From positions 1 through 61,187 of the forward strand of contig JAJCXZ010000083.1 in assembly GCA_029263175.1 (NCBI GenBank): a DNA stretch of 61,187 nucleotides, written 5' to 3'. This DNA is from Acidimicrobiales bacterium (lineage in GTDB: Bacteria > Actinomycetota > Acidimicrobiia > Acidimicrobiales > Aldehydirespiratoraceae). Below, in pieces: positions 1-61,187 of this stretch (position 1 is the first letter of the stretch; every line of letters starts with the position of its first letter). The notes below the pieces were generated by a model. The model saw only the letters and a list, made by a program, of their open reading frames with translations, did not search any database and was not told where the DNA came from. The translations under genes and the position numbers were made by a program.

Positions 1-1
1 A

Positions 2-178
2 TATGTCGGCACGGATCTTACGGTTGCGTTCAACCCGGAGTACCTGATCGACGGGATCGAGGTCGCCCCTGGCGATGAGATCACCCTCGAGACAGTCGAC
101 GAGTTGAAGCCGGCGCTGCTCAAGTCGGCTGACGACCCTGCGTTCCTCTATCTGTTGATGCCCGTCCGCGTGAGCTGA
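2..178 (+). CDS. dnaN: DNA polymerase III beta subunit (sliding clamp), C-terminal fragment
   Basis: Only the last 58 residues are in the window. The frame reads through ...NPEYLIDGIE... and ends ...LMPVRVS before a TGA at 176-178. An N-P-x-Y-L element followed by a terminal LMPVR is the usual end of the beta clamp. The clamp tethers polymerase III to DNA as a homodimeric ring. recF follows after 10 bases, the standard dnaA-dnaN-recF-gyrB order, so dnaA and the origin should lie just left of the window. The call rests on this short tail plus synteny. Confidence 0.9.
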   Translation, partial: YVGTDLTVAFNPEYLIDGIEVAPGDEITLETVDELKPALLKSADDPAFLYLLMPVRVS

Positions 179-188
179 CCGGGCACCG

Positions 189-1280
189 GTGAAGCTCCGC
201 TCCCTCCACATCGAGAATTGGCGGTCCTACGAGACGGCAGATGTGTCGTTTGGTGATGGCCTGACCGCGATCGTCGGCGACAACGGCAACGGCAAGACCA
301 ACCTCCTCGAAGCCATCGGTTGGCTTGGTGGCATCGGCTCCTTTCGGGGAGCCCCCGATGACGCGCTGGTGCGGCTCGGTGCAGACTCCGCGATCCTGCG
401 GGCGGTGGGGGAGAGCCTCGACGGTCGTGAGCAGTTGATCGAGGCCGAAATTCCGCGAGTCGGACGGAATCGCATTCAGGTGAACCGACAGCGCCTCCCC
501 CGGATGGGCGACCTTCTCGGCGTTCTTCAGGTAACGGTGTTCTCTCCTGATGATCTCGAACTCGTGAAGGCCGGCCCCACGCTTCGCCGGGGGTGGGTCG
601 ACGCGGCGCTCGCCAGCCGCCATCCGAAGCATGCGGCACTGCGCAGCGATGTCGAACGTGTCCTCAAACAGCGCAACGCGTTGCTGAGGTCGGCCGGTGG
701 TCGTCTGGATGCCGATGCGGAGTTCACTCTCGACGTTTGGGATTCGAAGCTGGCGGAGACCGGGTCCACGCTGGTGAATGCCAGACGGGATCTGCTCGAC
801 GAGATGGCCGGCGAACTCTCCCGCGCCTATGACGCGGTCGCCCAGAGCGCGGCCGCGGTCACCGCGGTGTATCAACAGAGCTGGGAGGGAGAGCTCGGCG
901 CGGCCCTGCTGGCGTCGCGCCGGCTTGACGTACGTCGTGGTGTCAGCACTGTCGGTCCACACCGCGACGAGATCCTGCTTTCCATCGGTGGAGCTCCGGC
1001 GCGGACCCACGCGTCACAAGGGGAGCAACGGTCGTTGGCATTGGCACTTCGCCTCGCCGCCGACGCTGTCGTTCGGGTGGCGGGCATCGCCGAGCCGGTC
1101 TTGTTGCTCGATGATGTGTTCTCCGAGCTCGATCCCGGTCGTGCCGGCGCCCTGCTCGACGCGTTGCCCGATTCGCAACGCCTGCTCACGACCGCGGCCG
1201 GGTTGCCTCCCGCCGCTCGACCCGACCATGTCCTTTCGGTCGCCGTTGGTCGAGTGTCGGATGGGAAGGTGGACCGGTGA
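189..1280 (+). CDS. recF: DNA replication and repair protein RecF
   Basis: 363 residues, normal for RecF, an SMC-like ABC ATPase that loads RecA at gaps with RecO and RecR. Visible motifs are the Walker A GDNGNGKT (residues 30-37), the ABC signature region SQGEQRSLALALR and the Walker B LLLDDVFSELD. The N-terminus KLRSLHIENWRSY is typical of RecF. The start is a GTG 10 bases after the dnaN stop. The 3' end overlaps the DUF721 gene by four bases (GTGA), so the two are translationally coupled. Confidence 0.96.
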   Translation: MKLRSLHIENWRSYETADVSFGDGLTAIVGDNGNGKTNLLEAIGWLGGIGSFRGAPDDALVRLGADSAILRAVGESLDGREQLIEAEIPRVGRNRIQVNRQRLPRMGDLLGVLQVTVFSPDDLELVKAGPTLRRGWVDAALASRHPKHAALRSDVERVLKQRNALLRSAGGRLDADAEFTLDVWDSKLAETGSTLVNARRDLLDEMAGELSRAYDAVAQSAAAVTAVYQQSWEGELGAALLASRRLDVRRGVSTVGPHRDEILLSIGGAPARTHASQGEQRSLALALRLAADAVVRVAGIAEPVLLLDDVFSELDPGRAGALLDALPDSQRLLTTAAGLPPAARPDHVLSVAVGRVSDGKVDR

Positions 1281-1591
1281 TGTCTCGCCCCGATCCCGGC
1301 CCCCGCCGAATCGGCAACGCCCTCGACCGACTCCTGGGGTCGATGCGTGCCCCCTCGGTCGACGTGCTCGATTCCGTGTTCTCGCGATGGGAGGAGATCG
1401 TTGGTGCCGAGCTCGCGGCCCACACTCAGCCGGCCGCGATCGACGGAGACCAACTGGTTGTCTCGGTGGATGATCCGACGTGGGCCAGTGAGTTTCGTTG
1501 GCTCGAGCCCCACGTCCTCGAACGGGTTCGAGAGGTCTCCGGATCGGACCGGATCACCCGCCTTCTGGTCCGAGTGAAACCGCGGCGCTGA
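1277..1591 (+). CDS. DUF721 / DciA-family protein
   Basis: 104 residues. The N-terminal basic stretch and the core (LDRLLGSM...VFSRWEEIVGAELAAHTQPAAIDGDQLVVSVDDPTWASEF) match the DUF721 family. In bacteria without DnaC/DnaI, this family includes DciA, which helps load the replicative helicase DnaB. Location between recF and gyrB is the standard actinobacterial place. The GTG at 1277 gives a GTGA overlap with the recF stop and has GGGAAGG seven bases upstream. An ATG at 1280 is an alternative start. The helicase-loading role comes from the family, not from this sequence. Confidence 0.9.
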   Translation: MMSRPDPGPRRIGNALDRLLGSMRAPSVDVLDSVFSRWEEIVGAELAAHTQPAAIDGDQLVVSVDDPTWASEFRWLEPHVLERVREVSGSDRITRLLVRVKPRR

Positions 1592-1637
1592 AGCCCGAAA
1601 TCGGCTCGGCAGTCGGCGCGAATCACACGCGTGTAAC

Positions 1638-1646
1638 TGGTAAGCT
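1638..1646 (+). promoter_or_regulatory. Candidate extended -10 promoter for gyrBA
   Basis: TGGTAAGCT fits the TGnTAnnnT extended -10 form, and it lies in the 246-base gap between the DUF721 gene and gyrB. No convincing -35 is seen, as is common for extended -10 promoters. If used, transcription would begin near 1653. That would exclude the possible upstream gyrB start at 1649 and give a leader of about 185 bases. Nothing else recognisable was found in 1592-1837. Confidence 0.3.
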
Positions 1647-1837
1647 GGGTGGACCGTGATCGGGCCTGTCGACCAGCGCAAGTTCTGCTCTCCAAAGCAG
1701 CGACTTTGCGCCACGACTCCTTCAGAATCCCTGTGTTTTGCTTGCCAGAACAGGGTTTCCGGTGGTCCGGCGTGAGCGGAAACGGCGAGCCGAGGTCCAC
1801 CGACGAATCTCCCGAAGGGGAGGATTCGTCCCTAGCG

Positions 1838-3862
1838 ATGGAGTCGGACATGACTGCCACGGAATCGTCCTCGTATGGCGCCTCCGACATCACGGTTCTC
1901 GAGGGGCTCGAGGCCGTACGAAAACGACCCGGAATGTACATCGGGTCCACCGGTCCGACCGGCCTGCACCACCTCGTGTGGGAGGTGGTCGACAACTCCG
2001 TCGATGAGGCCATGGCGGGTCACTGCACGCGCATCGACATCACCCTCACCGCTGATGGTGCCTGCGAGGTCAGCGACGACGGCCGCGGAATCCCGGTCGA
2101 CAAACACCCCAAGTACGAAGACCTCTCTGCTGCCGAAGTGGTGCTCACCGTGCTGCACGCCGGCGGCAAGTTCGGTGGCGAAGGCTACAAGGTGTCCGGC
2201 GGGCTCCACGGCGTCGGTATCTCGGTCGTCAACGCACTGTCCCAGCGCGTCGAGGTCGAGATCGATCGCGAGGGCACCCGCCACGCCATGGTGTTCGGTG
2301 ATGGCGGCGAACTCAAAGAACGGTTGGCACCCATCGGGGCCTCGCCGGTGGTCGACGGCACGCCTCGCACCGGCACCACCGTGCGTTTCTGGCCCGACCC
2401 CACGATCTTCGACGAGGTCGAGTTCCGCTTCCAGACACTGATCGAACGTTTCCAGATGATGGCGTTCCTCAACCGCGGCCTCGAGATCCGGGTGCGGGAT
2501 CTGCGTGAGAACGCTCGTCCGATTGCACCACAGGGCACGGATTCAGATGGATCGGACGCCGACGGCAGCGAGGCTCAGTGGGTCGTTTTCAAGTACGACG
2601 GCGGCATCATCGACTTCGTCAGCCACGTCAACGCCTCGAAAGACGCGTTGTTCGAGATCGTCGGCTACTTCGAGGGCGCCGAAACGATCGCCGACAACGC
2701 CCATGAGGCCGAGATCGCGTTCCAGTGGAACACCGGCTTCAACTCCGACGGGCTGCACAGTTTCGCCAACGGCATCGCCACCCGCGAAGGCGGCATGCAC
2801 GAGCAGGGGTTCCGCACGGCACTGACACGCACCGTCAACGCCTACGCCCGGGAAAAGGGGATCCTGAAAGAGAAGGACGACAACCTCCAGGGCGAAGACA
2901 TTCGCGAAGGCCTCACCGCCATCATCTCGGTACGCATCGGCGAGCCTCAGTTCGAGGGGCAGACCAAGTCGAAGCTCGGCAATGTGTCGATGCGTTCGTT
3001 GGTCGAGCGTGTCACCAATGAGCGCTTGGCCGAATGGCTCGAGGAGCATCCCGGCGAGGCCAAAGTGATGGTCACCAAGGCCACCAACGCCGCCCGCGCC
3101 CGCATGGCTGCGTCCGATGCTCGCAAGGCCATCCGGTCGAAGTCGCTGCTCGACGGCGCCGGCATGCCCGACAAGCTCAAGGACTGCTCGGCGAAAGAGC
3201 CGGAGCGCCGCGAGCTGTTCATCGTGGAGGGCGACTCCGCCGGCGGTTCCGCCGTGCGTGCCCGCGACCCCGAGACCCAGGCGATCCTGCCGATCCGCGG
3301 CAAGATCCTCAACGTCGAGCGTGCCCGCATCGACAAGATGCTGAAGAACAACGAAGTGCAAACCCTGATCACCGCCATCGGTGCCGGGTTTGCCGACGAC
3401 TTCGACGTCGAGCAGGCCCGCTACCACAAGGTGATTCTGCTGGCCGACGCCGATGTCGACGGCAGCCACATCCGCACACTGCTCCTCACCTTCTTCTTCC
3501 GCCAGATGCGTCCCTTGGTCGAAGCCGGTTTCGTCTACATCGCGCAACCCCCCCTTTATTCCACGAAGGTCTCCAACAAGGAGACTGTGTATCTGAAGGA
3601 CGACACGGCCAAGGATGCGTTCATAGCCGAACGCCCCAACTACAACAAGGACTTCCAGCGCCTGAAGGGCCTCGGCGAGATGGACTGGGACGAACTCCGC
3701 GACACCACCATGGATGTCGGGTCCCGCTCGCTTCTCCAGGTGTCGGTCGACCAAGCCGCCATCGCCGATGAAGTCATGTCGATCCTGATGGGTGACGACG
3801 TCGAGCAACGCAAGAACTTCATCGTGACCAACGCGCGTGAAGTCCGGAACCTGGATTTCTGA
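1838..3862 (+). CDS. gyrB: DNA gyrase subunit B
   Basis: 674 residues from the chosen ATG. GHKL ATPase motifs DNSVDEA and DDGRGIP, the TOPRIM motifs EGDSAGGSA and DADVDGSHI, PIRGKILNVE, and the C-terminal gyrase end (MGDDVEQRKNFI) are all present. With GyrA it forms the A2B2 enzyme that introduces negative supercoils. An acidic inserted loop (residues about 233-244) interrupts the transducer domain. The frame stays open upstream to a GTG at 1649. I prefer ATG 1838 (alternatives GTG 1772 and ATG 1850) because similarity starts only at SDITVLEGLEAVRKRPGMYIG. AAGGGGAGGA at 1815-1824 is rather far from 1838, so the start is uncertain. Confidence 0.95.
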   Translation: MESDMTATESSSYGASDITVLEGLEAVRKRPGMYIGSTGPTGLHHLVWEVVDNSVDEAMAGHCTRIDITLTADGACEVSDDGRGIPVDKHPKYEDLSAAEVVLTVLHAGGKFGGEGYKVSGGLHGVGISVVNALSQRVEVEIDREGTRHAMVFGDGGELKERLAPIGASPVVDGTPRTGTTVRFWPDPTIFDEVEFRFQTLIERFQMMAFLNRGLEIRVRDLRENARPIAPQGTDSDGSDADGSEAQWVVFKYDGGIIDFVSHVNASKDALFEIVGYFEGAETIADNAHEAEIAFQWNTGFNSDGLHSFANGIATREGGMHEQGFRTALTRTVNAYAREKGILKEKDDNLQGEDIREGLTAIISVRIGEPQFEGQTKSKLGNVSMRSLVERVTNERLAEWLEEHPGEAKVMVTKATNAARARMAASDARKAIRSKSLLDGAGMPDKLKDCSAKEPERRELFIVEGDSAGGSAVRARDPETQAILPIRGKILNVERARIDKMLKNNEVQTLITAIGAGFADDFDVEQARYHKVILLADADVDGSHIRTLLLTFFFRQMRPLVEAGFVYIAQPPLYSTKVSNKETVYLKDDTAKDAFIAERPNYNKDFQRLKGLGEMDWDELRDTTMDVGSRSLLQVSVDQAAIADEVMSILMGDDVEQRKNFIVTNAREVRNLDF

Positions 3863-6390
3863 TGACTGACATCCCCACAGACGAACTCGACAACGATGGC
3901 GAACCCGATGGCGTGACCGTCATCGAGATCCAGGAGGAGATGGAGAGCTCCTTCCTCGACTACGCCATGTCGGTCATCATCAGCCGCGCCCTGCCTGATG
4001 CTCGCGACGGCTTGAAGCCGGTGCATCGCCGCATCCTGTGGTCGATGTATGACCAGGGGTTTCGCCCCGACCGCAATCATGTGAAGTGCGCTCGTGTCAC
4101 CGGCGACGTGATGGCGCGATTCCATCCGCACGGCGACAGCGCGATCTATGACGCCCTGGCCCGCATGGCGCAGCCGTTTTCGCTGCGCCATCCGCTCATC
4201 GACTTCCACGGCAACTACGGCTCACCGGAGGATCCGCCGGCGGCCGCGCGCTACACGGAGTGCAAGCTCGACCAGCTGGCGATGCAGATGCTCGCCGACA
4301 TCGACGAGAACACCGTCGATTTCATCGACAACTACTCCGGCGACTTCACCGAGCCCGCAGTTCTTCCGGCCCGGTTCCCCAACCTGTTGGTGAACGGCAG
4401 CCAAGGCATCGCCGTAGGCATGGCCACCAACATCCCGCCCCACAACCTCAATGAGGTCTGTGACGCGGTCACTCACTTGCTGAGCCATCCCGATGCCAGC
4501 ATCGACGACCTCATGGAATTCGTCCGCGGTCCCGACTTCCCGACCGGTGGTCAGATCCTCGGCCGTGTCGGAATCGAATCGGCCTACCGCACCGGAAGGG
4601 GCTCGGTGAAGATGCGAGCCAGCACCGAGCTCCGCGAGAAGGGGCAACGCCAAGAGATCGTTGTCACCGCGTTCCCATACCAGATCTCCGCCGGTGCAGT
4701 GGCCCGCAAGATCGTCGACCTGGTCCGCAACCACGAACTCGATGGCATCTCCAACGTCAACGACGAGTCGTCGGGTGACGAGACCCGGTTCGTCATCACC
4801 TTGAAACGCGATGCCAACCCGGAGGTTGTGCTCAACAACCTGTGGAAGAGCACCCCGCTGCAGTCGAGCTTCGGCGTCAACATGGTGGCGCTCGTCGGCG
4901 GCGTGCCGCGTACGCTCAACCTGCGCGATGCCCTGGTGGCCTATGTCGATCATCAAATCGAGGTCATCACCCGCCGTTCGGAGTACCGCCTCGATCAAGC
5001 CCAGAAACGGCTTCATATCGTCGAAGGCCTGATCAAGGCCCTCGACCTGATCGACGAGATCATTGCCACGATCCGCGCCAGCGCAGATCGCAGTGCCGCC
5101 CGGGAGGCGCTCATGGCCGGTATCGCGCCCTCCGCGGGCGGCGCTGTCATCGAGTTCTCCGAGGTGCAGGCCAACCACATTCTCGACATGCAGCTCGGTC
5201 GTCTCACGCGTCTCGGCCGCACCGACCTCGAGACCGAGTCCGGCGAGCTTCGCTCCACGATCGAGGGGCTCGAGGAGATCCTGGGCGACGACGTGAAGCT
5301 GCGAGCGGTCATCGTCGAAGAGCTCGGCGCGATTCGCGAGAAGTTCGGCGAGGAGCGTCGATCGGCTCTCGAGATCGATCCCGGCGAGTTCGACATCGAA
5401 GATCTGATCGACGACGATCCGCTTGTGTTCACCATGTCCGCATCGGGCTATGTGAAGACGACGCCGGCCGATGAATTCCGGGCCCAGGGCCGCGGCGGTC
5501 GCGGCATCGCCGGCGCCAAGCTCAAAGACGAGGACACCCTCACCCATCTCATCCAGACGTCCGCGCACAGCTATCTGTTGTTCTTCTCCACGCGCGGCCG
5601 CGTCTATCGATTGAAGGCGCATGAGATCCCGGTCGCCACCCGCACCGCACGGGGCACCGCAATCGTCAACCTGCTGCCGTTGCAGGACGATGAGACGATC
5701 CAGGCGATCATCGATACGCGCGACTACGAGACGAAGCGATTCCTGTTCTTCGCCACGGCCAAGGGCAGGGTGAAGAAGACCAGGTTCAACGCCTACGACT
5801 CCTCACTGCGTGCGGGTCTCATCGCCATCAAGCTCAACGACGACGATGAACTGGTCGAGGTCATCCCGACCAACGGTGTGTTCGACATTCTGCTGTCGTC
5901 CCGCTTTGGGCAGACCATCCGCTTCAAAGAAGACCAGGTTCGGGCGATGGGCCGCAACGCGGCGGGTGTGCTCGGTCTGAAGTTCAAGAAGAAGGGTGAT
6001 GCAGTTGTGGCCTGCGACGTCGCGCTCGACGGCGCAACCCTGTTGCACGTAACCGAACGGGGTTATGGCAAGCGGACCTCGGTGGATGATTATCCGCCGA
6101 AGGGGCGCGGCGGCATGGGTGTGGTCGGCATCAAGATTTCCGACGAGAAGGGCCCGGTCGTCGGCACCCTCATGGTCGAGGACGACGATGAGATGCTGGC
6201 TGTCACCCGCAACGGTGTGCTCATCCGCACCCGTGTCGAAGACATCTCCATGCAGGGGCGTACTGCCAGCGGCGTGAAGATCATCACCCCCGACGACGAT
6301 GACATCGTCGCCTCGATTGCGCTGGTCACACCAGAGGTCGAGATCGAGGCCGAGGTCGAGGCTGACCCCGAGGCCGAAGCCACCGAATAG
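3862..6390 (+). CDS. gyrA: DNA gyrase subunit A
   Basis: 842 residues. It overlaps gyrB by one base (TGATG), so translation is coupled. The catalytic tyrosine is Y131 in AARYTECKL. The quinolone-determining region reads [12 protein letters not shown], with Ser93 and Asp97 at the usual sensitive-type positions. The C-terminal beta-pinwheel carries a GyrA-box-like QGRGGRGI near residue 545. The protein ends in an acidic tail rich in Glu. It breaks and rejoins DNA in the gyrase heterotetramer. Confidence 0.97.
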
Positions 6391-6391
6391 C

Positions 6392-6425
6392 GACTTCCCC
6401 GTCGACAACTGACGGTTGGGGAGTC
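6392..6425 (+). promoter_or_regulatory. Hairpin after gyrA that covers the next gene's ribosome binding site
   Basis: GACTTCCC (6392-6399) can pair with GGGGAGTC (6418-6425), with one G-T wobble. An inner CGTC/GACG pairing is also possible. No T-run follows. The right arm contains the GGGGAG Shine-Dalgarno of the TadE-like gene that starts at 6428. It could be a weak terminator of the gyrase operon or a fold that masks that ribosome binding site. Confidence 0.3.
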
Positions 6426-6427
6426 CG

Positions 6428-6775
6428 ATGGACGAAACACGTACTCGCACCGGGCGAGGCGATCGGGGGCAGGTCCTGCCCCTGATGGCACTCGCCTTGA
6501 TCGTGGCGCTCAGCCTCGCCCTTTTGCTGGCCCGATTGGCACCGCTGGTGGACGACGCGGCGCGGGCACAGACGGCCGCCGATGCAGCTGCGCTCGCCGG
6601 CGCGGCCGAGGGCCGGTCCGCCGCCGCCCGATTCGCAAACGCCAACGGCGGCGAGCTGATCGACTTTCACCAGGACGGGTCGATCGTCGAGGTGACGGTG
6701 CGAGTCGGTCACGCGTCTGCTGACGCATCTGCTCGGTTCCGAGTCGACTGGGTTGCGGCTCCTGGAGGGGGTTGA
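6428..6775 (+). CDS. TadE-like pilus/secretion-neighbourhood protein
   Basis: 115 residues. A short Arg-rich N-terminus with RGQVLP is followed by one membrane helix (LMALALIVALSLALLLARL), then ADAAALAGA, the pattern of small TadE-like or Flp-pilus minor pseudopilin-like actinobacterial proteins. The remainder should be extracytoplasmic. GGGGAG at 6418-6423 lies four bases before ATG 6428, which decides the start over an upstream TTG at 6416. Such genes usually sit beside tad secretion genes. None is nearby, so this is an isolated copy of unknown role. Confidence 0.65.
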   Translation: MDETRTRTGRGDRGQVLPLMALALIVALSLALLLARLAPLVDDAARAQTAADAAALAGAAEGRSAAARFANANGGELIDFHQDGSIVEVTVRVGHASADASARFRVDWVAAPGGG

Positions 6776-6820
6776 CGGCGTCGTTGGCCCGAGGCGACCC
6801 GCACCCGCTAAGCATTTGCC

Positions 6821-8281
6821 ATGACTCTCGCCATCCGCAATGCGTTGATCTTCGACGGCACGGGATCGGAGCCGAGCGTGGGAGATGTGCTGATCGACGC
6901 CGACCGCATCGGTGCCGTCGGAGGTGTCGGCCCCGCGGACGAGGAGATCGACGGAACCGGCCTCGCCGTGGCGCCTGGCTTCATCGACGTCCACACCCAC
7001 GACGACTTCGCGGCGCTTTTCCATCGCGACATGACGTTCAAGTCCCGCGGTGGCGTCACGACATGCATCGTCGGCAACTGTGGTTTCGGCGCGGCCCCCT
7101 GGGATGCCGCATCGGTGATGGCGCAATCGATTCATCCCAAGGCCGAGATGCCGCGCTACGACGGTTACGCCGGCTATCTCGCAGCCCTCGAGGCGAACCC
7201 GCCGGGTGTCAACATCGGCGTACTCGCCGGCCACGGCACCATCCGGATGGCCGTCATGGGCACAGAGCGTCGCGCCCCTACCGACGTCGAGATGGCCGAG
7301 ATGCACGAGATCGTCGTGGAGGCGCTCGACGCCGGTGTCCTGGGGCTGTCCACCGGGTTGATCTACGAGCCGGGTCGACACGCGCAGACCGAGGAGATCA
7401 TCGAACTCACATCGGCGTTGCAGGGCACGACGGCGTTGTACGCCTCTCACATGCGCAACGAAGCGGAGGATCTGCTCGCCGCCGTCCGAGAAACCATTCG
7501 CATCGGCGCGGAGACCGGTGTTCCGGTCCAGATCTCGCACCACAAGGCCACGGGTAGAGCGAACTGGGGCCTGGTCCGCGAGTCGCTCGCCCTGATCGAC
7601 GACGCCCGAGCGTCCGGTCAGGTCGTCAACGCCGATCAGTACCCGTACACCGCGGGCAGCACCCTGCTGCGCGCAGTGATGCAGAACAAGATGTTCGACG
7701 ACGAGGACGGCGCCGATGGAGTCGTGGTCGCCTCATGTGCGGCTCGTCCAGAGTGGGAGGGTCGGTCGATCGCTGACCTGGCCGCCGAATGGGAGGTCGA
7801 GCCCGTGGCTGCGGCTCGCCGTGTGGTGGACGAGGACGGCAGCACGTTCGTCGTGATCCACAGCATGTGCGAGCCCGATGTGGAGCTGGTCATGGCCCAC
7901 CCATCGACGATGGTGGGGTCCGACGGACTCCCCACGCTCGACGCGCGGCCGCACCCCCGGCTCTACAACACCTTCGCCCGGGTGCTCGGTCTCTACAGTC
8001 GTGAACGGGGTGTCTTGTCGATGGCCGAGGCGGTGCGCCGCATGACGGGCTACTCCGCCGACACCTTCGGACTCGTCGACCGCGGCTACGTCCGCCGTGG
8101 GGGCTTCGCCGACCTCGTCGTTTTCGATCCGGCCGGCGTCATCGACCAGGGCACGTTCGACGATCCGAATCAGTATCCGATCGGCATTCAGCATGTGTTT
8201 GTCAACGGCGTCGAGGTTGTGCGTGACGATGTGCCAACCGGTGCCCTTCCCGGCCGGGCGCTTCGTCGCGTCGATACCTAG
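6821..8281 (+). CDS. D-aminoacylase-type amidohydrolase
   Basis: 486 residues. Amidohydrolase-superfamily architecture: an N-terminal beta-sandwich strand (LAIRNALIFDGTG), the metal-binding HTHDD, the zinc-bridging cysteine in GNCGFG, later metal histidines in ASHMRNE and ISHHKATG, and the catalytic Asp in GSDGLPTLDARPHPR. N-acyl-D-amino-acid deacylases of this family release D-amino acids from N-acyl derivatives. Substrate cannot be read from sequence, and dihydropyrimidinase-like activity is less likely given the NCG motif. A second member of the family lies at 16577. Confidence 0.85.
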   Translation: MTLAIRNALIFDGTGSEPSVGDVLIDADRIGAVGGVGPADEEIDGTGLAVAPGFIDVHTHDDFAALFHRDMTFKSRGGVTTCIVGNCGFGAAPWDAASVMAQSIHPKAEMPRYDGYAGYLAALEANPPGVNIGVLAGHGTIRMAVMGTERRAPTDVEMAEMHEIVVEALDAGVLGLSTGLIYEPGRHAQTEEIIELTSALQGTTALYASHMRNEAEDLLAAVRETIRIGAETGVPVQISHHKATGRANWGLVRESLALIDDARASGQVVNADQYPYTAGSTLLRAVMQNKMFDDEDGADGVVVASCAARPEWEGRSIADLAAEWEVEPVAAARRVVDEDGSTFVVIHSMCEPDVELVMAHPSTMVGSDGLPTLDARPHPRLYNTFARVLGLYSRERGVLSMAEAVRRMTGYSADTFGLVDRGYVRRGGFADLVVFDPAGVIDQGTFDDPNQYPIGIQHVFVNGVEVVRDDVPTGALPGRALRRVDT

Positions 8282-8342
8282 AATCTCCGTCGGTGGGGTG
8301 AAGCGGTCCCCAGGGTGGTATCCCGTACACTTCACTCTGCCC

Positions 8343-9245
8343 ATGAGCGAACTACCTGAAGCCGACGACGCCACGTTCAAACTGGCCACGGGCGAAGAGC
8401 TCGTCATGCCTGGGTTCGAGGACGACCCCGACACTGACCTGCGCGATGACACTCACCTGCACAATGACACCGACCTGCACAATGGCACTGACATTGGTGT
8501 GATGCCCGCCGACAATCGTTCGATCGACGGTTCTCTGCCACAGCTCAGCCCCGCTCCTCTGGGTGAACGTCCGCCCCGCCCCTCCTTTCTCGACAAGCGG
8601 ACCGCGGGGCGCCTACGGGCCCGCAAAGTCCGCCGCCTGGTTCGCCATGTCGAGCCCTGGTCGGTCCTCAAGATCTCCCTGATCTTCTACTTCTGTCTCT
8701 GGGTGATCCTGCTGATCGCCGGCGTCATCTTGTGGAGTCTCGCCGTGAGCTCCGGCACCGTCGACAACATCGAGACTTTCGTCACCGAACTGTTCGCACT
8801 CGAGAGCTTTACGTTCAACGCGGATCAGATTTTCCGCGCAAGTGCGATCGGCGGCCTCGTGCTCGTCGTCGCCGGCGCCGGCTTCACCGTGTTGATGGCG
8901 GTGCTGTTCAATCTGATCTCTGACGTCACCGGCGGCATGCGATTCACGGTTGTCGAAGAAGAAACGGCGCGTCCCCGCCCGAAGCGAATCCGGCCGCGAC
9001 ACAGCCGTCTGGTTCGTCCCCCGGGCCAGGCGCAGATGCCCGCGGGTCCGCCTCCGGCGCCATTCGGTCCGCAGCCGATACCTGAAGAGTTCGCTCCGAT
9101 CGTCGAGCAGTCGGTCACCGGCGATGACGTACCTGTTCTGGCCACTGCCGCCGATTCCTTCGACGCCGAGATGCCTTCCGGCGAGTTCGCCACCGGCGAC
9201 ACTCTGGATTCCGCTGAGGTGGTATCGCGGGAGACCGACGGGTAG
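8343..9245 (+). CDS. DUF3566 membrane protein downstream of gyrA
   Basis: 300 residues. A disordered acidic N-terminus with an 18-base tandem repeat is followed by a basic segment (KVRRLVRHVEPWSVLKIS) and two membrane helices (about residues 115-137 and 165-190). The core between them (GTVDNIETFVTELF) is typical of DUF3566, the family found after gyrA across Actinobacteria (Rv0007 position). Pro-rich and acidic C-terminal extension. The frame is open further upstream, but ATG 8343 is the first start clear of the preceding gene. TACACT at 8326-8331 may be its -10. Function unknown. Confidence 0.8.
   Translation: MSELPEADDATFKLATGEELVMPGFEDDPDTDLRDDTHLHNDTDLHNGTDIGVMPADNRSIDGSLPQLSPAPLGERPPRPSFLDKRTAGRLRARKVRRLVRHVEPWSVLKISLIFYFCLWVILLIAGVILWSLAVSSGTVDNIETFVTELFALESFTFNADQIFRASAIGGLVLVVAGAGFTVLMAVLFNLISDVTGGMRFTVVEEETARPRPKRIRPRHSRLVRPPGQAQMPAGPPPAPFGPQPIPEEFAPIVEQSVTGDDVPVLATAADSFDAEMPSGEFATGDTLDSAEVVSRETDG
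8430..8492 (+). repeat. 18-bp in-frame tandem repeat in the DUF3566 gene
   Basis: Three and a half copies of an 18-base unit (GACACTGACCTGCGCGAT, then variants) at 8430, 8448, 8466 and 8484. Each encodes a six-residue unit of the type DTDLxD/N. The repeat lies in the disordered N-terminal region and keeps the reading frame, so copy-number change would be tolerated. Confidence 0.85.
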
Positions 9246-9260
9246 CGTTGTGCGCCGCAC

Positions 9261-9334
<74 letters not shown>

Positions 9335-9394
9335 CGTTCCGTGTCTCCGACTTCTGGTTGTGGCCACGCATGTCCCCGATCTGGAGGCACCGAA

Positions 9395-9547
9395 ATGGGC
9401 GGAGGCCTGCTGACTCTCGTACGTCGGGCACTGGTGGCCATTGGTGCGGGAATTGCGGTAGCAGCCGCCATCCGTGTCCGCGGGAGCGGCGGCGTGCCGC
9501 CCCAGACCGGTGGTTGGCGGGAGCTCCGAGGCTCTGACCTTGAATGA
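9395..9547 (+). CDS. Small membrane-anchored protein (DLW-39-like position)
   Basis: 50 residues: one N-terminal hydrophobic helix (LLTLVRRALVAIGAGIAVAAAI) and a short tail GGWRELRGSDLE. GGAGG at 9383-9387 is seven bases before ATG 9395, an ideal site, so the longer frame beginning at 9302 inside the tRNA is rejected. In many Actinobacteria a ~40-residue DLW-39 protein sits just after this tRNA. Position and layout fit, but the sequence match is loose. Function unknown. Confidence 0.6.
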   Translation: MGGGLLTLVRRALVAIGAGIAVAAAIRVRGSGGVPPQTGGWRELRGSDLE

Positions 9548-10550
9548 CACGATCCCGCCTCGCCGGGTTGTGCTTTTTGGCGCGGGGGCCACTGGGGCAC
9601 GGGTCGCCCGTCAGCTGCGATCGTCGGGACGGGTGGAGTGTGTCGAGATCCGCGACCCTGATGCTGCGGCCGCGTCTCGGTTGATTGAGTCGTTGGGTGA
9701 CGGTGCTGAACTCGGCGGCGGTCGCGACATCGACGGGTCGGTTGCCGCCGTCGTGATCGCGTCACCCTCCGGCACCCAGACCGTGCTCGCCCGTCGGGCG
9801 ATTCATGCCGGCGTCCCGGTGATCACGACATCCAACAAGACCGCTGAAGTCCGACGCTTGCTCTCCCTCGATCAGGAGGCGCGCTTCCACCACTTGCCCG
9901 TCATTGTCGGAGCCGGCTTCATGCCTGGGCTCACGTGCCTGTTGGCGAAACACGGGGCCCGTCACTTCGATGAGGTCGAAGAGATTCATGTCGCCAAAGT
10001 CGGCACCGGTGGCCCGGCGTGTGCGCGCCAGCACCATCGGGCGCTCAGCAGCCGCGGCGTCGACTGGCGCGATGGTCGATGGGCGGAACGCACCGGCGGT
10101 TCCGGCCGTGAGCTTGCCTGGTTCCCCGACCCGGTGGGAGGGCGCGACTGCTATCGAGCCGGCCTGCCGGACGCGCTGCTCCTCGTCCCCGAGTTCGCCG
10201 GGGTGCAACGTGTTACCGCCCGCCAGGCCGCGACTCGGCGAGACCGACTCACCGCGCCGCTTCCGATGTTGCGTCGCCCTCATCCCGAGGGCGGCATCGG
10301 CGCGATCCGGGTCGAACTCCGCGGGCGGGTCGGCCTCGAGCGCCGAGTGTCGGTGTTGGGGGCCATCGAACGCCCTGCGGTGGGAGCGGGTGCGATGGCT
10401 GCAGCAGTCGCCTTGCATGTTCTCGATGGTCGTATGGCCGCCGGCGCGTACGGCCTGGCCGGCGTCGATGACACTGCCGGTCTGTTGCGGACGCTCGCTT
10501 TGCGAGGAGTGAAGCCGGTCCGCTTCGAAGGGATGACGACCTTCGTCTGA
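9540..10550 (+). CDS. Saccharopine-dehydrogenase-like NAD(P)-binding protein
   Basis: 336 residues from a TTG at 9540 that overlaps the small upstream gene by eight bases. Starts further upstream in frame (9474) would lie deep inside that gene. The N-terminal Rossmann fold begins VVLFGAGATGARVARQL, and VVIASPSGTQ and a conserved GAGFMPGLTCLL segment follow. The fold resembles saccharopine dehydrogenase or homoserine-dehydrogenase-like oxidoreductases. No catalytic signature fixes the substrate, and the His/Arg-rich middle (ARQHHRALSSRG) is unusual. Confidence 0.6.
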   Translation: MNDTIPPRRVVLFGAGATGARVARQLRSSGRVECVEIRDPDAAAASRLIESLGDGAELGGGRDIDGSVAAVVIASPSGTQTVLARRAIHAGVPVITTSNKTAEVRRLLSLDQEARFHHLPVIVGAGFMPGLTCLLAKHGARHFDEVEEIHVAKVGTGGPACARQHHRALSSRGVDWRDGRWAERTGGSGRELAWFPDPVGGRDCYRAGLPDALLLVPEFAGVQRVTARQAATRRDRLTAPLPMLRRPHPEGGIGAIRVELRGRVGLERRVSVLGAIERPAVGAGAMAAAVALHVLDGRMAAGAYGLAGVDDTAGLLRTLALRGVKPVRFEGMTTFV

Positions 10551-10556
10551 TCGCTT

Positions 10557-10592
10557 CGGGGAGGGCCCTTTGGGCCCCTGAGAGGCTCCCCG
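10557..10592 (+). terminator. Two-part hairpin terminator after the oxidoreductase gene
   Basis: An outer stem CGGGGAG (10557-10563)/CTCCCCG (10586-10592) encloses an inner GGGCCC-TTT-GGGCCC hairpin (10563-10577). No T-run follows. It lies seven bases after the stop codon, so termination is the likeliest role. TATAAA at 10615-10620 could be a -10 for the downstream sigma gene, but no matching -35 is seen. Confidence 0.55.
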
Positions 10593-10700
10593 ATGTCACT
10601 GTCTCCGAACTCTCTATAAAGGTCACCCCCTCACGTACCGAAACCAAAGGCGAGCGACGTCGTTGCGGGTGTATTGGAAAACTTTTTGGGAAATATTCCT

Positions 10701-10731
10701 AAAGGTCTTCGCGTGATGCGTCGAAGCCTTT
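10701..10731 (+). promoter_or_regulatory. Leader hairpin upstream of the FliA/WhiG-type sigma gene
   Basis: AAAGG-CTTCG (10701-10711, with T10706 bulged) pairs fully with CGAAG-CCTTT (10722-10731) around a ten-base loop. It lies about 60 bases before the ATG, in an AT-rich stretch (10670-10702) that stands out from its surroundings. A small GGAA-ATA-TTCC inverted repeat sits at 10689-10699. The 10593-10789 interval contains no other gene. Confidence 0.4.
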
Positions 10732-10789
10732 CTCGCTGACCAAGGCCGGTGAAGTAGCCGGCCGACTGGAATAGGGAGAAGCGAAGGCG

Positions 10790-11740
10790 ATGTATCAGGG
10801 CGAAAACGATCAGATGTTGCGCAGCACACGAGCCAGCCGGCGTCGAGTGCGTCCAGGCCAAGGAGCCGGGTCGATGGATGCGGAACTCGCCGAGATGATC
10901 GAGATGAATCTTCCGCTCGTGAAGCACATCGTCTTCCAGGTGGCCGTGCACTTCCCCCGCCACGTCGACCGTGACGAACTGGCCCGAGCCGGTGCGCTCG
11001 GTCTGGTCGAGGCCGCCCGCCGCTACGACGCAGATCGTGGCGTGCCGTTCGAGCGCTTCGCCGCTCAGCGCATCCGTGGCGCCATTCTCGATGCCGTTCG
11101 TGCCGCTGACTGGGCCCCCCGCTCGGTTCGCAACCTTGCTCGCAAGCTGGAGAACGCCGAACAGCGGCTCGCCACCGAGCTCGGCCGTGTCCCGAACAAG
11201 GAAGAGATGGCTGAAGCTCTCGGCATGAGCCAGAGCGAACTCTCCCGCCTCCAGGACCGCATGTTCCGCAGTGTCGTTCTCGCTCTTGAACACGAGACCG
11301 CTGATGAGGTGGAAAAGGACCTCACCCTCGTGGACGTCCTCGTCGACGAAAACTCGGTCGAGCCCTCCTCTGAGCTCGAGACCCGCGAACTCCACGGCTA
11401 CCTCCGTGATGCCATTGGCCTCCTTCCCGAGCGTCATCGTCTCGTCGTCGTCGGCTACTTCCTCGAGGGCCGCACCTCACAAGATCTGGCCGACTTCCTC
11501 GGTGTCACCGAGTCCCGCATCTCGCAGCTCCGCTCCGAGTCACTGTTCATGCTCCAGGAGGGCATCGAAGCCCAGTACTTGGGCGAAACCCCCGAACCGT
11601 GCGATGTCACTGGCCGTGTGGCGCGCCGCAAGGCGACCTACGCCAAGGGCATCGGCGAAGCATCGAAGTTCGCTGATCGTATGGAACAGATCAACCTGAT
11701 CGAGTCGGATGCCCCGGCCCTTTCCGGCTTCTCCTACTGA
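10790..11740 (+). CDS. Sigma-70 family RNA polymerase sigma factor, FliA/WhiG type
   Basis: 316 residues. Region 2 (NLPLVKHIVFQVAVHFP...DELARAGALGLVEAARRYD...FERFAAQRIRGAILDAVRAADWAPRSVR) is diagnostic of the FliA/WhiG class. Region 3 (LGRVPNKEEMAEALGMS) and a region 4 helix-turn-helix (LADFLGVTESRISQLRSES) follow. The tail of about 50 residues beyond region 4 is unusual. AGGGAGAAG (about 10773-10781) precedes ATG 10790; an internal ATG at 10874 is an alternative. FliA/WhiG factors drive flagellar or sporulation regulons, but no such genes are in the window. A textbook terminator follows at 11760. Confidence 0.9.
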   Translation: MYQGENDQMLRSTRASRRRVRPGQGAGSMDAELAEMIEMNLPLVKHIVFQVAVHFPRHVDRDELARAGALGLVEAARRYDADRGVPFERFAAQRIRGAILDAVRAADWAPRSVRNLARKLENAEQRLATELGRVPNKEEMAEALGMSQSELSRLQDRMFRSVVLALEHETADEVEKDLTLVDVLVDENSVEPSSELETRELHGYLRDAIGLLPERHRLVVVGYFLEGRTSQDLADFLGVTESRISQLRSESLFMLQEGIEAQYLGETPEPCDVTGRVARRKATYAKGIGEASKFADRMEQINLIESDAPALSGFSY

Positions 11741-11759
11741 GAGTTCCCCCAAGCGATAG

Positions 11760-11794
11760 CGTGGCGACCCTGATGGGTCGCCACGTTTCGTTTT
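11760..11794 (+). terminator. Strong intrinsic terminator of the sigma gene
   Basis: CGTGGCGACCC (11760-11770), a TGAT loop and GGGTCGCCACG (11775-11785) form a perfect 11-bp hairpin followed by TTTCGTTTT. The ATG of the next gene (11773) lies in its loop, so terminator and start codon overlap. Confidence 0.85.
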
Positions 11795-12429
11795 CCGCCA
11801 CACTCGTTGTCTTGTTGGCGCTCCTCGGCGCCTCATGCGGAGGATCTGACGACACAGCCGAGCCCCTCGCGGAGAGCGGAGTGGCCGAGCAGGACGCAAA
11901 TGGCTGTGATGTCATCGAAAAGGCGGCGGCCCTCGTCCTCGAGTTGGGTGTCGTTCAGGAGACATCAGTCGACGCCAACGATCACGTTCTCTGTCCGGTC
12001 GCCTATGAGTCCACCCCACCCATGAGTGGCGATCACTTTCCGGCGTGGCAGAACTGTGGCTTCTACACCGAGCCGCTGCTCGACGAGGTGGCCGTGCATT
12101 CGCTGGAACACGGCGCAGTGTGGATCGCCTACGACCCTGATCTCGATGCCTCCGAGCGGGACGCCATTTCTGCGCTTGTTTCCACCGATCCGCATCTGCT
12201 TGCCTCGCCCTACCCAGGGCTGGGCAATCCGATTGTGCTGAGTGCGTGGATGCGTCGGGTCGCAGTTCAACGAATCAGCGATGATGCGGTTGACGACTTC
12301 CTGGACGATCAGCTTGGCCGACGGTCACAGACCGCACCAGAAGCCGGAGCGAGTTGTGACGGCGCGATCGGCACTCCGCCGTTTGAGCCCCTGACTCGCT
12401 ATGACGAGGCCTTCGACCAGTTCAGCTAG
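11773..12429 (+). CDS. DUF3105 lipoprotein
   Basis: 218 residues. The signal peptide MGRHVSFSATLVVLLALLGASC ends in a lipobox-like LGASC, so the mature protein should be lipid-anchored outside the membrane. The C-terminal half has the DUF3105 pattern: PPMSGDHFPAWQNCGFYTEP and VAVHSLEHGAVWIAYDP. Start choice is ATG 11773, because it gives a clean signal peptide; GTG 11761 is possible. Both starts lie inside the preceding terminator hairpin and neither has a clear Shine-Dalgarno. Function unknown. Confidence 0.8.
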   Translation: MGRHVSFSATLVVLLALLGASCGGSDDTAEPLAESGVAEQDANGCDVIEKAAALVLELGVVQETSVDANDHVLCPVAYESTPPMSGDHFPAWQNCGFYTEPLLDEVAVHSLEHGAVWIAYDPDLDASERDAISALVSTDPHLLASPYPGLGNPIVLSAWMRRVAVQRISDDAVDDFLDDQLGRRSQTAPEAGASCDGAIGTPPFEPLTRYDEAFDQFS

Positions 12430-12434
12430 CCGGC

Positions 12435-13226
12435 CTACCTGGGCTCAGGCTTGGGTGCTCGAGGGAAGAACGTCGAGGTGCGTTCGACGTACTCCACGTA
12501 GCCCGGTCGCCGCTTCGCCATGCTGTGTTCGAGCATGGGGACGCCTGACACACGCGTCAACAGGATGGTCATCACAATCGGGCCGATGATGCCCAGGAGG
12601 GCGTCGCCCGTCTCGGCTGCGACGAGGAAGATCCCCCACCAGACGCAGAAGTCGCCGAAGTAATTGGGGTGTCGCGTATAGCGCCACAGGCCCTCGTCGA
12701 GCACTCGGCCGACGTTGTCGGGGTCGGCCTTGAATCGGGTTAGCTGGGCGTCGCCGACGGTCTCGAAGAACAGACCGATACCCCAAAGAATCACGCCCAG
12801 CACTGCGATCCAGCCGATCGCAGGATCCTCGGGTGTCATTGCCAACTGGACCGGCAGGGACACGACCCACATCAGCACACCCTGCAGCAAGAAGACGGTG
12901 ATGAGGCTGCGGATGGCGAAGTTGTCGCCGTGCTTGCGGCGCATGAGTTGGTAGCGCCAGTCCTCACCCTTGCCGAGGTTTCGCCGGGCGAGGTGGAGCG
13001 CGAGTCGAAGACCCCAGATGGTGATCATCGCGATGATGAGGTCCGAGCGGCCGTCGTGGCCGTCGCCGGTGAAGTAGGCGGCCCATCCCGAGATCACGAA
13101 CCCGGCGCCCCACACGATGTCGACGATGCCGGCATCGCGCATGACGAGGCTCACGAGCCAGGTCACCACCATGACAATGAGAATGGTGATGGCGGTAGTG
13201 CCGAGAACATCGACATGACTACTCAT
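12435..13226 (-). CDS. DUF1295 (steroid 5-alpha-reductase-like) membrane protein
   Basis: 263 residues with about six membrane helices. The C-terminal block has the DUF1295 hallmarks DEGLWRYTRHPNYFGDFCVWWGI and MAKRRPGYVEYVERTSTFFP, shared with steroid reductases and isoprenylcysteine methyltransferases. Substrate unknown; lipid or steroid reduction is the usual guess. The ATG at 13226 overlaps the stop of the upstream acyltransferase gene by four bases (ATGA), so the two form an operon on the minus strand. Confidence 0.85.
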   Translation of the reverse strand: MSSHVDVLGTTAITILIVMVVTWLVSLVMRDAGIVDIVWGAGFVISGWAAYFTGDGHDGRSDLIIAMITIWGLRLALHLARRNLGKGEDWRYQLMRRKHGDNFAIRSLITVFLLQGVLMWVVSLPVQLAMTPEDPAIGWIAVLGVILWGIGLFFETVGDAQLTRFKADPDNVGRVLDEGLWRYTRHPNYFGDFCVWWGIFLVAAETGDALLGIIGPIVMTILLTRVSGVPMLEHSMAKRRPGYVEYVERTSTFFPRAPKPEPR

Positions 13227-14236
13227 GGAGCTTCCTTCACAAGGTTCTGGTCGGGGGCATGTTCGACGATCCAACGGTCCATCTCAACCCAACGGTCGAG
13301 AAGCCAGGCCACGGCCTTGTCGTGGCCGATGGGTACCTCGTGGCGAGGGTAGCGCCACGCATGCATGCGAAGTGTGGTGGGACGGTCGATCGACGCGAGG
13401 AGTTCGGTCATTGCGCCTCCATTCTCCAGTCCGACATTGGCGATGAGCACGATGTCGGCATCTGGGGCGCCTCGCAGAAGGGCGAGGAATCCCGCCGGGC
13501 GAGGGGGGAGAAGCTTGGTGAGTTGACGAGCTTTGGCCTCGAGCTCCGGTCGAGTGCTCGCCAGTCGATTGACCGCCTTCTCCAGACGAGCGGGGGTGAA
13601 GAAGGTCCCTTCGGGGAAGATGACGCCGGCGCTCGTTCCGTTGATCCCCGCGGCGAGCTTTTCGATCCTGGTGAGCATCGGTGACCCGGCTTGGGGCGTT
13701 CGGTCAATCCAAACATTGGGTGTTCGATTCGCGATCAGGTCCATGGCCGGGAGCCATTGCAGCTCCTGCTTCAACGTGTAGAGGGCGCGAACGCCGGCCA
13801 CATCACACGCGTGCAAGGGGCCCAACGCATCGACATGGCTTGCGTGGCGGGCCACGATGATCGCGTTCCCGGCGGCCAGTGCGTCGGGGTTCTCGAACTC
13901 CGTGCGGATGTTGGCGAAGCGTTCGAATGCCGCGAGATGGCTGCGACACCACCACCGCTCGAGCCGGTAGTTGGCGCTCAACCATTTGTCGGACCCGGTC
14001 CGGCCGAGGAAGCGCACCGAGATGCCGGCCCCGATCACCGCGCCGATGGCCTCGTTCAACAGAACACAGGTCAGAACCATCCAGATTCGGGTCTTTCGAC
14101 CACGGCGATAACCGGTGCCGAGATCAAGCAAACCCAACACGACCACGGCCAGGGGAGTGAGAGCCGTCATGACGATCGCAAGCACGGGCACGGCGATCAT
14201 CGTGATGGGGCGCCGAACGATCGGCCGAGGAAGCAT
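13223..14236 (-). CDS. PlsC-like 1-acyl-glycerol-3-phosphate acyltransferase
   Basis: 337 residues. Two N-terminal hydrophobic segments are followed by the acyltransferase motif HASHVD (HX4D) and the substrate-binding FPEGTFF. Such enzymes transfer acyl chains to lysophosphatidate or related acceptors at the membrane. ATG 14236 (MLPRPIVRRPI) is preferred over a frame extension that would run into the divergent gene starting at 14266. Coupled to the DUF1295 gene by an ATGA overlap, which suggests a joint lipid-modification role. Confidence 0.85.
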   Translation of the reverse strand: MLPRPIVRRPITMIAVPVLAIVMTALTPLAVVVLGLLDLGTGYRRGRKTRIWMVLTCVLLNEAIGAVIGAGISVRFLGRTGSDKWLSANYRLERWWCRSHLAAFERFANIRTEFENPDALAAGNAIIVARHASHVDALGPLHACDVAGVRALYTLKQELQWLPAMDLIANRTPNVWIDRTPQAGSPMLTRIEKLAAGINGTSAGVIFPEGTFFTPARLEKAVNRLASTRPELEAKARQLTKLLPPRPAGFLALLRGAPDADIVLIANVGLENGGAMTELLASIDRPTTLRMHAWRYPRHEVPIGHDKAVAWLLDRWVEMDRWIVEHAPDQNLVKEAP

Positions 14237-14265
14237 CGCCACTGCAGAGACCGTACTGTGCGCCC

Positions 14266-16152
14266 ATGAAGCAGACGAGCCTGTGGGCGCCAAGCCGGGC
14301 GCGGATCGAATCGACCAACCTGTTCCGCTTTCAACAGCGGATCGGCGTGCTCGACTATCGCGAACTCCACGAATGGTCGATCGCCAATCCAGCGGAGTTT
14401 TGGGCCGCTGCCTGGGACTTCTGTGGAATCGTCGGTGACCGCGGTGAGCGCCTCATCGAAGAGGGCGACGAGTTCCGCCACACTCGTTTCCTGCCCGATG
14501 CCACGCTCAACGTGGCGGAGAACCTGCTCGGTGACCCGACCGACGACCTGGCCATGACCTTTCGCGGCGAAGATGGTGAGGCTGTTGATCTGACCCGCGC
14601 TGAGCTGCATGAGATGGTCGGTCGCATTCAGGCACTGATGCGACGCGCTGGAGTCTCGACCGGTGACCGGGTGGCAGCGTGGCTCCCGAATCGTCCCGAG
14701 ACCTACGCGGTGATGCTGGCGGCCACCGGCCTCGGTGCGGTCTTCTGCAGTACCTCACCTGATTTCGGGGTCGATGGAGTGATTGATCGCTTCGGCCAGA
14801 TCGAACCGGTGATGCTGTTCGCGGCGCCGTCCTACGCGTACAACGGCAAGCGTCATGATTGCCTCGATCGCCTCGAAGAGATCGCAGGAGCGTTGTCCTC
14901 GATCCGCGAGACCGTGGTGGTCGAGCCTGGGTGGCTGGGCGCGACCGAACCGGCGCCCATCACGACCGAACGGTTGCCCTTCGATCATCCCTGGTATGTG
15001 TTGTTCTCGTCGGGAACCACCGGGAAACCCAAGTGCATCGTGCATCGCACCGGTGGTGTGCTGCTCAAGCACATGGTCGAACAGCAACTGCACTGTGACA
15101 TTCAGCGCGGCGACAAGGTCTTCTACTTCACCACCGCCGGGTGGATGATGTGGAACTGGCTCGCCTCCGCCCTGGCCTCTGATGCCACGCTGGTGTTGTT
15201 CGACGGTGCGCCCACCTTCCCCGATGCCAACCGCCTGTTCGACCTGGTCGATGAGACCGGTGCAACGTTGATGGGCATCTCGGCCAAGTTCATCGACGCG
15301 TGCGCCAATGCCGGGATTCGCCCGGTCGAGACCCACGACCTGTCGATGCTGCGATCCATCACCTCCACCGGCTCGACGCTCACTCCAGAAGGTTTCGAGT
15401 GGGTCTACGAGAATGTGAAGAGCGATGTGTTCCTCGCGTCGATGTCAGGAGGCACCGACCTCTGCGGCTGTCTGGTGATCGGCGATCCGACCAGCCCGGT
15501 GTTCGCCGGCGAGATCCAAGTGCCGGGCCTGGGTATGGAGATCGACGTCGTCGACTCCAACGGGGTTTCGGTCGCACCGGGAGTCGAAGGCGAGTTGGTA
15601 TGCCGGAATCCGTTCCCGTCGATGCCGCTTCGGTTCTGGGACGACCCCGACGATGTCCGCTACAAGGCGGCGTATTTCGACCAGTTCGCGGGCATGTGGC
15701 ACCACGGCGACTTCATTTCCCAGTCGTCCACTGGGGGCTACGTCATCTCGGGCCGCTCTGATGCCACCCTCAATCCTGGCGGAGTGCGGATCGGCACCGC
15801 CGAGATCTATCGCCGCGTCGACACCATGCCGGAGATCGAGGAGAGCGTGGTGATCGGACAGTCATGGGACAACGACACTCGGATTGTGTTGTTCGTGAAG
15901 ATGGCGGCGGGTGAGCAGCTGACCGACGAGGTGCAGTCGCGGATCCGGTCGCGGATCCGGTCCGAGGTCACGCCCCGCCATGTGCCGGCGATCATCGCCG
16001 CGGTGACCGACATTCCCCGTACACGATCCGGCAAGATCACCGAACTGGCCGTGCGTGACATCGTGGCGGGTCGTGCGATCGCCAACGTCGAGGCCCTCGC
16101 CAATCCCGAAGCCCTTGACCAGTATCGAGATCGTCCCGAGTTGGCTGGTTGA
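14266..16152 (+). CDS. Acetoacetyl-CoA synthetase
   Basis: 628 residues. The N-terminus (LWAPSRARIESTNLFRFQ...WSIANPAEFWAAAWDF) and ANL-family motifs (FSSGTTGKPKCIVHRTGG, SMSGGTDLCG, HHGDF, SGRSDATLNPGGVRIGTAEIYR, RTRSGKITE with the catalytic Lys) match acetoacetate-CoA ligase. It activates acetoacetate to acetoacetyl-CoA with ATP, linking ketone bodies or poly-hydroxybutyrate breakdown to beta-oxidation. A 12-base duplication near 15946-15970 encodes RIRSRIRS. Confidence 0.93.
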   Translation: MKQTSLWAPSRARIESTNLFRFQQRIGVLDYRELHEWSIANPAEFWAAAWDFCGIVGDRGERLIEEGDEFRHTRFLPDATLNVAENLLGDPTDDLAMTFRGEDGEAVDLTRAELHEMVGRIQALMRRAGVSTGDRVAAWLPNRPETYAVMLAATGLGAVFCSTSPDFGVDGVIDRFGQIEPVMLFAAPSYAYNGKRHDCLDRLEEIAGALSSIRETVVVEPGWLGATEPAPITTERLPFDHPWYVLFSSGTTGKPKCIVHRTGGVLLKHMVEQQLHCDIQRGDKVFYFTTAGWMMWNWLASALASDATLVLFDGAPTFPDANRLFDLVDETGATLMGISAKFIDACANAGIRPVETHDLSMLRSITSTGSTLTPEGFEWVYENVKSDVFLASMSGGTDLCGCLVIGDPTSPVFAGEIQVPGLGMEIDVVDSNGVSVAPGVEGELVCRNPFPSMPLRFWDDPDDVRYKAAYFDQFAGMWHHGDFISQSSTGGYVISGRSDATLNPGGVRIGTAEIYRRVDTMPEIEESVVIGQSWDNDTRIVLFVKMAAGEQLTDEVQSRIRSRIRSEVTPRHVPAIIAAVTDIPRTRSGKITELAVRDIVAGRAIANVEALANPEALDQYRDRPELAG

Positions 16153-16176
16153 CGACTTCGTTGATTTTCATATACT
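16149..16176 (+). promoter_or_regulatory. Near-consensus sigma-70 promoter
   Basis: TTGACG (16149-16154), a 16-base spacer and TATACT (16171-16176) form the best promoter seen in the window. The -35 box overlaps the TGA of the acetoacetyl-CoA synthetase gene. The predicted start point is near 16183, only about four bases before ATG 16187, so the transcript would be almost leaderless. Confidence 0.65.
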
Positions 16177-16186
16177 TTTGATCCAT

Positions 16187-16564
16187 ATGGTTCAAACGGT
16201 CGAACGTCATCGTGCCGCAGCTGTCCTGGCTCAACGCCACGCCTCAGTGGCCCACGAACTCGCGGTGGAGATCGGTGTCCGAGAATCGCATCTGCGCCAG
16301 CGGCTCACACCGGTGACACAGCGCCACACCGACGATGTGTGGTCGTCGAGCGCCGCGACCCGCAGCCGAGTCCGGGTTCGATCCCTGGAGATTGCGACGT
16401 TGTTGGCGGCGACCGATGATCTCGCATTGGTACGGCTGGCCCTTTATCGACGATGCGCCGAGCTCGAGGCTCAGGCCCGCACCGAGCATCGCCGAGCCGA
16501 CCTGCTCGAGGCGGCCCTGGCCGCAACTTCGGTCGGAAGTATGGGCACAGGCGGATTGGCCTGA
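16187..16564 (+). CDS. Conserved-looking small protein, function unknown
   Basis: 125 residues, mostly helical, rich in Ala, Arg and Leu, with a possible C-terminal coiled coil (LYRRCAELEAQARTEHRRADLLEAAL). No motif I recognise. The codon third positions are G/C-rich like real genes here, and a strong promoter ends just before the ATG. The frame stays open upstream to 16055, but that part lies inside the upstream gene. There is no Shine-Dalgarno, in keeping with a near-leaderless mRNA. It may be a small regulator of the genes that follow. Confidence 0.55.
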   Translation: MVQTVERHRAAAVLAQRHASVAHELAVEIGVRESHLRQRLTPVTQRHTDDVWSSSAATRSRVRVRSLEIATLLAATDDLALVRLALYRRCAELEAQARTEHRRADLLEAALAATSVGSMGTGGLA

Positions 16565-16576
16565 CAACATGGCGCT

Positions 16577-18298
16577 ATGGCTTCCCATGATCTGATCATC
16601 CGCGACGGCAACGTGGTGGACGGCACCGGTGCACCCGCTCGGCAAGCGGACATCGCCGTACGTGACGGGATCGTGACCGATGTCGGCCGGATCGACGGCA
16701 CCGCAACACGAGAGATCGACGCTGACGGAGCCCTGGTCGCGCCCGGTTTTGTCGACATTCACACTCACTACGATGGCCAGGCGACGTGGGATGACCGTAT
16801 GCAACCATCGTCGTGGCATGGCGTCACCACCGTGGTCTTCGGCAATTGCGGGGTTGGATTCGCGCCGGTGCACGACACCGATCACGGCACGCTCATCGAG
16901 TTGATGGAAGGGGTCGAGGACATCCCCGGCGCGGCGTTGCACGAAGGACTGCAGTGGGGATGGACGTCGTTTGCCGACTACCTCGATGCATGCGACACAC
17001 CGAAGGACATGGACATCGCCACCCAGGTGCCCCATGGGGCCTTGCGGCTCCATGTGATGGGGGAGCGCGGCGCCGATCGCGACGACGCCACCTACGACGA
17101 CATTGTCGAGATGGGACGCCTTGCCGCTGAAGGCATCGAGGCTGGAGCACTTGGTTTCTCCACCAGCCGCACGGCGAATCACCGCACGTCAACCGGTGAC
17201 TTCACTCCGACGCTCACGGCCGCCTCCGAGGAGCTGGTCGGGATCGCTGACGCGGTCGGCCGCACCGGCACCGGCGTCTTCCAGCTGGTCAGCGACTTCG
17301 TCGATCGTGAAATCGAGTTCCAGATGCTTCGCGACATGTGCGCGATCTCCGGTCGTCCCCTCAGCTTCACGATCATCGAGAACCAGCGCAGCGCCGATTT
17401 CCACACGGATCTGCTCGGCCGGATCGAGCAGGCCCGCGCCGACGGATTGAAGATCACCGGCCAGACACCGGTTCGTCCGATCGGCATCCTGCTCGGGTTC
17501 GAATGCACGCTCAACCCGTTCCTTCGGAATCCGGTCTGGGCTGAGGTGGCCGATCTGGCACCCGCCGAAAGGGTTGTTGCCTTGGCCGATCCCGAGCGGC
17601 GGCTGAGGCTTCTGGACGCTGCCGGTGGCTCCGACATGACCGCGGTCGGAGGTCGATTGATCGAGAAGTACGACATGATGTTCGAGCTCGGCGAGTCGCC
17701 CAACTACGAGCCGGATCCCGCCGACACGTTGGCTCGGCGAGCGCAACGGTCGGGCATCTCGCCGGCAGAACTCGCTCTCGACCTACTCTCCGGAAACGAC
17801 GGCACGGCGATGCTGTGGGTGCCGTTCAGCAACTTCGGCAAGGGCAATCTCGACACCACCCGTGATTTGCTGACCCATGCGTTCACGGTTCCGTCGCTGA
17901 GTGATGGCGGTGCTCATGTCGGCACCATCTGCGACGGCTCATTCCCCACGACACTCCTCCAGCACTGGGGCCGTGATCGCGCCGAGGGCCGCATCGAACT
18001 CGAATTCCTGATCCAGCGTCAATGCCGAGACACCGCCCGCACCGTCGGGCTTCATGACCGCGGCGTGTTGGCGCCCGGTTATCGAGCTGACATCAATGTG
18101 ATCGACTTCGAGCGACTCCGCGTTCATCAGCCGGAGCTGGCCTATGACCTGCCCGCCGGTGGCCGACGGCTTCTGCAACGAGCCGACGGTTACCGCCACA
18201 CAATCGTGGCCGGCACCGAGACCTATGCCGACGGTGAGGCCACCGGGGCCCTCCCCGGCCGACTTGTTCGCGGCGCTCAGAAGGAGCCGATCCAATGA
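16577..18298 (+). CDS. N-acyl-D-amino-acid deacylase-type amidohydrolase
   Basis: 573 residues. Metal motifs are HTHYDGQATWD near the N-terminus, the bridging cysteine in FGNCGVGF, and the late SDGGAHVG. LMEGVEDIPGAALHEGLQWGW is common in the long D-aminoacylase group. It probably hydrolyses an N-acyl-D-amino acid or a related amide. It shares only the superfamily core with the protein at 6821. The stop overlaps the start of the dioxygenase gene by four bases (ATGA), which links the two functionally. Confidence 0.85.
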   Translation: MASHDLIIRDGNVVDGTGAPARQADIAVRDGIVTDVGRIDGTATREIDADGALVAPGFVDIHTHYDGQATWDDRMQPSSWHGVTTVVFGNCGVGFAPVHDTDHGTLIELMEGVEDIPGAALHEGLQWGWTSFADYLDACDTPKDMDIATQVPHGALRLHVMGERGADRDDATYDDIVEMGRLAAEGIEAGALGFSTSRTANHRTSTGDFTPTLTAASEELVGIADAVGRTGTGVFQLVSDFVDREIEFQMLRDMCAISGRPLSFTIIENQRSADFHTDLLGRIEQARADGLKITGQTPVRPIGILLGFECTLNPFLRNPVWAEVADLAPAERVVALADPERRLRLLDAAGGSDMTAVGGRLIEKYDMMFELGESPNYEPDPADTLARRAQRSGISPAELALDLLSGNDGTAMLWVPFSNFGKGNLDTTRDLLTHAFTVPSLSDGGAHVGTICDGSFPTTLLQHWGRDRAEGRIELEFLIQRQCRDTARTVGLHDRGVLAPGYRADINVIDFERLRVHQPELAYDLPAGGRRLLQRADGYRHTIVAGTETYADGEATGALPGRLVRGAQKEPIQ

Positions 18299-19308
18299 CC
18301 ATCATCGAGCCCCTCGAGCGACATGCCGAATGGAGTGCGGCAACGATCGCCGACCCCACTGCGTGGAGCCATCGTCTGGGCGACGACGAGATTGCCGAGC
18401 TGGAGGAGGCGCTGGCCGTGGCGCGCAGCCACACCGACGACCTTCTCGATGTCGACAAGTCACGCTTCCCGCTGCCTCGTCTCGGGCAACGGCTCGTGGA
18501 GATGACTGAGGAGTTGATCAACGGCCGTGGGTTCCAGCGCGTCACCGGGCTGCCGGTTGATCGACTGGGCCCCGAAGACTCCTCGTGGATCTACTGGGGT
18601 ATTGGTATGCACCTCGGCATGCCCTGGGCCCAGAACGCGCGTGGCCATCTCCTCGGTGACGTGAAGGACACGGGCGTCACCATGGCGAGCCCAACGTCTC
18701 GGGGCTACGAGATGGCCGGTGCGCTGCCGTTCCATTCGGATGGCTCTGACCTGGTCGGCTTGTTGTGCCTGTCGAACGGCGTCTCTGGCGGCGAGAGCCT
18801 GATCGCCAATGCGCTGCTCTGCCACAACCTGCTCGCGAAGTCGGATCCGGACCTCGCCGCGGTCATGTACGAAGGCTTGCCGTATGACTATCGCGGCGAA
18901 GAAGCCGAAGGTGGTCGGCCGTACTACACGATTCCTGCCTTCACCCGCCACGGTGATCGCCTGTTCATCCGCTATATCCCGCCGTTCATCAAGGCCTCCC
19001 AGCGTCATGAGGGTGCGCCGCGCCTGACTGATCAGCAGGTCGCCGCCATGGCTGCTTATGACGCTCTCGTCGCCGATCCCGCTCATCAGGTGGAGATGAT
19101 CTTCGAGCCGGGCGACATGCAATTCATCAACAACTACCACGTGCTGCACGGTCGCCGAACGTTCGAAGACGACCATGAGGCCGGCAGCGTCCGTTGGCTC
19201 AAACGCCTCTGGCTCGCCACCGACCTGCTCGCCGCCGATGACCGACCCGAGCGCTTCCAAGCCGAGAGAGCGTTTTCGCACTGGAACGAGAAGCGGACCC
19301 GGGCCTGA
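18295..19308 (+). CDS. TauD/TfdA-family Fe(II)/2-oxoglutarate dioxygenase
   Basis: 337 residues. The facial triad is H147 and D149 in FHSDGSD plus H285 in HVLHGRR, where R287 probably binds 2-oxoglutarate. FINNYHVLHGRRTFED is the usual C-terminal signature. Members hydroxylate and so cleave sulphonates, aryloxyacids or carnitine-like compounds; the substrate here is unknown. It is translationally coupled to the amidohydrolase and is followed 21 bases later by the glutathione peroxidase. Confidence 0.85.
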   Translation: MTIIEPLERHAEWSAATIADPTAWSHRLGDDEIAELEEALAVARSHTDDLLDVDKSRFPLPRLGQRLVEMTEELINGRGFQRVTGLPVDRLGPEDSSWIYWGIGMHLGMPWAQNARGHLLGDVKDTGVTMASPTSRGYEMAGALPFHSDGSDLVGLLCLSNGVSGGESLIANALLCHNLLAKSDPDLAAVMYEGLPYDYRGEEAEGGRPYYTIPAFTRHGDRLFIRYIPPFIKASQRHEGAPRLTDQQVAAMAAYDALVADPAHQVEMIFEPGDMQFINNYHVLHGRRTFEDDHEAGSVRWLKRLWLATDLLAADDRPERFQAERAFSHWNEKRTRA

Positions 19309-19329
19309 TCCCCGGCTAGGGTCCTGGCC

Positions 19330-19806
19330 ATGTCAACCTTCCACGACTTCGAGATGTCGTCGCTCGAGGGTGAGCAGGTGTCGTTCTCGGCGTTTGCCGG
19401 TTCCGCCTGTCTCATCGTCAACGTCGCATCGGCTTGAGGCCTTACGCCTCAGTACGCAGGTCTGCGTACGCTTCATCACGATGACAACGGGGTCCAGGTT
19501 CTGGGCTTCCCGTGTAACCAGTTCGGCGCTCAGGAGCCAGGCTCCGCCGAAGAGATTCGCACGTTCGTCAACGACAACTACAACATCGACTTTCCGATGT
19601 TCGCCAAGATCGAAGTCAACGGCGACGGCGCCGCGGACCTCTACCGGTGGCTCAAGTCCGAACAGCCCGGCGCCGGCGACTCCTCTGACCTCGTGTGGAA
19701 CTTCGAGAAGTTCCTCGTGAATGCCAACGGCGAAGTCGTCGAGCGATTCAGCCCGACGGTCACCCCCGAAACGATCGCAGAACAGCTGAGCGACCTGCTG
19801 GGCTGA
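19330..19806 (+). CDS. Glutathione peroxidase, predicted selenoprotein (TGA = selenocysteine 36)
   Basis: 158 residues if the in-frame TGA at 19435-19437 is read as selenocysteine. The codon falls exactly in the catalytic motif: NVASA-U-GLTPQY. The rest of the family is intact in the same frame: FPCNQFGAQEPGS (Gln64), FPMFAKIEVNG and WNFEKFLV (Trp123, Asn124), so the Sec/Gln/Trp/Asn tetrad is complete. The resolving Cys of thioredoxin-type enzymes is absent (V80 in IRTFVNDNYNIDFP), as expected of a monothiol Sec enzyme. Role: reduction of hydroperoxides; in Actinobacteria the reductant may not be glutathione. The gene ends three bases before a CoA-transferase gene. Ordinary ORF calling sees only 19597-19806. 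The alternative is a pseudogene with one nonsense mutation, which the SECIS at 19452 argues against. Confidence 0.85.
19435..19469 (+). promoter_or_regulatory. Bacterial SECIS element next to the Sec codon
   Basis: GTACGC (19452-19457) and GCGTAC (19464-19469) form a perfect six-pair stem with the apical loop AGGTCT. The core GCAGGTCTGC equals that of E. coli fdhF as I recall it. The loop starts 20 bases after the TGA, within the range of bacterial SECIS elements. A second perfect hairpin, TGAGGC-CTTAC-GCCTCA (19435-19451), abuts it and pairs the TGA itself. I see no bulged U in the upper stem, unlike fdhF. SelB would bind the loop. Confidence 0.8.
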
Positions 19807-19809
19807 CAC

Positions 19810-21066
19810 ATGCCCGGGATCCTCGATGGAATCAAGGTCGTCGAGTTCGCGCAGAACGCGGCGGTGCCCTACTGCGGTCGACGCATGGCCGGTATGGGTG
19901 CCGACGTCGTCAAGGTCGAACCGACGGCCGGCGACGCCATGCGCGGGCTGGCGCAGCTCGCCCCCGGTGAAGCCCGTGCCTATGCCGTGATCAACCCCGG
20001 AAAGCGTGGGGTCACGCTGGACCTCGGCCACGACGATGCTCGGCGCGTGGTCGACGCCCTGATCGCCTGGGCCGATGTCGTGCTGGTCGCATTCAAGATG
20101 ACCGACCTGGCCCGATACGGCATCGACTACGACAGGGCCCGAACGATCAACCCGCAGGTGATCCACCTCACTCACTCCCCGTTTGGCCCCGAAGGACCCG
20201 ACTCCGACCTTGGTGGCTACGACGTGCTGGTGCAGGGCCGAAGCGGCGCCGGCTTCACCATGAACCGCACCGAGAACGGTGTACCGATGTCGACTCGCCC
20301 GGCGGTCAACGACTTCGGTACGGGGATTGCTTCGGCGCTCGGTGTTGTGGCGGCTCTTCGGCATCGAGATCTCACCGGTGAGGGTCAGCGGGTCGATGCG
20401 TCCCTGCTCGGCACGGCGATGGCGCTGGCAACGCCCATGGTGACGCACTTCGAGCGGACGGATCCGGCGGCGCTGGCGGTGCTCGATGAGGACCTCGCCT
20501 TGCTGCGGGCGGCCGGCGTCTCGTTCGACGAGCAGCGCAAGGTCTACGAGGAGCGAATCATCCCTGGTGGAGGGGCCTTTGCGCTCTATTTCCGTCACTA
20601 CGCGACATCCGACGGGCTCATTTCCGTCGCCGGGCTCAGTGCCGGGTTGTGGAAGAAGTTCCACGAGGCCACCGGGGTCACCACACCCGACATGCGTGAG
20701 CCGACGAGCGCCGCGTTTCTGGCGATCGTTGATGAGGCCAACGACCTGTTTCGCACCAAGACCACACGGGAGTGGATCGATGCACTGCGAGCGGTGGGAT
20801 TCCCGTGTGGGCCGTACAACATGCCGCACGAGGCAATCAACGACGAGCAGATCCGGGCCAACGACTTCGTCATCGACATCGAGCATCCGTCGTTTGGTCG
20901 CTACTCAACGACCGGCCAGCCGCTGACGTTCAGCGCGGCGCCGGCCGATCCGGTCGGTCCCTCGCCGCGCCTCGGCGAGCACACGGCCGAGGTTCTCGCG
21001 GAGATCGGGCTCGCCGACTCGCTCGACGCCCTGGTCGCCGATGGCGTCGTCACGCTGATGGAGTAG
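19810..21066 (+). CDS. CaiB/BaiF (family III) CoA-transferase
   Basis: 418 residues. N-terminal ILDGIKVVEFAQNAAVPYCGRRMAGMGADVVKVE and PGKRGVTLDL are family hallmarks. The catalytic aspartate is expected in LGGYDVLVQGRSG. GEGQRVDASLLGTAMAL and the C-terminal EHPSFGRYSTTGQPLTFSAAP are also typical. It would move CoA between organic acids, perhaps an alpha-methylacyl-CoA racemase-like relative. It starts three bases after the peroxidase. Its last 17 bases overlap the convergent amidase gene. Confidence 0.88.
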   Translation: MPGILDGIKVVEFAQNAAVPYCGRRMAGMGADVVKVEPTAGDAMRGLAQLAPGEARAYAVINPGKRGVTLDLGHDDARRVVDALIAWADVVLVAFKMTDLARYGIDYDRARTINPQVIHLTHSPFGPEGPDSDLGGYDVLVQGRSGAGFTMNRTENGVPMSTRPAVNDFGTGIASALGVVAALRHRDLTGEGQRVDASLLGTAMALATPMVTHFERTDPAALAVLDEDLALLRAAGVSFDEQRKVYEERIIPGGGAFALYFRHYATSDGLISVAGLSAGLWKKFHEATGVTTPDMREPTSAAFLAIVDEANDLFRTKTTREWIDALRAVGFPCGPYNMPHEAINDEQIRANDFVIDIEHPSFGRYSTTGQPLTFSAAPADPVGPSPRLGEHTAEVLAEIGLADSLDALVADGVVTLME

Positions 21067-22351
21067 TTGGCCATCCTGAGGCTTGTTGGTAGGCGTGACC
21101 GGCCCGGAGCACGGTCGAGTCGGCATGACGCCGCCCGCTGAGGAGGAGCCCGATCGGCATCCCGTCAGGATCGAACCCGCACGGCACGGTGAGCGAGGGT
21201 TGTCCGGTCACATCGAACACCGTGCAGTTGAGGACGCGTTTGGCGCGATCGGCCTCTGACGCTCCGGCGCGCCGTCCCGCGGTGACCCTCGCGGTCGGAC
21301 AGGCGAGGAGATCGAGGTTGGCTTGTGCCATCCGCTGCTCGACGCGTTGGCGGACTTCGCCTTGACGGGCAGTGGCAGTGGAGCGCACCGTTGCCGTGAC
21401 GGCGCCGTAGATGTCGAACCAGTGGCGCAGCGACGGTGAGATGTGCTTCCCCTCGGCTTCGAACCGGGCGATGTCGTCGCCGTAGTGATCGAGCATCTCC
21501 GCGGCGAGGGCGGCCATGGCGGTCTCGATCGAGAGGATGTCGCTCTCGAGTGCGGCCGGAAGATCGAGCTCCACCAGCTCCACACCCTGGGAGCGCAGCA
21601 CGTCGATGGCCGTGTCGAACGCCTTTCTGACAGGGGCGGAGCAATCATCGAGGTATTCGCCGATGAGCACGGCCACCCGCAAGCCGTCGATCGGCTGACC
21701 GACAAGGGCCGTGGGATCGTCATACCCATCGTCTTGCATCACCTTCAACAGGTCGGCGGCCGTCTTGACGCTTCGTGTCATGGGGCCGATGTGGTCGAGG
21801 CTTGCGGCGCAGACCGATAGCCCCTCGCGGCTGATGCGATCGTGAGTCGGCTTGAGCCCGACGATCCCGCAGTGAGCGGCCGGGAGCCTGATCGAACAGG
21901 AGGTGTCGGAGCCGATGGCGGCGTCGACCATCCCGGCCGCCACCGCGGCCGCGGAGCCACTGGAGGAGCCTCCCGTGATTCGCTCGTGGTTCCAGGGGTT
22001 GGCGGTGTCGCCCCATGGGGTGTTGGTCCCGGTGGTGCCGCACGCGAGCTCGGTCAGCATCGTTTTTCCCACGATCACAACTCCGGCATCACGAAGTTTC
22101 GCGACACACGCACCATCGTGTTCGGCGACTCGGTCGGCGAAGAGTTCTGACCCGTACTTGCACGCGAGTCCGGCGACGTCGAGATTGTCCTTCACGCCGA
22201 TCGTCAGGCCGGCCAGAAGCCCGTCGTGATTCGTCTTCCTGGCTGCGGCCAGCGCACCCTCCCGGTCGACAGTGACAAAGGCGTTGATCGACGGATCGAG
22301 CTCGTCGATACGGTCGAGTGATGCTCGGACGTGGGCGACGACGTCACGCAC
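21050..22351 (-). CDS. Amidase-signature family amidase
   Basis: 433 residues. The Ser-cisSer-Lys triad is visible: Lys in TIGVKDNLDVAG, cis-Ser in GGSSSGSAAAVAAG, nucleophile Ser in GSDTSCSIRLPAAHCGIVGLKPT. Related enzymes hydrolyse amides or act as GatA; there are no gatB/gatC neighbours, so a catabolic amidase is likelier. The GTG at 22351 gives an eight-base overlap with the upstream VOC gene, which decides the start; upstream in-frame sequence to 22462 is the VOC gene in another frame. Confidence 0.88.
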   Translation of the reverse strand: MRDVVAHVRASLDRIDELDPSINAFVTVDREGALAAARKTNHDGLLAGLTIGVKDNLDVAGLACKYGSELFADRVAEHDGACVAKLRDAGVVIVGKTMLTELACGTTGTNTPWGDTANPWNHERITGGSSSGSAAAVAAGMVDAAIGSDTSCSIRLPAAHCGIVGLKPTHDRISREGLSVCAASLDHIGPMTRSVKTAADLLKVMQDDGYDDPTALVGQPIDGLRVAVLIGEYLDDCSAPVRKAFDTAIDVLRSQGVELVELDLPAALESDILSIETAMAALAAEMLDHYGDDIARFEAEGKHISPSLRHWFDIYGAVTATVRSTATARQGEVRQRVEQRMAQANLDLLACPTARVTAGRRAGASEADRAKRVLNCTVFDVTGQPSLTVPCGFDPDGMPIGLLLSGRRHADSTVLRAGHAYQQASGWPTTPSA

Positions 22352-22760
22352 CCGCGATCCCTTCGGCCGGCTCCAGCAGGTCCCACCGGTTGCCGTAGGC
22401 ATCTTCGAACACCGCCACGACGCCGTAGATCTCGTGGCGGGGTTCTTCGTGGAATCGAACACCAGCGGCCGTCATCGCCGCATGGTCTCGAGCGAAATCG
22501 TTGGTGTGGAGGAAGAAGCCGACCCGACCCCCGGTCTGGCTGCCGATTCGCGATCGCTGGTCGTCGTCAGTGGCCTCGGCCAACACGATTCCTGTGGCAC
22601 CCGCTGGGGCTCCCACCGGTCGCACGATGACAAATCGTTTTCGTCCCTGATCGACATCGGCCACGAGTTCAAAACCGAGATCGTCGCAGTAGTGACGGAT
22701 GGCTCGGTCGTAGTCGTCGACCACGATCGAGAAAAGGGCGACGCTTCTGGCTTCGTTCAC
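22344..22760 (-). CDS. VOC-superfamily (glyoxalase/bleomycin-resistance-like) protein
   Basis: 138 residues from a GTG. Two beta-alpha-beta-beta-beta repeats: VALFSIVVDDYDRAIRHYCDDLGFELV at the N-terminus, and VGFFLHTNDFARDHAAMTAAGVRFHEEPRHEIYGVVAVFEDAYGNRWDLLEP at the end, where the final Glu is a common metal ligand. The His expected at the first metal position is not obvious, so the chemistry is open. Coupled to the amidase downstream. The enoyl-CoA hydratase gene starts 32 bases away on the other strand. Confidence 0.8.
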   Translation of the reverse strand: MNEARSVALFSIVVDDYDRAIRHYCDDLGFELVADVDQGRKRFVIVRPVGAPAGATGIVLAEATDDDQRSRIGSQTGGRVGFFLHTNDFARDHAAMTAAGVRFHEEPRHEIYGVVAVFEDAYGNRWDLLEPAEGIAGA

Positions 22761-22792
22761 GACGGCATTCTCGCACCTGCAAGGATGGAGCG

Positions 22793-23665
22793 ATGGCTGA
22801 TGAACAAGTCCGTTATGAAGAACGCGATGACATCGCGATCATCACCCTGAATCGGCCGGAGAAGAAGAACACGCTCAACGACGTCGTGATCCAGGGTGTG
22901 GCTGACGGCATCGACCGGGCTGCCCGTTCCGAGGATGTGGCCGCCATCGTGGTGCGTGGTGCCGGCGACACCTTGACGGCCGGCTACGACCTCACGGCCC
23001 ACGCCGCGGGTGGGTCGTGGGAGAAGACCTATGGCGCGAAGGGACCAACGCCGCGAGACGGTGCCTGGGATCCCGTGCGCGATTACCAATTCATGGGCAA
23101 CAACGTTCGCCGCTTCATGAAGATCTGGGAGTGCCCAAAGCCGGTGCTCGGCGAGATCAAGGGTTGGGCCGTCGGTGGCGCCACCGATCTGGTCCTGTGT
23201 TGTGACCTGCTCTACATGGCCAGCGATGCCCATATCGGCTACGCCCCCAGCCGTATCTACGGCACCCCGACGACGAATCTCTGGATCTACCGGTTGGGCC
23301 TAGAGCACGCCAAGCAGTTCATACTGACCGGCCGCGCCATCGACGCTGCCACCGCCCACCGCATCGGCCTGGTCTCCACGGTCTGTGCACCGGAGGAACT
23401 CGCCGAGACCATTGAGACCGAGGCGCGCCGGTTCGCCACGATCCCGGCCAACCAACTCGCCCTCAACAAGATGTTGATCAATCAGGCCTACGAAAACATG
23501 GGCCTGCGGACGTCACAGATGCTCGGCACCTTCTTCGATGGCATGGCCCGCCATACCGAAGAGGCCTACCAGTGGGTGGAGGAGTTCGACGATTTGGGCT
23601 TCCGCGAGGTGATCCGCGAGCGGGATGCGCCGTGGCAGGACTACGGAGAGCGTCCTCGCGACTGA
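22793..23665 (+). CDS. Enoyl-CoA hydratase/isomerase (crotonase) family protein
   Basis: 290 residues. Crotonase fold: NRPEKKNTLNDVVIQGVADGIDRA, the oxyanion-hole segments GAGDTLTAGYDLT and KGWAVGGATDLVLCCDLLYM, and TGRAIDAATAHRIGLVSTV. The usual catalytic Glu near the PE...G segment is not evident (APSRIYGTPTTNLW is found there), so it may be an isomerase, hydrolase or another crotonase activity. An insertion around residues 70-95 lengthens it. AAGGATGGAG precedes the ATG. Overlaps the next gene by one base (TGATG). Confidence 0.83.
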   Translation: MADEQVRYEERDDIAIITLNRPEKKNTLNDVVIQGVADGIDRAARSEDVAAIVVRGAGDTLTAGYDLTAHAAGGSWEKTYGAKGPTPRDGAWDPVRDYQFMGNNVRRFMKIWECPKPVLGEIKGWAVGGATDLVLCCDLLYMASDAHIGYAPSRIYGTPTTNLWIYRLGLEHAKQFILTGRAIDAATAHRIGLVSTVCAPEELAETIETEARRFATIPANQLALNKMLINQAYENMGLRTSQMLGTFFDGMARHTEEAYQWVEEFDDLGFREVIRERDAPWQDYGERPRD

Positions 23666-25200
23666 TGGCTGTTCGCGCTGCGACGGCGGCTTGGGTGGCG
23701 ATGCTGGTCCACTTCTCCCATCACTTTGGGAACACGACCCGCACGCTCGTGTTCGAAGACCAGGCGATCCTCTGGGACTTCGCCCGTGATCTTCGCCGCG
23801 GCACGTTCCGGCAGCTCGATTTCCCTGGACAGTTCTACGACAGCTCCTTGGAGGCAGTGCCGGCGGCGGGGCTCGGTGCGCTCGGGTTTTCGGACCCGTT
23901 CGCGTACTCATTGGGCATGTTGCTGGTGACTCTGATCGCCTGGACGGCGCTCGGCGCGGCCGTTTTCCGTCGAGGTCATCCACTCTTGGCGGCAGCAGTC
24001 TTTCTGCTCCCCGTGGCCATGACCGTCGACAACTCGCTCGTCTCGCTGATGTGGTCCACCGCCGTACCACGGGTACTTGCCGTGGTCGTGGTTGCGGTTG
24101 TGATCGGGTCCCGCCGGGTGACGCCGCAGTGGGCCGCCTTGGTGGCCGTTGGGGGCTCGGCGGTCCTGCTGGACCCGTCGACGCTGCTACTGCTCGGCCC
24201 TGTCGGCGTCTGGCTCTCTCGTCGAGATTCCCCGGATATCCCGTGGCGTCCCATCGCTGCTTCGGCGGTGTTGCCGCTTGCGTTGGCGGGGATTCGTGAG
24301 GTCCACCACCGAGCGAATCCGGCCCTTGATTTCCACCCCTCACATGAGTTCGGCTTCGGCACGAAGCCGATCCGGTGGCATCTCCAGAATCCAACCCGAT
24401 CGCTGCGTGAGTACGGCCCCGAGCTCCTCCACACGCCGCTGCTCCGCACGGCGGCTGTTGTGTTGGTGATCGGTGCGGTGGCGGTGGCGATAGCCCGTCG
24501 CGCCGACATCGCCACCCGCTGGGCGACCGCCGCGGCCGCCCTGGTGCTCCTGGCGTACTACGCGTCGCACGCCTCGCTGCGATCGGTCGAGTCGTTGACC
24601 CCGCTGCCTTCGGCCGGCCGCGGTCTCATGGCGTTGCCGTTCCTCGTTGTATTCCTGGTGGCCGTGGCTCCGCCGTCCCCGCGAATCCAAGCCCGTGTAG
24701 TGGCGGTAATGGCCGTGTTGGCAGTCGGCGGCTTCGCCCACGGTCTGCTGGCCGACAGCTCCGACAATTTCGTCGAGTCGGTGCAAGCGGCCGGTGTCAT
24801 GGAGTTGGTAGAGGTGGGCGTGGTCGAGGCGCGCTGCGACGATCTGGCTGCCGTGGCCCGGCCAGAGACGTCTCCGGTGATGCTCTCGACGAGTCGGGTG
24901 ACGGCGTGGGCGTGCTCGGCAGTCTTGGAGGACTCGCTGGGGTCCGATGTGACGGTGCTTTTCCCCAGCTACGAGCGGCGGGTCTGGGAGATCGAGCGGT
25001 TCTGGTCGCACCCGCAAACCACTTGGGTGGTGTGGGGTGACGGTCTGGACGGTTGCGACAACGTGTCCGACGACGTGTCGTGCGGCGTTCCCCGCCCCGG
25101 TGTCGCGATCATGCGGACCCCCGAGTGGCGCATCGATCAGGCCGCGCTCGGGTCGGGGATCGGTATGCGCTGGTTGCCGGACGGCTTTCCCGACGACTGA
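23665..25200 (+). CDS. Polytopic membrane protein, function unknown
   Basis: 511 residues with about ten hydrophobic helices up to residue 400, then a soluble C-terminal domain with Cys residues (about 405-511). The N-terminal loop EDQAILWDFARDLRRG with acidic residues after the first helix resembles GT-C-type (family 39/83) glycosyltransferase-like membrane proteins, but no clear signature is present. TGATG overlap with the crotonase gene supports ATG 23665. A hairpin at 25199-25217 separates it from the convergent ligase gene. Confidence 0.6.
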   Translation: MAVRAATAAWVAMLVHFSHHFGNTTRTLVFEDQAILWDFARDLRRGTFRQLDFPGQFYDSSLEAVPAAGLGALGFSDPFAYSLGMLLVTLIAWTALGAAVFRRGHPLLAAAVFLLPVAMTVDNSLVSLMWSTAVPRVLAVVVVAVVIGSRRVTPQWAALVAVGGSAVLLDPSTLLLLGPVGVWLSRRDSPDIPWRPIAASAVLPLALAGIREVHHRANPALDFHPSHEFGFGTKPIRWHLQNPTRSLREYGPELLHTPLLRTAAVVLVIGAVAVAIARRADIATRWATAAAALVLLAYYASHASLRSVESLTPLPSAGRGLMALPFLVVFLVAVAPPSPRIQARVVAVMAVLAVGGFAHGLLADSSDNFVESVQAAGVMELVEVGVVEARCDDLAAVARPETSPVMLSTSRVTAWACSAVLEDSLGSDVTVLFPSYERRVWEIERFWSHPQTTWVVWGDGLDGCDNVSDDVSCGVPRPGVAIMRTPEWRIDQAALGSGIGMRWLPDGFPDD

Positions 25201-25217
25201 CCAGACGGCCGTCGGTC
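25199..25217. terminator. Candidate bidirectional terminator between convergent genes
   Basis: GACC-A-GACGG is followed directly by CCGTC-GGTC, an inverted repeat with one bulged A whose central pairs open into the loop. It spans both stop codons. No T-run on either side, so only moderate support. Confidence 0.35.
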
Positions 25218-26821
25218 TAGAGCTCGTGCCACTCCCCGTTGACCCACTGGTCACGCAGTTTGAACTTCTGGATCTTGCCGGAGCCGGTGAGGGGGAACTC
25301 GTTCACCTCGAACCACTGCCTCGGCGTCTTGTGCGGGGCAAGGTGTTCGCGCATGTAGGCGAAGAGTTCGTTCTTGTCGATGTCGTAGTCAGGGGCGGGG
25401 CGAACGAACGCGGCCACCGTCTCGCCCCACTTCTCGTCCGGCAGGCCGACCACCGCCACTTCACCGACCGTTTCGTGGGCGAAGAGCAGCTCTTCGAGTT
25501 CCTTGGGGTAGACGTTCTCGCCGCCGCGGATGATCATGTCCTTGAGCCGGCCTTCGATCGTGACGTAGCCGCGTTCGTCCATGGCGGCGAGATCGCCGGT
25601 GTGGAGCCAGCCGTCGGCGTCGATCGTCTCGGCGGTTTGTTCCGGCATCTCGAAGTAGCCGTGCATGACGTGGTAGCCGCGGGTGACGAACTCGCCGACT
25701 GCACCCACCGCGACGGGTTCGTTGGTCTCAGGATCGACGATGCGAGCCTCGACGTGGGGCATCAGCTGGCCGATGGTGCCGGATTTGTCCTCGATGGAGT
25801 CGGTCGGCCGAGTCATGGAGGCGACAGGTGAACACTCGGTCTGTCCGTAGACGATCGTGAACGGCGCGCCGATCTCAGCCTCAAACCTGCGAACGAGCTG
25901 CTCCGGCACCAGCGAACCTCCCGAGCAGACCCCGTGGACGCTCGAGAGATCCGTAGTCGAGAACACAGGGTGCTCGATCATGGCGATCAGCATCGTCGGC
26001 ACACCCACCATGCCGTTGCCCTTGTACGTCTCGATCAACTCGAGCACGAGCCCCGGTTCGAAGGCTTCGACGACCACCATCGTGTTCTTGTGGGCGAGGC
26101 AGCCGAGCACCCCCATCGCCGACCCGCCGGTGTGGAAGAGCGGCATCGTGTTGACGTAGACGGCGCCGGCCATCAGGCCCATTCGGTCGAGGAAGTGGTG
26201 AGCGTTGTTGTGCAAACCACGGTGGTGAAGGACTGCTCCCTTCGGGAAGCCGGTGGTGCCCGATGTGTATTGCAGCATCACCGGCTCGCCCGGCTCGATC
26301 TCAGGGAATTCGGTGCTGGGATCGCCGGTGGCGAGAAAATCGGCCCACACGTCGAAGCGGACGATCTCGCGCAGGTCGGGACAGGCCGGATGGATGTCCT
26401 CAGCGACCGAGAGCATCGGGTTGCCGCGGAAGTCGGGAACCACGAAGAGGCCGGCCGACTTCGACTGCGTGAGGACGTACTGGACCTCCTCGGCTCGATA
26501 GCCGGGGTTCACGGTGACGATCACCATGCCGGCAAGGGCACAGCCGTATTCGAGAAGCACCCACTCGGGAATGTTGTGCGCCCAGCATGCGATGCGATCG
26601 CCTTTCTCGAAGCGAGCGAGCAGGGCTCGGGCGCACTGTTCGGACTCTGCCAGCATCTCGGCGAACGTCCACTGCCGGCGCGCGCCGACGTCAGGAATGC
26701 CCTCGATCAGCGCGATGCGATCGGGTGTTTCCGCCGCGGCTTCTCGGAGAAGGTCCCCGATCGTGACGTCGCGAACCGGTGGTGTGTCCTGACCGATGGT
26801 GTGAGAGATGGTGAGCGCCAT
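25217..26821 (-). CDS. Acyl-CoA ligase (AMP-binding, long/medium-chain fatty acid type)
   Basis: 534 residues. ANL-superfamily motifs: YTSGTTGFPKGAVLHH, YGQTECSP, GWLHTGDLA, GRLKDMIIRGGENVYPKELEE and GSGKIQKFKLRDQW with the catalytic Lys. It activates a carboxylic acid to its CoA thioester via an acyl-adenylate, most likely a fatty acid. ATG 26821 (MALTISHTIGQ) is chosen; earlier starts at 26830 and beyond add a few residues. A palindromic element lies between it and the upstream CoA-transferase. Confidence 0.88.
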   Translation of the reverse strand: MALTISHTIGQDTPPVRDVTIGDLLREAAAETPDRIALIEGIPDVGARRQWTFAEMLAESEQCARALLARFEKGDRIACWAHNIPEWVLLEYGCALAGMVIVTVNPGYRAEEVQYVLTQSKSAGLFVVPDFRGNPMLSVAEDIHPACPDLREIVRFDVWADFLATGDPSTEFPEIEPGEPVMLQYTSGTTGFPKGAVLHHRGLHNNAHHFLDRMGLMAGAVYVNTMPLFHTGGSAMGVLGCLAHKNTMVVVEAFEPGLVLELIETYKGNGMVGVPTMLIAMIEHPVFSTTDLSSVHGVCSGGSLVPEQLVRRFEAEIGAPFTIVYGQTECSPVASMTRPTDSIEDKSGTIGQLMPHVEARIVDPETNEPVAVGAVGEFVTRGYHVMHGYFEMPEQTAETIDADGWLHTGDLAAMDERGYVTIEGRLKDMIIRGGENVYPKELEELLFAHETVGEVAVVGLPDEKWGETVAAFVRPAPDYDIDKNELFAYMREHLAPHKTPRQWFEVNEFPLTGSGKIQKFKLRDQWVNGEWHEL

Positions 26822-26863
26822 GCCGAGCATCATGACGCGGACCGGGCCGGTGGACAATCGACC

Positions 26864-26917
26864 AAGTCACGCTGGGGACGGCGAACTCGCTGCGACGACG
26901 CAGGCCCAGCGTGACTT
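26864..26917 (-). repeat. Palindromic element, copy 1 (13-bp arms)
   Basis: AAGTCACGCTGGG (26864-26876) and CCCAGCGTGACTT (26905-26917) are perfect inverted repeats around a 28-base centre. The right arm contributes the TAA of the CoA-transferase gene. The arms resemble those at 43956-43994 (shared CTGGGGAC core and TTAG end). May terminate the upstream gene or be a REP-like repeat. Confidence 0.7.
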
Positions 26918-28088
26918 AGTCGTCGATCTCGTTGCGGATTTCGGCGGAGTGTTCGCCCATTCGAGGCGGTCGGCGCGCTGTGGTGCGGACGGCGCCGTCG
27001 ATGCGGATGGGGGAGCGGATGGCGCGGTACGCATCGCCGTCGGTGACGATCGGGTCGCTGCCGATTCCCTCAGCCCAGGCGATTGCCTCGGGGATGGAAT
27101 TGATGGGGCCGCAGGGCACATCGTTGGCGCGAAGAAGGGCGACCCACTCGTCCCGGGTGCGTGTGCCGAGGGTGGCCTCCAACTCAGCGTTCAATGCCAG
27201 GACGTTGGCTCGGCGGATCGTGTTGTCGGCGAACCGAGGATCGTCGAGCAGCTCGGGGCGATCGATGGCACGGCACAAGGCGGCGAACAGCTTCTGGTTG
27301 GCCGCCGCGATGATCATCTCGCCATCGGCGACGCGGTACGACTCGTAGGGAGCGATCGAGGCATGACGGTTGCCATTGCGGGCCGGGTCGCTACCGCCCA
27401 TCAGGGTGGCCGTCTGATGGTTGAGAGTGCTGGCCAACGCGGTGTCGAAGAGCGACACCTCGATGTGGCGGCCGATGCCGGTGACGTTGCGCTCATGGAG
27501 CGCGGCGAGCACACCGATGGTGGCGTTCATGCCCGTCATCATGTCGACGATTGGCACGCCTACTCGCAGCGCTCGACCCTCGTGTTCTCCGGTGAGGTGC
27601 ATCGGCCCGCCCATCGCCTGGGCGACCAGGTCGTAGCCGGGGAGATCAGCGGCGGCAGTGTCCGCGCCATACGCGGTGATGGAGGCGGTGATGATGTCGG
27701 GACGATCGACGGCCAAGGATGCATGGTCGAGGCCCAGCGAGGCGGCAAATCCGGGCTTGTAGTTGTCGAGCACGATGTCGCCGGTGCGGGCGAGCTTCCG
27801 GGCGAACGCGATGTCGTCGGCGTTCTTGAGGTCGAGCACGATCGACCGCTTGTTGCGATTCAGCGAGGAGTAGTACGTGGCTTCCTGCTCGGTGCCGCCG
27901 TCACCGTCGTCGACGTCTCGCCACGGCGGACCCCAGATGCGAGTGTCATCGCCGAGTCCGGGTCGTTCGATCTTCACCACGTCGGCGCCCAGGTCGCCGA
28001 GCGTCTGACCGACAAATGGGCCCGCGAGCACTCGGGAGAAGTCGATCACACGGATACCGGCGAGGGGCTTTGGCGAATCAGTCGTCAC
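26916..28088 (-). CDS. CaiB/BaiF (family III) CoA-transferase
   Basis: 390 residues from the chosen GTG (MTTDSPKPLAGIRVIDFSRVLAGPF). Family motifs: LGDLGADVVKIERP, NRNKRSIVLDLK, catalytic Asp in PGYDLVAQAMGG, and GIGRHIEVSLFDTALA. An ATG at 28154 would add 22 residues with no family similarity; neither start has a good Shine-Dalgarno. It is distinct from the CoA-transferase at 19810. It probably forms acyl-CoA substrates for the same degradative block as the ligase downstream. Confidence 0.88.
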   Translation of the reverse strand: MTTDSPKPLAGIRVIDFSRVLAGPFVGQTLGDLGADVVKIERPGLGDDTRIWGPPWRDVDDGDGGTEQEATYYSSLNRNKRSIVLDLKNADDIAFARKLARTGDIVLDNYKPGFAASLGLDHASLAVDRPDIITASITAYGADTAAADLPGYDLVAQAMGGPMHLTGEHEGRALRVGVPIVDMMTGMNATIGVLAALHERNVTGIGRHIEVSLFDTALASTLNHQTATLMGGSDPARNGNRHASIAPYESYRVADGEMIIAAANQKLFAALCRAIDRPELLDDPRFADNTIRRANVLALNAELEATLGTRTRDEWVALLRANDVPCGPINSIPEAIAWAEGIGSDPIVTDGDAYRAIRSPIRIDGAVRTTARRPPRMGEHSAEIRNEIDD

Positions 28089-28171
28089 GAGCAACCGGTC
28101 TATCAGCGAAGACGTTGTGTTCGCGTCGCGGAAGGTCGGCCGCCCGATATCCATTTGAGGGGGCCGGTAGC

Positions 28172-30040
28172 GTGGCTGAAATGGCGGCTGATGACTGCGC
28201 GAGATGTGGCATCCCCACGGTGCCAGGTGCGTCCTTTTGCCATGGCTGTGGGGTTCGCGTCGATGTGGTTGTCGCCGACCTCGACCTCTTTGGCCCACCG
28301 GGAGGAACGCCGCAGGCCTATGCCGCCGGAGAGCCGACCGGAGAACGACTGAAGACAGCCCTGGGTTTGGGAGTGGTGCTCGCACTTGTTGCGCTCGCGG
28401 TCGTCTACATCGGGTCCGTCGACAGCGATCCCGCGACCGACGACGCCACGGCCGACGCGACCGAGTTCACGGACGAAACCGACGCCGAAGGTGCCACGGC
28501 GGATGTGGAACGGCTCGATGACGTGATCGATGAGGCCGCTGATCTGGTGGCCCGTAGCGCCGGCCGACTCGTGGAACATTCCCAGATCGCGTTGGGTGAG
28601 GGGTGGCCGATCAGCGCCCTGCGCCACAACGGTGAGGCGATGGCATTTGTGGCCCCGACATCGACCTACCACTTCTCAGAGGTCGGATTGGATCTCTGGG
28701 TCGGACCCGACTTCGACCAGTTGACCAAGGTCCCACTGGTCTTGCCCACAGGCGTTGAGGTCGCCGACGTTGCGCTGGTGGCCGGCCGGTTGCTGGCGGT
28801 CGGTAGCAACGAGTCCGGTGAGCTCACCGCCTGGCACTCTGATGACGGGCGTCTGTGGGTCGTCGAAGATATCCCCGGACCCGAACCTCGCTTGCGCATG
28901 CCGTTCGGAGGCGAAGACAATTGGTCGATCTCGGATAGCGAGATTCTGGTGGGCGCGGCGGGGGTCGGGGTGCTGGTGACCCGTCATCAGGATTCCTACA
29001 TCGAAATCATGACTACTGCGTTCGATCATTTTGGGCTCCCACTGGATGATCTCGGCTTCTTCCAGGTCTACGAGGACGTCGACTCAGTGTCGCTGGCCGC
29101 CCCGTTTGGCTTCATCTTCGCCACGGTCGAGACCGGGGCGCTCGAGCTGAACGAGACTCGTTTCGATGGTGAGCCGCCACCGATGGCCTGGCTCTTCAAC
29201 GATGGCGACGGATGGGTCTGGCAGCAGTTCGAGACGCCGTGGCTGCAGTCGGCGGGCGTAGATCGCGAGGGCAACTTCTTTGCGATGGAGTGGCGCAACA
29301 GCGGGCCACAACTGCTGCGTTCAGTGGATGGGTTGACATGGACCGAGACCGCGGTCACCGGCGACATCAATTTCATCCTTCCGTGGGGCGACGGGCTGCT
29401 GACCACATCCCAGACTGACCTCGAGGTCACCGTCGACGGTGATCTCGACAGACTCGGCATGGGTGAGATCGCGCCGTCGGGATCCGATGGAGGTTGGTAC
29501 TTCGGCCTCCGCTCGGGTGCAGATGGAGTGGTTGTCGCGTGGCAGTCCTGGGATCTCGGCGTGTCAGGCCCGGTGTCGGCGTCGTTGCTGAAAGACGGTT
29601 ACTCCCTCAGCTCCGATGACGGGTGGACGCTGGAGTTCCGCCGCGATGGCGACATCGTCTGGTCCACGGAGGGCCAGCCATCGGCTGACGAGTATGAGGC
29701 TGACCTCGATCGGCGCGTGGTCGCTCTGCTCGACCCCGAGACCGGGGATTCGCTCGTGGAGTTCTCGCTGGATGAACTGCAGCAACTGGCCAGCGAGACG
29801 AATACCTACCGGAAGTCGAGCAGCGATCAGGTTCTGTTCTCCCACGATCTCGAAGATTGGTATCGAGGCCTGATCGGAACCGTTGCCGAGCCGACTTCGG
29901 TGTGGCACGGGGGCGCCGAGTTCGTCGATGAGCAACTAGCGGTCTTCGGCCTCCGGGAGGGCGATCCGTGGGGGTATTCCAGCCCTCTGATCGAGCTCTG
30001 GGTGTTCGACCTCCCATCGGATGGCAGTGATGGCGGCTGA
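28172..30040 (+). CDS. Zinc-ribbon membrane protein with large C-terminal domain (paralogue 1)
   Basis: 622 residues. An N-terminal zinc ribbon (C9-x2-C12 and C23-x2-C26) is followed by a short linker, one membrane helix (about residues 62-81, LGLGVVLALVALAVVYIG), an acidic stretch, and about 500 residues outside the membrane. That region has repeated W/GxG motifs (WHSDDGRLW, SVDGLTW) of a beta-propeller/sialidase-like look. GAGGGGG at 28157-28163, eight bases before GTG 28172, decides the start; ATG 28181 is possible. The gene downstream is a clear tandem duplicate. Function unknown; sensing is one guess. Confidence 0.75.
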   Translation: MAEMAADDCARCGIPTVPGASFCHGCGVRVDVVVADLDLFGPPGGTPQAYAAGEPTGERLKTALGLGVVLALVALAVVYIGSVDSDPATDDATADATEFTDETDAEGATADVERLDDVIDEAADLVARSAGRLVEHSQIALGEGWPISALRHNGEAMAFVAPTSTYHFSEVGLDLWVGPDFDQLTKVPLVLPTGVEVADVALVAGRLLAVGSNESGELTAWHSDDGRLWVVEDIPGPEPRLRMPFGGEDNWSISDSEILVGAAGVGVLVTRHQDSYIEIMTTAFDHFGLPLDDLGFFQVYEDVDSVSLAAPFGFIFATVETGALELNETRFDGEPPPMAWLFNDGDGWVWQQFETPWLQSAGVDREGNFFAMEWRNSGPQLLRSVDGLTWTETAVTGDINFILPWGDGLLTTSQTDLEVTVDGDLDRLGMGEIAPSGSDGGWYFGLRSGADGVVVAWQSWDLGVSGPVSASLLKDGYSLSSDDGWTLEFRRDGDIVWSTEGQPSADEYEADLDRRVVALLDPETGDSLVEFSLDELQQLASETNTYRKSSSDQVLFSHDLEDWYRGLIGTVAEPTSVWHGGAEFVDEQLAVFGLREGDPWGYSSPLIELWVFDLPSDGSDGG

Positions 30041-31847
30041 CAGCTGCGTGAGATGTGGCACCCGCGTGGTGTCCGGAGCAGACTTCTGCCACCGCTGTGG
30101 ACTCAAGCTCGACGTGGTGGTCGCGGAACTCGATGTTTTCGCCCCGCCGGGCAGCAGTCCTCAGGGGTACACCGACTCCGAGCCATCGGGTGAGCGACTG
30201 AAGACTGCGATGGGCGTGGCAGCTGTGCTCGGGTTGGTTGCGTTGGCCGTCGTCTACATCGGTGGCGCGGAGACGGAGCCGGTTGCGCACGAGGCGGCGT
30301 CGAACGAGTTGTCGGATGACGGCGATGCCGAGGTGACCGATGACGAGGTCGAGCAGGCAGCCGAGCTGACCGATGGGGCAACCACCGACCTGACCGCCCG
30401 TGCCGTGGGCCGACTGATCGAGAGGTCCAGTGCCGAGGTCGGTGTTGGGTTGCCGGTCAGCGTCGTGCGGCACAACAACGAGTTGATGGTCTTCGTGGCA
30501 CCGAGAGCTTCGTATTTCTCGCCCAACGTCGGGCTCGACCTGTGGGTCGGGCCCGAGCTCGACCAACTCACAAGGGTTCCAGGAGTACTACCCGAGGGCG
30601 CGGTGGTGAGTGACGTGGCGGTGGTCGACGGTGGGTTGCTGGCGGTGGGTCAAGGTGAGCTGGGCGACCTCACTGCTTGGCGTTCTGATGACGGCCGGTC
30701 CTGGAAATCGGAGCCTCTCCCCGGCTCGGATCCGGACGGTTCGTGGCCGATGGTCGGTCGCCGAATCCATGTTGGCGATGCCGGTATCGGAGTGTTGGCG
30801 AGCGGCCAGGATCAGACTCCATTCGGCCCCGCGGCGGCGACGTTTCTGGAGGATCTCGGCCTGAGTTTGGCGGATCTGGACTCCTATGACCTCTACCGCG
30901 AAAGTGACTCGATTTCGTTGGGAGCGCGATTCGGCTTTCGGCTCGCCACGGCCACCTTCGATGAGCTCGGGCTGGACGAGTCGACAATGAACGGGAGGCA
31001 GCCGCCCATGATCTGGCTGTTCGATGACGGCACCGGATGGGAGTGGCAAGAGCTCGAGTGGGACTGGGTGCAATCGGTGGGCACCGATGATCAGGGCGGG
31101 TTCTACGGGATTGGGTGGGGAGACGCCGGGCAAGAGCTTGTTCGATCCACGGATGGCCGTTCGTGGACGGGTTCTCGGCTCTCGGGCGACCTGACCTCCC
31201 TGATCCCGTCGGGTGATGGTCTCCTGGTGACATTCCAGTCGGATCTTGCGCTCAGGGTCGGCAACGAGTTCGACAAACTCGACATGAGGGATCTCATTCC
31301 ATCGGCCGCCGACGGCGGGAGGCCGCACAGCATCACGGCCGTCGGGTCAGGCGCCGCGGTGGCATGGGAGTTCTGGGGTGGTCCGCGGGTGACGTCCCCA
31401 CCCTCGGCGTCGTTGCTGAAAGATGGTTTTGTGCTCGCCACGGAAGACGGTTGGACGCTGGAGCTCAGTCGAGACCGAGACGTTGTCTGGAGATCAACGG
31501 GTCGAGAAGACTCGTACGACGTTGACCTCGAGTCGCGAACGATCACGCTTCTCGATCAGGAGACGGGCGCCGCCATCGTCGGGTTCACCGTTGCCGAACT
31601 CCAGCAGCTCGCTGACCAGGTCAACCAGCGAGACAAATTGGTCAGTGATCAGGTCCTGTTCTCCTATGACCTCGAGAACTGGTATCGAGCGCTCATCGGT
31701 GGCGTCTCCAACCCGGCCACGGTATGGCACGAGGGAATCGAGTTCATCGATGGCGGGGTCGCCGTGTTCGGCTACCGCGGTGGCACTCAATGGGGCTTCG
31801 CCAGTCCGAGCCTCGAGCTGTGGATCTTCGACTTGCCGCCGAACTAG
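30021..31847 (+). CDS. Zinc-ribbon membrane protein with large C-terminal domain (paralogue 2)
   Basis: 608 residues and the same layout as the preceding protein: C9, C12, C23, C26 zinc ribbon, membrane helix (VAAVLGLVALAVVYIGG) and a long exported domain. Shared blocks include GLDLWVGP, SASLLKDG, SDQVLFS and ELWIFDLP. ATG 30021 overlaps the upstream gene by 20 bases, so translation is coupled; ATG 30030 is an alternative. The start aligns with that of paralogue 1, which supports both starts. A cyclase/STAND regulator follows 18 bases later. Confidence 0.75.
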   Translation: MAVMAADSCVRCGTRVVSGADFCHRCGLKLDVVVAELDVFAPPGSSPQGYTDSEPSGERLKTAMGVAAVLGLVALAVVYIGGAETEPVAHEAASNELSDDGDAEVTDDEVEQAAELTDGATTDLTARAVGRLIERSSAEVGVGLPVSVVRHNNELMVFVAPRASYFSPNVGLDLWVGPELDQLTRVPGVLPEGAVVSDVAVVDGGLLAVGQGELGDLTAWRSDDGRSWKSEPLPGSDPDGSWPMVGRRIHVGDAGIGVLASGQDQTPFGPAAATFLEDLGLSLADLDSYDLYRESDSISLGARFGFRLATATFDELGLDESTMNGRQPPMIWLFDDGTGWEWQELEWDWVQSVGTDDQGGFYGIGWGDAGQELVRSTDGRSWTGSRLSGDLTSLIPSGDGLLVTFQSDLALRVGNEFDKLDMRDLIPSAADGGRPHSITAVGSGAAVAWEFWGGPRVTSPPSASLLKDGFVLATEDGWTLELSRDRDVVWRSTGREDSYDVDLESRTITLLDQETGAAIVGFTVAELQQLADQVNQRDKLVSDQVLFSYDLENWYRALIGGVSNPATVWHEGIEFIDGGVAVFGYRGGTQWGFASPSLELWIFDLPPN

Positions 31848-31865
31848 GGGAAGTAGGGTTGCGCC

Positions 31866-34514
31866 GTGCGGGTACCGGTGGATGTCGAGGCGATGAGCTT
31901 CCTGTTTTGCGACATCGAGGGTTCGACGCGTCTGTGGGAACAGTTCCCCACCGAGATGAGTGGGGCGCTCGAAACGCACGACGAACTCGTCCTGTCGGCC
32001 TTTCGTGCGAATGATGGCGAAGTCTTCTCGGCTGCCGGCGATGGCTACGGCGCCGCGTTTGTCTCCCTCGAGCAGGCCGCTCGTGCCGCCCGGACGATTC
32101 AGCGCTCCCTCGGGGCCCAGAACTGGCCGACAAGCACTCCGATCATGGTTCGAATGGGCCTTCATTCGGGCGTCGCTGAATATCGCGACGGTGCGTACTT
32201 CGGCCCGGCGGTCAACCGCGCCGCCCGCATCATGTCGTCAGCGCACGGTGGCCAGACGGTCGTCTCGGCCACGGTCAACGAGGCTTTGCGCGAAGGTCCG
32301 GTCCCGCTGAACGATCTCGGGCTCCATCACCTCAAAGACCTCGATGAGCCGGAGCGCATCTGGCAGTTCGGGGCCGGTACCTTCCCCCCGTTGCGCAGTG
32401 CACGGGGCACTGACGTTCGTCTCCCCGAGTCGCCGACGGCGCTCGTTGGTCGGTCGGCCGAACTCGGCGAGCTGATGGTATTGCTTCCGACTGTTCGCGG
32501 CATTGCCATCATCGGTCCCGGGGGGATCGGGAAGACCCGGGTCGCGGTGGCGCTCGCCTCCCAGGTCGTGGATGACTATCCCGATGGCGTCGTGTTCTGC
32601 GATCTCGGTCAGATCAGCCGTAGCGATGAAGTGCCCGAGGTGGTCGCCACCGCCGTTGGCGTACGCCAGAGCCCAGGGCGCTCCATGCTGGGCACGCTCG
32701 AAGAGTGGTATCGAGCAAAGCGTGCACTCTTGATCCTCGACAACTGCGAGCAGGTCACCGAGGGGGCGAGGGAGCTGGTCGACCGACTGCTCATGAACTG
32801 CGCCGAGCTCCAGGTCGTGCTCACGTCACGGGCCAGTCTCGGATCTGAGCACGCCCTGATGTACGCGCTGAAGTCGATAGGCGGTGGGGCTGCGCACGGA
32901 CTTCTGGTCGATCGGATCCGTCGACACGATCCGACGTTCGACGAGACCACTCATTCGGTGGGCTTGCGTGAGCTCGGCAAGCGTCTGGACGGCATGCCGC
33001 TGGCGATCGAGCTGGCTGCAGCCCGGTGTCGAGGCCTCTCGCCGGCCGAGCTGGTCGAGCGCATCGATCAGCACCCGGCACTGCTCCGCGACCCGTCGCG
33101 CGACCCGCGCCAGCAGTCAGTCGATGCGATCATTGCGGGCAGCTACGAAGCCCTCTCGATCAACGAACAGATCGTGTTGGCGCGCTGCTCCGTTTTTGTC
33201 GGGCCGTTCGATCTCGCCTCGGCTGAAGCGGTGGTGGGGCATGAGCCCCTGGAGTGGTTCGACGTGTCCGATGCGTTGGTCGCACTGGTCAGCGCCGGAC
33301 TGGTGCAACGGTCCACTGCGGCCGCCGGCTACCGAATGCTTGCACCGGTCCGGCAGGCGACGCTCGAGTTGGTAGCGGCGGCGGACCCTGTTCGCGACAG
33401 GCATCGCGATCACTTCGTGGATCTTGCCGAGCGCATCGGGGTCGGGGTCGAGTCGGCCGACGAGGCCCGTTGGGGCGCTCTCGCGCTAGCCCAGCTCGGC
33501 GACCTTCGCGAAGCCTGGGAGCGATGCATCCGTGTTGAAGACGTGGATGGCGCCGCTCGCATCGTCTGGGGTCTGTACCGGTTGGCTTTCGATGCGCTCC
33601 ACATCGAGCTCATGCGGTGGGCCCGGGAGACGCTCGAGTTGATCGATGCCGATGATCCGGCTCAAGATGCGGCGCGTTCACGTTGCTTGGGCACGATTGC
33701 TGCGTGTGCGTTTCACCTCAACGAATTCGACCTCCTTCACCGTTCGGTAGCGGAGATCGAAGGTGCCGAGAATGCCGCCGAGGAGGTGCGCCCGACTGCC
33801 TACTCAGTCCAGGCATTGGCCTACGCGAATCAACGGGACGAGGCAGCCGCCATCGGGGCGATGAGGAAGGCGATCGAAGCCGCGGGGCAGGTTGGCGACA
33901 CCTGGAACCTCGCAATGGGACACATCTTCCTTCGGGACTTCGACACGGCCAACCGGCTGTGTCGCGAGATGCGTAATCCCTCGGCGTGGGCGTGGTTCCA
34001 CAACTATCGTGGTTTCACGAGAACCGACGAAGGCCGCCTGATGGCGGCAGAGGACGACTTCAGCCAGGGCGAGGAATACGCCCGCCTCGTGGGCAACACC
34101 CAGGCATTGGCCGTTGCGCTCAATGAGCGGGGGTTGGTGGCGGGCCGAGCAGGGACGGGAACTGTTCGCGACGAGTTCGGTCCGATCGATCAGGCGATCG
34201 AGATCTTTCAGCGCACCCGCACACCACTCCAGTTGTGGAACAGCCTGGAGATTGTCGCCCAGGCGTTGCATCGCCATGACTTTCTCGAAGCGGCAGCCGT
34301 CCTGTGGGCCGCAATCGATCAGGAGGGGGTGACCCCTGCCTCGCGAGGGACTCGACCGTCCCGTGAGGAGCGCGCCCGGGTGGTCGAAGCGTTTCCTTCC
34401 GCCCCCGACCGAGGGATGACCATGGATGTCTGGCTCGCCACCGCGTACGCACGGGAGATGATCTCGCTGGCATTGGAGCCGACCAGCGTTGCCCCTGGCG
34501 GAGCTCTCCGATAG
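31866..34514 (+). CDS. Adenylate/guanylate cyclase-domain STAND ATPase regulator
   Basis: 882 residues. N-terminal class III cyclase domain: metal aspartates D16 (FCDIEGST) and D59 (AAGDGYG), and VNRAARI for transition-state binding. The usual purine-specifying Lys and Asp appear replaced by S55 and by Ala in GAYFGPAVN, so it may be inactive or use other nucleotides. Then a STAND/NB-ARC ATPase (Walker A GPGGIGKT, Walker B LLILDNCEQ, GMPLAIELAAARCRGLS), followed by helical TPR-like repeats. Unlike many relatives, I see no LuxR helix-turn-helix at the end. GTG start. Confidence 0.85.
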   Translation: MRVPVDVEAMSFLFCDIEGSTRLWEQFPTEMSGALETHDELVLSAFRANDGEVFSAAGDGYGAAFVSLEQAARAARTIQRSLGAQNWPTSTPIMVRMGLHSGVAEYRDGAYFGPAVNRAARIMSSAHGGQTVVSATVNEALREGPVPLNDLGLHHLKDLDEPERIWQFGAGTFPPLRSARGTDVRLPESPTALVGRSAELGELMVLLPTVRGIAIIGPGGIGKTRVAVALASQVVDDYPDGVVFCDLGQISRSDEVPEVVATAVGVRQSPGRSMLGTLEEWYRAKRALLILDNCEQVTEGARELVDRLLMNCAELQVVLTSRASLGSEHALMYALKSIGGGAAHGLLVDRIRRHDPTFDETTHSVGLRELGKRLDGMPLAIELAAARCRGLSPAELVERIDQHPALLRDPSRDPRQQSVDAIIAGSYEALSINEQIVLARCSVFVGPFDLASAEAVVGHEPLEWFDVSDALVALVSAGLVQRSTAAAGYRMLAPVRQATLELVAAADPVRDRHRDHFVDLAERIGVGVESADEARWGALALAQLGDLREAWERCIRVEDVDGAARIVWGLYRLAFDALHIELMRWARETLELIDADDPAQDAARSRCLGTIAACAFHLNEFDLLHRSVAEIEGAENAAEEVRPTAYSVQALAYANQRDEAAAIGAMRKAIEAAGQVGDTWNLAMGHIFLRDFDTANRLCREMRNPSAWAWFHNYRGFTRTDEGRLMAAEDDFSQGEEYARLVGNTQALAVALNERGLVAGRAGTGTVRDEFGPIDQAIEIFQRTRTPLQLWNSLEIVAQALHRHDFLEAAAVLWAAIDQEGVTPASRGTRPSREERARVVEAFPSAPDRGMTMDVWLATAYAREMISLALEPTSVAPGGALR

Positions 34515-34523
34515 GACTGGCCT

Positions 34524-36239
34524 GTGTCTAAACCTGACGACGGGGCTCCTGCGACCCGGTCCAACTCTGGAACCGACTTCATTCGCGAGATGCTCAAGGA
34601 GCACTCGTCGGATGGGCCCTATGGCGGACGGGTGCAAACTCGGTTCCCACCGGAGCCCAACGGCTTCCTTCACATCGGTCACGCCAAGTCGATCACGCTG
34701 AACTTCGGTGTTGCCGACGAGTTCGGCGGTGAGTGTCGTCTGCGCTTCGACGACACCAACCCGGAGACCGAAGACTCCCGATTCGTCGAAGCCATCCAGG
34801 AGGATCTCCGCTGGCTTGGAATCGAGCCCGGCGAGCCGTCATTCGCGTCCGACTACTTTGACCAGCTTCACGAATGGGCGGTCGGCTTGATCGAGCGGGG
34901 ACTGGCTTACGTCGACGACCAGGATGCGGAGACCATTTCGGAGAATCGCGGCGGGTTCACCACCCCTGGCACCGATTCGCCGTGGCGTGACCGCAGCGTG
35001 ATGGAAAACCTCGAGCTGTTCGCCCGGATGAAAGCGGGCGAGGTCGCGGAGGGCAAGAGCGTTCTGCGCGCCAAGATCGACATGAACCACGAGAACATGC
35101 AGATGCGTGATCCGGTCATGTATCGAGTCCGCCACAAACACCATTTCCGCACCGGGGATGAGTGGAAGATCTATCCCACCTACGACTGGGCTCATGGGCA
35201 AAGCGATGCCATCGAGGGTACGACACACTCGTTGTGCACGTTGGAGTTCGACAGCCATCGCCCGCTCTACGACTGGTACCACGAAGCGATCGGGCTCGGT
35301 TCTGACCATCCGCGCCAAACCGAGTTCGCCCGCCTCAACCTGACTCACACAGTACTGAGCAAACGCAAGCTGCTCGAGCTCGTCGGGCAAGGACACGTCG
35401 ACGGCTGGGACGACGCTCGCATGCCGACACTTCGCGGGCTTCGCCGTCGTGGCTATCCGCCCGAGGCCATCCGTGAATTCTGTGGGCACATCGGCATCGC
35501 CAAGGTGAATGGAGTGCACGAGATCGAGTTGCTCGAATCGTTTGTGCGCACCCGCCACAACCGCCATGCCCCGCGGCGGATGGCTGTGCTCGATCCGCTC
35601 GAAGTCGTCATCACCAACTGGCCCTCGGGCCAGGCCGATGTGCGCGAGGCGATCAACAATCCCGAGGACGACTCGGCCGGCACCCGTGAGGTGCCGTTTT
35701 CGGGCCGGCTGTTCATCGAACGTGACGACTTCATGATCGACCCGCCGAAGAAGTTTTTCCGGATGGCCCCTGGGCGTGAGGTTCGGCTGCGGGCGGGGTA
35801 CTTCATCACGTGCGACGAGGTGGAGACGGGGCCCGACGGCGAGATCACCCGGCTGCTCTGCACCTACGACCCCGAGACCGCCGGCGGCCAGGCCCCCGAC
35901 GGTCGCAAGGTCAAGGCCACCCTTCACTGGGTGTCGGTCGACCATGCTCTGGATCTCGATGTTGCGCTCTATGAAAGACTGTTCCTCGACGAGCACCCCG
36001 GTTCTGACGGCGGCGATCCTCTGGCATCGCTCAACCCGGGCTCTCGGTCGATGATTCAGGCCAAGGCCGAGCCGGCCGTCGCCGACATCGCCCCCGGCCG
36101 GGTCGTGCAGTTCGAGCGGCTCGGATATTTTGCGAGAGATCTCGACGACGATCCTCTAGCGTCGTCGCTGTTGTTCCATCGCACCGTGGGCCTGCGCGAT
36201 GAATGGGCCAACATCCAGAAGCGTCAGATCAAGGGCTGA
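34524..36239 (+). CDS. glnS: Glutaminyl-tRNA synthetase
   Basis: 571 residues. Class I signature FLHIGH (with FPPEPNGFLHIGHAKS), the LRFDDTNPETE block and the KMSKS-type VLSKRKL place it in the GlnRS group, not GluRS. The C-terminal anticodon-binding beta-barrels (FSGRLFIERDDFM, KVKATLHWVS) are complete. It charges tRNA-Gln directly. Most Actinobacteria lack it and use GatCAB, so its presence is notable. GTG start, nine bases after the STAND gene; a small membrane protein follows. Confidence 0.95.
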   Translation: MSKPDDGAPATRSNSGTDFIREMLKEHSSDGPYGGRVQTRFPPEPNGFLHIGHAKSITLNFGVADEFGGECRLRFDDTNPETEDSRFVEAIQEDLRWLGIEPGEPSFASDYFDQLHEWAVGLIERGLAYVDDQDAETISENRGGFTTPGTDSPWRDRSVMENLELFARMKAGEVAEGKSVLRAKIDMNHENMQMRDPVMYRVRHKHHFRTGDEWKIYPTYDWAHGQSDAIEGTTHSLCTLEFDSHRPLYDWYHEAIGLGSDHPRQTEFARLNLTHTVLSKRKLLELVGQGHVDGWDDARMPTLRGLRRRGYPPEAIREFCGHIGIAKVNGVHEIELLESFVRTRHNRHAPRRMAVLDPLEVVITNWPSGQADVREAINNPEDDSAGTREVPFSGRLFIERDDFMIDPPKKFFRMAPGREVRLRAGYFITCDEVETGPDGEITRLLCTYDPETAGGQAPDGRKVKATLHWVSVDHALDLDVALYERLFLDEHPGSDGGDPLASLNPGSRSMIQAKAEPAVADIAPGRVVQFERLGYFARDLDDDPLASSLLFHRTVGLRDEWANIQKRQIKG

Positions 36240-36242
36240 GCG

Positions 36243-36566
36243 ATGGACGCAACCGGCGCGGAATTTCTCCGGTACATGATCACCTCCGCGCTCCTGATGG
36301 GGTTGGGGTTGGGCGCTGCCGCCTATGTCCGGTTTCGCCACAACACTGCACATCGGGCCTTTCGTCGGCTGGTCTACTACTACATCGGCCTACTGGCGCT
36401 CATCGCCGTGCTCACCGCAGGGGCCGACGTTTCCGAGGTCCGCTGTCGCGGTAACCCAATGGAGTGGTGCCGTTACAACGACTCACTGCCGGTCATTGCC
36501 CTGGTGGTGTTCGCCTGGCTTCTGGTGGTCCTACCGAGAGCGCGGTTCCTGTACAACGACCGCTGA
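36243..36566 (+). CDS. Small membrane protein, function unknown
   Basis: 107 residues with three hydrophobic helices (about 12-28, 43-60 and 81-97). The loop ADVSEVRCRGNPMEWCRYNDSL, with two Cys, lies between the second and third. It starts three bases after the glnS stop, so it is probably cotranscribed. No family recognised. Confidence 0.6.
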   Translation: MDATGAEFLRYMITSALLMGLGLGAAAYVRFRHNTAHRAFRRLVYYYIGLLALIAVLTAGADVSEVRCRGNPMEWCRYNDSLPVIALVVFAWLLVVLPRARFLYNDR

Positions 36567-36581
36567 CCGGGGCGCGGTCAG
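36563..36581. terminator. Bidirectional terminator between convergent genes
   Basis: CTGACCG (36563-36569), loop GGGCG, CGGTCAG (36575-36581): a perfect seven-pair hairpin that overlaps both stop codons (TGA on + at 36564, on - at 36578). No strong T-run. Confidence 0.5.
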
Positions 36582-37249
36582 TGTCTTACGGCCGCGATCT
36601 CCCGGATCCGGGTTGACTGGAATCGCAGCACATCGATGATCGTGGCCAAGCCGAGGGCGATACCGGACAGATACATCACCACGCCCAGTCGGCGAAGCCC
36701 TGCCGCGGCGATGGCGGCGCTGCGGCTGTCGAGAAGGTCTGCGGCCGATGTGCCGTACGCGGCTCCGATGAGGTTCACGACGATGCCGACCGCCATGACC
36801 ATCATGCCCATCATCATGAATACGAGCATGGCCTTGGCTGTGGTGGGCATTTTGAGCGTCTGCACCGTGCTCCCGGCGGCCTCTTGAACGTCACCGCCTC
36901 CTTTGCGGAACGTTCCCAGGATGCGAGCGACGGCAAACGAGATGGCCGCAAAGACTCCGAGGAAACCGATGAACATGAACGCCGGTACCAAGTGGCTGAG
37001 CGTCTGCAGCGCTGCGGTGTCGGCCCGGTCGGTGCCGGCTTCGACAACGGCGAGAACGAACCCCGCCGTCCAGCCCATGAACGCAAGGGCGAACATCGGG
37101 AGCCAGAGCTTTCGGCCCATTGTCTGGGGAAGGTTGTAGCCGAGGCCCTTGGGTGATCCGATCACGGTGAATCCATCGGATCGGGTTGTGGCCGGCGAGG
37201 TGACCTTCGGAGAAGTGGATGTGCTTGCTGGGGTGGTGGTTGTGGTCAT
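36578..37249 (-). CDS. Four-helix membrane protein, paralogue of the upstream gene
   Basis: 223 residues with about four membrane helices and a Thr-rich N-terminus. The segment TLKMPTTAKAMLVFMMMGMMVMAVG matches TLKMPATAKAFVILMMAGLMVGIAQ in the gene at 37280, so these are tandem duplicates. AAGAAAGAGA upstream of ATG 37249 fits a ribosome site. No family or function recognised. Confidence 0.65.
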   Translation of the reverse strand: MTTTTTPASTSTSPKVTSPATTRSDGFTVIGSPKGLGYNLPQTMGRKLWLPMFALAFMGWTAGFVLAVVEAGTDRADTAALQTLSHLVPAFMFIGFLGVFAAISFAVARILGTFRKGGGDVQEAAGSTVQTLKMPTTAKAMLVFMMMGMMVMAVGIVVNLIGAAYGTSAADLLDSRSAAIAAAGLRRLGVVMYLSGIALGLATIIDVLRFQSTRIREIAAVRH

Positions 37250-37279
37250 TGGAGTGTCTCTTTCTTGTGGACCGGGCGA

Positions 37280-38191
37280 TCAGACGCCGGCGCGGATGAT
37301 GGAGTTGACTCGGCTGAACTGGAAGGCCAGGACATTGCCGATGGTGACGAGGGCCAGGACGATGCCGGCCAGGATGAGTCCGAGGCTGAGCTCACGGAAC
37401 GGGCCGAGCCAGTTCGACCATGCGGCGAACGAAGCCGGGTCGTCGGCGATGCCGATGAGTCCGAGAGAGACCGCGAACTGGGCGATGCCGACCATCAGGC
37501 CGGCCATCATGAGTATGACGAACGCCTTTGCGGTTGCGGGCATCTTCAGTGTCGTGACCGGAAGCCCGAGACTCTGCTGGACGCTGCCACCACCGGCTCG
37601 AAGATCGGCCATGATCGTGCCGAGCAGGAATGCGATGCCCGAGAGCAGCAGGGCCTCACCGAGGAACTCGACGCCTTGCGAGAATGCAGCAGCCTGCCGA
37701 GCTGATTCCGTACCGGCGGTTTCGCCGGCCCAGACGAGCGAACCGATGAAACCAGTCAGGAGAGCCATGGCCCCCATGAGAATCATCGGCCGCCACATGA
37801 GCTTGGCCATGCGATGGATCGGGAACGGGCCCGGCGGCTCGTCGGTGACCCTCGCGGCGCCCCACTCGGTCTTCAGGTCACCACGGGTGATCGCCGGGGC
37901 GTCGCTCATGCCGCGGAGGCTGGGGAGGGCCTCTTTGAGGGAGTCGACGCGGTGCGAGATCCGCCCGATGATCCCCATCAGGATCACGGCGATCCCGATC
38001 TTGACGATCCCGAACGACAGAATCGACAAGCCGAAGGTCCACGCCAGCGTTTCGGCGTAGGTGTCAGTGGCGGTGACTCCGTCGGAAGCGACGAAGTTGC
38101 CGATCGCGGCAGCAGCAGCTCCCATGACTCCGACGACAGCCAGCAGAAGCCCGACGGATCGATAGCGGGATGTTTCCCTGGAAACAGACAT
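37280..38191 (-). CDS. Membrane protein, paralogue of the downstream gene
   Basis: 303 residues with about seven hydrophobic segments. It shares the TLKMPxTAKA block and preceding GGGSVQQSLGLPVT region with the shorter paralogue at 36578, and has an extra N-terminal portion. GAGAGGA about nine bases before ATG 38191 is a good ribosome site. The 30-base spacing suggests cotranscription. Function unknown. Confidence 0.65.
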   Translation of the reverse strand: MSVSRETSRYRSVGLLLAVVGVMGAAAAAIGNFVASDGVTATDTYAETLAWTFGLSILSFGIVKIGIAVILMGIIGRISHRVDSLKEALPSLRGMSDAPAITRGDLKTEWGAARVTDEPPGPFPIHRMAKLMWRPMILMGAMALLTGFIGSLVWAGETAGTESARQAAAFSQGVEFLGEALLLSGIAFLLGTIMADLRAGGGSVQQSLGLPVTTLKMPATAKAFVILMMAGLMVGIAQFAVSLGLIGIADDPASFAAWSNWLGPFRELSLGLILAGIVLALVTIGNVLAFQFSRVNSIIRAGV

Positions 38192-38254
38192 TCTTTGGTT
38201 CCTCTCTTTGTCGTGCCCGGGTGGGCGCGCTCGAGAGAGGAAACCGGGGCGATG

Positions 38255-39124
38255 TCAGCCGATGTCCCCAAATGCCACCGATGAGTGATTCTCCGTTGCA
38301 TGGAGGTGAGGTCCGAGCGGCATGGCGTGGGGGCGACCGTTGGCCAGCCACTGCCTGGTGCCGGCGTAGCCCCGCTCGATGAGTTCGTGCGTCTGGGAGA
38401 AGTCGGTTGGAGCGATCGAGATCGGGCACGGCGGCGGGATCAGATGGACGGGCACGGGATAGGTGCGAGTGATGGTCTCGAGCACCAGTCGTTGTTGCAC
38501 CAGCAGTGCTACCGCATGCATCGCCATCGGGAGGGCGCCGGCGGGTGGTGCGGCAAGGCCACAGGAGTAGCCGGTGGACAACACCCAAACCTCGGTCGCA
38601 CCGGCCTCGATGGCGTGAGTGATCGGGGTGTTGTTGGAGACGCCTCCATCGATCAGGGAGCGCTCGCCAATCTTGATGGCGGGGAAGATCCCGGGCAGGG
38701 CGGCGCTGGCGAGCACGGCCGGGATCGCCGGGCCATGGCTGAGGGGGACCTCTTCGCCGCTGCGCGCATCCGTGGTGATCACCGTCAGGGGAATCCGTGC
38801 GCTTTCGAGATTGGGGAAGTCGACGTGGCGTTCGAGCAGTCGGCGAAGGCCACGGTTCGAGATCAGGTGGTTGCGGCGGCCGAGGAAGCCGCGCAGGCCG
38901 AGGAGCGGGCCGAGGGGGAAGAGATCCGAGCGGCGAAGGCCTCGCCAGAGATCGGCGAGGTCCTCAACGGATCGGCCACTGGCGAGCCACGCGCCGTTGA
39001 CGGCTCCCACTGACGTGCCGACGATGCGGTCGGGTGTGATTCCGGCCTCGTTGAGCGCAAGGGCCATCCCCACTTGTACCGATCCGAGGCTGGCGCCGCC
39101 GGACAGCACGAACGTGGTGGTCAC
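38255..39124 (-). CDS. Patatin-like phospholipase (RssA type)
   Basis: 289 residues. Oxyanion loop SGGASLGSVQVG, nucleophile elbow GTSVGA and catalytic Asp in LIDGGVSNNTP give the Ser-Asp dyad of patatins, which hydrolyse acyl esters of phospholipids. No signal peptide, so probably cytosolic or membrane-associated. The GTG at 39124 overlaps the stop of the Crp/Fnr gene (GTGA). Confidence 0.85.
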   Translation of the reverse strand: MTTTFVLSGGASLGSVQVGMALALNEAGITPDRIVGTSVGAVNGAWLASGRSVEDLADLWRGLRRSDLFPLGPLLGLRGFLGRRNHLISNRGLRRLLERHVDFPNLESARIPLTVITTDARSGEEVPLSHGPAIPAVLASAALPGIFPAIKIGERSLIDGGVSNNTPITHAIEAGATEVWVLSTGYSCGLAAPPAGALPMAMHAVALLVQQRLVLETITRTYPVPVHLIPPPCPISIAPTDFSQTHELIERGYAGTRQWLANGRPHAMPLGPHLHATENHSSVAFGDIG

Positions 39125-39798
39125 CCGAACCCCGTTCGTTTCATGAGCCCTTCGATGTCGGTGACAACGGTGCGTCCGTACTGCAGCTCGACCAGGGACT
39201 CGGCTTCGAGGGACTTGAGTACCCGTTGGACGCTTGTACGCGCCGCGCCCACCATCTCGGCCAGCTGATCGTGGGTGAGCTGTACCTCGTCAGCGTCGGT
39301 TCGCTCGCGAAGGAGGATGGAGGCGAGTTGGGCGTCGAGGCCACCGGCGAGGAGATCGCCGAGACGGGCTTGGAGGCCCGACATACGCTCCGCAAGCGAA
39401 ACAATCCATCGCCGGGCGACCTGGGGGCGGGTCTGGAGCAGAACGAAGAGGGCGTCGGCGTCGAGCGACAGAATCGTCGAGTCTTCGATGGCACGAGCAT
39501 CGAAGGGCTCCGGCTCGTTCAGGAACGCCGGTACATCACCGAACACGTCGCCCGGGCGAAGGAGCTGCAATGCGACTTTGCGGCCGTTGATCTCTCGTGA
39601 CAGCTCGACGCTGCCGGTGCGAACGACATGGATCCGAGCAGCCGATTCACCGCGGCGAAACACATAGGTGCCGCCGGCGAATGTTGACTCGCCTACTTCG
39701 GCGGCCAACTGGTCGGCATCGTTCTGGCCGAGCGGGGCGCGACGCCCTCGACCCAGGCAGCACGCGATCCACGCGCCGTAGTGCGAGAGCTTCTTCAC
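39121..39798 (-). CDS. Crp/Fnr-family transcription regulator
   Basis: 225 residues from a GTG. Cyclic-nucleotide-binding fold: GGTYVFRRGESAARIHVVRTGSVELS and LRPGDVFGDVPAFLNEP, where the cAMP-contacting GE..A...R pattern is weak. A dimer helix and a winged-helix HTH (LTHDQLAEMVGAARTSVQRVLKSLEAE) follow. Effector unknown. Coupled to the patatin gene, so it may control lipid turnover. Confidence 0.85.
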   Translation of the reverse strand: MKKLSHYGAWIACCLGRGRRAPLGQNDADQLAAEVGESTFAGGTYVFRRGESAARIHVVRTGSVELSREINGRKVALQLLRPGDVFGDVPAFLNEPEPFDARAIEDSTILSLDADALFVLLQTRPQVARRWIVSLAERMSGLQARLGDLLAGGLDAQLASILLRERTDADEVQLTHDQLAEMVGAARTSVQRVLKSLEAESLVELQYGRTVVTDIEGLMKRTGFG

Positions 39799-39838
39799 CC
39801 CGTGGGAACCCCTCGGGCGGCGCTCGGCTTCCCTTCGC

Positions 39839-40531
39839 TCAGAACAGGCGGACGAGGGCCTCGTGCTCGACCTGAACCACGGGGACGCCGTCGACCGTCA
39901 TCTCCAGCTGAACGAGAGCCCGCTCACCACTGCGTGTCTCGAATCGGTCGATCTCAACTGCTTCGATCACCACAACGTCTCCCGGGGTGGCAGTTGCTCG
40001 GTGGGCGACTCGGCTCCGTGTATGGACCCAGGCGCCGTCGATCATCTGCTCGACGAAGACTCGGTTGGCCAGAGTGATCCACACCACGGGGTGCACGATG
40101 CGTGCCGAGTCATAGAGATCGAGGTCTTCGCCGGCGCGAGCGGCGTAGCCCGTCCATCGATCGACGAGTTCGAACACGGTCGGCTCGAGCCGCCGGCCCA
40201 CCGGGGCGGCGAACGGTGCCGGGTCCATCGTGGGCGCGAGCCAGGCACAGTCGCGTTCGCCGACCCTGGCGATGATTCGCTGGTCGCTGTCGGGGGTGAC
40301 GGTGACTGGCTCGTCGGCCAGAACGGGGCCCCGAAACGCCACATCGTAGCCGCCCCTCGTGAGCCAGCCGGTGCCCCAGGCCTCGGCGACGGGGCGGGTC
40401 ATGTACGCCGCGATGGTGGTGCCGGCCACGACCGCGCCGCCGAATCCGGCCGCCGATCCGCCCTGAACGGTGTGGACCGGATTGTCGCCGTGCTCAGGCA
40501 GGTTGACCGCGTTGATCGACCAGGGCTTCAT
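39839..40531 (-). CDS. Hotdog-fold (acyl-CoA thioesterase/MaoC-like) protein, tentative
   Basis: 230 residues. Two similar halves look like a double hotdog: GGSAAGFGGAVVAGTTIAAYMTRP then TRGGYDVAFRGPVLADEPVTVTP, and later VEQMIDGAWVHTRSRVAHRATATPGDVVVIEAVEIDRF. That pattern fits acyl-CoA hydratases/thioesterases. No catalytic motif is clear. ATG 40531 overlaps the esterase stop (ATGA); an upstream extension of the frame to 40846 lies in the esterase gene and is ignored. Confidence 0.5.
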   Translation of the reverse strand: MKPWSINAVNLPEHGDNPVHTVQGGSAAGFGGAVVAGTTIAAYMTRPVAEAWGTGWLTRGGYDVAFRGPVLADEPVTVTPDSDQRIIARVGERDCAWLAPTMDPAPFAAPVGRRLEPTVFELVDRWTGYAARAGEDLDLYDSARIVHPVVWITLANRVFVEQMIDGAWVHTRSRVAHRATATPGDVVVIEAVEIDRFETRSGERALVQLEMTVDGVPVVQVEHEALVRLF

Positions 40532-42039
40532 GTCTTGCGCCAACTGGCTCGGGTCGTGCCTCGGGGGTCGTGTTCGAGGCGGGTGGTGTCGCCGAAGACC
40601 ATCGTCGGCCGGACCTCGTCGTACCGCGGCCACGCGCCGATGGCGTCGTGGGTCGGATCGCCCGCGCGGACAAACGCGATCCACGCGTGATGCATGTTGT
40701 CGGAGATATCGGCGGGCCACGACCCGGCCGGGCCCATGATTCGTTGCCAACCGGCCGCCGCGCCTTCGAGGTCGGCCTGCCACACGAACGGAATCTCGAG
40801 CGCGTGCATGGCGCCGAAGAAGCCGTTGAACTCGGTGCTCTGCCATTCGAAGAGGTAGGCGAACACCGGTGTGCCGGCGGCCGCGGCTGCATCGGCGACC
40901 TGAAGACTCGAGGTGCGAAACAGCGTGTCGCCGATCATCGAGAGGGCAAGAGTGCGGTTGTCGGCGGCGGGGTGTTCGGCTCGGAACGCCTCGACGACAG
41001 CGTCGGGGTCTGATGCGTGGTCCGCGGCCAGCGACCGTAGAAGGTCATCGTTCACTTCGTCCGGCAGGTGGAAGCCGAAGAGCGTGCCCTCGTCGAGGTT
41101 GGTGCCGAGGAGAAGGGGAATGCCCCGCTCGGCAGCGGCCTCCATGGGCGAACGGGTGACGGTGATGCCGTCGATCGCCGGACGGAGACCGTTGCGGGCC
41201 GCGCCGGGGAACCGCGGCTCGGCGACGGCAGCCCGGCCCGCGGTGGCGGACAGTTGTCGCTGGATCTCGATGATCTTGTCGGTAGAGAGTGCACGGAGGC
41301 CGTCGATTCCGTCCACGCCCGCGACGTCCATCGTGTCCTGCGCGAGCTCGGTGGACGGGGGCGCAAACGCGGCGGGCGCGCTCTGAGCGATCACCTGGTG
41401 ATAGAGGCCGTCGGCCTGCGGGGAGGCGAGGATGGCCATCACCGATCCAGCCCCGGCCGACTCACCCGAGATCGTGACCCTCTCCGGATCACCGCCAAAC
41501 GCCGCGATGTTGTCGTGCACCCATCGGAGGGCGGCGATCTGGTCCCGGATGCCGTTGTTGTGTGACCCGGCGAGTTCGGAGTCGAGATGACCGAGCTCCA
41601 TGAATCCGAGAAGTCCGAGGCGGTAGTTGATCGACACGACCACGATGTCGCCGTTGCGGGCGAACGGTCCACCGTCCACCGTGGCCCCGCGCCCGGTCAT
41701 GTACGAGCCGCCATGGATCCAGACCAACACCGGTCGCGCCCCGGTGTCGGGGGCCGGCGTGTAGACGTTGAGGTAGAGGCAGTCCTCGTCGGTTGCGTAT
41801 CCCGTGGCGGGAAGCGGGCTGCTGGGCTCGCGGTCGATCTGGGGCGCACTCGCTCCGAGGTGGGTCGCGCTACGTGTGCCTTCCCACGGGAGGGCCGGCT
41901 GAGGTGCCCGGAAACGAAGATCGCCTACCGGCGGTGCGGCATACGGGACGCCGAGGAACTCGCTTACACCGTCTCGAATGCGGCCCTTGAGGACACCGTG
42001 GGAGGTGGCGGCGGTGGGAGCGGTGGTGGTGTCGGTCAT
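40528..42039 (-). CDS. Type B carboxylesterase
   Basis: 503 residues. Alpha/beta-hydrolase triad: Ser in GESAGAGS, Glu in LGTNLDEGTLF and a C-terminal His in MHHAWIAFVRAGDP. N-terminal GRIRDGVSEFLGVPYAAPP and the oxyanion segment IHGGSYMTG are family hallmarks. It hydrolyses carboxylic esters; no signal peptide is seen. Coupled to the hotdog-like gene downstream. Confidence 0.9.
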   Translation of the reverse strand: MTDTTTAPTAATSHGVLKGRIRDGVSEFLGVPYAAPPVGDLRFRAPQPALPWEGTRSATHLGASAPQIDREPSSPLPATGYATDEDCLYLNVYTPAPDTGARPVLVWIHGGSYMTGRGATVDGGPFARNGDIVVVSINYRLGLLGFMELGHLDSELAGSHNNGIRDQIAALRWVHDNIAAFGGDPERVTISGESAGAGSVMAILASPQADGLYHQVIAQSAPAAFAPPSTELAQDTMDVAGVDGIDGLRALSTDKIIEIQRQLSATAGRAAVAEPRFPGAARNGLRPAIDGITVTRSPMEAAAERGIPLLLGTNLDEGTLFGFHLPDEVNDDLLRSLAADHASDPDAVVEAFRAEHPAADNRTLALSMIGDTLFRTSSLQVADAAAAAGTPVFAYLFEWQSTEFNGFFGAMHALEIPFVWQADLEGAAAGWQRIMGPAGSWPADISDNMHHAWIAFVRAGDPTHDAIGAWPRYDEVRPTMVFGDTTRLEHDPRGTTRASWRKT

Positions 42040-42101
42040 GGGTCACCCGAGTCGGTTGTGGGGACGAGGACGATGGCGAGACGGTAGGCCGCTCGCGAAG
42101 T

Positions 42102-43244
42102 TCAGGCCAGACGGGCGGCCAACTCGTCGAGTCGGTTGCAGCCGGTTTGATGCATGACGTTCACGAGTCCCTCGTGAAGGATGTCGTAGGCGTGCCCGGC
42201 ACCGGCGGTGCCGAGGCCGGCGAGGCCGAACATGAAGGCGCGGCCACAGAAGACGAAGTCAGCGCCGAGGGCCAGCGCTCGGGCCACGTCGAGTCCGTCC
42301 CGAACCCCGGAGTCGAACAGCACGGGGGCGTGGTCGCCGATCCGGTCGACGATGTCAGGGAGGGCTTCGATCGCGGTGATGGAGCCGTCGAGTTGACGGC
42401 CACCGTGGTTCGAGACCTGGACGGCATCGGCGCCGGTTTCGATGCAGCGGGCGGCGTCATCGGCGTCGAGGATTCCCTTGACGACGATCGGTCCGCTCCA
42501 TCGTTCGCGGACTTCGGCGAGATACTCCCAACCGAGCGTGCCACCGAGCGACGCGCCGACGAAGCCGGCGGTCATCTTCATTGTCGAGCGATCGACATAG
42601 TCCTCGAGCGTCCGAAACCGGGGAAGCCCGTTGCGCAGCACACCCATCGTCCACGCTGGCCGCAGGATGCTCTGGGCGATGAGCGTCGGTCCGATCTTCG
42701 GCGGTACTCGGACTCGCGCTCGTCGTTGGCGCTCCCGCCGGCTCGCAATCGGAACGTCGGCGGTCACCACCAGTGTCGTGAAACCGCATTCGGCGACTCG
42801 GTCGAGCAGCCGGTCCCGCAGATCGGTATCGCGAGGGGAGTAGAGCTGGAACCAGCCGTGCCCGTCAGCGGCGGGGCCCACCTCCTCGACCTTCCCGGTC
42901 CCAACGGTGCTGAGGGTGTGCGGAATGTTTTTTGCGGCCGCCATCTTCGCCAATGTGACGTCGGCACCGGGCCAGATCAGTCCGCTGAGCCCGATTGGCG
43001 CGACGCCGATCGGCGCGGCGTATTCGACGTCGAAGAGGGATGTGGTGGTGACGGGGTCGAGGAGTCCCTTCATCAACTGAGGCCGAAGGCGCACCTCGGC
43101 CATGGCGTCGATGTTTCGGTGCAGCGTGGACTCGGTGCCAGTCCCGGAGGCAAGGTACTCCCAGGAGAATGACGGCACGCGGCGCTTGGCCCGACGTTCG
43201 AGGTCGGTGATGGCCGGATAGCGGTCCATGAGCGGGGCGGGCAT
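42102..43244 (-). CDS. FMN-dependent alpha-hydroxy-acid oxidase/dehydrogenase
   Basis: 380 residues. Family features: PIGVAPIGLSGLIWPGAD, TADVPIASRRERQRRARVR, the catalytic His and Arg in VSNHGGRQLDGS, and the FMN phosphate site DSGVRDGLDVARALALGADFVFCGR. It oxidises a 2-hydroxy acid such as lactate, glycolate or mandelate. Which one cannot be told. It is separated by 62 bases from the esterase gene. Confidence 0.9.
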   Translation of the reverse strand: MPAPLMDRYPAITDLERRAKRRVPSFSWEYLASGTGTESTLHRNIDAMAEVRLRPQLMKGLLDPVTTTSLFDVEYAAPIGVAPIGLSGLIWPGADVTLAKMAAAKNIPHTLSTVGTGKVEEVGPAADGHGWFQLYSPRDTDLRDRLLDRVAECGFTTLVVTADVPIASRRERQRRARVRVPPKIGPTLIAQSILRPAWTMGVLRNGLPRFRTLEDYVDRSTMKMTAGFVGASLGGTLGWEYLAEVRERWSGPIVVKGILDADDAARCIETGADAVQVSNHGGRQLDGSITAIEALPDIVDRIGDHAPVLFDSGVRDGLDVARALALGADFVFCGRAFMFGLAGLGTAGAGHAYDILHEGLVNVMHQTGCNRLDELAARLA

Positions 43245-43291
43245 CTGCTCATGCTGGCACAGTCAGCACATGGCCATGCGGCCACCGTGGA

Positions 43292-43921
43292 TCAGTCAGT
43301 ACGAGTGAAGAGATAGGCGAAGGCGGGAACGCGGTAGGCGATGCCTCTTCCCGAGGCGAGGATTCGCTCGCGGGTGACTTCCTGCGTCTTTTTCGGGACC
43401 AGGTAGGTGTCGAGGTTGGCGGTGCTGACCCGGTATTCGCCCGCTCGTGCGATCACGACCGCCTCGAGGTCATAGCGCGGGTCGATCGAGACCAGCCCGG
43501 CATCGCCGTGACTGCCGTTGACCAGCAGGGTGCCACCGATACGGAGGTAGTCGGTGCAGTGGTCCGAAACAAAGCCGGCGAAAAGGGATACGAGAAGGTC
43601 GGCCGACCGCGCGGGCATGTCGAGGGGCTCTGTGTAGTCGGCGTGGAGGAACGTGATCTCGGGCTCCGCCGGCGCATGCTCGTGCTCCGCGATGATCTCG
43701 AGGACGCCCTCTTCGTCGGCGAAAAACTTTGCGGCGCGCTTGTCAGTGTCGACATAGACAACCGAGTCGAAGACGAACGACGGGGAAATGTCGACAAAGC
43801 TCCCCGGGTAAAGCACCCGGTCGGCTTCTATGGCGTTGCTGACGGCGATGAACAGCCGCTCCCGGTCGCCGGGATGGCGGTCTTGATCACTCCAGAGTGT
43901 TGCCGTCGCTTTTCGAACCAT
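43292..43921 (-). CDS. Hypothetical protein with methyltransferase-like fold
   Basis: 209 residues. VLYPGSFVDISPSFVFDSVVYVDTDK and the later ITFLHADYTEPLDMPARSADLLVSLFAGFVS followed by LRIGGTLLVNGSHGD resemble the beta-strand layout of a SAM-dependent Rossmann fold, but the glycine-rich SAM loop is missing. No close family recognised. ATG start. A long palindrome follows upstream of it at 43956. Confidence 0.55.
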   Translation of the reverse strand: MVRKATATLWSDQDRHPGDRERLFIAVSNAIEADRVLYPGSFVDISPSFVFDSVVYVDTDKRAAKFFADEEGVLEIIAEHEHAPAEPEITFLHADYTEPLDMPARSADLLVSLFAGFVSDHCTDYLRIGGTLLVNGSHGDAGLVSIDPRYDLEAVVIARAGEYRVSTANLDTYLVPKKTQEVTRERILASGRGIAYRVPAFAYLFTRTD

Positions 43922-43955
43922 TCAGTGGAGGCTACGCCCCCGCGCCGCCGGTCCG

Positions 43956-43994
43956 GCTAACGCACACTGGGGACAGACCCCAGTGTGCGTTAGC
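43956..43994 (-). repeat. Palindromic element, copy 2 (17-bp arms)
   Basis: GCTAACGCACACTGGGG (43956-43972), loop ACAGA, CCCCAGTGTGCGTTAGC (43978-43994): a perfect hairpin with no mismatch. The right arm contains the TAA of the DUF1203 gene, the same arrangement as the related element at 26864. No T-run follows, so it is a terminator of unusual form or a REP-like element. Confidence 0.85.
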
Positions 43995-44460
43995 ACCGGT
44001 TCGCGCTGAAGCTGAAACAGCCGCCGGTGGTGTTGCGACCGTGGACGAAGTCGACATCGTCCTCCGCCAGCATTTCACGCAGGTGGTCCGACAGCGATTC
44101 CTCGGCGGGTACGTGGCGCACATGGTGATAGGCGATGCGCTGGTCGTGACCGTAGGGACGCAACGTCATGGACCGCTGGTCGAGGTCGGTGGGGAGATCG
44201 CTACTGGTGGGGCCGCCACACGGCTGAGCGTGGACGACCACCGGCCCGGTTTCGGCGTAGGCACCCTTCCAGGGGAACGGGCTCCAGGCGATGATCGCGA
44301 TCTCGTCTCCGGGTTCTGACTCGGTAAGGCAGCAGCGCAGCGGCCAGCCCCGATCGGCCTCGATGAAGGGTTCGATCGGGTTGCCGCCGTGGTCGATTCC
44401 GGTGGCCAGAACCGCCTCGAGCTCTGTGTAGTCGAGGCCGCTGATCGTGATTGTGCTCAT
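43990..44460 (-). CDS. DUF1203 protein
   Basis: 156 residues. RCCLTESEPGDEIAIIAWSPFPWKGAYAETGPVVVHAQPC, then PYGHDQRIAYHHV and VDFVHGRNTTGGCFSFSANRC match the DUF1203 pattern. Cytosolic and of unknown function. ATG 44460 is the first start clear of the upstream gene. Its stop codon is supplied by the palindrome at 43956-43994. Confidence 0.8.
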   Translation of the reverse strand: MSTITISGLDYTELEAVLATGIDHGGNPIEPFIEADRGWPLRCCLTESEPGDEIAIIAWSPFPWKGAYAETGPVVVHAQPCGGPTSSDLPTDLDQRSMTLRPYGHDQRIAYHHVRHVPAEESLSDHLREMLAEDDVDFVHGRNTTGGCFSFSANRC

Positions 44461-44501
44461 GGGCTGAATGTACGGCAAGAGGCCGGACAGATCCGGACAG
44501 A

Positions 44502-45248
44502 TCAACCGTGAATAGGCCCCCCGGTTTCGAGGAGCGTCTTGAGGCCGGCAACGATGAATGGCAAGCCTTGCGTGAAGTCGTCGTACGTCCGGCCCTGTAG
44601 GTCGTAGTACTCCACGCGAACCTTGGTGAGGCCCATGGCTTCTTCGACGATCCACGCCATGCGAACGGGACCCTCGGCATCGAGCTCAGGGCTCCAGCGG
44701 GCGTGGAACATCATCTCCAGCCGGTGGCCGGGGTCGACGTCGAGGATCTCGCCATCGGCGACGACACCACCATCCTGGCCGAGATAGCGCATCGGTGTGC
44801 CCGCTTCGAGGACGCAGTCGAGGCGCGTGCCGTAGAAGTACTGGGCGGTCTTGTCTCCGTCGACGATCGCCTGCCACGCCGCCTCGGGGGTGCAGCGGAT
44901 GTAGGTCTCGTAGACATGGTTGGGTGTTGTCATTGTCGCTCCTTGGTCGAGCTCGGTGGTCATGTGGGCGAGTAGTTGAACGGCGGGCGCCGTGAATTTG
45001 TTGATCCAGCGGTCGTGGATCAGCTGGATGGGCACCGGGTTGAGGTAGTGGTGGCGCTCTCGGCCGACCTTGGCGGTGGCGATGAGCCCGCCTTCCTCGA
45101 GCACGCGCAGGTGATTCATGACGCCGTGGCGGGTCATGTTGGGCAGAACCGCGCAGAGTTCGCGCAACGCCTGGCCGTCTCGGAGTAGCAGGGAGTCGAG
45201 AAGATGGCGTCGACCCTCATCGTTCAAGGCTCGAAACACAGTGTCCAC
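44502..45248 (-). CDS. ArsR-type HTH fused to an SRPBCC (AHSA1-like) domain
   Basis: 248 residues from a GTG. An ArsR winged helix (FRALNDEGRRHLLDSLLLRDGQALRELC, GVMNHLRVLEEGGLI) occupies about residues 1-95. A START-like SRPBCC domain (YETYIRCTPEAAWQAIVDG, RLEMMFHARWSPE, GLPFIVAGLKTLLETG) follows. The SRPBCC part may bind a hydrophobic ligand and gate DNA binding. A likely self-operator sits at 45264-45279, just before the start. Confidence 0.85.
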   Translation of the reverse strand: MDTVFRALNDEGRRHLLDSLLLRDGQALRELCAVLPNMTRHGVMNHLRVLEEGGLIATAKVGRERHHYLNPVPIQLIHDRWINKFTAPAVQLLAHMTTELDQGATMTTPNHVYETYIRCTPEAAWQAIVDGDKTAQYFYGTRLDCVLEAGTPMRYLGQDGGVVADGEILDVDPGHRLEMMFHARWSPELDAEGPVRMAWIVEEAMGLTKVRVEYYDLQGRTYDDFTQGLPFIVAGLKTLLETGGPIHG

Positions 45249-45263
45249 GGCAATCGACGATAC

Positions 45264-45279
45264 GTAAGTAAATACTCAC
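45264..45279. promoter_or_regulatory. Candidate operator of the ArsR-SRPBCC gene
   Basis: GTAAGT-AAAT-ACTCAC is an inverted repeat with one mismatch, 15 bases upstream of the GTG in an AT-rich spot. Position and symmetry fit autoregulation by the ArsR-type domain. Confidence 0.35.
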
Positions 45280-45304
45280 CTGTTAACCCCATGTCTAAAA
45301 CCAA

Positions 45305-45333
45305 CGAAGCCCCCGCCGGAGGCAGGGGCTTCG
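45305..45333 (-). terminator. Terminator downstream of tRNA-Arg
   Basis: On the minus strand CGAAGCCCC and GGGGCTTCG form a nine-pair hairpin around an 11-base loop, followed by TTGGTTTT. It lies five bases after the tRNA's 3' end. Confidence 0.75.
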
Positions 45334-45338
45334 GTCAG

Positions 45339-45412
45339 CGCGCCCGGAGAGATTCGAACTCCCGGCCTTCTGATCCGTAGTCAGATGCTCTATCCAGCTG
45401 AGCTACGGGCGC
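45339..45412 (-). tRNA. tRNA-Arg(ACG)
   Basis: 74 bases. Acceptor GCGCCCG/CGGGCGC, D-arm GCTCAGCTGGATAGAGC, anticodon loop CTACGGA (ACG), T-arm GGGAGTTCGAATCTC. CCA is not encoded. A terminator follows at 45305. Confidence 0.96.
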
Positions 45413-45455
45413 AACTTGTGAAGCGACCAGTGTAGAAGCACCGACCCGACTTTCG

Positions 45456-45544
45456 CGGAGACGGTGGGATTTGAACCCACGAACGCCTTACGACGTTACT
45501 TCCTTAGCAGGGAAGCGCCTTCAACCTGGCTCGGCCACGTCTCC
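45456..45544 (-). tRNA. tRNA-Ser(GCT)
   Basis: 89 bases with the long variable arm of class II tRNAs. Acceptor GGAGACG/CGTCTCC, anticodon loop CTGCTAA (GCT), T-arm GTGGGTTCAAATCCCAC. Discriminator G. Forty-three bases from tRNA-Arg on the same strand. Confidence 0.95.
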
Positions 45545-45571
45545 GTGTACCCGGAGGTACGGGTCCGAAGA

Positions 45572-46285
45572 CTAGCGCTCTACTTTGCTGAAGCCATCCT
45601 CAGTAAACCGCACCTCGACGCCGCGGTTGATGCTGACCCAGTCGCGCGCCTCGATGTAGGGCTTGAACGTCGTGGCGATCGCTCGCTCATCGTCCTTGGT
45701 CTTCGGACGTTGCAGCTCGTAGAGATGCGGGAACTCGAGCCAGGCCACGCAGGCGTCCCACAGCCGCATGGCGGCATCACCGGTGGGCGGGTCGATGAGC
45801 ACTGGGCCGAAAAGGCATTGGCCGTTGATGAACATGGTCGGCACGCCGTAGCCGCCGGCGTCGATCACCCGCTGGTGTTCGTTGCGCACCTCGTCGTGGG
45901 TGCTTCGGTCGGCGATGGCTTCGTCGACCAAGGCCGGGTCGAGCCCGATCTGTTCGAGGAGGTGGCGGGCGACGTCGGGTTCATGGGGTCGAAGTCCGTC
46001 CTCGTGCAGTGCTCGCCCCGCCGCCTCGTACCAGCGATCGAGGTCGTCCATGCTCGTACGGCGCAGAAGTGCACCGATGCGCAGCATCGACCAGCCGTAG
46101 GACCACTCACGTTCCCACGGGTGCTTCTTGCCCTCGCGCCGATTGACCTCTTCGAGGCTGAAGAACATCCAGTTGATGTCGATGCCGTTCTGCGCACGCA
46201 CATCTCGGATCCATTTCGCCGTTTGGTAGGCGTATGGGCACATGACATCGAAATGGAAGTCGACGGTGGTCACCTGGGGCTGCAT
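45572..46285 (-). CDS. DsbA/FrnE-like thioredoxin-fold protein
   Basis: 237 residues. Thioredoxin-like N-terminus with the active-site-like [11 protein letters not shown] and cis-Pro loop [15 protein letters not shown], and an inserted helical domain. The motif keeps only the first Cys (CPYA), as in 2-hydroxychromene-carboxylate isomerase relatives and some mycothiol-dependent DsbA-like reductases. No signal peptide. It may use a low-molecular-weight thiol. ATG 46285. Confidence 0.8.
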
Positions 46286-46311
46286 GACGCGATCGTATGC
46301 GTCGAGCACCG

Positions 46312-46872
46312 TCAGGGCGAAAGGACCCGAAGGATCCGGTCGACGGTGATCTCGATGTCGAGGTCGTCGAGCTTGTCGGGGTAGAGCAAGCTCCGCACGA
46401 TCAACGGGCCCTCGATGAAATCGAACGCGTCCACGTAGGCGAGATCGGGGTCGATCTCTCCGCGGTCCTTCGCCCGTTTGAAGATGGTGCTCAGTGGCCC
46501 GATGCGCGCTCGGACGTTGGCTCGGTGCAAGTCCTGCAGCTCTGGGTCGCGCGCCGCCGCGGCCATCAGCTCGAGTGACATCGCCCGAAGATCGTCATTC
46601 AGGAACATCGGCAGGATTGCGCGCAGAAAGTCCCTGAGATCGTCACGCAGATTCCCGTTGTCGGGGATCAGCGGTGTCGCGGTCGAACCGTCGACCGCGG
46701 CCACGAGCAACTGGTTGCGCGAGGGGAAGTGGCGATAGATCGTGGTCTTTGCCACACCGGATCTTCGGGCCACTTCGTCGTAGGTGACCGCGTGAATTCC
46801 GTCACGGTAGAGGATGTCGGCGGTGGCCCGCAGCATCTTGTTTCGGGCTTGTTCACTGCGAGGTCGAGACAT
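46312..46872 (-). CDS. TetR-family repressor
   Basis: 186 residues. Typical N-terminal [48 protein letters not shown] helical ligand-binding C-terminal domain follows (TetR_C-type). Divergent from the mmpL gene with two matching inverted repeats between them, so it most likely represses both. Confidence 0.9.
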
Positions 46873-46874
46873 AA

Positions 46875-46892
46875 CGCTCCGAAAGTGTAGCG
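46875..46892. promoter_or_regulatory. TetR operator site 1 (proximal to tetR)
   Basis: CGCTCCG-AAAG-TGTAGCG, a 7-4-7 inverted repeat with two mismatched pairs, starting three bases before the tetR ATG. Same architecture and half-site as site 2 at 46916-46933. Confidence 0.55.
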
Positions 46893-46915
46893 AAATAATC
46901 GAAGAGCTGGTATAA

Positions 46916-46933
46916 CGCTACGAAGCCGTAGCG
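46916..46933. promoter_or_regulatory. TetR operator site 2 (mmpL side)
   Basis: CGCTACG-AAGC-CGTAGCG, a perfect 7-4-7 inverted repeat. TATAAC (46911-46916) overlaps its left edge and may be the -10 of mmpL, so binding would block it. The divergent 123-base gap holds both sites. Confidence 0.6.
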
Positions 46934-46995
46934 ACGATTTGCGGCAGAATGCTCCCTGAGCTCACACTCTCCCCCTTGGACCGAGGAATTCCCCC

Positions 46996-49188
46996 ATGTC
47001 TCACGCGCTTTACCGGTGGGGCCGTTTTGCGGCACGCCGTCCCGGACTCGTCATCGGTATCTGGTTGATCGCGGCAGTCGCCGTGATTCTTGCATCCAGC
47101 ACCGTGGGTCGCGAACTGGAGGACACGTTCGGTGCTCCGGGTCTCGACTCACAAGAGGCCGTCGACCTGCTCTCCGAAGCACAATCCGACCAGGCCGGAC
47201 TGACGGTTCAGATCGTGGCCGTGCCTCTCGAGGCCGGCGCAACCTTTGAGAGCCCCGATGCTGCCGCGGCCCTGGCCGCACTCAGCGAGGAGGCTGTGTC
47301 GTTGCCCAATGTCCTCGCCGTGGCCGAACCGAACATCTCGCCGGATGGCCGTATCGCGCAGGTGCGGGTTCAGTATCCCCTGGCCGAAGACCTGAGCATC
47401 GATGATCTGGAGAACCTGAAGGAGTTCGGGCTCGAGACGCCGACCACCTCGACACTTCAGGTCGAACTCGGGGGCGAGCTGTTCTTCGCCTTCGAGCAGC
47501 CCGAAACGGGGGTCGGCGAGATGATCGGCATCATCGTCGCTGTCATCATCTTGTTGGTGGCGTTCGGCTCGCTCATCGCCATGGGTCTCCCGATCGGCAT
47601 GGCCATCTTCGGGCTGGCTCTCGGCATCAGTGCGATGCCGTTGCTGACCTACGTGATCGAGATCCCGAGCTGGGCGCCCCAGATGGGCAGCATGGTCGGC
47701 CTCGGGGTCGGCATCGATTACGCCCTGTTCTTGGTGTCACGCCATCGCGAGTTCCTCGCCCGTGGGTTCAGCGTCGAGGAGTCAGTCGGTCGAGCCGTGG
47801 CAACTGCCGGCCAGGCCGTGGTCTTTGCCGGTGGCACCGTCGTCGTCGCCATCCTCGGCTTGGCGGTGGCCGGCATTCCGTTCATGACCGCCGCCGGCGT
47901 GTCCACCTCGATGATCGTGCTCATCATGGTGCTCGCGTCCATCACCCTCCTGCCCGCGTTTCTCGGCAAGTCCGGACTGTGGATCAATCGGTTGCGGGTC
48001 GGTCGCCACAAGGAGCACATGACCACCGTTGAAGGGTCGCGTTGGGAACGCTGGGGCACACATGTAGCCGGCCATGCGTGGCGTTACCTGATCGGCGTCA
48101 CCGCCTTCCTGCTCCTCTTGGCCGCACCGGTCCTGGATCTTCAGCTCGGCTTCCCCGACGAGGGCACGCTGTCGGAAAGCCGCACCGAGCGTCGGGCCTA
48201 CGATCTGGTCGCCGAGGGATTCGGTCCGGGCATCAACGGTCCGCTCGTCATCGCCATCGACATCTCCGAGGATCCATCCGTCATCGATCCGCTGGCCGCC
48301 GCGGTTGAGGCCGACTCGGGCATTGCGGGCATGGGCCCCGCCGACATCAACACCGATGCTGGCGTGGCGACACTTCTGGCCTTCCCGACCACCTCACCGC
48401 AGGACCCCGCCACCGTCGACACGATCGCTCGCCTCCGCGCCGACGTGTTCCCGACGGTGTTGGACGATTCACCGGCCCGAGCGCACATCGGTGGCGGCAC
48501 GGCGTCGTTCAGCGACCTCGGTGAGCGAATCACCAGCCGATTGCCGTACTTCATCTTCGCGGTCATCTCGCTGTCGTTCCTGCTGCTGATGTTCGTGTTC
48601 CGGTCGATCGTGGTGCCACTCAAGGCGGCCCTGCTCAACCTGCTCAGCATCGGTTCGGCCTATGGCGTACTCGTCATGGTGTTCCAGTGGGGTTGGGGCA
48701 AGGGACTGATCGGCTTGGAAACCACGGTGCCAATCGTGTCGTTCCTACCGATGTTCATGTTCGCCATCCTCTTCGGCTTGTCGATGGACTACGAAGTATT
48801 CCTGTTGTCGCGTGTTCGTGAGGAATACCTGCGCACCGGCGACAACGATGCGTCGGTCATCCATGGCATCGCTTCGACCGCTCGAGTGATCACATCAGCG
48901 GCGTTGATCATGATCTCGGTCTTCCTCGGCTTTGTGCTCGGCGACGACCCGGTCATCAAGATGATGGGCCTCGGCCTCGCCACGGCGATCTTCGTGGACG
49001 CCACCATCGTGCGTCTCGTGCTGGTGCCCGCCACGATGAAGCTCATGGGTGACGCCAACTGGTGGCTGCCCGGGTGGCTCGACCGTCTCATGCCTACGAT
49101 CGACATCGAAGGCGAGGCGGGTCTGCCGGACGCGCCGGATGTCGAATCCGTGGGGGAACCCGATGGCACTCTTGAGATGGCACGGTGA
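46996..49188 (+). CDS. MMPL-family RND transporter
   Basis: 730 residues with about 11-12 membrane helices in two halves, each led by a periplasmic loop. Conserved GVGIDYALFLVSRHREF in the first half and LFGLSMDYEVFLLSRVREEY in the second hold the charged proton-relay residues of MMPL proteins. It exports lipids, drugs or other hydrophobic compounds. GAGGAA seven bases before ATG 46996 is a good ribosome site. Likely under TetR control. Confidence 0.92.
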   Translation: MSHALYRWGRFAARRPGLVIGIWLIAAVAVILASSTVGRELEDTFGAPGLDSQEAVDLLSEAQSDQAGLTVQIVAVPLEAGATFESPDAAAALAALSEEAVSLPNVLAVAEPNISPDGRIAQVRVQYPLAEDLSIDDLENLKEFGLETPTTSTLQVELGGELFFAFEQPETGVGEMIGIIVAVIILLVAFGSLIAMGLPIGMAIFGLALGISAMPLLTYVIEIPSWAPQMGSMVGLGVGIDYALFLVSRHREFLARGFSVEESVGRAVATAGQAVVFAGGTVVVAILGLAVAGIPFMTAAGVSTSMIVLIMVLASITLLPAFLGKSGLWINRLRVGRHKEHMTTVEGSRWERWGTHVAGHAWRYLIGVTAFLLLLAAPVLDLQLGFPDEGTLSESRTERRAYDLVAEGFGPGINGPLVIAIDISEDPSVIDPLAAAVEADSGIAGMGPADINTDAGVATLLAFPTTSPQDPATVDTIARLRADVFPTVLDDSPARAHIGGGTASFSDLGERITSRLPYFIFAVISLSFLLLMFVFRSIVVPLKAALLNLLSIGSAYGVLVMVFQWGWGKGLIGLETTVPIVSFLPMFMFAILFGLSMDYEVFLLSRVREEYLRTGDNDASVIHGIASTARVITSAALIMISVFLGFVLGDDPVIKMMGLGLATAIFVDATIVRLVLVPATMKLMGDANWWLPGWLDRLMPTIDIEGEAGLPDAPDVESVGEPDGTLEMAR

Positions 49189-50419
49189 CGAACCGGGATT
49201 TGACGAGCTTCGTCTGCTCGACCGGAGCCCTGACGACGATCTGATCGACATGCACGCGGTCCGGGCCTTTCGGCTCGGCCGGGTGCGGACCGAGATGGAG
49301 CGCTACGGCGTCGACGTCTGCCTGCTCTTCGACCCAGTCAACATTCGCTACGCGAGCGACTCCCGCAACATGCAGGTCTTTTCGGCGCGCAACCCGGCCC
49401 GGTATCTGTTCGTCGCGTTGGACGGGCCGGTGATCCTCTTCGAGTTCACCGGCTGTTCGCATCTGTCGGCCCATTTGGAGACGATCGACGAGATCCGTCC
49501 TGCAACCACGGCCAGCTATGTGGCCGCGGGCGATGACATCGCCGGCCGCGAACGAGTGTGGGCGAGTGAAATGGCCGATCTCATCCGCACACACTGCGGC
49601 CCCGACGCCACCGTTGGAATCGAGCGGGTGAACGCCGGTGCCGCGATTGCGCTCGCCGCCGAGGGGTTCACGATCGTGGACGCCCAGCAGTCGGTCGAGC
49701 GGGCGCGAGCCATCAAGTCCGTTGAAGAACTGAAGTGCGTGACGTCGTCGCTGCGGGCGACCGAGACTGCCGTCGGTGCGGTGCGAGCGGCGATCGAACC
49801 CGGTATCACCGAGCAACAGCTGTGGAGCCTGCTCCACCAGGCGGTGATCGCCCAGGGGGGCGATTATGTGGAGACTCGGCTGCTGAGCGCGGGTGCTCGC
49901 ACGAATCCGTGGTTCCAGGAGGCGAGCCACAACGTGATCGGGGCGAACGACCTCGTGGCGCTCGACACCGATGTCGTCGGTTGCTTCGGCTACTACTCCG
50001 ACTTCTCGCGCACGTTCCATGTCGGCCCCGGCAATCCGACCGCCCACCAGCGCGAGCTGTACTCACTGGCTCACGAACAGATCCATCACAACATGGGGAT
50101 CATCGGGCCCGGCGTGACGTTCAGGGAATACTCCGAGCGAGCGTGGGACATCCCGTCGCGTTACGAGGCGCACCGGTATTACCTGTCTGCCCATGGGGTC
50201 GGAATGACCGGCGAGTACCCGTATCTGTACCACCGACGGGACTACGCCGACGCGGGCTACGACGGCGTGTTCGAACCCAACATGACGGTCTGTGTCGAGA
50301 GTTTCATCGGCGCCGAGGATGGGGGTGAAGGAGTCAAGCTCGAAGAACACTGCCTCGTCACCGAGGATGGTCTCGAGGTTCTGTCGCAGTTCCCCTTCGA
50401 GGATGGGCTTTTGGCCTGA
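49163..50419 (+). CDS. M24-family metalloprotein resembling DMSP lyase DddP
   Basis: 418 residues. The creatinase-like N-terminal domain includes LLFDPVNIRYASDSRNMQVF and the pita-bread catalytic domain has ETRLLSAGARTNPWFQE. Metal ligands: Asp in ALDTDVVG and SDFSRTF, His in SAHGVGM, Glu in VCVES and VKLEEH. These stretches resemble DddP, the M24 enzyme that cleaves dimethylsulphoniopropionate, more than Xaa-Pro dipeptidases, from memory only. ATG 49163 overlaps mmpL by 26 bases, with GGGGGA eight bases before. It may act with the exporter, but the substrate is untested. Confidence 0.78.
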   Translation: MALLRWHGDEPGFDELRLLDRSPDDDLIDMHAVRAFRLGRVRTEMERYGVDVCLLFDPVNIRYASDSRNMQVFSARNPARYLFVALDGPVILFEFTGCSHLSAHLETIDEIRPATTASYVAAGDDIAGRERVWASEMADLIRTHCGPDATVGIERVNAGAAIALAAEGFTIVDAQQSVERARAIKSVEELKCVTSSLRATETAVGAVRAAIEPGITEQQLWSLLHQAVIAQGGDYVETRLLSAGARTNPWFQEASHNVIGANDLVALDTDVVGCFGYYSDFSRTFHVGPGNPTAHQRELYSLAHEQIHHNMGIIGPGVTFREYSERAWDIPSRYEAHRYYLSAHGVGMTGEYPYLYHRRDYADAGYDGVFEPNMTVCVESFIGAEDGGEGVKLEEHCLVTEDGLEVLSQFPFEDGLLA

Positions 50420-51943
50420 TCAGTCCTCGTCGGCCGGATAGAAGCGGCGGATGATGCCCGCCATCACGAGCCCGAGTGCCGCGGCAGTGAGGAACGCCAC
50501 GGTGAGTCCGTCCATGAATGCCTCGTTGGCGGCGGCAATGAGCGGTGCGGCTGCGGCAGGGTCGAGTTGGCTGGCGACCTGGGCCGCACCACCGATGGAG
50601 TCCTCGGCCAGCTCGGCCAGCTCAGGGGGAAGCCCGGTGACTGCGTCGGCGAGGCCCGGCTGGTAGCTGATCGTGACGAGCGTGCCAATGAGGGCGATGC
50701 CGAGCGCACCGCCTACTTCGCGGGTGGTGTCGTTGACGGCAGACGCGACGCCGGCCTTGTCCTGCGGAAGGGCACTCACGATCGCGTTCGTGGTGGGCGG
50801 CATGAGGAACGCCATACCGGTGGCCATCGGCACGATAGCCGCGAGCACGATCAGATAGCCGGAGTCGGGCGTCAACGACAAGGCAGCGAGCAAGAACCCG
50901 CCAGATTGGATCAGGAACCCGATGGCGACCGTTCGTCCGGTCCCCAAACGAGCCGTGATCTTGGGGTTGCGGGGGGCGATGGCGACCATCACGACCGAGA
51001 ACGGAAGGAGCCGCACGGCGCTGTCGAGCGGTGACCAACCGAGCACGAACTGCATGTACAGCGTCATCAGGAAGAACATGCCGAACATGGCGAGAAAGGA
51101 GATGGTGACCGTGAGTGCACCAAGCCCGAAGCGCGGAATGCGGAAGTCCTGAGGATCGAGCAGTGGGTACTCGACGCGACGCTCCCAAACGACGTAGAGC
51201 ACCGAGGTGACGATGCCGACGGCGAACGCGGCGAGTGTGACTCCGGCGAGCCACCCGCTCTCGCCTCCTTCGACGATGCCGAACACGATCGACACGAGCA
51301 TCACGACCGAGAGCACAGCACCGACATAGTCGAGGGGATGCCGCTCGCGCTCAGCAGAATTGGGGACGATGGCAATTATGGCGCCGATGGTTAGCACGCA
51401 GATCGGTACCGAGATGAAGAAGATCGACCCCCACCAGAACCATTCGAGGAGGAGCCCGCTCGCGACCGGGCCGATTGCTCCGCCGGCGCCGGCGAACCCG
51501 GCCCATATGGCGATGGCCTTCGCGCGCTCTCCGGGCGGGAAGACGACGGAGATGGTCGACAATGTGGCGGGCATGATGAGTGCCGCCCCGATGCCCATGA
51601 GTGACCGGTAGACGATGAGTTGGGTTGGTGTGTCGGCGTAGGCGGCGAACACTGATGCGACGGCGAAGATCACCATGCCGAGAATCAGCGCGTGTTTGCG
51701 GCCGTAGCGATCGCCAAGGGCGCCACACAACAGCAGGAACCCGGCGAAAACAAGGGCATAGGAGTCGAGGATCCACAGCTGCTCGGTGCTCGACGGCTGA
51801 AGCTCGCGAACGATCGTGGGGATCGCAACATTGAGCGAGCTCACGGCAGCCACGATGAGCACCAACGACATGCACATGATCACGAGGATCAAGCCGCGGC
51901 GCGGGTGCCCCTCGACCTGCTCAGTTGGGAAGGGGGCGGTCAT
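50420..51943 (-). CDS. MFS transporter, DHA2 (14-helix drug exporter) type
   Basis: 507 residues. WILDSYALVFAGFLLLCGALGDRYGRKHALILG holds the MFS motif A (GDRYGRK), and the 14 expected helices are present. DHA2 members export drugs by proton antiport. A C-terminal acidic tail follows the last helix. It converges with the DddP-like gene without a gap and diverges from the YjbR gene across 29 bases. Confidence 0.9.
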   Translation of the reverse strand: MTAPFPTEQVEGHPRRGLILVIMCMSLVLIVAAVSSLNVAIPTIVRELQPSSTEQLWILDSYALVFAGFLLLCGALGDRYGRKHALILGMVIFAVASVFAAYADTPTQLIVYRSLMGIGAALIMPATLSTISVVFPPGERAKAIAIWAGFAGAGGAIGPVASGLLLEWFWWGSIFFISVPICVLTIGAIIAIVPNSAERERHPLDYVGAVLSVVMLVSIVFGIVEGGESGWLAGVTLAAFAVGIVTSVLYVVWERRVEYPLLDPQDFRIPRFGLGALTVTISFLAMFGMFFLMTLYMQFVLGWSPLDSAVRLLPFSVVMVAIAPRNPKITARLGTGRTVAIGFLIQSGGFLLAALSLTPDSGYLIVLAAIVPMATGMAFLMPPTTNAIVSALPQDKAGVASAVNDTTREVGGALGIALIGTLVTISYQPGLADAVTGLPPELAELAEDSIGGAAQVASQLDPAAAAPLIAAANEAFMDGLTVAFLTAAALGLVMAGIIRRFYPADED

Positions 51944-51972
51944 TGGCGCACCCTACGCGCGAGGCTGGTGCG

Positions 51973-52356
51973 GTGGACAACCAACAGCTGGCCCGAGTGC
52001 GAGCGATTGCGCTCGCACTCCCTGAGGTGAACGAACGAGAGCGCCATGGCGCGCCCAGCTTCTATGTCCGCGACAAGAAGCCGCTCTGCTATTTCCATGG
52101 TGCCGACTTCGCCGGCGATGGGCGTCTCTCCGTTTGGTGTCCCGCGCCGCCCGGTGACCAGGAAGAACGGATCGCCATCGACCCGCAGATCTTCTTCGCG
52201 CCCACACCGAGTGCGTCGGGGGTGTTCAGCAGTTGGGTCGCCGCCTACGTCGACGGTGAATCAGTCGATTGGGACGACATCGCCGAGCTCATCGAGGACG
52301 CCTACCGCCACGTGGCCCCGAAGAAGCTCGTGGCCGAACTCGATGCGCCCCGCTAA
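51973..52356 (+). CDS. MmcQ/YjbR-family protein
   Basis: 127 residues from a GTG (MDNQQLARVRAIALALPEVNE). The ALALPEVNERERHGAPSFYV start, DKKPLCYFHGAD, and the C-terminal WDDIAELIEDAYRHVAPKKL are typical of this small DNA-binding-like fold. Function unknown. The frame runs upstream to 51925, but that would overlap the divergent MFS start. It shares four bases with the DUF971 gene on the other strand. Confidence 0.8.
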   Translation: MDNQQLARVRAIALALPEVNERERHGAPSFYVRDKKPLCYFHGADFAGDGRLSVWCPAPPGDQEERIAIDPQIFFAPTPSASGVFSSWVAAYVDGESVDWDDIAELIEDAYRHVAPKKLVAELDAPR

Positions 52357-52688
52357 CGCTCGGACCATTGCCGCAGGAATTCGAATGTGTAGATCCCGGT
52401 CGAGTGGCCGTCATTCCAGGTGATGTTGATACCCCAGGCACCGTGGAACCGGGCATCGGAGATCATCAGCGTCGTCGGGCTTCCCGGTCGGGGCCACGGG
52501 GGCGTCTCTCGGTCACGAAGATCCCGACAGGTTGCGCAGGGGCAACCCAGACGAAGTTCGCTCAGTGCGAACGTCGCGGTGTGGCCGTCGGCAAACGTAG
52601 CGGTGATCCCTTGCTCGCGTTCGACGACCAGGTCCACGACTTCATAGCGTTGCTCCACACCATCAGCCTGCCTAGTTTCCGAGCCCAT
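52353..52688 (-). CDS. DUF971 (gamma-butyrobetaine-hydroxylase-like N-terminal) protein
   Basis: 111 residues. ITATFADGHTATFALSELRLGCPCATCRDLRDRE and WGINITWNDGHSTGIYTFEFLRQW are the DUF971 core, seen also in Fe-S carrier-associated proteins. The two Cys in GCPCATC may bind metal. ATG 52688 lies inside one copy of the dispersed repeat at 52667, with that copy's hairpin forming the leader; GTG codons further in are possible starts. Confidence 0.8.
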   Translation of the reverse strand: MGSETRQADGVEQRYEVVDLVVEREQGITATFADGHTATFALSELRLGCPCATCRDLRDRETPPWPRPGSPTTLMISDARFHGAWGINITWNDGHSTGIYTFEFLRQWSER

Positions 52689-52732
52689 ACGCGACAACAC
52701 CGACCCGAAGGTCGGCGTTGGTGGGGAAAGGA
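52667..52732. repeat. ~65-bp dispersed repeat, copy A
   Basis: Closely similar to 53432-53496. On the plus strand it begins CCTGCCTAGTTTCC and contains CAACACCGACC-CGAA-GGTCGGCGTTG (52695-52720), an 11-pair hairpin with one mismatch. Its start overlaps the first seven codons of the DUF971 gene, and the hairpin is that gene's 5' leader. Confidence 0.75.
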
Positions 52733-52798
52733 TGCGATCTCCTTCGAACTCAATCAACGGGCCTAGGATCCGAGCGGAGTCTGCAGCTACGGTGGACC

Positions 52799-53161
52799 AT
52801 GGCAACATCGACTGATGAGATCACCGGCGGAGTCCACTTGCGTCCGATCGAACGGACCATGCTCAAGCTCTCACGCGGCGGCAACAGCGAGACCGATATC
52901 GCGTGGCGCCTCCGCCGCACCCCTGGGCACGTCCGAAGGACGCTGGCGCTGGCCCGGCTACCTCGCGCTCCGCGATCGGACGCGAGCGGCGAACCCTGGG
53001 ATCTCCGACCGATCGAGCGCACAGTGCTTCGGGCTCGTGAGAGCGGAGTCCCGGAGGCGGAGATAGCGGCGCGGCTGCGCCGGTCCCCAGCATTCGTCCA
53101 GCGGGTGGGGGCCTTCGCCGACTACAAGCTCGCCCAAGTCTCGAAGAGAGCTCAGCGATGA
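52799..53161 (+). CDS. Small protein with two tandem HTH-like repeats
   Basis: 120 residues. Two near-identical segments, each starting LRPIERT (residues 14-20 and 69-75, offset 55), go on to EAEIAARLRRSPAFVQR-like helix-turn-helix motifs, as in sigma region 4 or LuxR. The protein is basic and likely binds DNA as a pseudo-dimer. Its stop overlaps the ferredoxin ATG (ATGA). No named family recognised. Confidence 0.7.
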   Translation: MATSTDEITGGVHLRPIERTMLKLSRGGNSETDIAWRLRRTPGHVRRTLALARLPRAPRSDASGEPWDLRPIERTVLRARESGVPEAEIAARLRRSPAFVQRVGAFADYKLAQVSKRAQR

Positions 53162-53418
53162 AGGTGTGGATCGATCAGGATCTGTGCACGGGCGACGGTC
53201 TGTGCGAGGAGATCGCACCCGATGTGTTCTTTGGCATGGACGACGGGCTCTTCTACGTGAAGGAATCTGCCGGCAGGTTCGGCGAGGAGAAGCTGTTCGA
53301 CGGTGATGCCAATCCGGCGGGGGCCGAGGGCACCGCCCGAATTCCCGACGCCATGGTGGAGGCTGTGATCGAGGCGGCCGAGGAATGCCCCGGGGAATGC
53401 ATCTTCATCGAGGTCTAG
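53158..53418 (+). CDS. Single-cluster ferredoxin
   Basis: 86 residues. Cluster ligands C10 and C16 in CTGDGLCEEIAPDVFF, and C77 in EECPGEC. Asp13 sits where a fourth ligand would be, as in the Pyrococcus furiosus ferredoxin (CIGDAIC) from memory, so a [3Fe-4S] or Asp-ligated [4Fe-4S] cluster is likely. C81 is an extra cysteine. Such ferredoxins commonly feed cytochrome P450s, but none is nearby. Coupled to the HTH protein upstream, which may regulate it. Confidence 0.85.
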   Translation: MKVWIDQDLCTGDGLCEEIAPDVFFGMDDGLFYVKESAGRFGEEKLFDGDANPAGAEGTARIPDAMVEAVIEAAEECPGECIFIEV

Positions 53419-53431
53419 CGAGGACGACGCA

Positions 53432-53496
53432 CCTGCCTGGTTTCTGAGCCCCTGCGCGGCAACGCCGACCCGAAGGTCGGCGTTGGTGGCGGAGAG
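53432..53496. repeat. ~65-bp dispersed repeat, copy B
   Basis: Partner of 52667-52732. CAACGCCGACC-CGAA-GGTCGGCGTTG (53460-53485) is a perfect 11-pair hairpin; read on the minus strand it has a TTCG loop and lies just after tRNA-Ser, so it may end that transcript. Copies A and B face the same way and flank the HTH/ferredoxin pair. Confidence 0.75.
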
Positions 53497-53576
53497 AGGG
53501 GGATTCGAACCCCCGGGACCCGTAAAGGCCCAACGGTTTTCAAGACCGACGCAATCGTCCACTCTGCCATCTCTCC
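53490..53576 (-). tRNA. tRNA-Ser(TGA)
   Basis: 87 bases, class II. Acceptor GGAGAGA/TCTCTCC, anticodon loop CTTGAAA (TGA), long variable arm and T-arm GGGGGTTCGAATCCCCC. Discriminator G. Copy B of the dispersed repeat abuts its 3' end. Confidence 0.95.
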
Positions 53577-53595
53577 GGAGATGAGGTTAGAGGGC

Positions 53596-54411
53596 CTATT
53601 CGGCGGTAGCGACCTCGATGCGGTCCTGATGCCAATCGCGGGCGGCCGTGAGAGCGACGTCGGCTCGGTCGATCAGGGCGCCGACGTCGAATGCGTGGGC
53701 GGGATAGCAGGCCACACCGGCCCACAACATCAGGTTCGGGTGATCCTGGGCGATGCAGCGACGGACTCGCTCCATGGTCCAGATCGCGCCGTTCTCAGGC
53801 GTGTCCTCGAGAACGACGCCGAAACGGCCGTCGGCGAGACGGGTTGCGGTGTCGGACTCACGCAGCGTTTCACGCAACGCGTTGGCCACGATCGTCGGCT
53901 CGGCATCGGGACGGTCGCCCCCGTCACGTCCTTCGACGACCTGGACCAGTGCCACCGCGACCGGACGAAGGTGGCGGCGAGCGGCCGCAATCCGTGAGTC
54001 GAGGGCAACTAGAAAGTACTCGTGGTTGAAGAGCCCGGTGACGGGATCGGTGAGGCCGCCATCGCCGGAGCTGTTGATGACAATCGGTGCGGAGCTGGTG
54101 TCGCCGGCGCGCCGTTCCGCCGCGGACAGCTGCTCGCTCAACGACTTGACCGCTTCTTCCGCGGCCATACGGTTCTGGACCTGGGAGGCGACTGCGCTCT
54201 CGAGCTGGCGAATCTGCTCGTTCATCGCGTTGATGCGACGGTCGAGTTCGGCGGATGCCTTGGCGTTTCGTTGGCTGAGAGCGGCGCTCGCCGCGGCCGT
54301 CCCCGCAGCGAGCACACCCAGTTTCCGGCGGCCGCCAATACTGGCGACGAGTCCGGTAATCAGGCTGGAAGCCGCGAGTCCGGTAGCGAGGTCAATGCGC
54401 TGCTCTGTCAT
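53596..54411 (-). CDS. Degenerate GGDEF-domain membrane protein
   Basis: 271 residues. An N-terminal hydrophobic segment, a coiled coil (about residues 45-90, RNAKASAELDRRINAMNEQ...), then a GGDEF-like domain starting DPVTGLFNHEYF. The signature GGDEF is replaced by ADGRF (in RLADGRFGVVLED), so diguanylate cyclase activity is unlikely; it could bind c-di-GMP or act as a scaffold. ATG 54411. Confidence 0.75.
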   Translation of the reverse strand: MTEQRIDLATGLAASSLITGLVASIGGRRKLGVLAAGTAAASAALSQRNAKASAELDRRINAMNEQIRQLESAVASQVQNRMAAEEAVKSLSEQLSAAERRAGDTSSAPIVINSSGDGGLTDPVTGLFNHEYFLVALDSRIAAARRHLRPVAVALVQVVEGRDGGDRPDAEPTIVANALRETLRESDTATRLADGRFGVVLEDTPENGAIWTMERVRRCIAQDHPNLMLWAGVACYPAHAFDVGALIDRADVALTAARDWHQDRIEVATAE

Positions 54412-54442
54412 CGGCACTCCATCGGTCAGTACGAGCGGGGAA

Positions 54443-55147
54443 TCAAGCCCGCGGTGGGATCGGAATCGTAGAACTCTCGCCGGAAAACAGCGCGGAGGGC
54501 GCAACATCCAACACGCTGGGTAGTTGCCGGATGTAGTCGATGCGCGCGATCTCGCTCACTCCGAGCGTGGCCAGATGGTCGGTACGCCACTGAACATCGA
54601 TGATTCGGTCGCGGGCGTGTTCATCGCTCAGACCTGCGACGAGGGCCGCAACGGCGGCCTTGGACGCGTCGGTGACATACCGGAACTTGGACTCTGCGGC
54701 AAACAGTCCGCCGATGGCGAGCCCGTACAATCCACCCACGAGCTCCCCGTCGAGCCATGTCTCGACGCTGTGGGCCCAGCCCATGTCATGGAGTTCTCGG
54801 TAGGCCGCTCGAATCCGTTGGTCAATCCACCCGTGAGGCCGGCCCGGATCAGCACACCCGGCCACCACATCATCGAACGCGGTATCGACCCGGAACTCGA
54901 ATTTTCCGATCGAGCGCTGTAGCGATCGACTGATGTGGAAGTCCGCGAGACGAAGTACGCCGCGGGGGTCAGGCGACCACCAGCCCAACTGGCCCTCCGG
55001 TTCGACTGGCATCGGAAAGATGCCCAGCCGGTAGGCGGCAAGGATCGTGCCGGGTTCGCTGTCAGCTCCGATGGCGACAAGTCCGTGCCTGTCTGCGATA
55101 TCAACCGGTGGAAACTGCCACGGTGTCGACGGGGGTTCGATCGGCAC
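54443..55147 (-). CDS. aat: Leucyl/phenylalanyl-tRNA-protein transferase
   Basis: 234 residues from a GTG. WWSPDPRGVLRL, IDQRIRAAYRELHDMGWAHSVETW and GGLYGLAIGGLFAAESKFRYVTDASKAAVAALV are family signatures. It adds Leu or Phe to proteins with N-terminal Arg or Lys, marking them for ClpAP/ClpS degradation (N-end rule). The central GLFAAES (usually GxxFxGESMF) deviates a little but is recognisable. Confidence 0.93.
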   Translation of the reverse strand: MPIEPPSTPWQFPPVDIADRHGLVAIGADSEPGTILAAYRLGIFPMPVEPEGQLGWWSPDPRGVLRLADFHISRSLQRSIGKFEFRVDTAFDDVVAGCADPGRPHGWIDQRIRAAYRELHDMGWAHSVETWLDGELVGGLYGLAIGGLFAAESKFRYVTDASKAAVAALVAGLSDEHARDRIIDVQWRTDHLATLGVSEIARIDYIRQLPSVLDVAPSALFSGESSTIPIPPRA

Positions 55148-55185
55148 CAGGCCAGCCTACGTTTCTGGGCCGGTAGGTTGCCCAG

Positions 55186-55698
55186 ATGGCCGCTCGCCTT
55201 CCCCCGGAACTCTCTGCTGCCCTCGCGGCGCGGCGCCGATCCATCGCCGCCGCGGCGACGGGTCGTGTGCTGGACCTGGGCGGCTGGAAAGACCACCTCA
55301 CCGGGTACACCGAGCCACCAACGGTGCTCGACGATCTCCGCGAACTCGCCGACCACGACGAAGAGTTCGACACCATCGTCTCTCTGGTCCGCACGCCACT
55401 GGTGTCCGACATGGACTCGTTCATCGCCGAACTCGTAGGTCACTTGGCGCCCGACGGAATCGTCGCCTTTCTGGAACCGACCCTGCGGCCCGGTCGCGCC
55501 GGCGCCATTCTCAGGCTCGGCGCACGGGCGCAGCGTTCGTTTGGTGGGCTCCATTTGGATCGCGACATCCCCAAGGAGTTTCGCCGGCGACGACTCTTCG
55601 TCACCGATCTTCATCGATTCCACGTGGCGTCGGTGGCGGCACCGCTCCGTCCGTTTGTCGACGGACGGGCGCGGCGAAACCGCCACACCTGGGTTTGA
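55186..55698 (+). CDS. Methyltransferase-like protein, short
   Basis: 170 residues. GRVLDLGGWKDHL stands where motif I of SAM methyltransferases would be, and FDTIVSLVRTPLVSDMDSFIAELVGHLAPDGIVAFLEPT resembles their later strands. The N-terminal half is short compared with usual methyltransferases, and the SAM-binding acidic residue is not obvious. May be inactive or specialised. Divergent from aat by 38 bases. Confidence 0.5.
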   Translation: MAARLPPELSAALAARRRSIAAAATGRVLDLGGWKDHLTGYTEPPTVLDDLRELADHDEEFDTIVSLVRTPLVSDMDSFIAELVGHLAPDGIVAFLEPTLRPGRAGAILRLGARAQRSFGGLHLDRDIPKEFRRRRLFVTDLHRFHVASVAAPLRPFVDGRARRNRHTWV

Positions 55699-55701
55699 CG
55701 A

Positions 55702-56511
55702 TCAGCTGACCTCGATGGTGACACTGTTGACCGTGACGGTCCGTGACGGAGCACCACCGAGTGGGCCACCGGCTTCGTGAAGATCCATCACGCTCTGGAG
55801 AACGGCAAGACCGGCATCATCGGTCTCTCCGAACACCACATACACGCCCTGGCCATCGAGAAGAGCAGCATTGGTCCCGGTGGTGAAGAAGAACTGGGCG
55901 CTGCCCGCGTCCGGTCCACCCGAACGAGCCATCACGAGCTGGCCGGGGACGTAACGGTACGGGCCGTCGAAGACCTGCCCGGTCGCAGCGTCAAACGGGA
56001 ACTGTGGCTCATCGGGAATCGTGTAACCGGGCCCGGGATCCGATGGAGATTCGGTGTGGGGCCCGCCGCCCTGGATGATGTCGATGCTCGGATCCGTGCG
56101 AAAGAACGTGGTGCCGTCGTAGTAGCCCCACCGGGCGAGCGTGACGAAGTTGTTGACGGTGAGCGGCGTGTCGGTGGAGTCCAGCTCGACCCGGATCTCG
56201 CCTTCGGATGTGTCGAACACCGCGACGTGCGTCTGATTCGGGTCAATGCAACTCGGTTGCCGTTCGGCAAAGTCGATCGTGCGGGGCGAGGACCCATCCT
56301 CAGCGGGGCACCCTTCGGACCTCTGGTGATCGGCCGTGTCGTCGTCGTTGTCGGAGAGAGCGACAACCGCCACGAGCACGACCACGATGACGACCAGAGC
56401 GATGTAGACAATGAGCCTGCGTTGCCGGGCCGCCTTTTCTGCCGCTTCCGAACTCGCCAGCCGGTTCTGATCGCGGTTGGCCTTCTGTCGTTCGCGCTTG
56501 TTGTTCGCCAC
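55702..56511 (-). CDS. Cyclophilin-type peptidyl-prolyl isomerase, membrane-anchored
   Basis: 269 residues from a GTG. A basic N-terminus, one membrane helix (about 32-51, RLIVYIALVVIVVVLVAVVALS) and an extracytoplasmic cyclophilin domain: FVTLARWGYYDGTTFFRTDPSIDIIQGGG, QLVMARSGGPDAGSAQFFFTTG and VYVVFGETDD. Arg and Gln of the active site are kept; the His is not clear. It assists folding of exported proteins. The paralogue at 56533 follows the same layout. Confidence 0.85.
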   Translation of the reverse strand: MANNKRERQKANRDQNRLASSEAAEKAARQRRLIVYIALVVIVVVLVAVVALSDNDDDTADHQRSEGCPAEDGSSPRTIDFAERQPSCIDPNQTHVAVFDTSEGEIRVELDSTDTPLTVNNFVTLARWGYYDGTTFFRTDPSIDIIQGGGPHTESPSDPGPGYTIPDEPQFPFDAATGQVFDGPYRYVPGQLVMARSGGPDAGSAQFFFTTGTNAALLDGQGVYVVFGETDDAGLAVLQSVMDLHEAGGPLGGAPSRTVTVNSVTIEVS

Positions 56512-56532
56512 GGGGCAAAAAGGTAGCGCTGA

Positions 56533-57351
56533 TCAGCTCGTTGTCTCGGTCACTGTGACATCGCCGATCCGGGTCGCGGCGGCAGCGGCGGCGGTGTCGA
56601 GAGCGACGGCGGCGTCCAGGTTTGCAACGGTGCCGATGATCGGGTGAGAGGGGTCTTCGGCCAGTCGGTCCGCCGCCTCTTGTGTGCTGACGATCGCGAG
56701 TTGCCCCTCCATCTCTCCTCCGATCTTGGTGAACATGATGACCGAGCCGATCGGATACGTTCCGTCCGCCGGCGCCTCGGCAGGATCGACGAGTTCGGTG
56801 AACCCGGCGGAGCCGAGGGACCCGATGATGGTGAGACCGGAGATGAACGAGATGGCGTTGGCGCTGTCGTAGACGCCATAGCGGGCGAATGTGATGGCCA
56901 GGTTGGACGCGGCCGGTGCGCCGGCGGCATCGAGATCGATCACGAGCTCGCCCTCGCTGGTGTCGAGGGCCATCGAGTAGCTGATCGCGGGGTCGATGCA
57001 GAAGTCCGGGGCCTGTTGGAAGCTCGTCGTGCGTCGCTCGCTCCCGTCGGTGGCGGGGCACGGCGTCGGCCCCGAGATGGAGGCACCGGCGAAATCAGGG
57101 TCGACCAGCGTTGGCGGCTCGGTGGTGGTGGGCAGCGTCGCGATGTCGGCCCGGACTGAGCTGTCGTCAAGCAGCAGTCCTGCTGTCAAGGGTGCGACGA
57201 GCGCGAGCGCGAGGAACCCGACAATGGCGCCGACAATGAGCTGGCGTCGTCGCTGCTGGCGGTTCCGTCGCTTCGCGGTGGCGCGGGATTGGCGCTCCTG
57301 CTCTTTGGCGATGGATACGCGTCGTTTGGTTCGCTCTTGTTTGGAGACCAC
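56533..57351 (-). CDS. Degenerate cyclophilin-fold membrane protein
   Basis: 272 residues from a GTG preceded by AAAGGGAA. A very basic N-terminus and one helix (LIVGAIVGFLALALVAPLTAGLL) precede a cyclophilin-like domain. Active-site elements are lost: AISFISGLTIIGS replaces the FHR...IQGG strand and no QFF motif is visible. It matches the neighbouring cyclophilin in layout (shared CxDP...DTSEGEL block), so it is probably a non-catalytic paralogue. Confidence 0.7.
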   Translation of the reverse strand: MVSKQERTKRRVSIAKEQERQSRATAKRRNRQQRRRQLIVGAIVGFLALALVAPLTAGLLLDDSSVRADIATLPTTTEPPTLVDPDFAGASISGPTPCPATDGSERRTTSFQQAPDFCIDPAISYSMALDTSEGELVIDLDAAGAPAASNLAITFARYGVYDSANAISFISGLTIIGSLGSAGFTELVDPAEAPADGTYPIGSVIMFTKIGGEMEGQLAIVSTQEAADRLAEDPSHPIIGTVANLDAAVALDTAAAAAATRIGDVTVTETTS

Positions 57352-57450
57352 CGGTTCCCTTTCGATCCACCGCGACGCTATCGGCCCGACAAGCCCAACC
57401 TGGGACCACTCAACCCGCGGGGCCGTTCCGCCGACTGGCGTAAGGCAGAC

Positions 57451-57978
57451 ATGTCTTCCCGCCACCACGATGCCGACGGCCGTCCCCCTGAGGAACAGCT
57501 TCGTCGAGTTGTCGAACAGCACGCTGCGGCCGTTTATCGGGTCGCACTCACGGTTGTGCACGACGCCGCGTTGGCCGACGACGTGGTGCAGGAGACGATG
57601 CTCAAAGCCTGGCGGCACTCACCGGTAGCCCCCGGCGAAGCGATCCCGAAAGCGTGGCTACTGAAGGTCGCCCGCAATACGGCGATCTCGCTCCTGCGAA
57701 CGCGGCGAGAAGATCTCCACGGTCCGGAAACCCTGCCTGAAGGCGCAGGTGGTCCCGAGACCACGCGCACGGTCGAAGGCCGTGCCCAGCTCGATGAGCT
57801 CTGGGAACTCATGCGCCACCTCGACGAGGACGCCCGGACCCTCATTGTTCTCAAAGAAGTTGACGGTCTCTCCTATGACGAGATCGCCGCAACCCTCGAC
57901 CTGCCACTTTCAACTGTGAAGACCCGTCTCTTCCGCGCCCGCAAGGCGTTGAAGGACGAACTCAAGGATTGGAACTGA
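57451..57978 (+). CDS. ECF-subfamily RNA polymerase sigma factor
   Basis: 175 residues. Region 2 (VYRVALTVVHDAALADDVVQETMLKAWRH, AWLLKVARNTAISLLRTRRED) and region 4 (LIVLKEVDGLSYDEIAATLDLPLSTVKTRLFRARKAL). ATG 57451 follows AAGGCAG; the open frame above it covers the divergent gene. An anti-sigma factor starts seven bases after its stop, so the activity is probably set by that partner. Confidence 0.92.
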   Translation: MSSRHHDADGRPPEEQLRRVVEQHAAAVYRVALTVVHDAALADDVVQETMLKAWRHSPVAPGEAIPKAWLLKVARNTAISLLRTRREDLHGPETLPEGAGGPETTRTVEGRAQLDELWELMRHLDEDARTLIVLKEVDGLSYDEIAATLDLPLSTVKTRLFRARKALKDELKDWN

Positions 57979-57985
57979 ACCACTC

Positions 57986-58339
57986 ATGAGCCGACATCCA
58001 TCACGACAGCGACTGCAGCGCTGGCTCGACACCGGGGAGACTCGGCGCGTCGACCGTCATATCAACGAGTGTGAACACTGCCAGTCGACCCTCGATGCCC
58101 TGACCGAACTCGACGACGAGGTGGTGGCTGACCTGCAGACAGCCGTCGCTCCGCCTGACGATCTCCATGACCGCACCAATGTCGGTGTCGATGGTCGCCT
58201 CCGATCGGAGGCCGCGACCGGTGTGTTCGCCGACTTGTTCCTCGTCGGGTGGGACGTGGTGCACACGATCCTCGATCCGACCACCGACAGTGACATGACT
58301 CAGCCTGATCAGATCGAAACCGACGGGAGCATCCGATGA
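57986..58339 (+). CDS. Zinc-containing anti-sigma factor (ZAS), apparently soluble
   Basis: 117 residues. H25-x3-C29-x2-C32 (HINECEHC) is the ZAS signature that binds zinc and holds the sigma factor. No clear membrane helix is present, so it is likely cytosolic; a redox-switch role like RsrA is possible. Coupled to the next gene by an ATGA overlap. Confidence 0.8.
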   Translation: MSRHPSRQRLQRWLDTGETRRVDRHINECEHCQSTLDALTELDDEVVADLQTAVAPPDDLHDRTNVGVDGRLRSEAATGVFADLFLVGWDVVHTILDPTTDSDMTQPDQIETDGSIR

Positions 58340-59055
58340 CCGATCCTTGGATTTACGCGGCCGGCGCCATTCTCGTCGGCCTGTTGTCGGGTGTGGTGGG
58401 TGCCGCGCTCGTGCGCCGCATCATCTTGAACGACCGCGCCGATCACCCAGAGGCTCAAGATGCCGCTCGGGCGAGCTCGACGTTCCTCTTCTTGTTCTTC
58501 ACAGCAGTCGGAGTGATCGTCGCCATCGGGTTCACCAACCCCGAGACGCTGGAGCCGATCCCGGCGGAGATCCTGCGGAAGTCACCTCGTGTGCTCGCCG
58601 CCGGACTCATCCTCATCGCGGCTCGCGCCATTGCGTTCGCGATCGCGGGCATGGTGAACGGCGCGTTCGAAGGTTCGGGGGCTCGGATGCGGGGCCAGGT
58701 CTCCAGCCTGGGCCGCACGCTCGTGTATGCCGTCGCGATCGTGCTGGCCCTCAGCCAACTCGGTGTCGAGACCACCATCTTGTCGATCATCGTTGCCGGT
58801 GTGGTGTTCGCCGGAGCGCTGGCGTTTGCGCTGCTGGTCGGCCTGGGCGGCCGTGAACTCGGTGGTGAGCTTGCTGCTGGGCGGTATCTCCATCGCCTGG
58901 TGCGGGTCGGTGATGAGATCGAAGTCGGCGACATTGCGGGTCGGATTGTGACCTTGCATCCTGCCTCGGTCGAGCTTGCTCTCGAGGACGGAACCTCGGT
59001 CCACCTGGCCAACACGCTGCTCACCAAGGGCGCGATGCGAGTTCGCCCCTCCTAG
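58336..59055 (+). CDS. Mechanosensitive-channel-like (MscS-type) membrane protein
   Basis: 239 residues with about five membrane helices. The last pair and the following beta-domain (LGVETTILSIIVAGVVFAGALAFALLVGLGGRELGGELAAGRYL, then GDEIEVGDIAGRIVTLHPASVELALEDGTSVHLANTLL) resemble the MscS pore helix and upper beta-domain. Other MscS regions are absent, so it is a short relative. Cotranscribed with the ECF sigma and anti-sigma genes, suggesting a stress response at the envelope. Confidence 0.7.
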   Translation: MTDPWIYAAGAILVGLLSGVVGAALVRRIILNDRADHPEAQDAARASSTFLFLFFTAVGVIVAIGFTNPETLEPIPAEILRKSPRVLAAGLILIAARAIAFAIAGMVNGAFEGSGARMRGQVSSLGRTLVYAVAIVLALSQLGVETTILSIIVAGVVFAGALAFALLVGLGGRELGGELAAGRYLHRLVRVGDEIEVGDIAGRIVTLHPASVELALEDGTSVHLANTLLTKGAMRVRPS

Positions 59056-59069
59056 GCCAAACGGCCCAT

Positions 59070-59097
59070 TCGCGAAGATTTCGAAGAAACTTCGCGA
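59070..59097 (+). terminator. Hairpin after the ECF/anti-sigma/channel operon
   Basis: TCGCGAAG (59070-59077) pairs with CTTCGCGA (59090-59097) around a 12-base loop, 14 bases after the stop codon. No T-run. The stretch 59098-59240 holds nothing else recognised. Confidence 0.4.
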
Positions 59098-59240
59098 CTC
59101 TCGAGCGTCTCGTGCGTTGTATGAACAACGCCGCACAACCCCGGCTCCGCCGGACACACATACTGGGCACACACCCTGCGGCCTGCCCCTCCCAGGGGCA
59201 AACCTCGTCAATCGGACTGGACTCCCGATCGGACACGAAT

Positions 59241-59272
59241 GAAACGGACCGCCTCCCAGGGCGGTCCGTTTC
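59241..59272 (+). terminator. Strong hairpin terminator before the lipoprotein gene
   Basis: GAAACGGACCGCC and GGCGGTCCGTTTC are perfect 13-bp arms around TCCCAG, with CGCTTT following. Likely a terminator for the upstream operon. Confidence 0.7.
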
Positions 59273-59300
59273 GCTTTGCAGGATCTGCTTGGCTGGGGGG

Positions 59301-59810
59301 ATGTCGAGAAGACTCCTTCGCTGCTGTTTGGCCTTAGCGGTCGCCGGCGCGTGTTCGGTGCAGGACGGCGCGGCCGATGGCCCTCCTGTTCGATCGGCTA
59401 CCTCCGCACCCACGACGTCGACCACGGCCCCAACCGAGGCGACCGCGGAAGCCGAGTCGGTGGGGCTCTTGACGATCGACGATCAGGCGTTCGACCTCAC
59501 CGCTGACTGCTTCGCCCCAGGAGCGGGCGAGCTGCTCGTCCTCGCCGTTGGCGACGGAGCTCTGATTTACGTTGAGGCGTTTCTCGGTGCGCCGTATCTC
59601 GGCGTGGAGATCGACGGCGCGCTCCTCGAGCCTTCGATTGATCGACCCCTCGAGTTCTCGATCGACGGAGACGTCATTCGTGCCGATGATGTGCTCCTGG
59701 TACGCGATCTCGACCTCGAAACAGGTGAATCCACGGCGGCAGGTACCGGCACGCTCGTTGTCGAGTGCCGCTCATATCTGGACGACCTGCCGGACTCGTT
59801 CCGGCGCTAG
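59301..59810 (+). CDS. Putative lipoprotein with signal peptide
   Basis: 169 residues. MSRRLLRCCLALAVAGACS ends in a lipobox-like VAGAC; a Thr/Ala/Glu-rich linker follows, then a beta-rich domain (LTIDDQAFDLTADCF...). GGGGGG directly precedes ATG 59301, and this start gives a clean signal peptide. The two Cys in the mature part (ADCF, VECRS) may form a disulphide. Function unknown; it may be cotranscribed with the FKBP gene. Confidence 0.65.
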   Translation: MSRRLLRCCLALAVAGACSVQDGAADGPPVRSATSAPTTSTTAPTEATAEAESVGLLTIDDQAFDLTADCFAPGAGELLVLAVGDGALIYVEAFLGAPYLGVEIDGALLEPSIDRPLEFSIDGDVIRADDVLLVRDLDLETGESTAAGTGTLVVECRSYLDDLPDSFRR

Positions 59811-59819
59811 ATTCGGCGG

Positions 59820-60197
59820 ATGGACGTCTTCAGCAAGCCCGAAGTGAGCATCCCCGACTCGGCCGCCCCGGCGGAACTGGTCATCGACGATCTGGTCGTC
59901 GGCGACGGCCCCGAAGCCAACGCTGGTGTGCAGGTCATCGTCGACTATGTCGGCGTCTCCTGGTCGACGGGTCAAGAGTTCGACGCCTCCTGGAACCGCA
60001 ACGACACGTTCGCCTTCGGCCTCGGCGCGGGTCAGGTCATCTCCGGCTGGGACCAGGGTGTGCAGGGCATGAAGGTCGGCGGTCGTCGTCGTCTCACCAT
60101 CCCGCCGCACATGGGTTACGGCCCGCAGGGTGCCGGTGGCGTGATCGCTCCGAACGAGACACTCGTGTTCGTGGTCGACCTTCGCTCGATCGGCTAG
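59820..60197 (+). CDS. FKBP-type peptidyl-prolyl isomerase
   Basis: 125 residues, a single FKBP domain: VIVDYVGVSWSTGQEFDASWNR, FGLGAGQVISGWDQGVQGMKVGGRRRLTIPPHMGYGPQGAGGVIAPNETLVFVVDL. Active-site Tyr, Asp, Phe, Trp and Tyr are in place. No signal peptide, so cytosolic. It is nine bases after the lipoprotein gene. Confidence 0.95.
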   Translation: MDVFSKPEVSIPDSAAPAELVIDDLVVGDGPEANAGVQVIVDYVGVSWSTGQEFDASWNRNDTFAFGLGAGQVISGWDQGVQGMKVGGRRRLTIPPHMGYGPQGAGGVIAPNETLVFVVDLRSIG

Positions 60198-60202
60198 TCG
60201 CT

Positions 60203-60985
60203 TCAGGCGTCCGTGCAGGGCGCCCTGTCGAGCACCAGTGGGATCCGTCCGCTGCGGAAGGTCTCGACGACCCCATCGCGGATCGTGAAGATCACGCGGA
60301 ACTCGGCATCGTCCTCATCTTGAGGAACGAAGATCAGGTCGACGCTGCTGTCGTCGTTGACCGCGCGCTCGATCTGATTGCCGAACAGCTCGATGATTCG
60401 GTCTTCGGCCGTGCCGACGCCGACGCCGGATCGTGTCGTGATGGGCCCGGCGGCGATGTCGACTCGCTCGATGGTGCCTTCGTGCACCACGAAGCTGATG
60501 CCGTCGGGGGCGTCGGAAGGGGTGACGCGGTAGCAGCTCGAGACCGGCGAGCACGGAATCATCGGCGTGCCCGCGGCGGCTTCGGCTTGTTTGACCGTCA
60601 TGCCGAAGTGCACCGTGTCGAGGCCGACCGTACTGATCGACGACGACGGGCCAAGCGTGGGGACGATGATCTCCTCATCCTCATCGGGGATGTCGGCGTC
60701 GCCGTCGGCCGGATCGGAAGCCTCTGTCGTGGTGGTTGACTCCGAGCTGGCCGTGGTGGTTGTGGTGGCCGGCGCATCAACGGTGCAATTCACCGGGATC
60801 GAGGTCGTGGTCGTGCTGGTTGTGCTCGAGGTCGTGGAAGTGCTGGTGGACGAGGTCGTCGACGTGGTGGTGTCGACCAGGGCATCGTCGCCGCCGTCGT
60901 CCCCGGTCCAGTTCAGAACGAGTATCGCCGCGCCGAGAATGGCGATGAAGGCGACGAGCACGGCGATGATCTGACGAGGCTGCAC
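60203..60985 (-). CDS. Membrane-anchored protein with Thr/Ser-rich linker
   Basis: 260 residues. One N-terminal membrane helix (IIAVLVAFIAILGAAILVLNW), a low-complexity linker of Thr and Ser (about 39-92) and a folded C-terminal domain (VGLDTVHFGMTVKQAEAAAG, GTAEDRIIELFG). C-terminal CxxVSSC and a final Cys may form disulphides. The linker suggests a cell-wall-spanning or exported domain. Function unknown. Confidence 0.65.
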   Translation of the reverse strand: MQPRQIIAVLVAFIAILGAAILVLNWTGDDGGDDALVDTTTSTTSSTSTSTTSSTTSTTTTSIPVNCTVDAPATTTTTASSESTTTTEASDPADGDADIPDEDEEIIVPTLGPSSSISTVGLDTVHFGMTVKQAEAAAGTPMIPCSPVSSCYRVTPSDAPDGISFVVHEGTIERVDIAAGPITTRSGVGVGTAEDRIIELFGNQIERAVNDDSSVDLIFVPQDEDDAEFRVIFTIRDGVVETFRSGRIPLVLDRAPCTDA

Positions 60986-61048
60986 GACTCGATGGTAGGA
61001 CGCCGGACAGTTCTCGCCAGCGCGGGCCGATCGACTGCTCAGAAGTAG

Positions 61049-61121
61049 TAGGCCGCCCGGGGCTCGAACCCGGCACCTTGAGATTAAAAGTCTCCTGCTC
61101 TACCCGATGAGCTAGCGGCCC
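61049..61121 (-). tRNA. tRNA-Lys(TTT)
   Basis: 73 bases. Acceptor GGGCCGC pairs with GCGGCCT (one G-U at the first pair). Anticodon loop CTTTTAA gives TTT. T-arm CCGGGTTCGAGCCCCGG. CCA is not encoded. Confidence 0.93.
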
Positions 61122-61141
61122 TTGGGGGACGAGGTTAGGCG

Positions 61142-61187
61142 CTACCAGTCGGGAACGGCACCCAGAAACTCGAGAGCGGCGTCGATG
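61142..61187 (-). CDS. C-terminal fragment of an unidentified protein
   Basis: The minus strand from the window end reads IDAALEFLGAVPDW and stops at TAG (61142-61144). Fourteen codons are too few for a family call. A C-terminal LEFLG is common in alpha/beta hydrolases, but that is only a guess. The tRNA-Lys gene lies 20 bases downstream. Confidence 0.5.
   Translation of the reverse strand, partial: IDAALEFLGAVPDW

Follow-up and report, generated by a model that had tools for sequence, protein, structure and literature searches.

The window, i.e. the whole stretch of 61,187 nucleotides that was analysed, contains a glutathione peroxidase (GPx) gene whose frame is interrupted by one TGA, and this codon is predicted to encode selenocysteine (Sec). 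The following features were assigned, with positions counted in the window:

18295..19308, plus strand: TauD-family dioxygenase gene, upstream (Pfam TauD, E 9.4e-30)
19330..19806, plus strand: predicted GPx-family selenoprotein gene, 158 amino acids with Sec36, stop codon TGA at 19804-19806 (read-through translation, Pfam GSHPx)
19435..19437, plus strand: UGA codon 36, putative selenocysteine at the catalytic position (TGA in 61/110 and TGC/TGT in 49/110 homologous loci)
19452..19469, plus strand: putative apical hairpin of the SECIS, 14 nt downstream of the UGA, with the stem GUACGCA/UGCGUAC and the loop GGUC (fold, pairs, covariation, fdhF core)
19531..19533, plus strand: Gln68, tetrad residue (Q in 110/110 loci)
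19567..19569, plus strand: Val80, position of the resolving Cys (Cys in 0/61 Sec loci and 47/49 Cys loci)
19696..19701, plus strand: Trp123-Asn124, tetrad residues (W and N in 110/110 loci)
19810..21066, plus strand: CoA-transferase family III gene, downstream (Pfam CoA_transf_3, E 2.5e-83)

The frame starts with ATG at 19330 and reads MSTFHDFEMSSLEGEQVSFSAFAGSACLIVNVASA-U-GLTPQY..., with a single internal TGA. In the original prediction this TGA interrupts a GPx frame at the catalytic Cys/Sec. Our analysis agrees, as the codon lies in frame and the read-through product matched Pfam GSHPx over its full length (model positions 1-108 of 108, E 2.9e-38). Moreover, 41 distinct sequences of the PDB matched the product at E <= 0.001. 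Both the full-length domain match and the residues U36, Q68, W123 and N124, the catalytic tetrad of GPx, were found, and the product belongs to the GPx family (PF00255). It falls outside two narrower types, since the scores stayed below the NCBIfam equivalog cut-offs of NF007900 (the best, 163.9 against 270 bits) and TIGR02540 (127.9 against 207.3 bits). A second GPx match at E <= 0.01 was not found in the genome to which the window belongs, a draft of 4.4 Mb in 111 contigs that is 97% complete. An antisense open reading frame that overlaps the gene (19333-20886) had no Pfam match. The original prediction expected automated callers to discard the first 35 codons. This has to be corrected, because the first in-frame start (ATG, GTG or TTG) 3' of the TGA is codon 90 and not codon 37, so that a Sec-blind caller would cut off 89 codons or miss the gene altogether. 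With the next possible start only at codon 90, annotation easily trims or discards genes of this type.

Codon 36 in homologues and the selenocysteine machinery

Homologous loci were collected in two sets. A class-level search of 395 genomes gave a GPx match in 160, from which 30 loci were kept for codon reading, and the second set comprised the 80 best loci found in named genomes. At least one genome is represented in both, as L043 and L113. The 110 loci are the nearest homologues and not a random GPx sample. Among them codon 36 was TGA in 61, TGC in 41 and TGT in 8 loci, and nothing else occurred. Thus, the alignment shows only Cys or Sec codons at residue 36, as had been anticipated, and no random stops. 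Sec-GPx, counted where the listed match had a single internal TGA, was found in at least 24 of the 395 class genomes. Within the family of the window TGA was present in all eight genomes with a GPx match, our own included, while four more listed family genomes were without a match. The closest named relative among the best 80 loci was L049, an Acidimicrobiales metagenome-assembled genome (MAG) with 84% identity, which makes Acidimicrobiia the most likely source of the window. Sec forms also occurred in MAGs labelled Gamma-, Alpha- and Deltaproteobacteria and Myxococcales. The description of the Sec GPx as unusual is correct only in part, since bacterial Sec-GPx is already in print and is common among the relatives (8/8 family genomes with a GPx match).

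The genes next to the GPx gene were rarely conserved. A TauD gene lay directly upstream in 2 of the 109 other loci (L020 and L024); in L051 it was located about 4 kb farther away on the upstream side, and in L054 it was truncated by the locus edge at 6 kb. Similarly, a relative of the CoA-transferase family III was the next gene downstream, in the same orientation, in 2/109 loci (L091 and L099, 26% and 33% identity), both gammaproteobacterial, where it begins about 440 nt 3' of the Sec codon. Most other loci had neither gene within their flanks, whose length varied from 1.5 to 6 kb. Relatives of the CoA-transferase (22-38% identity) were located within 6 kb in 7 of 37 Sec loci and 1 of 43 Cys loci (L057) of the best-80 set, a proximity that may reflect lineage make-up. 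Hence, the proposed operon with TauD and CoA-transferase stands insofar as both genes flank the GPx gene, but the link was dropped as a functional clue because these neighbours are rarely conserved.

The original prediction called for selA, selB, selC and selD in the genome and named a missing selB or selC as the case against it. All four genes were present above the family cut-offs. The tRNA-Sec (selC) at C30:11354-11445 scored 64 bits against an Rfam gathering score of 47 and was called as tRNA-SeC (tca) by ARAGORN. On C75, selA (386 bits, cut-off 268) is directly followed by selB (278 bits, cut-off 242), and selD was found on C3 (355 bits, cut-off 125). The SelD frame itself contains an in-frame TGA (SHGAGUGCKLAPGEL; C3:15979-16917 on the minus strand in our genome, L017:1501-2439), and SelD is predicted to be a selenoprotein too. 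A hairpin 3' of its UGA, GGCGCA-GGUCG-UGCGCC, has the letters GCAGGTC in common with the GPx hairpin; the fold of 73 nt is only moderately stable (z -1.9, 9/200 shuffles as good).

We further compared the occurrence of selA in 68 of the 395 class genomes, comprising 24 with Sec-GPx, the 24 best-listed with Cys-GPx and 20 listed without GPx. A selA above the cut-off was present in 24/24, 9/24 and 15/20 of them, respectively (Fisher test, p 2e-6 for Sec versus Cys and p 4e-5 for Sec versus all 44 others). Since 15/20 GPx-less genomes carry selA, the Sec trait is evidently widespread in this class, which makes co-occurrence by itself a weak argument. GPx is likely one user of the trait among others in this class. 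In the family of the window, selA was present and a GPx match absent in four genomes (G297, G324, G380 and G388), where other selenoproteins would keep the Sec trait, unless the drafts are incomplete and miss the GPx. Among the genomes of the best 80 loci, selA was detected in 34/37 with Sec-GPx, in both exceptions described below (L057 and L072) and in 4/11 with Cys-GPx (11 of 41 tested). The three Sec-GPx MAGs in which selA was not found were L058, L065 and L090, perhaps owing to MAG incompleteness.

The SECIS hairpin and the meaning of the UGA

The hairpin at 19452-19469 folds as the original prediction described it, and its ten-base core GCAGGTCTGC, said there to equal that of fdhF, was indeed found in the fdhF SECIS of Escherichia coli K-12 after its UGA. 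In the window the core occurs once on both strands taken together. Folding of 52 nt (19434-19485) gave -19.5 kcal/mol (z -3.1, 2/200 shuffles as stable), a figure that takes in a second hairpin not kept by relatives. A hairpin at 19435-19451 that encloses the UGA was dropped, as it is absent in relatives such as L026 and L040. When only the window sequence was recoded synonymously, 546/5000 recodings were at least as stable and 123/5000 had all seven pairs, which is not significant. The proof of the predicted SECIS is thus comparative, since the hairpin of the single sequence does not greatly exceed what the peptide permits.

A hairpin with at least six of the seven pairs was found in 59/59 distinct Sec sequences and in 0/48 distinct Cys sequences, and GGTC stood in the loop of 57/61 Sec loci and 3/49 Cys loci. 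The loop G sits 21 nt after the UGA. Codons 41-45 were nearly uniform in the 61 Sec forms (CAG 61, TAC 60, GCA 50, GGT 57 and CTG 57) and varied in Cys forms. Covariation was analysed in 56 distinct rows, where 98.2% of the cells were paired and two pairs were changed on both sides (7 cells). The compensatory changes were G-C to A-U in columns 22-31 (six rows) and C-G to U-A in columns 21-32 (one row). The covariation score was reached by 0/500 shuffles, and slid controls scored lower; the number of pair types was not above chance (278 of 500 shuffles). In four gammaproteobacterial Sec-GPx loci (L075, L080, L117 and L122) the top of the hairpin is CGGGTT instead of AGGTCT.

An Rfam scan of 19200-19900 returned three matches, all below the gathering scores and none of them SECIS. 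The model R1 was built from these same sequences, so that its match to the locus is no independent proof. In a search of the own genome with R1 the next best hit had E 0.07, and the selD hairpin was not listed (150 of 1572 candidates scored). R1 is too GPx-specific for counting selenoproteins.

The fdhF SECIS of E. coli resembles the element described here in the ten identical bases GCAGGTCTGC and the GGUC loop. Its distance from UGA to loop is similar, with 18 nt compared to 21 nt in our gene. The fdhF stem has an extra, bulged U and a longer lower part, and the bulged U is important in E. coli. In contrast, the stem found here is a straight one of 7 bp without the bulged U, and this absence counts against the Sec reading.

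Two other explanations of the UGA were considered. It might be a nonsense mutation or a sequencing error in an ordinary Cys-GPx, as a single point change makes TGA from TGC or TGT and the window belongs to a draft assembly (111 contigs). However, the identical TGA occurs in 61 of 110 loci of several phyla with frames open on both sides, the hairpin is kept with compensatory changes, and Cys80 is found in none of the 61 TGA forms but in 47/49 of the others. We regard a pseudogene as having practically no chance of being correct. Reassignment of UGA occurs in some bacteria, and the codon could accordingly be read as Trp, Cys or Gly, or through general suppression. Against this, codon 36 of the homologues is either TGA or a Cys codon, and the Sec system and the SECIS are present. 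Moreover, UGA serves as an ordinary stop in this genome, where it ends both the TauD and the GPx gene, and the terminal codon was TGA in 30/61 Sec loci. Such a reassignment is very improbable. Conservation together with covariation led us to reject both explanations.

We are highly confident that the gene encodes a GPx-type peroxidase with recoding of UGA to Sec. In this monomer-type GPx, codon 36 would be recoded by the cell's own SelA, SelB, SelC and SelD. By analogy to the E. coli system, SelB with Sec-tRNA would bind the hairpin with the GGUC loop, which lies 14 nt downstream, and bring Sec to the ribosome. The parts of the Sec system are present and conserved, and their action here is deduced from what is known of E. 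coli.

Absence of the resolving cysteine and the possible reductant

Residue 80 is Val, and the predicted replacement of the resolving Cys was thus found. In the 61 Sec loci this residue was A (41), V (17), I (2) or S (1), and a Cys anywhere within residues 74-90 was seen in only 2/61. According to PMC8614756, both cysteines are present in bacterial GPxs, and animals no longer needed the resolving Cys once they had Sec. The bacterial Sec clade analysed here shows the same absence of the resolving Cys as animals do.

In the tree, the Sec forms together with L057 and L072 stood on one side of a branch with a support of 99, and the same branch had a support of 95 when residues 36-47 and 80 were masked and four eukaryotic rows added. 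L057 (6106-6140) and L072 (2367-2401) are Cys-GPx genes without a resolving Cys, both from genomes with selA. Their grouping with the Sec forms is as expected of a reversion from Sec to Cys. Their nesting inside the Sec rows was less sure: L072 was held by starred branches in the unmasked tree and not in the masked one, and L057 in neither. The three state changes would fit one gain of Sec and two reversions, in a tree that is unrooted. L072 matches 15/18 SECIS bases, which is only suggestive of a fossil SECIS and was set aside as a firm claim, since the ordinary Cys gene L107 reaches 14. Animal GPX4 and the Schistosoma GPx joined the bacterial Sec clade with a support of 90, which is not enough to choose between one shared and separate origins of animal and bacterial Sec-GPx.

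As in the GPx family, the selenol of Sec36 with Gln68, Trp123 and Asn124 would reduce hydroperoxides. Since the enzyme has no resolving Cys, reduction of the oxidised selenium would require an external thiol, as it does in the Sec-GPxs of animals, and direct reduction by a small thiol would be the natural mechanism. The best MshA match in the genome scored 387.7 bits and is below the curated cut-off of 462.5. Two MshC-like proteins scored 429.6 and 405.8 bits with MshC, their best-matching family each time, again below the cut-off (485.1), and the same proteins scored 357 and 340.8 bits with CysS, above the cysS cut-off of 340. These two ligases are encoded at L137:41-2682 and L138:1495-2643, and the one that scored 429.6 bits adjoins a true CysS (463.6 bits); they perhaps belong to a divergent mycothiol pathway or are extra cysteine ligases. 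Given these scores, mycothiol is only possible. A glutamate-cysteine ligase of the GCS2 type had no match in the genome (the search covered GCS2 only; control matches in 5/14 genomes). From the MshA- and MshC-like proteins and the missing GCS2 match we infer that mycothiol, or a redoxin charged by mycothiol, is a likely reductant.

Alternatively, the selenoprotein could use thioredoxin or another protein as reductant, as many Cys-GPxs do, and not mycothiol. As reported in PMC8614756, thioredoxin as well as GSH can serve as reductant of bacterial GPxs, and the mycothiol genes score below the curated cut-offs. Besides, proteobacterial Sec-GPxs share the clade, while PMC4935862 describes mycothiol as restricted to actinobacteria. 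On the other hand, without a resolving Cys there is no internal bond of the type that thioredoxin usually reduces, and PMC9241694 states that actinobacterial proteins annotated as GPx are really mycothiol peroxidases, which has been shown for C. glutamicum. Taken together, we consider a protein reductant quite possible. Our own proposal of a mycothiol-dependent selenoperoxidase is a tentative one, rated slightly lower because the MshC-like proteins pass the cysS cut-off and not that of MshC. A lineage of actinobacteria lacking glutathione might run an animal-type GPx with one Sec on mycothiol. The resolving Cys would have disappeared as Sec was gained, in the same trade as proposed for animals, with a return to Cys in two proteobacterial lines.

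Relation to known selenoperoxidases

Bacterial Sec-GPx has been described from marine data, with five Sargasso Sea sequences with a bacterial SECIS in PMC1088965 and a table row of 40 bacterial Sec-GPx from GOS in PMC2398784, and a 2026 review (PMC13188914) lists a GPX-like UxxT family. Our gene shares with this family (PF00255/COG0386) the domain, the place of Sec (U-G-L-T) and the SECIS just after the UGA. Unlike the marine sets, which carry no species information in those accounts, it lies in a near-complete genome with Sec machinery. The Sec trait itself has been reported for other actinobacteria (PMC5029168, PMC5330540).

Animal Sec-GPxs such as GPX4 and the Schistosoma GPx are similar in having Sec naturally (the solved chains carry Cys), the tetrad, A or V at residue 80 and no resolving Cys. 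Their usual reductant is glutathione. The SECIS of the animal genes is located in the 3' UTR (PMC1088965), whereas here it lies in the coding region. The mycothiol peroxidases Corynebacterium Mpx and Streptomyces CosP are likewise GPx-like actinobacterial proteins. However, they are Cys enzymes, CosP having three Cys (C38, C66 and C84; PMC9241694), while our protein has the predicted Sec and Val at the place of the resolving Cys.

On the sequence evidence, the gene in the window is a real selenoprotein gene that would join a family known before from marine bacteria. Its setting may be new, the less usual host being a probable acidimicrobial actinobacterium with MshA- and MshC-like genes and no GCS2-type glutathione gene. 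The literature search returned no title on selenoproteins of Acidimicrobiia or on actinobacterial Sec-GPx with mycothiol; most subscription papers lie outside such a search, so that absence from print is not implied.

A gene seemingly broken by a stop is thus predicted to encode an intact antioxidant enzyme with selenocysteine at its active centre. The contrast between Sec forms without a resolving Cys (61/61) and Cys forms with one (47/49) provides a natural test of the idea that PMC8614756 states for animals, and L057 and L072, with Cys but no resolving Cys, may show the aftermath of Sec loss. If mycothiol is the reductant, this selenoenzyme of the GPx type would stand outside glutathione biology.
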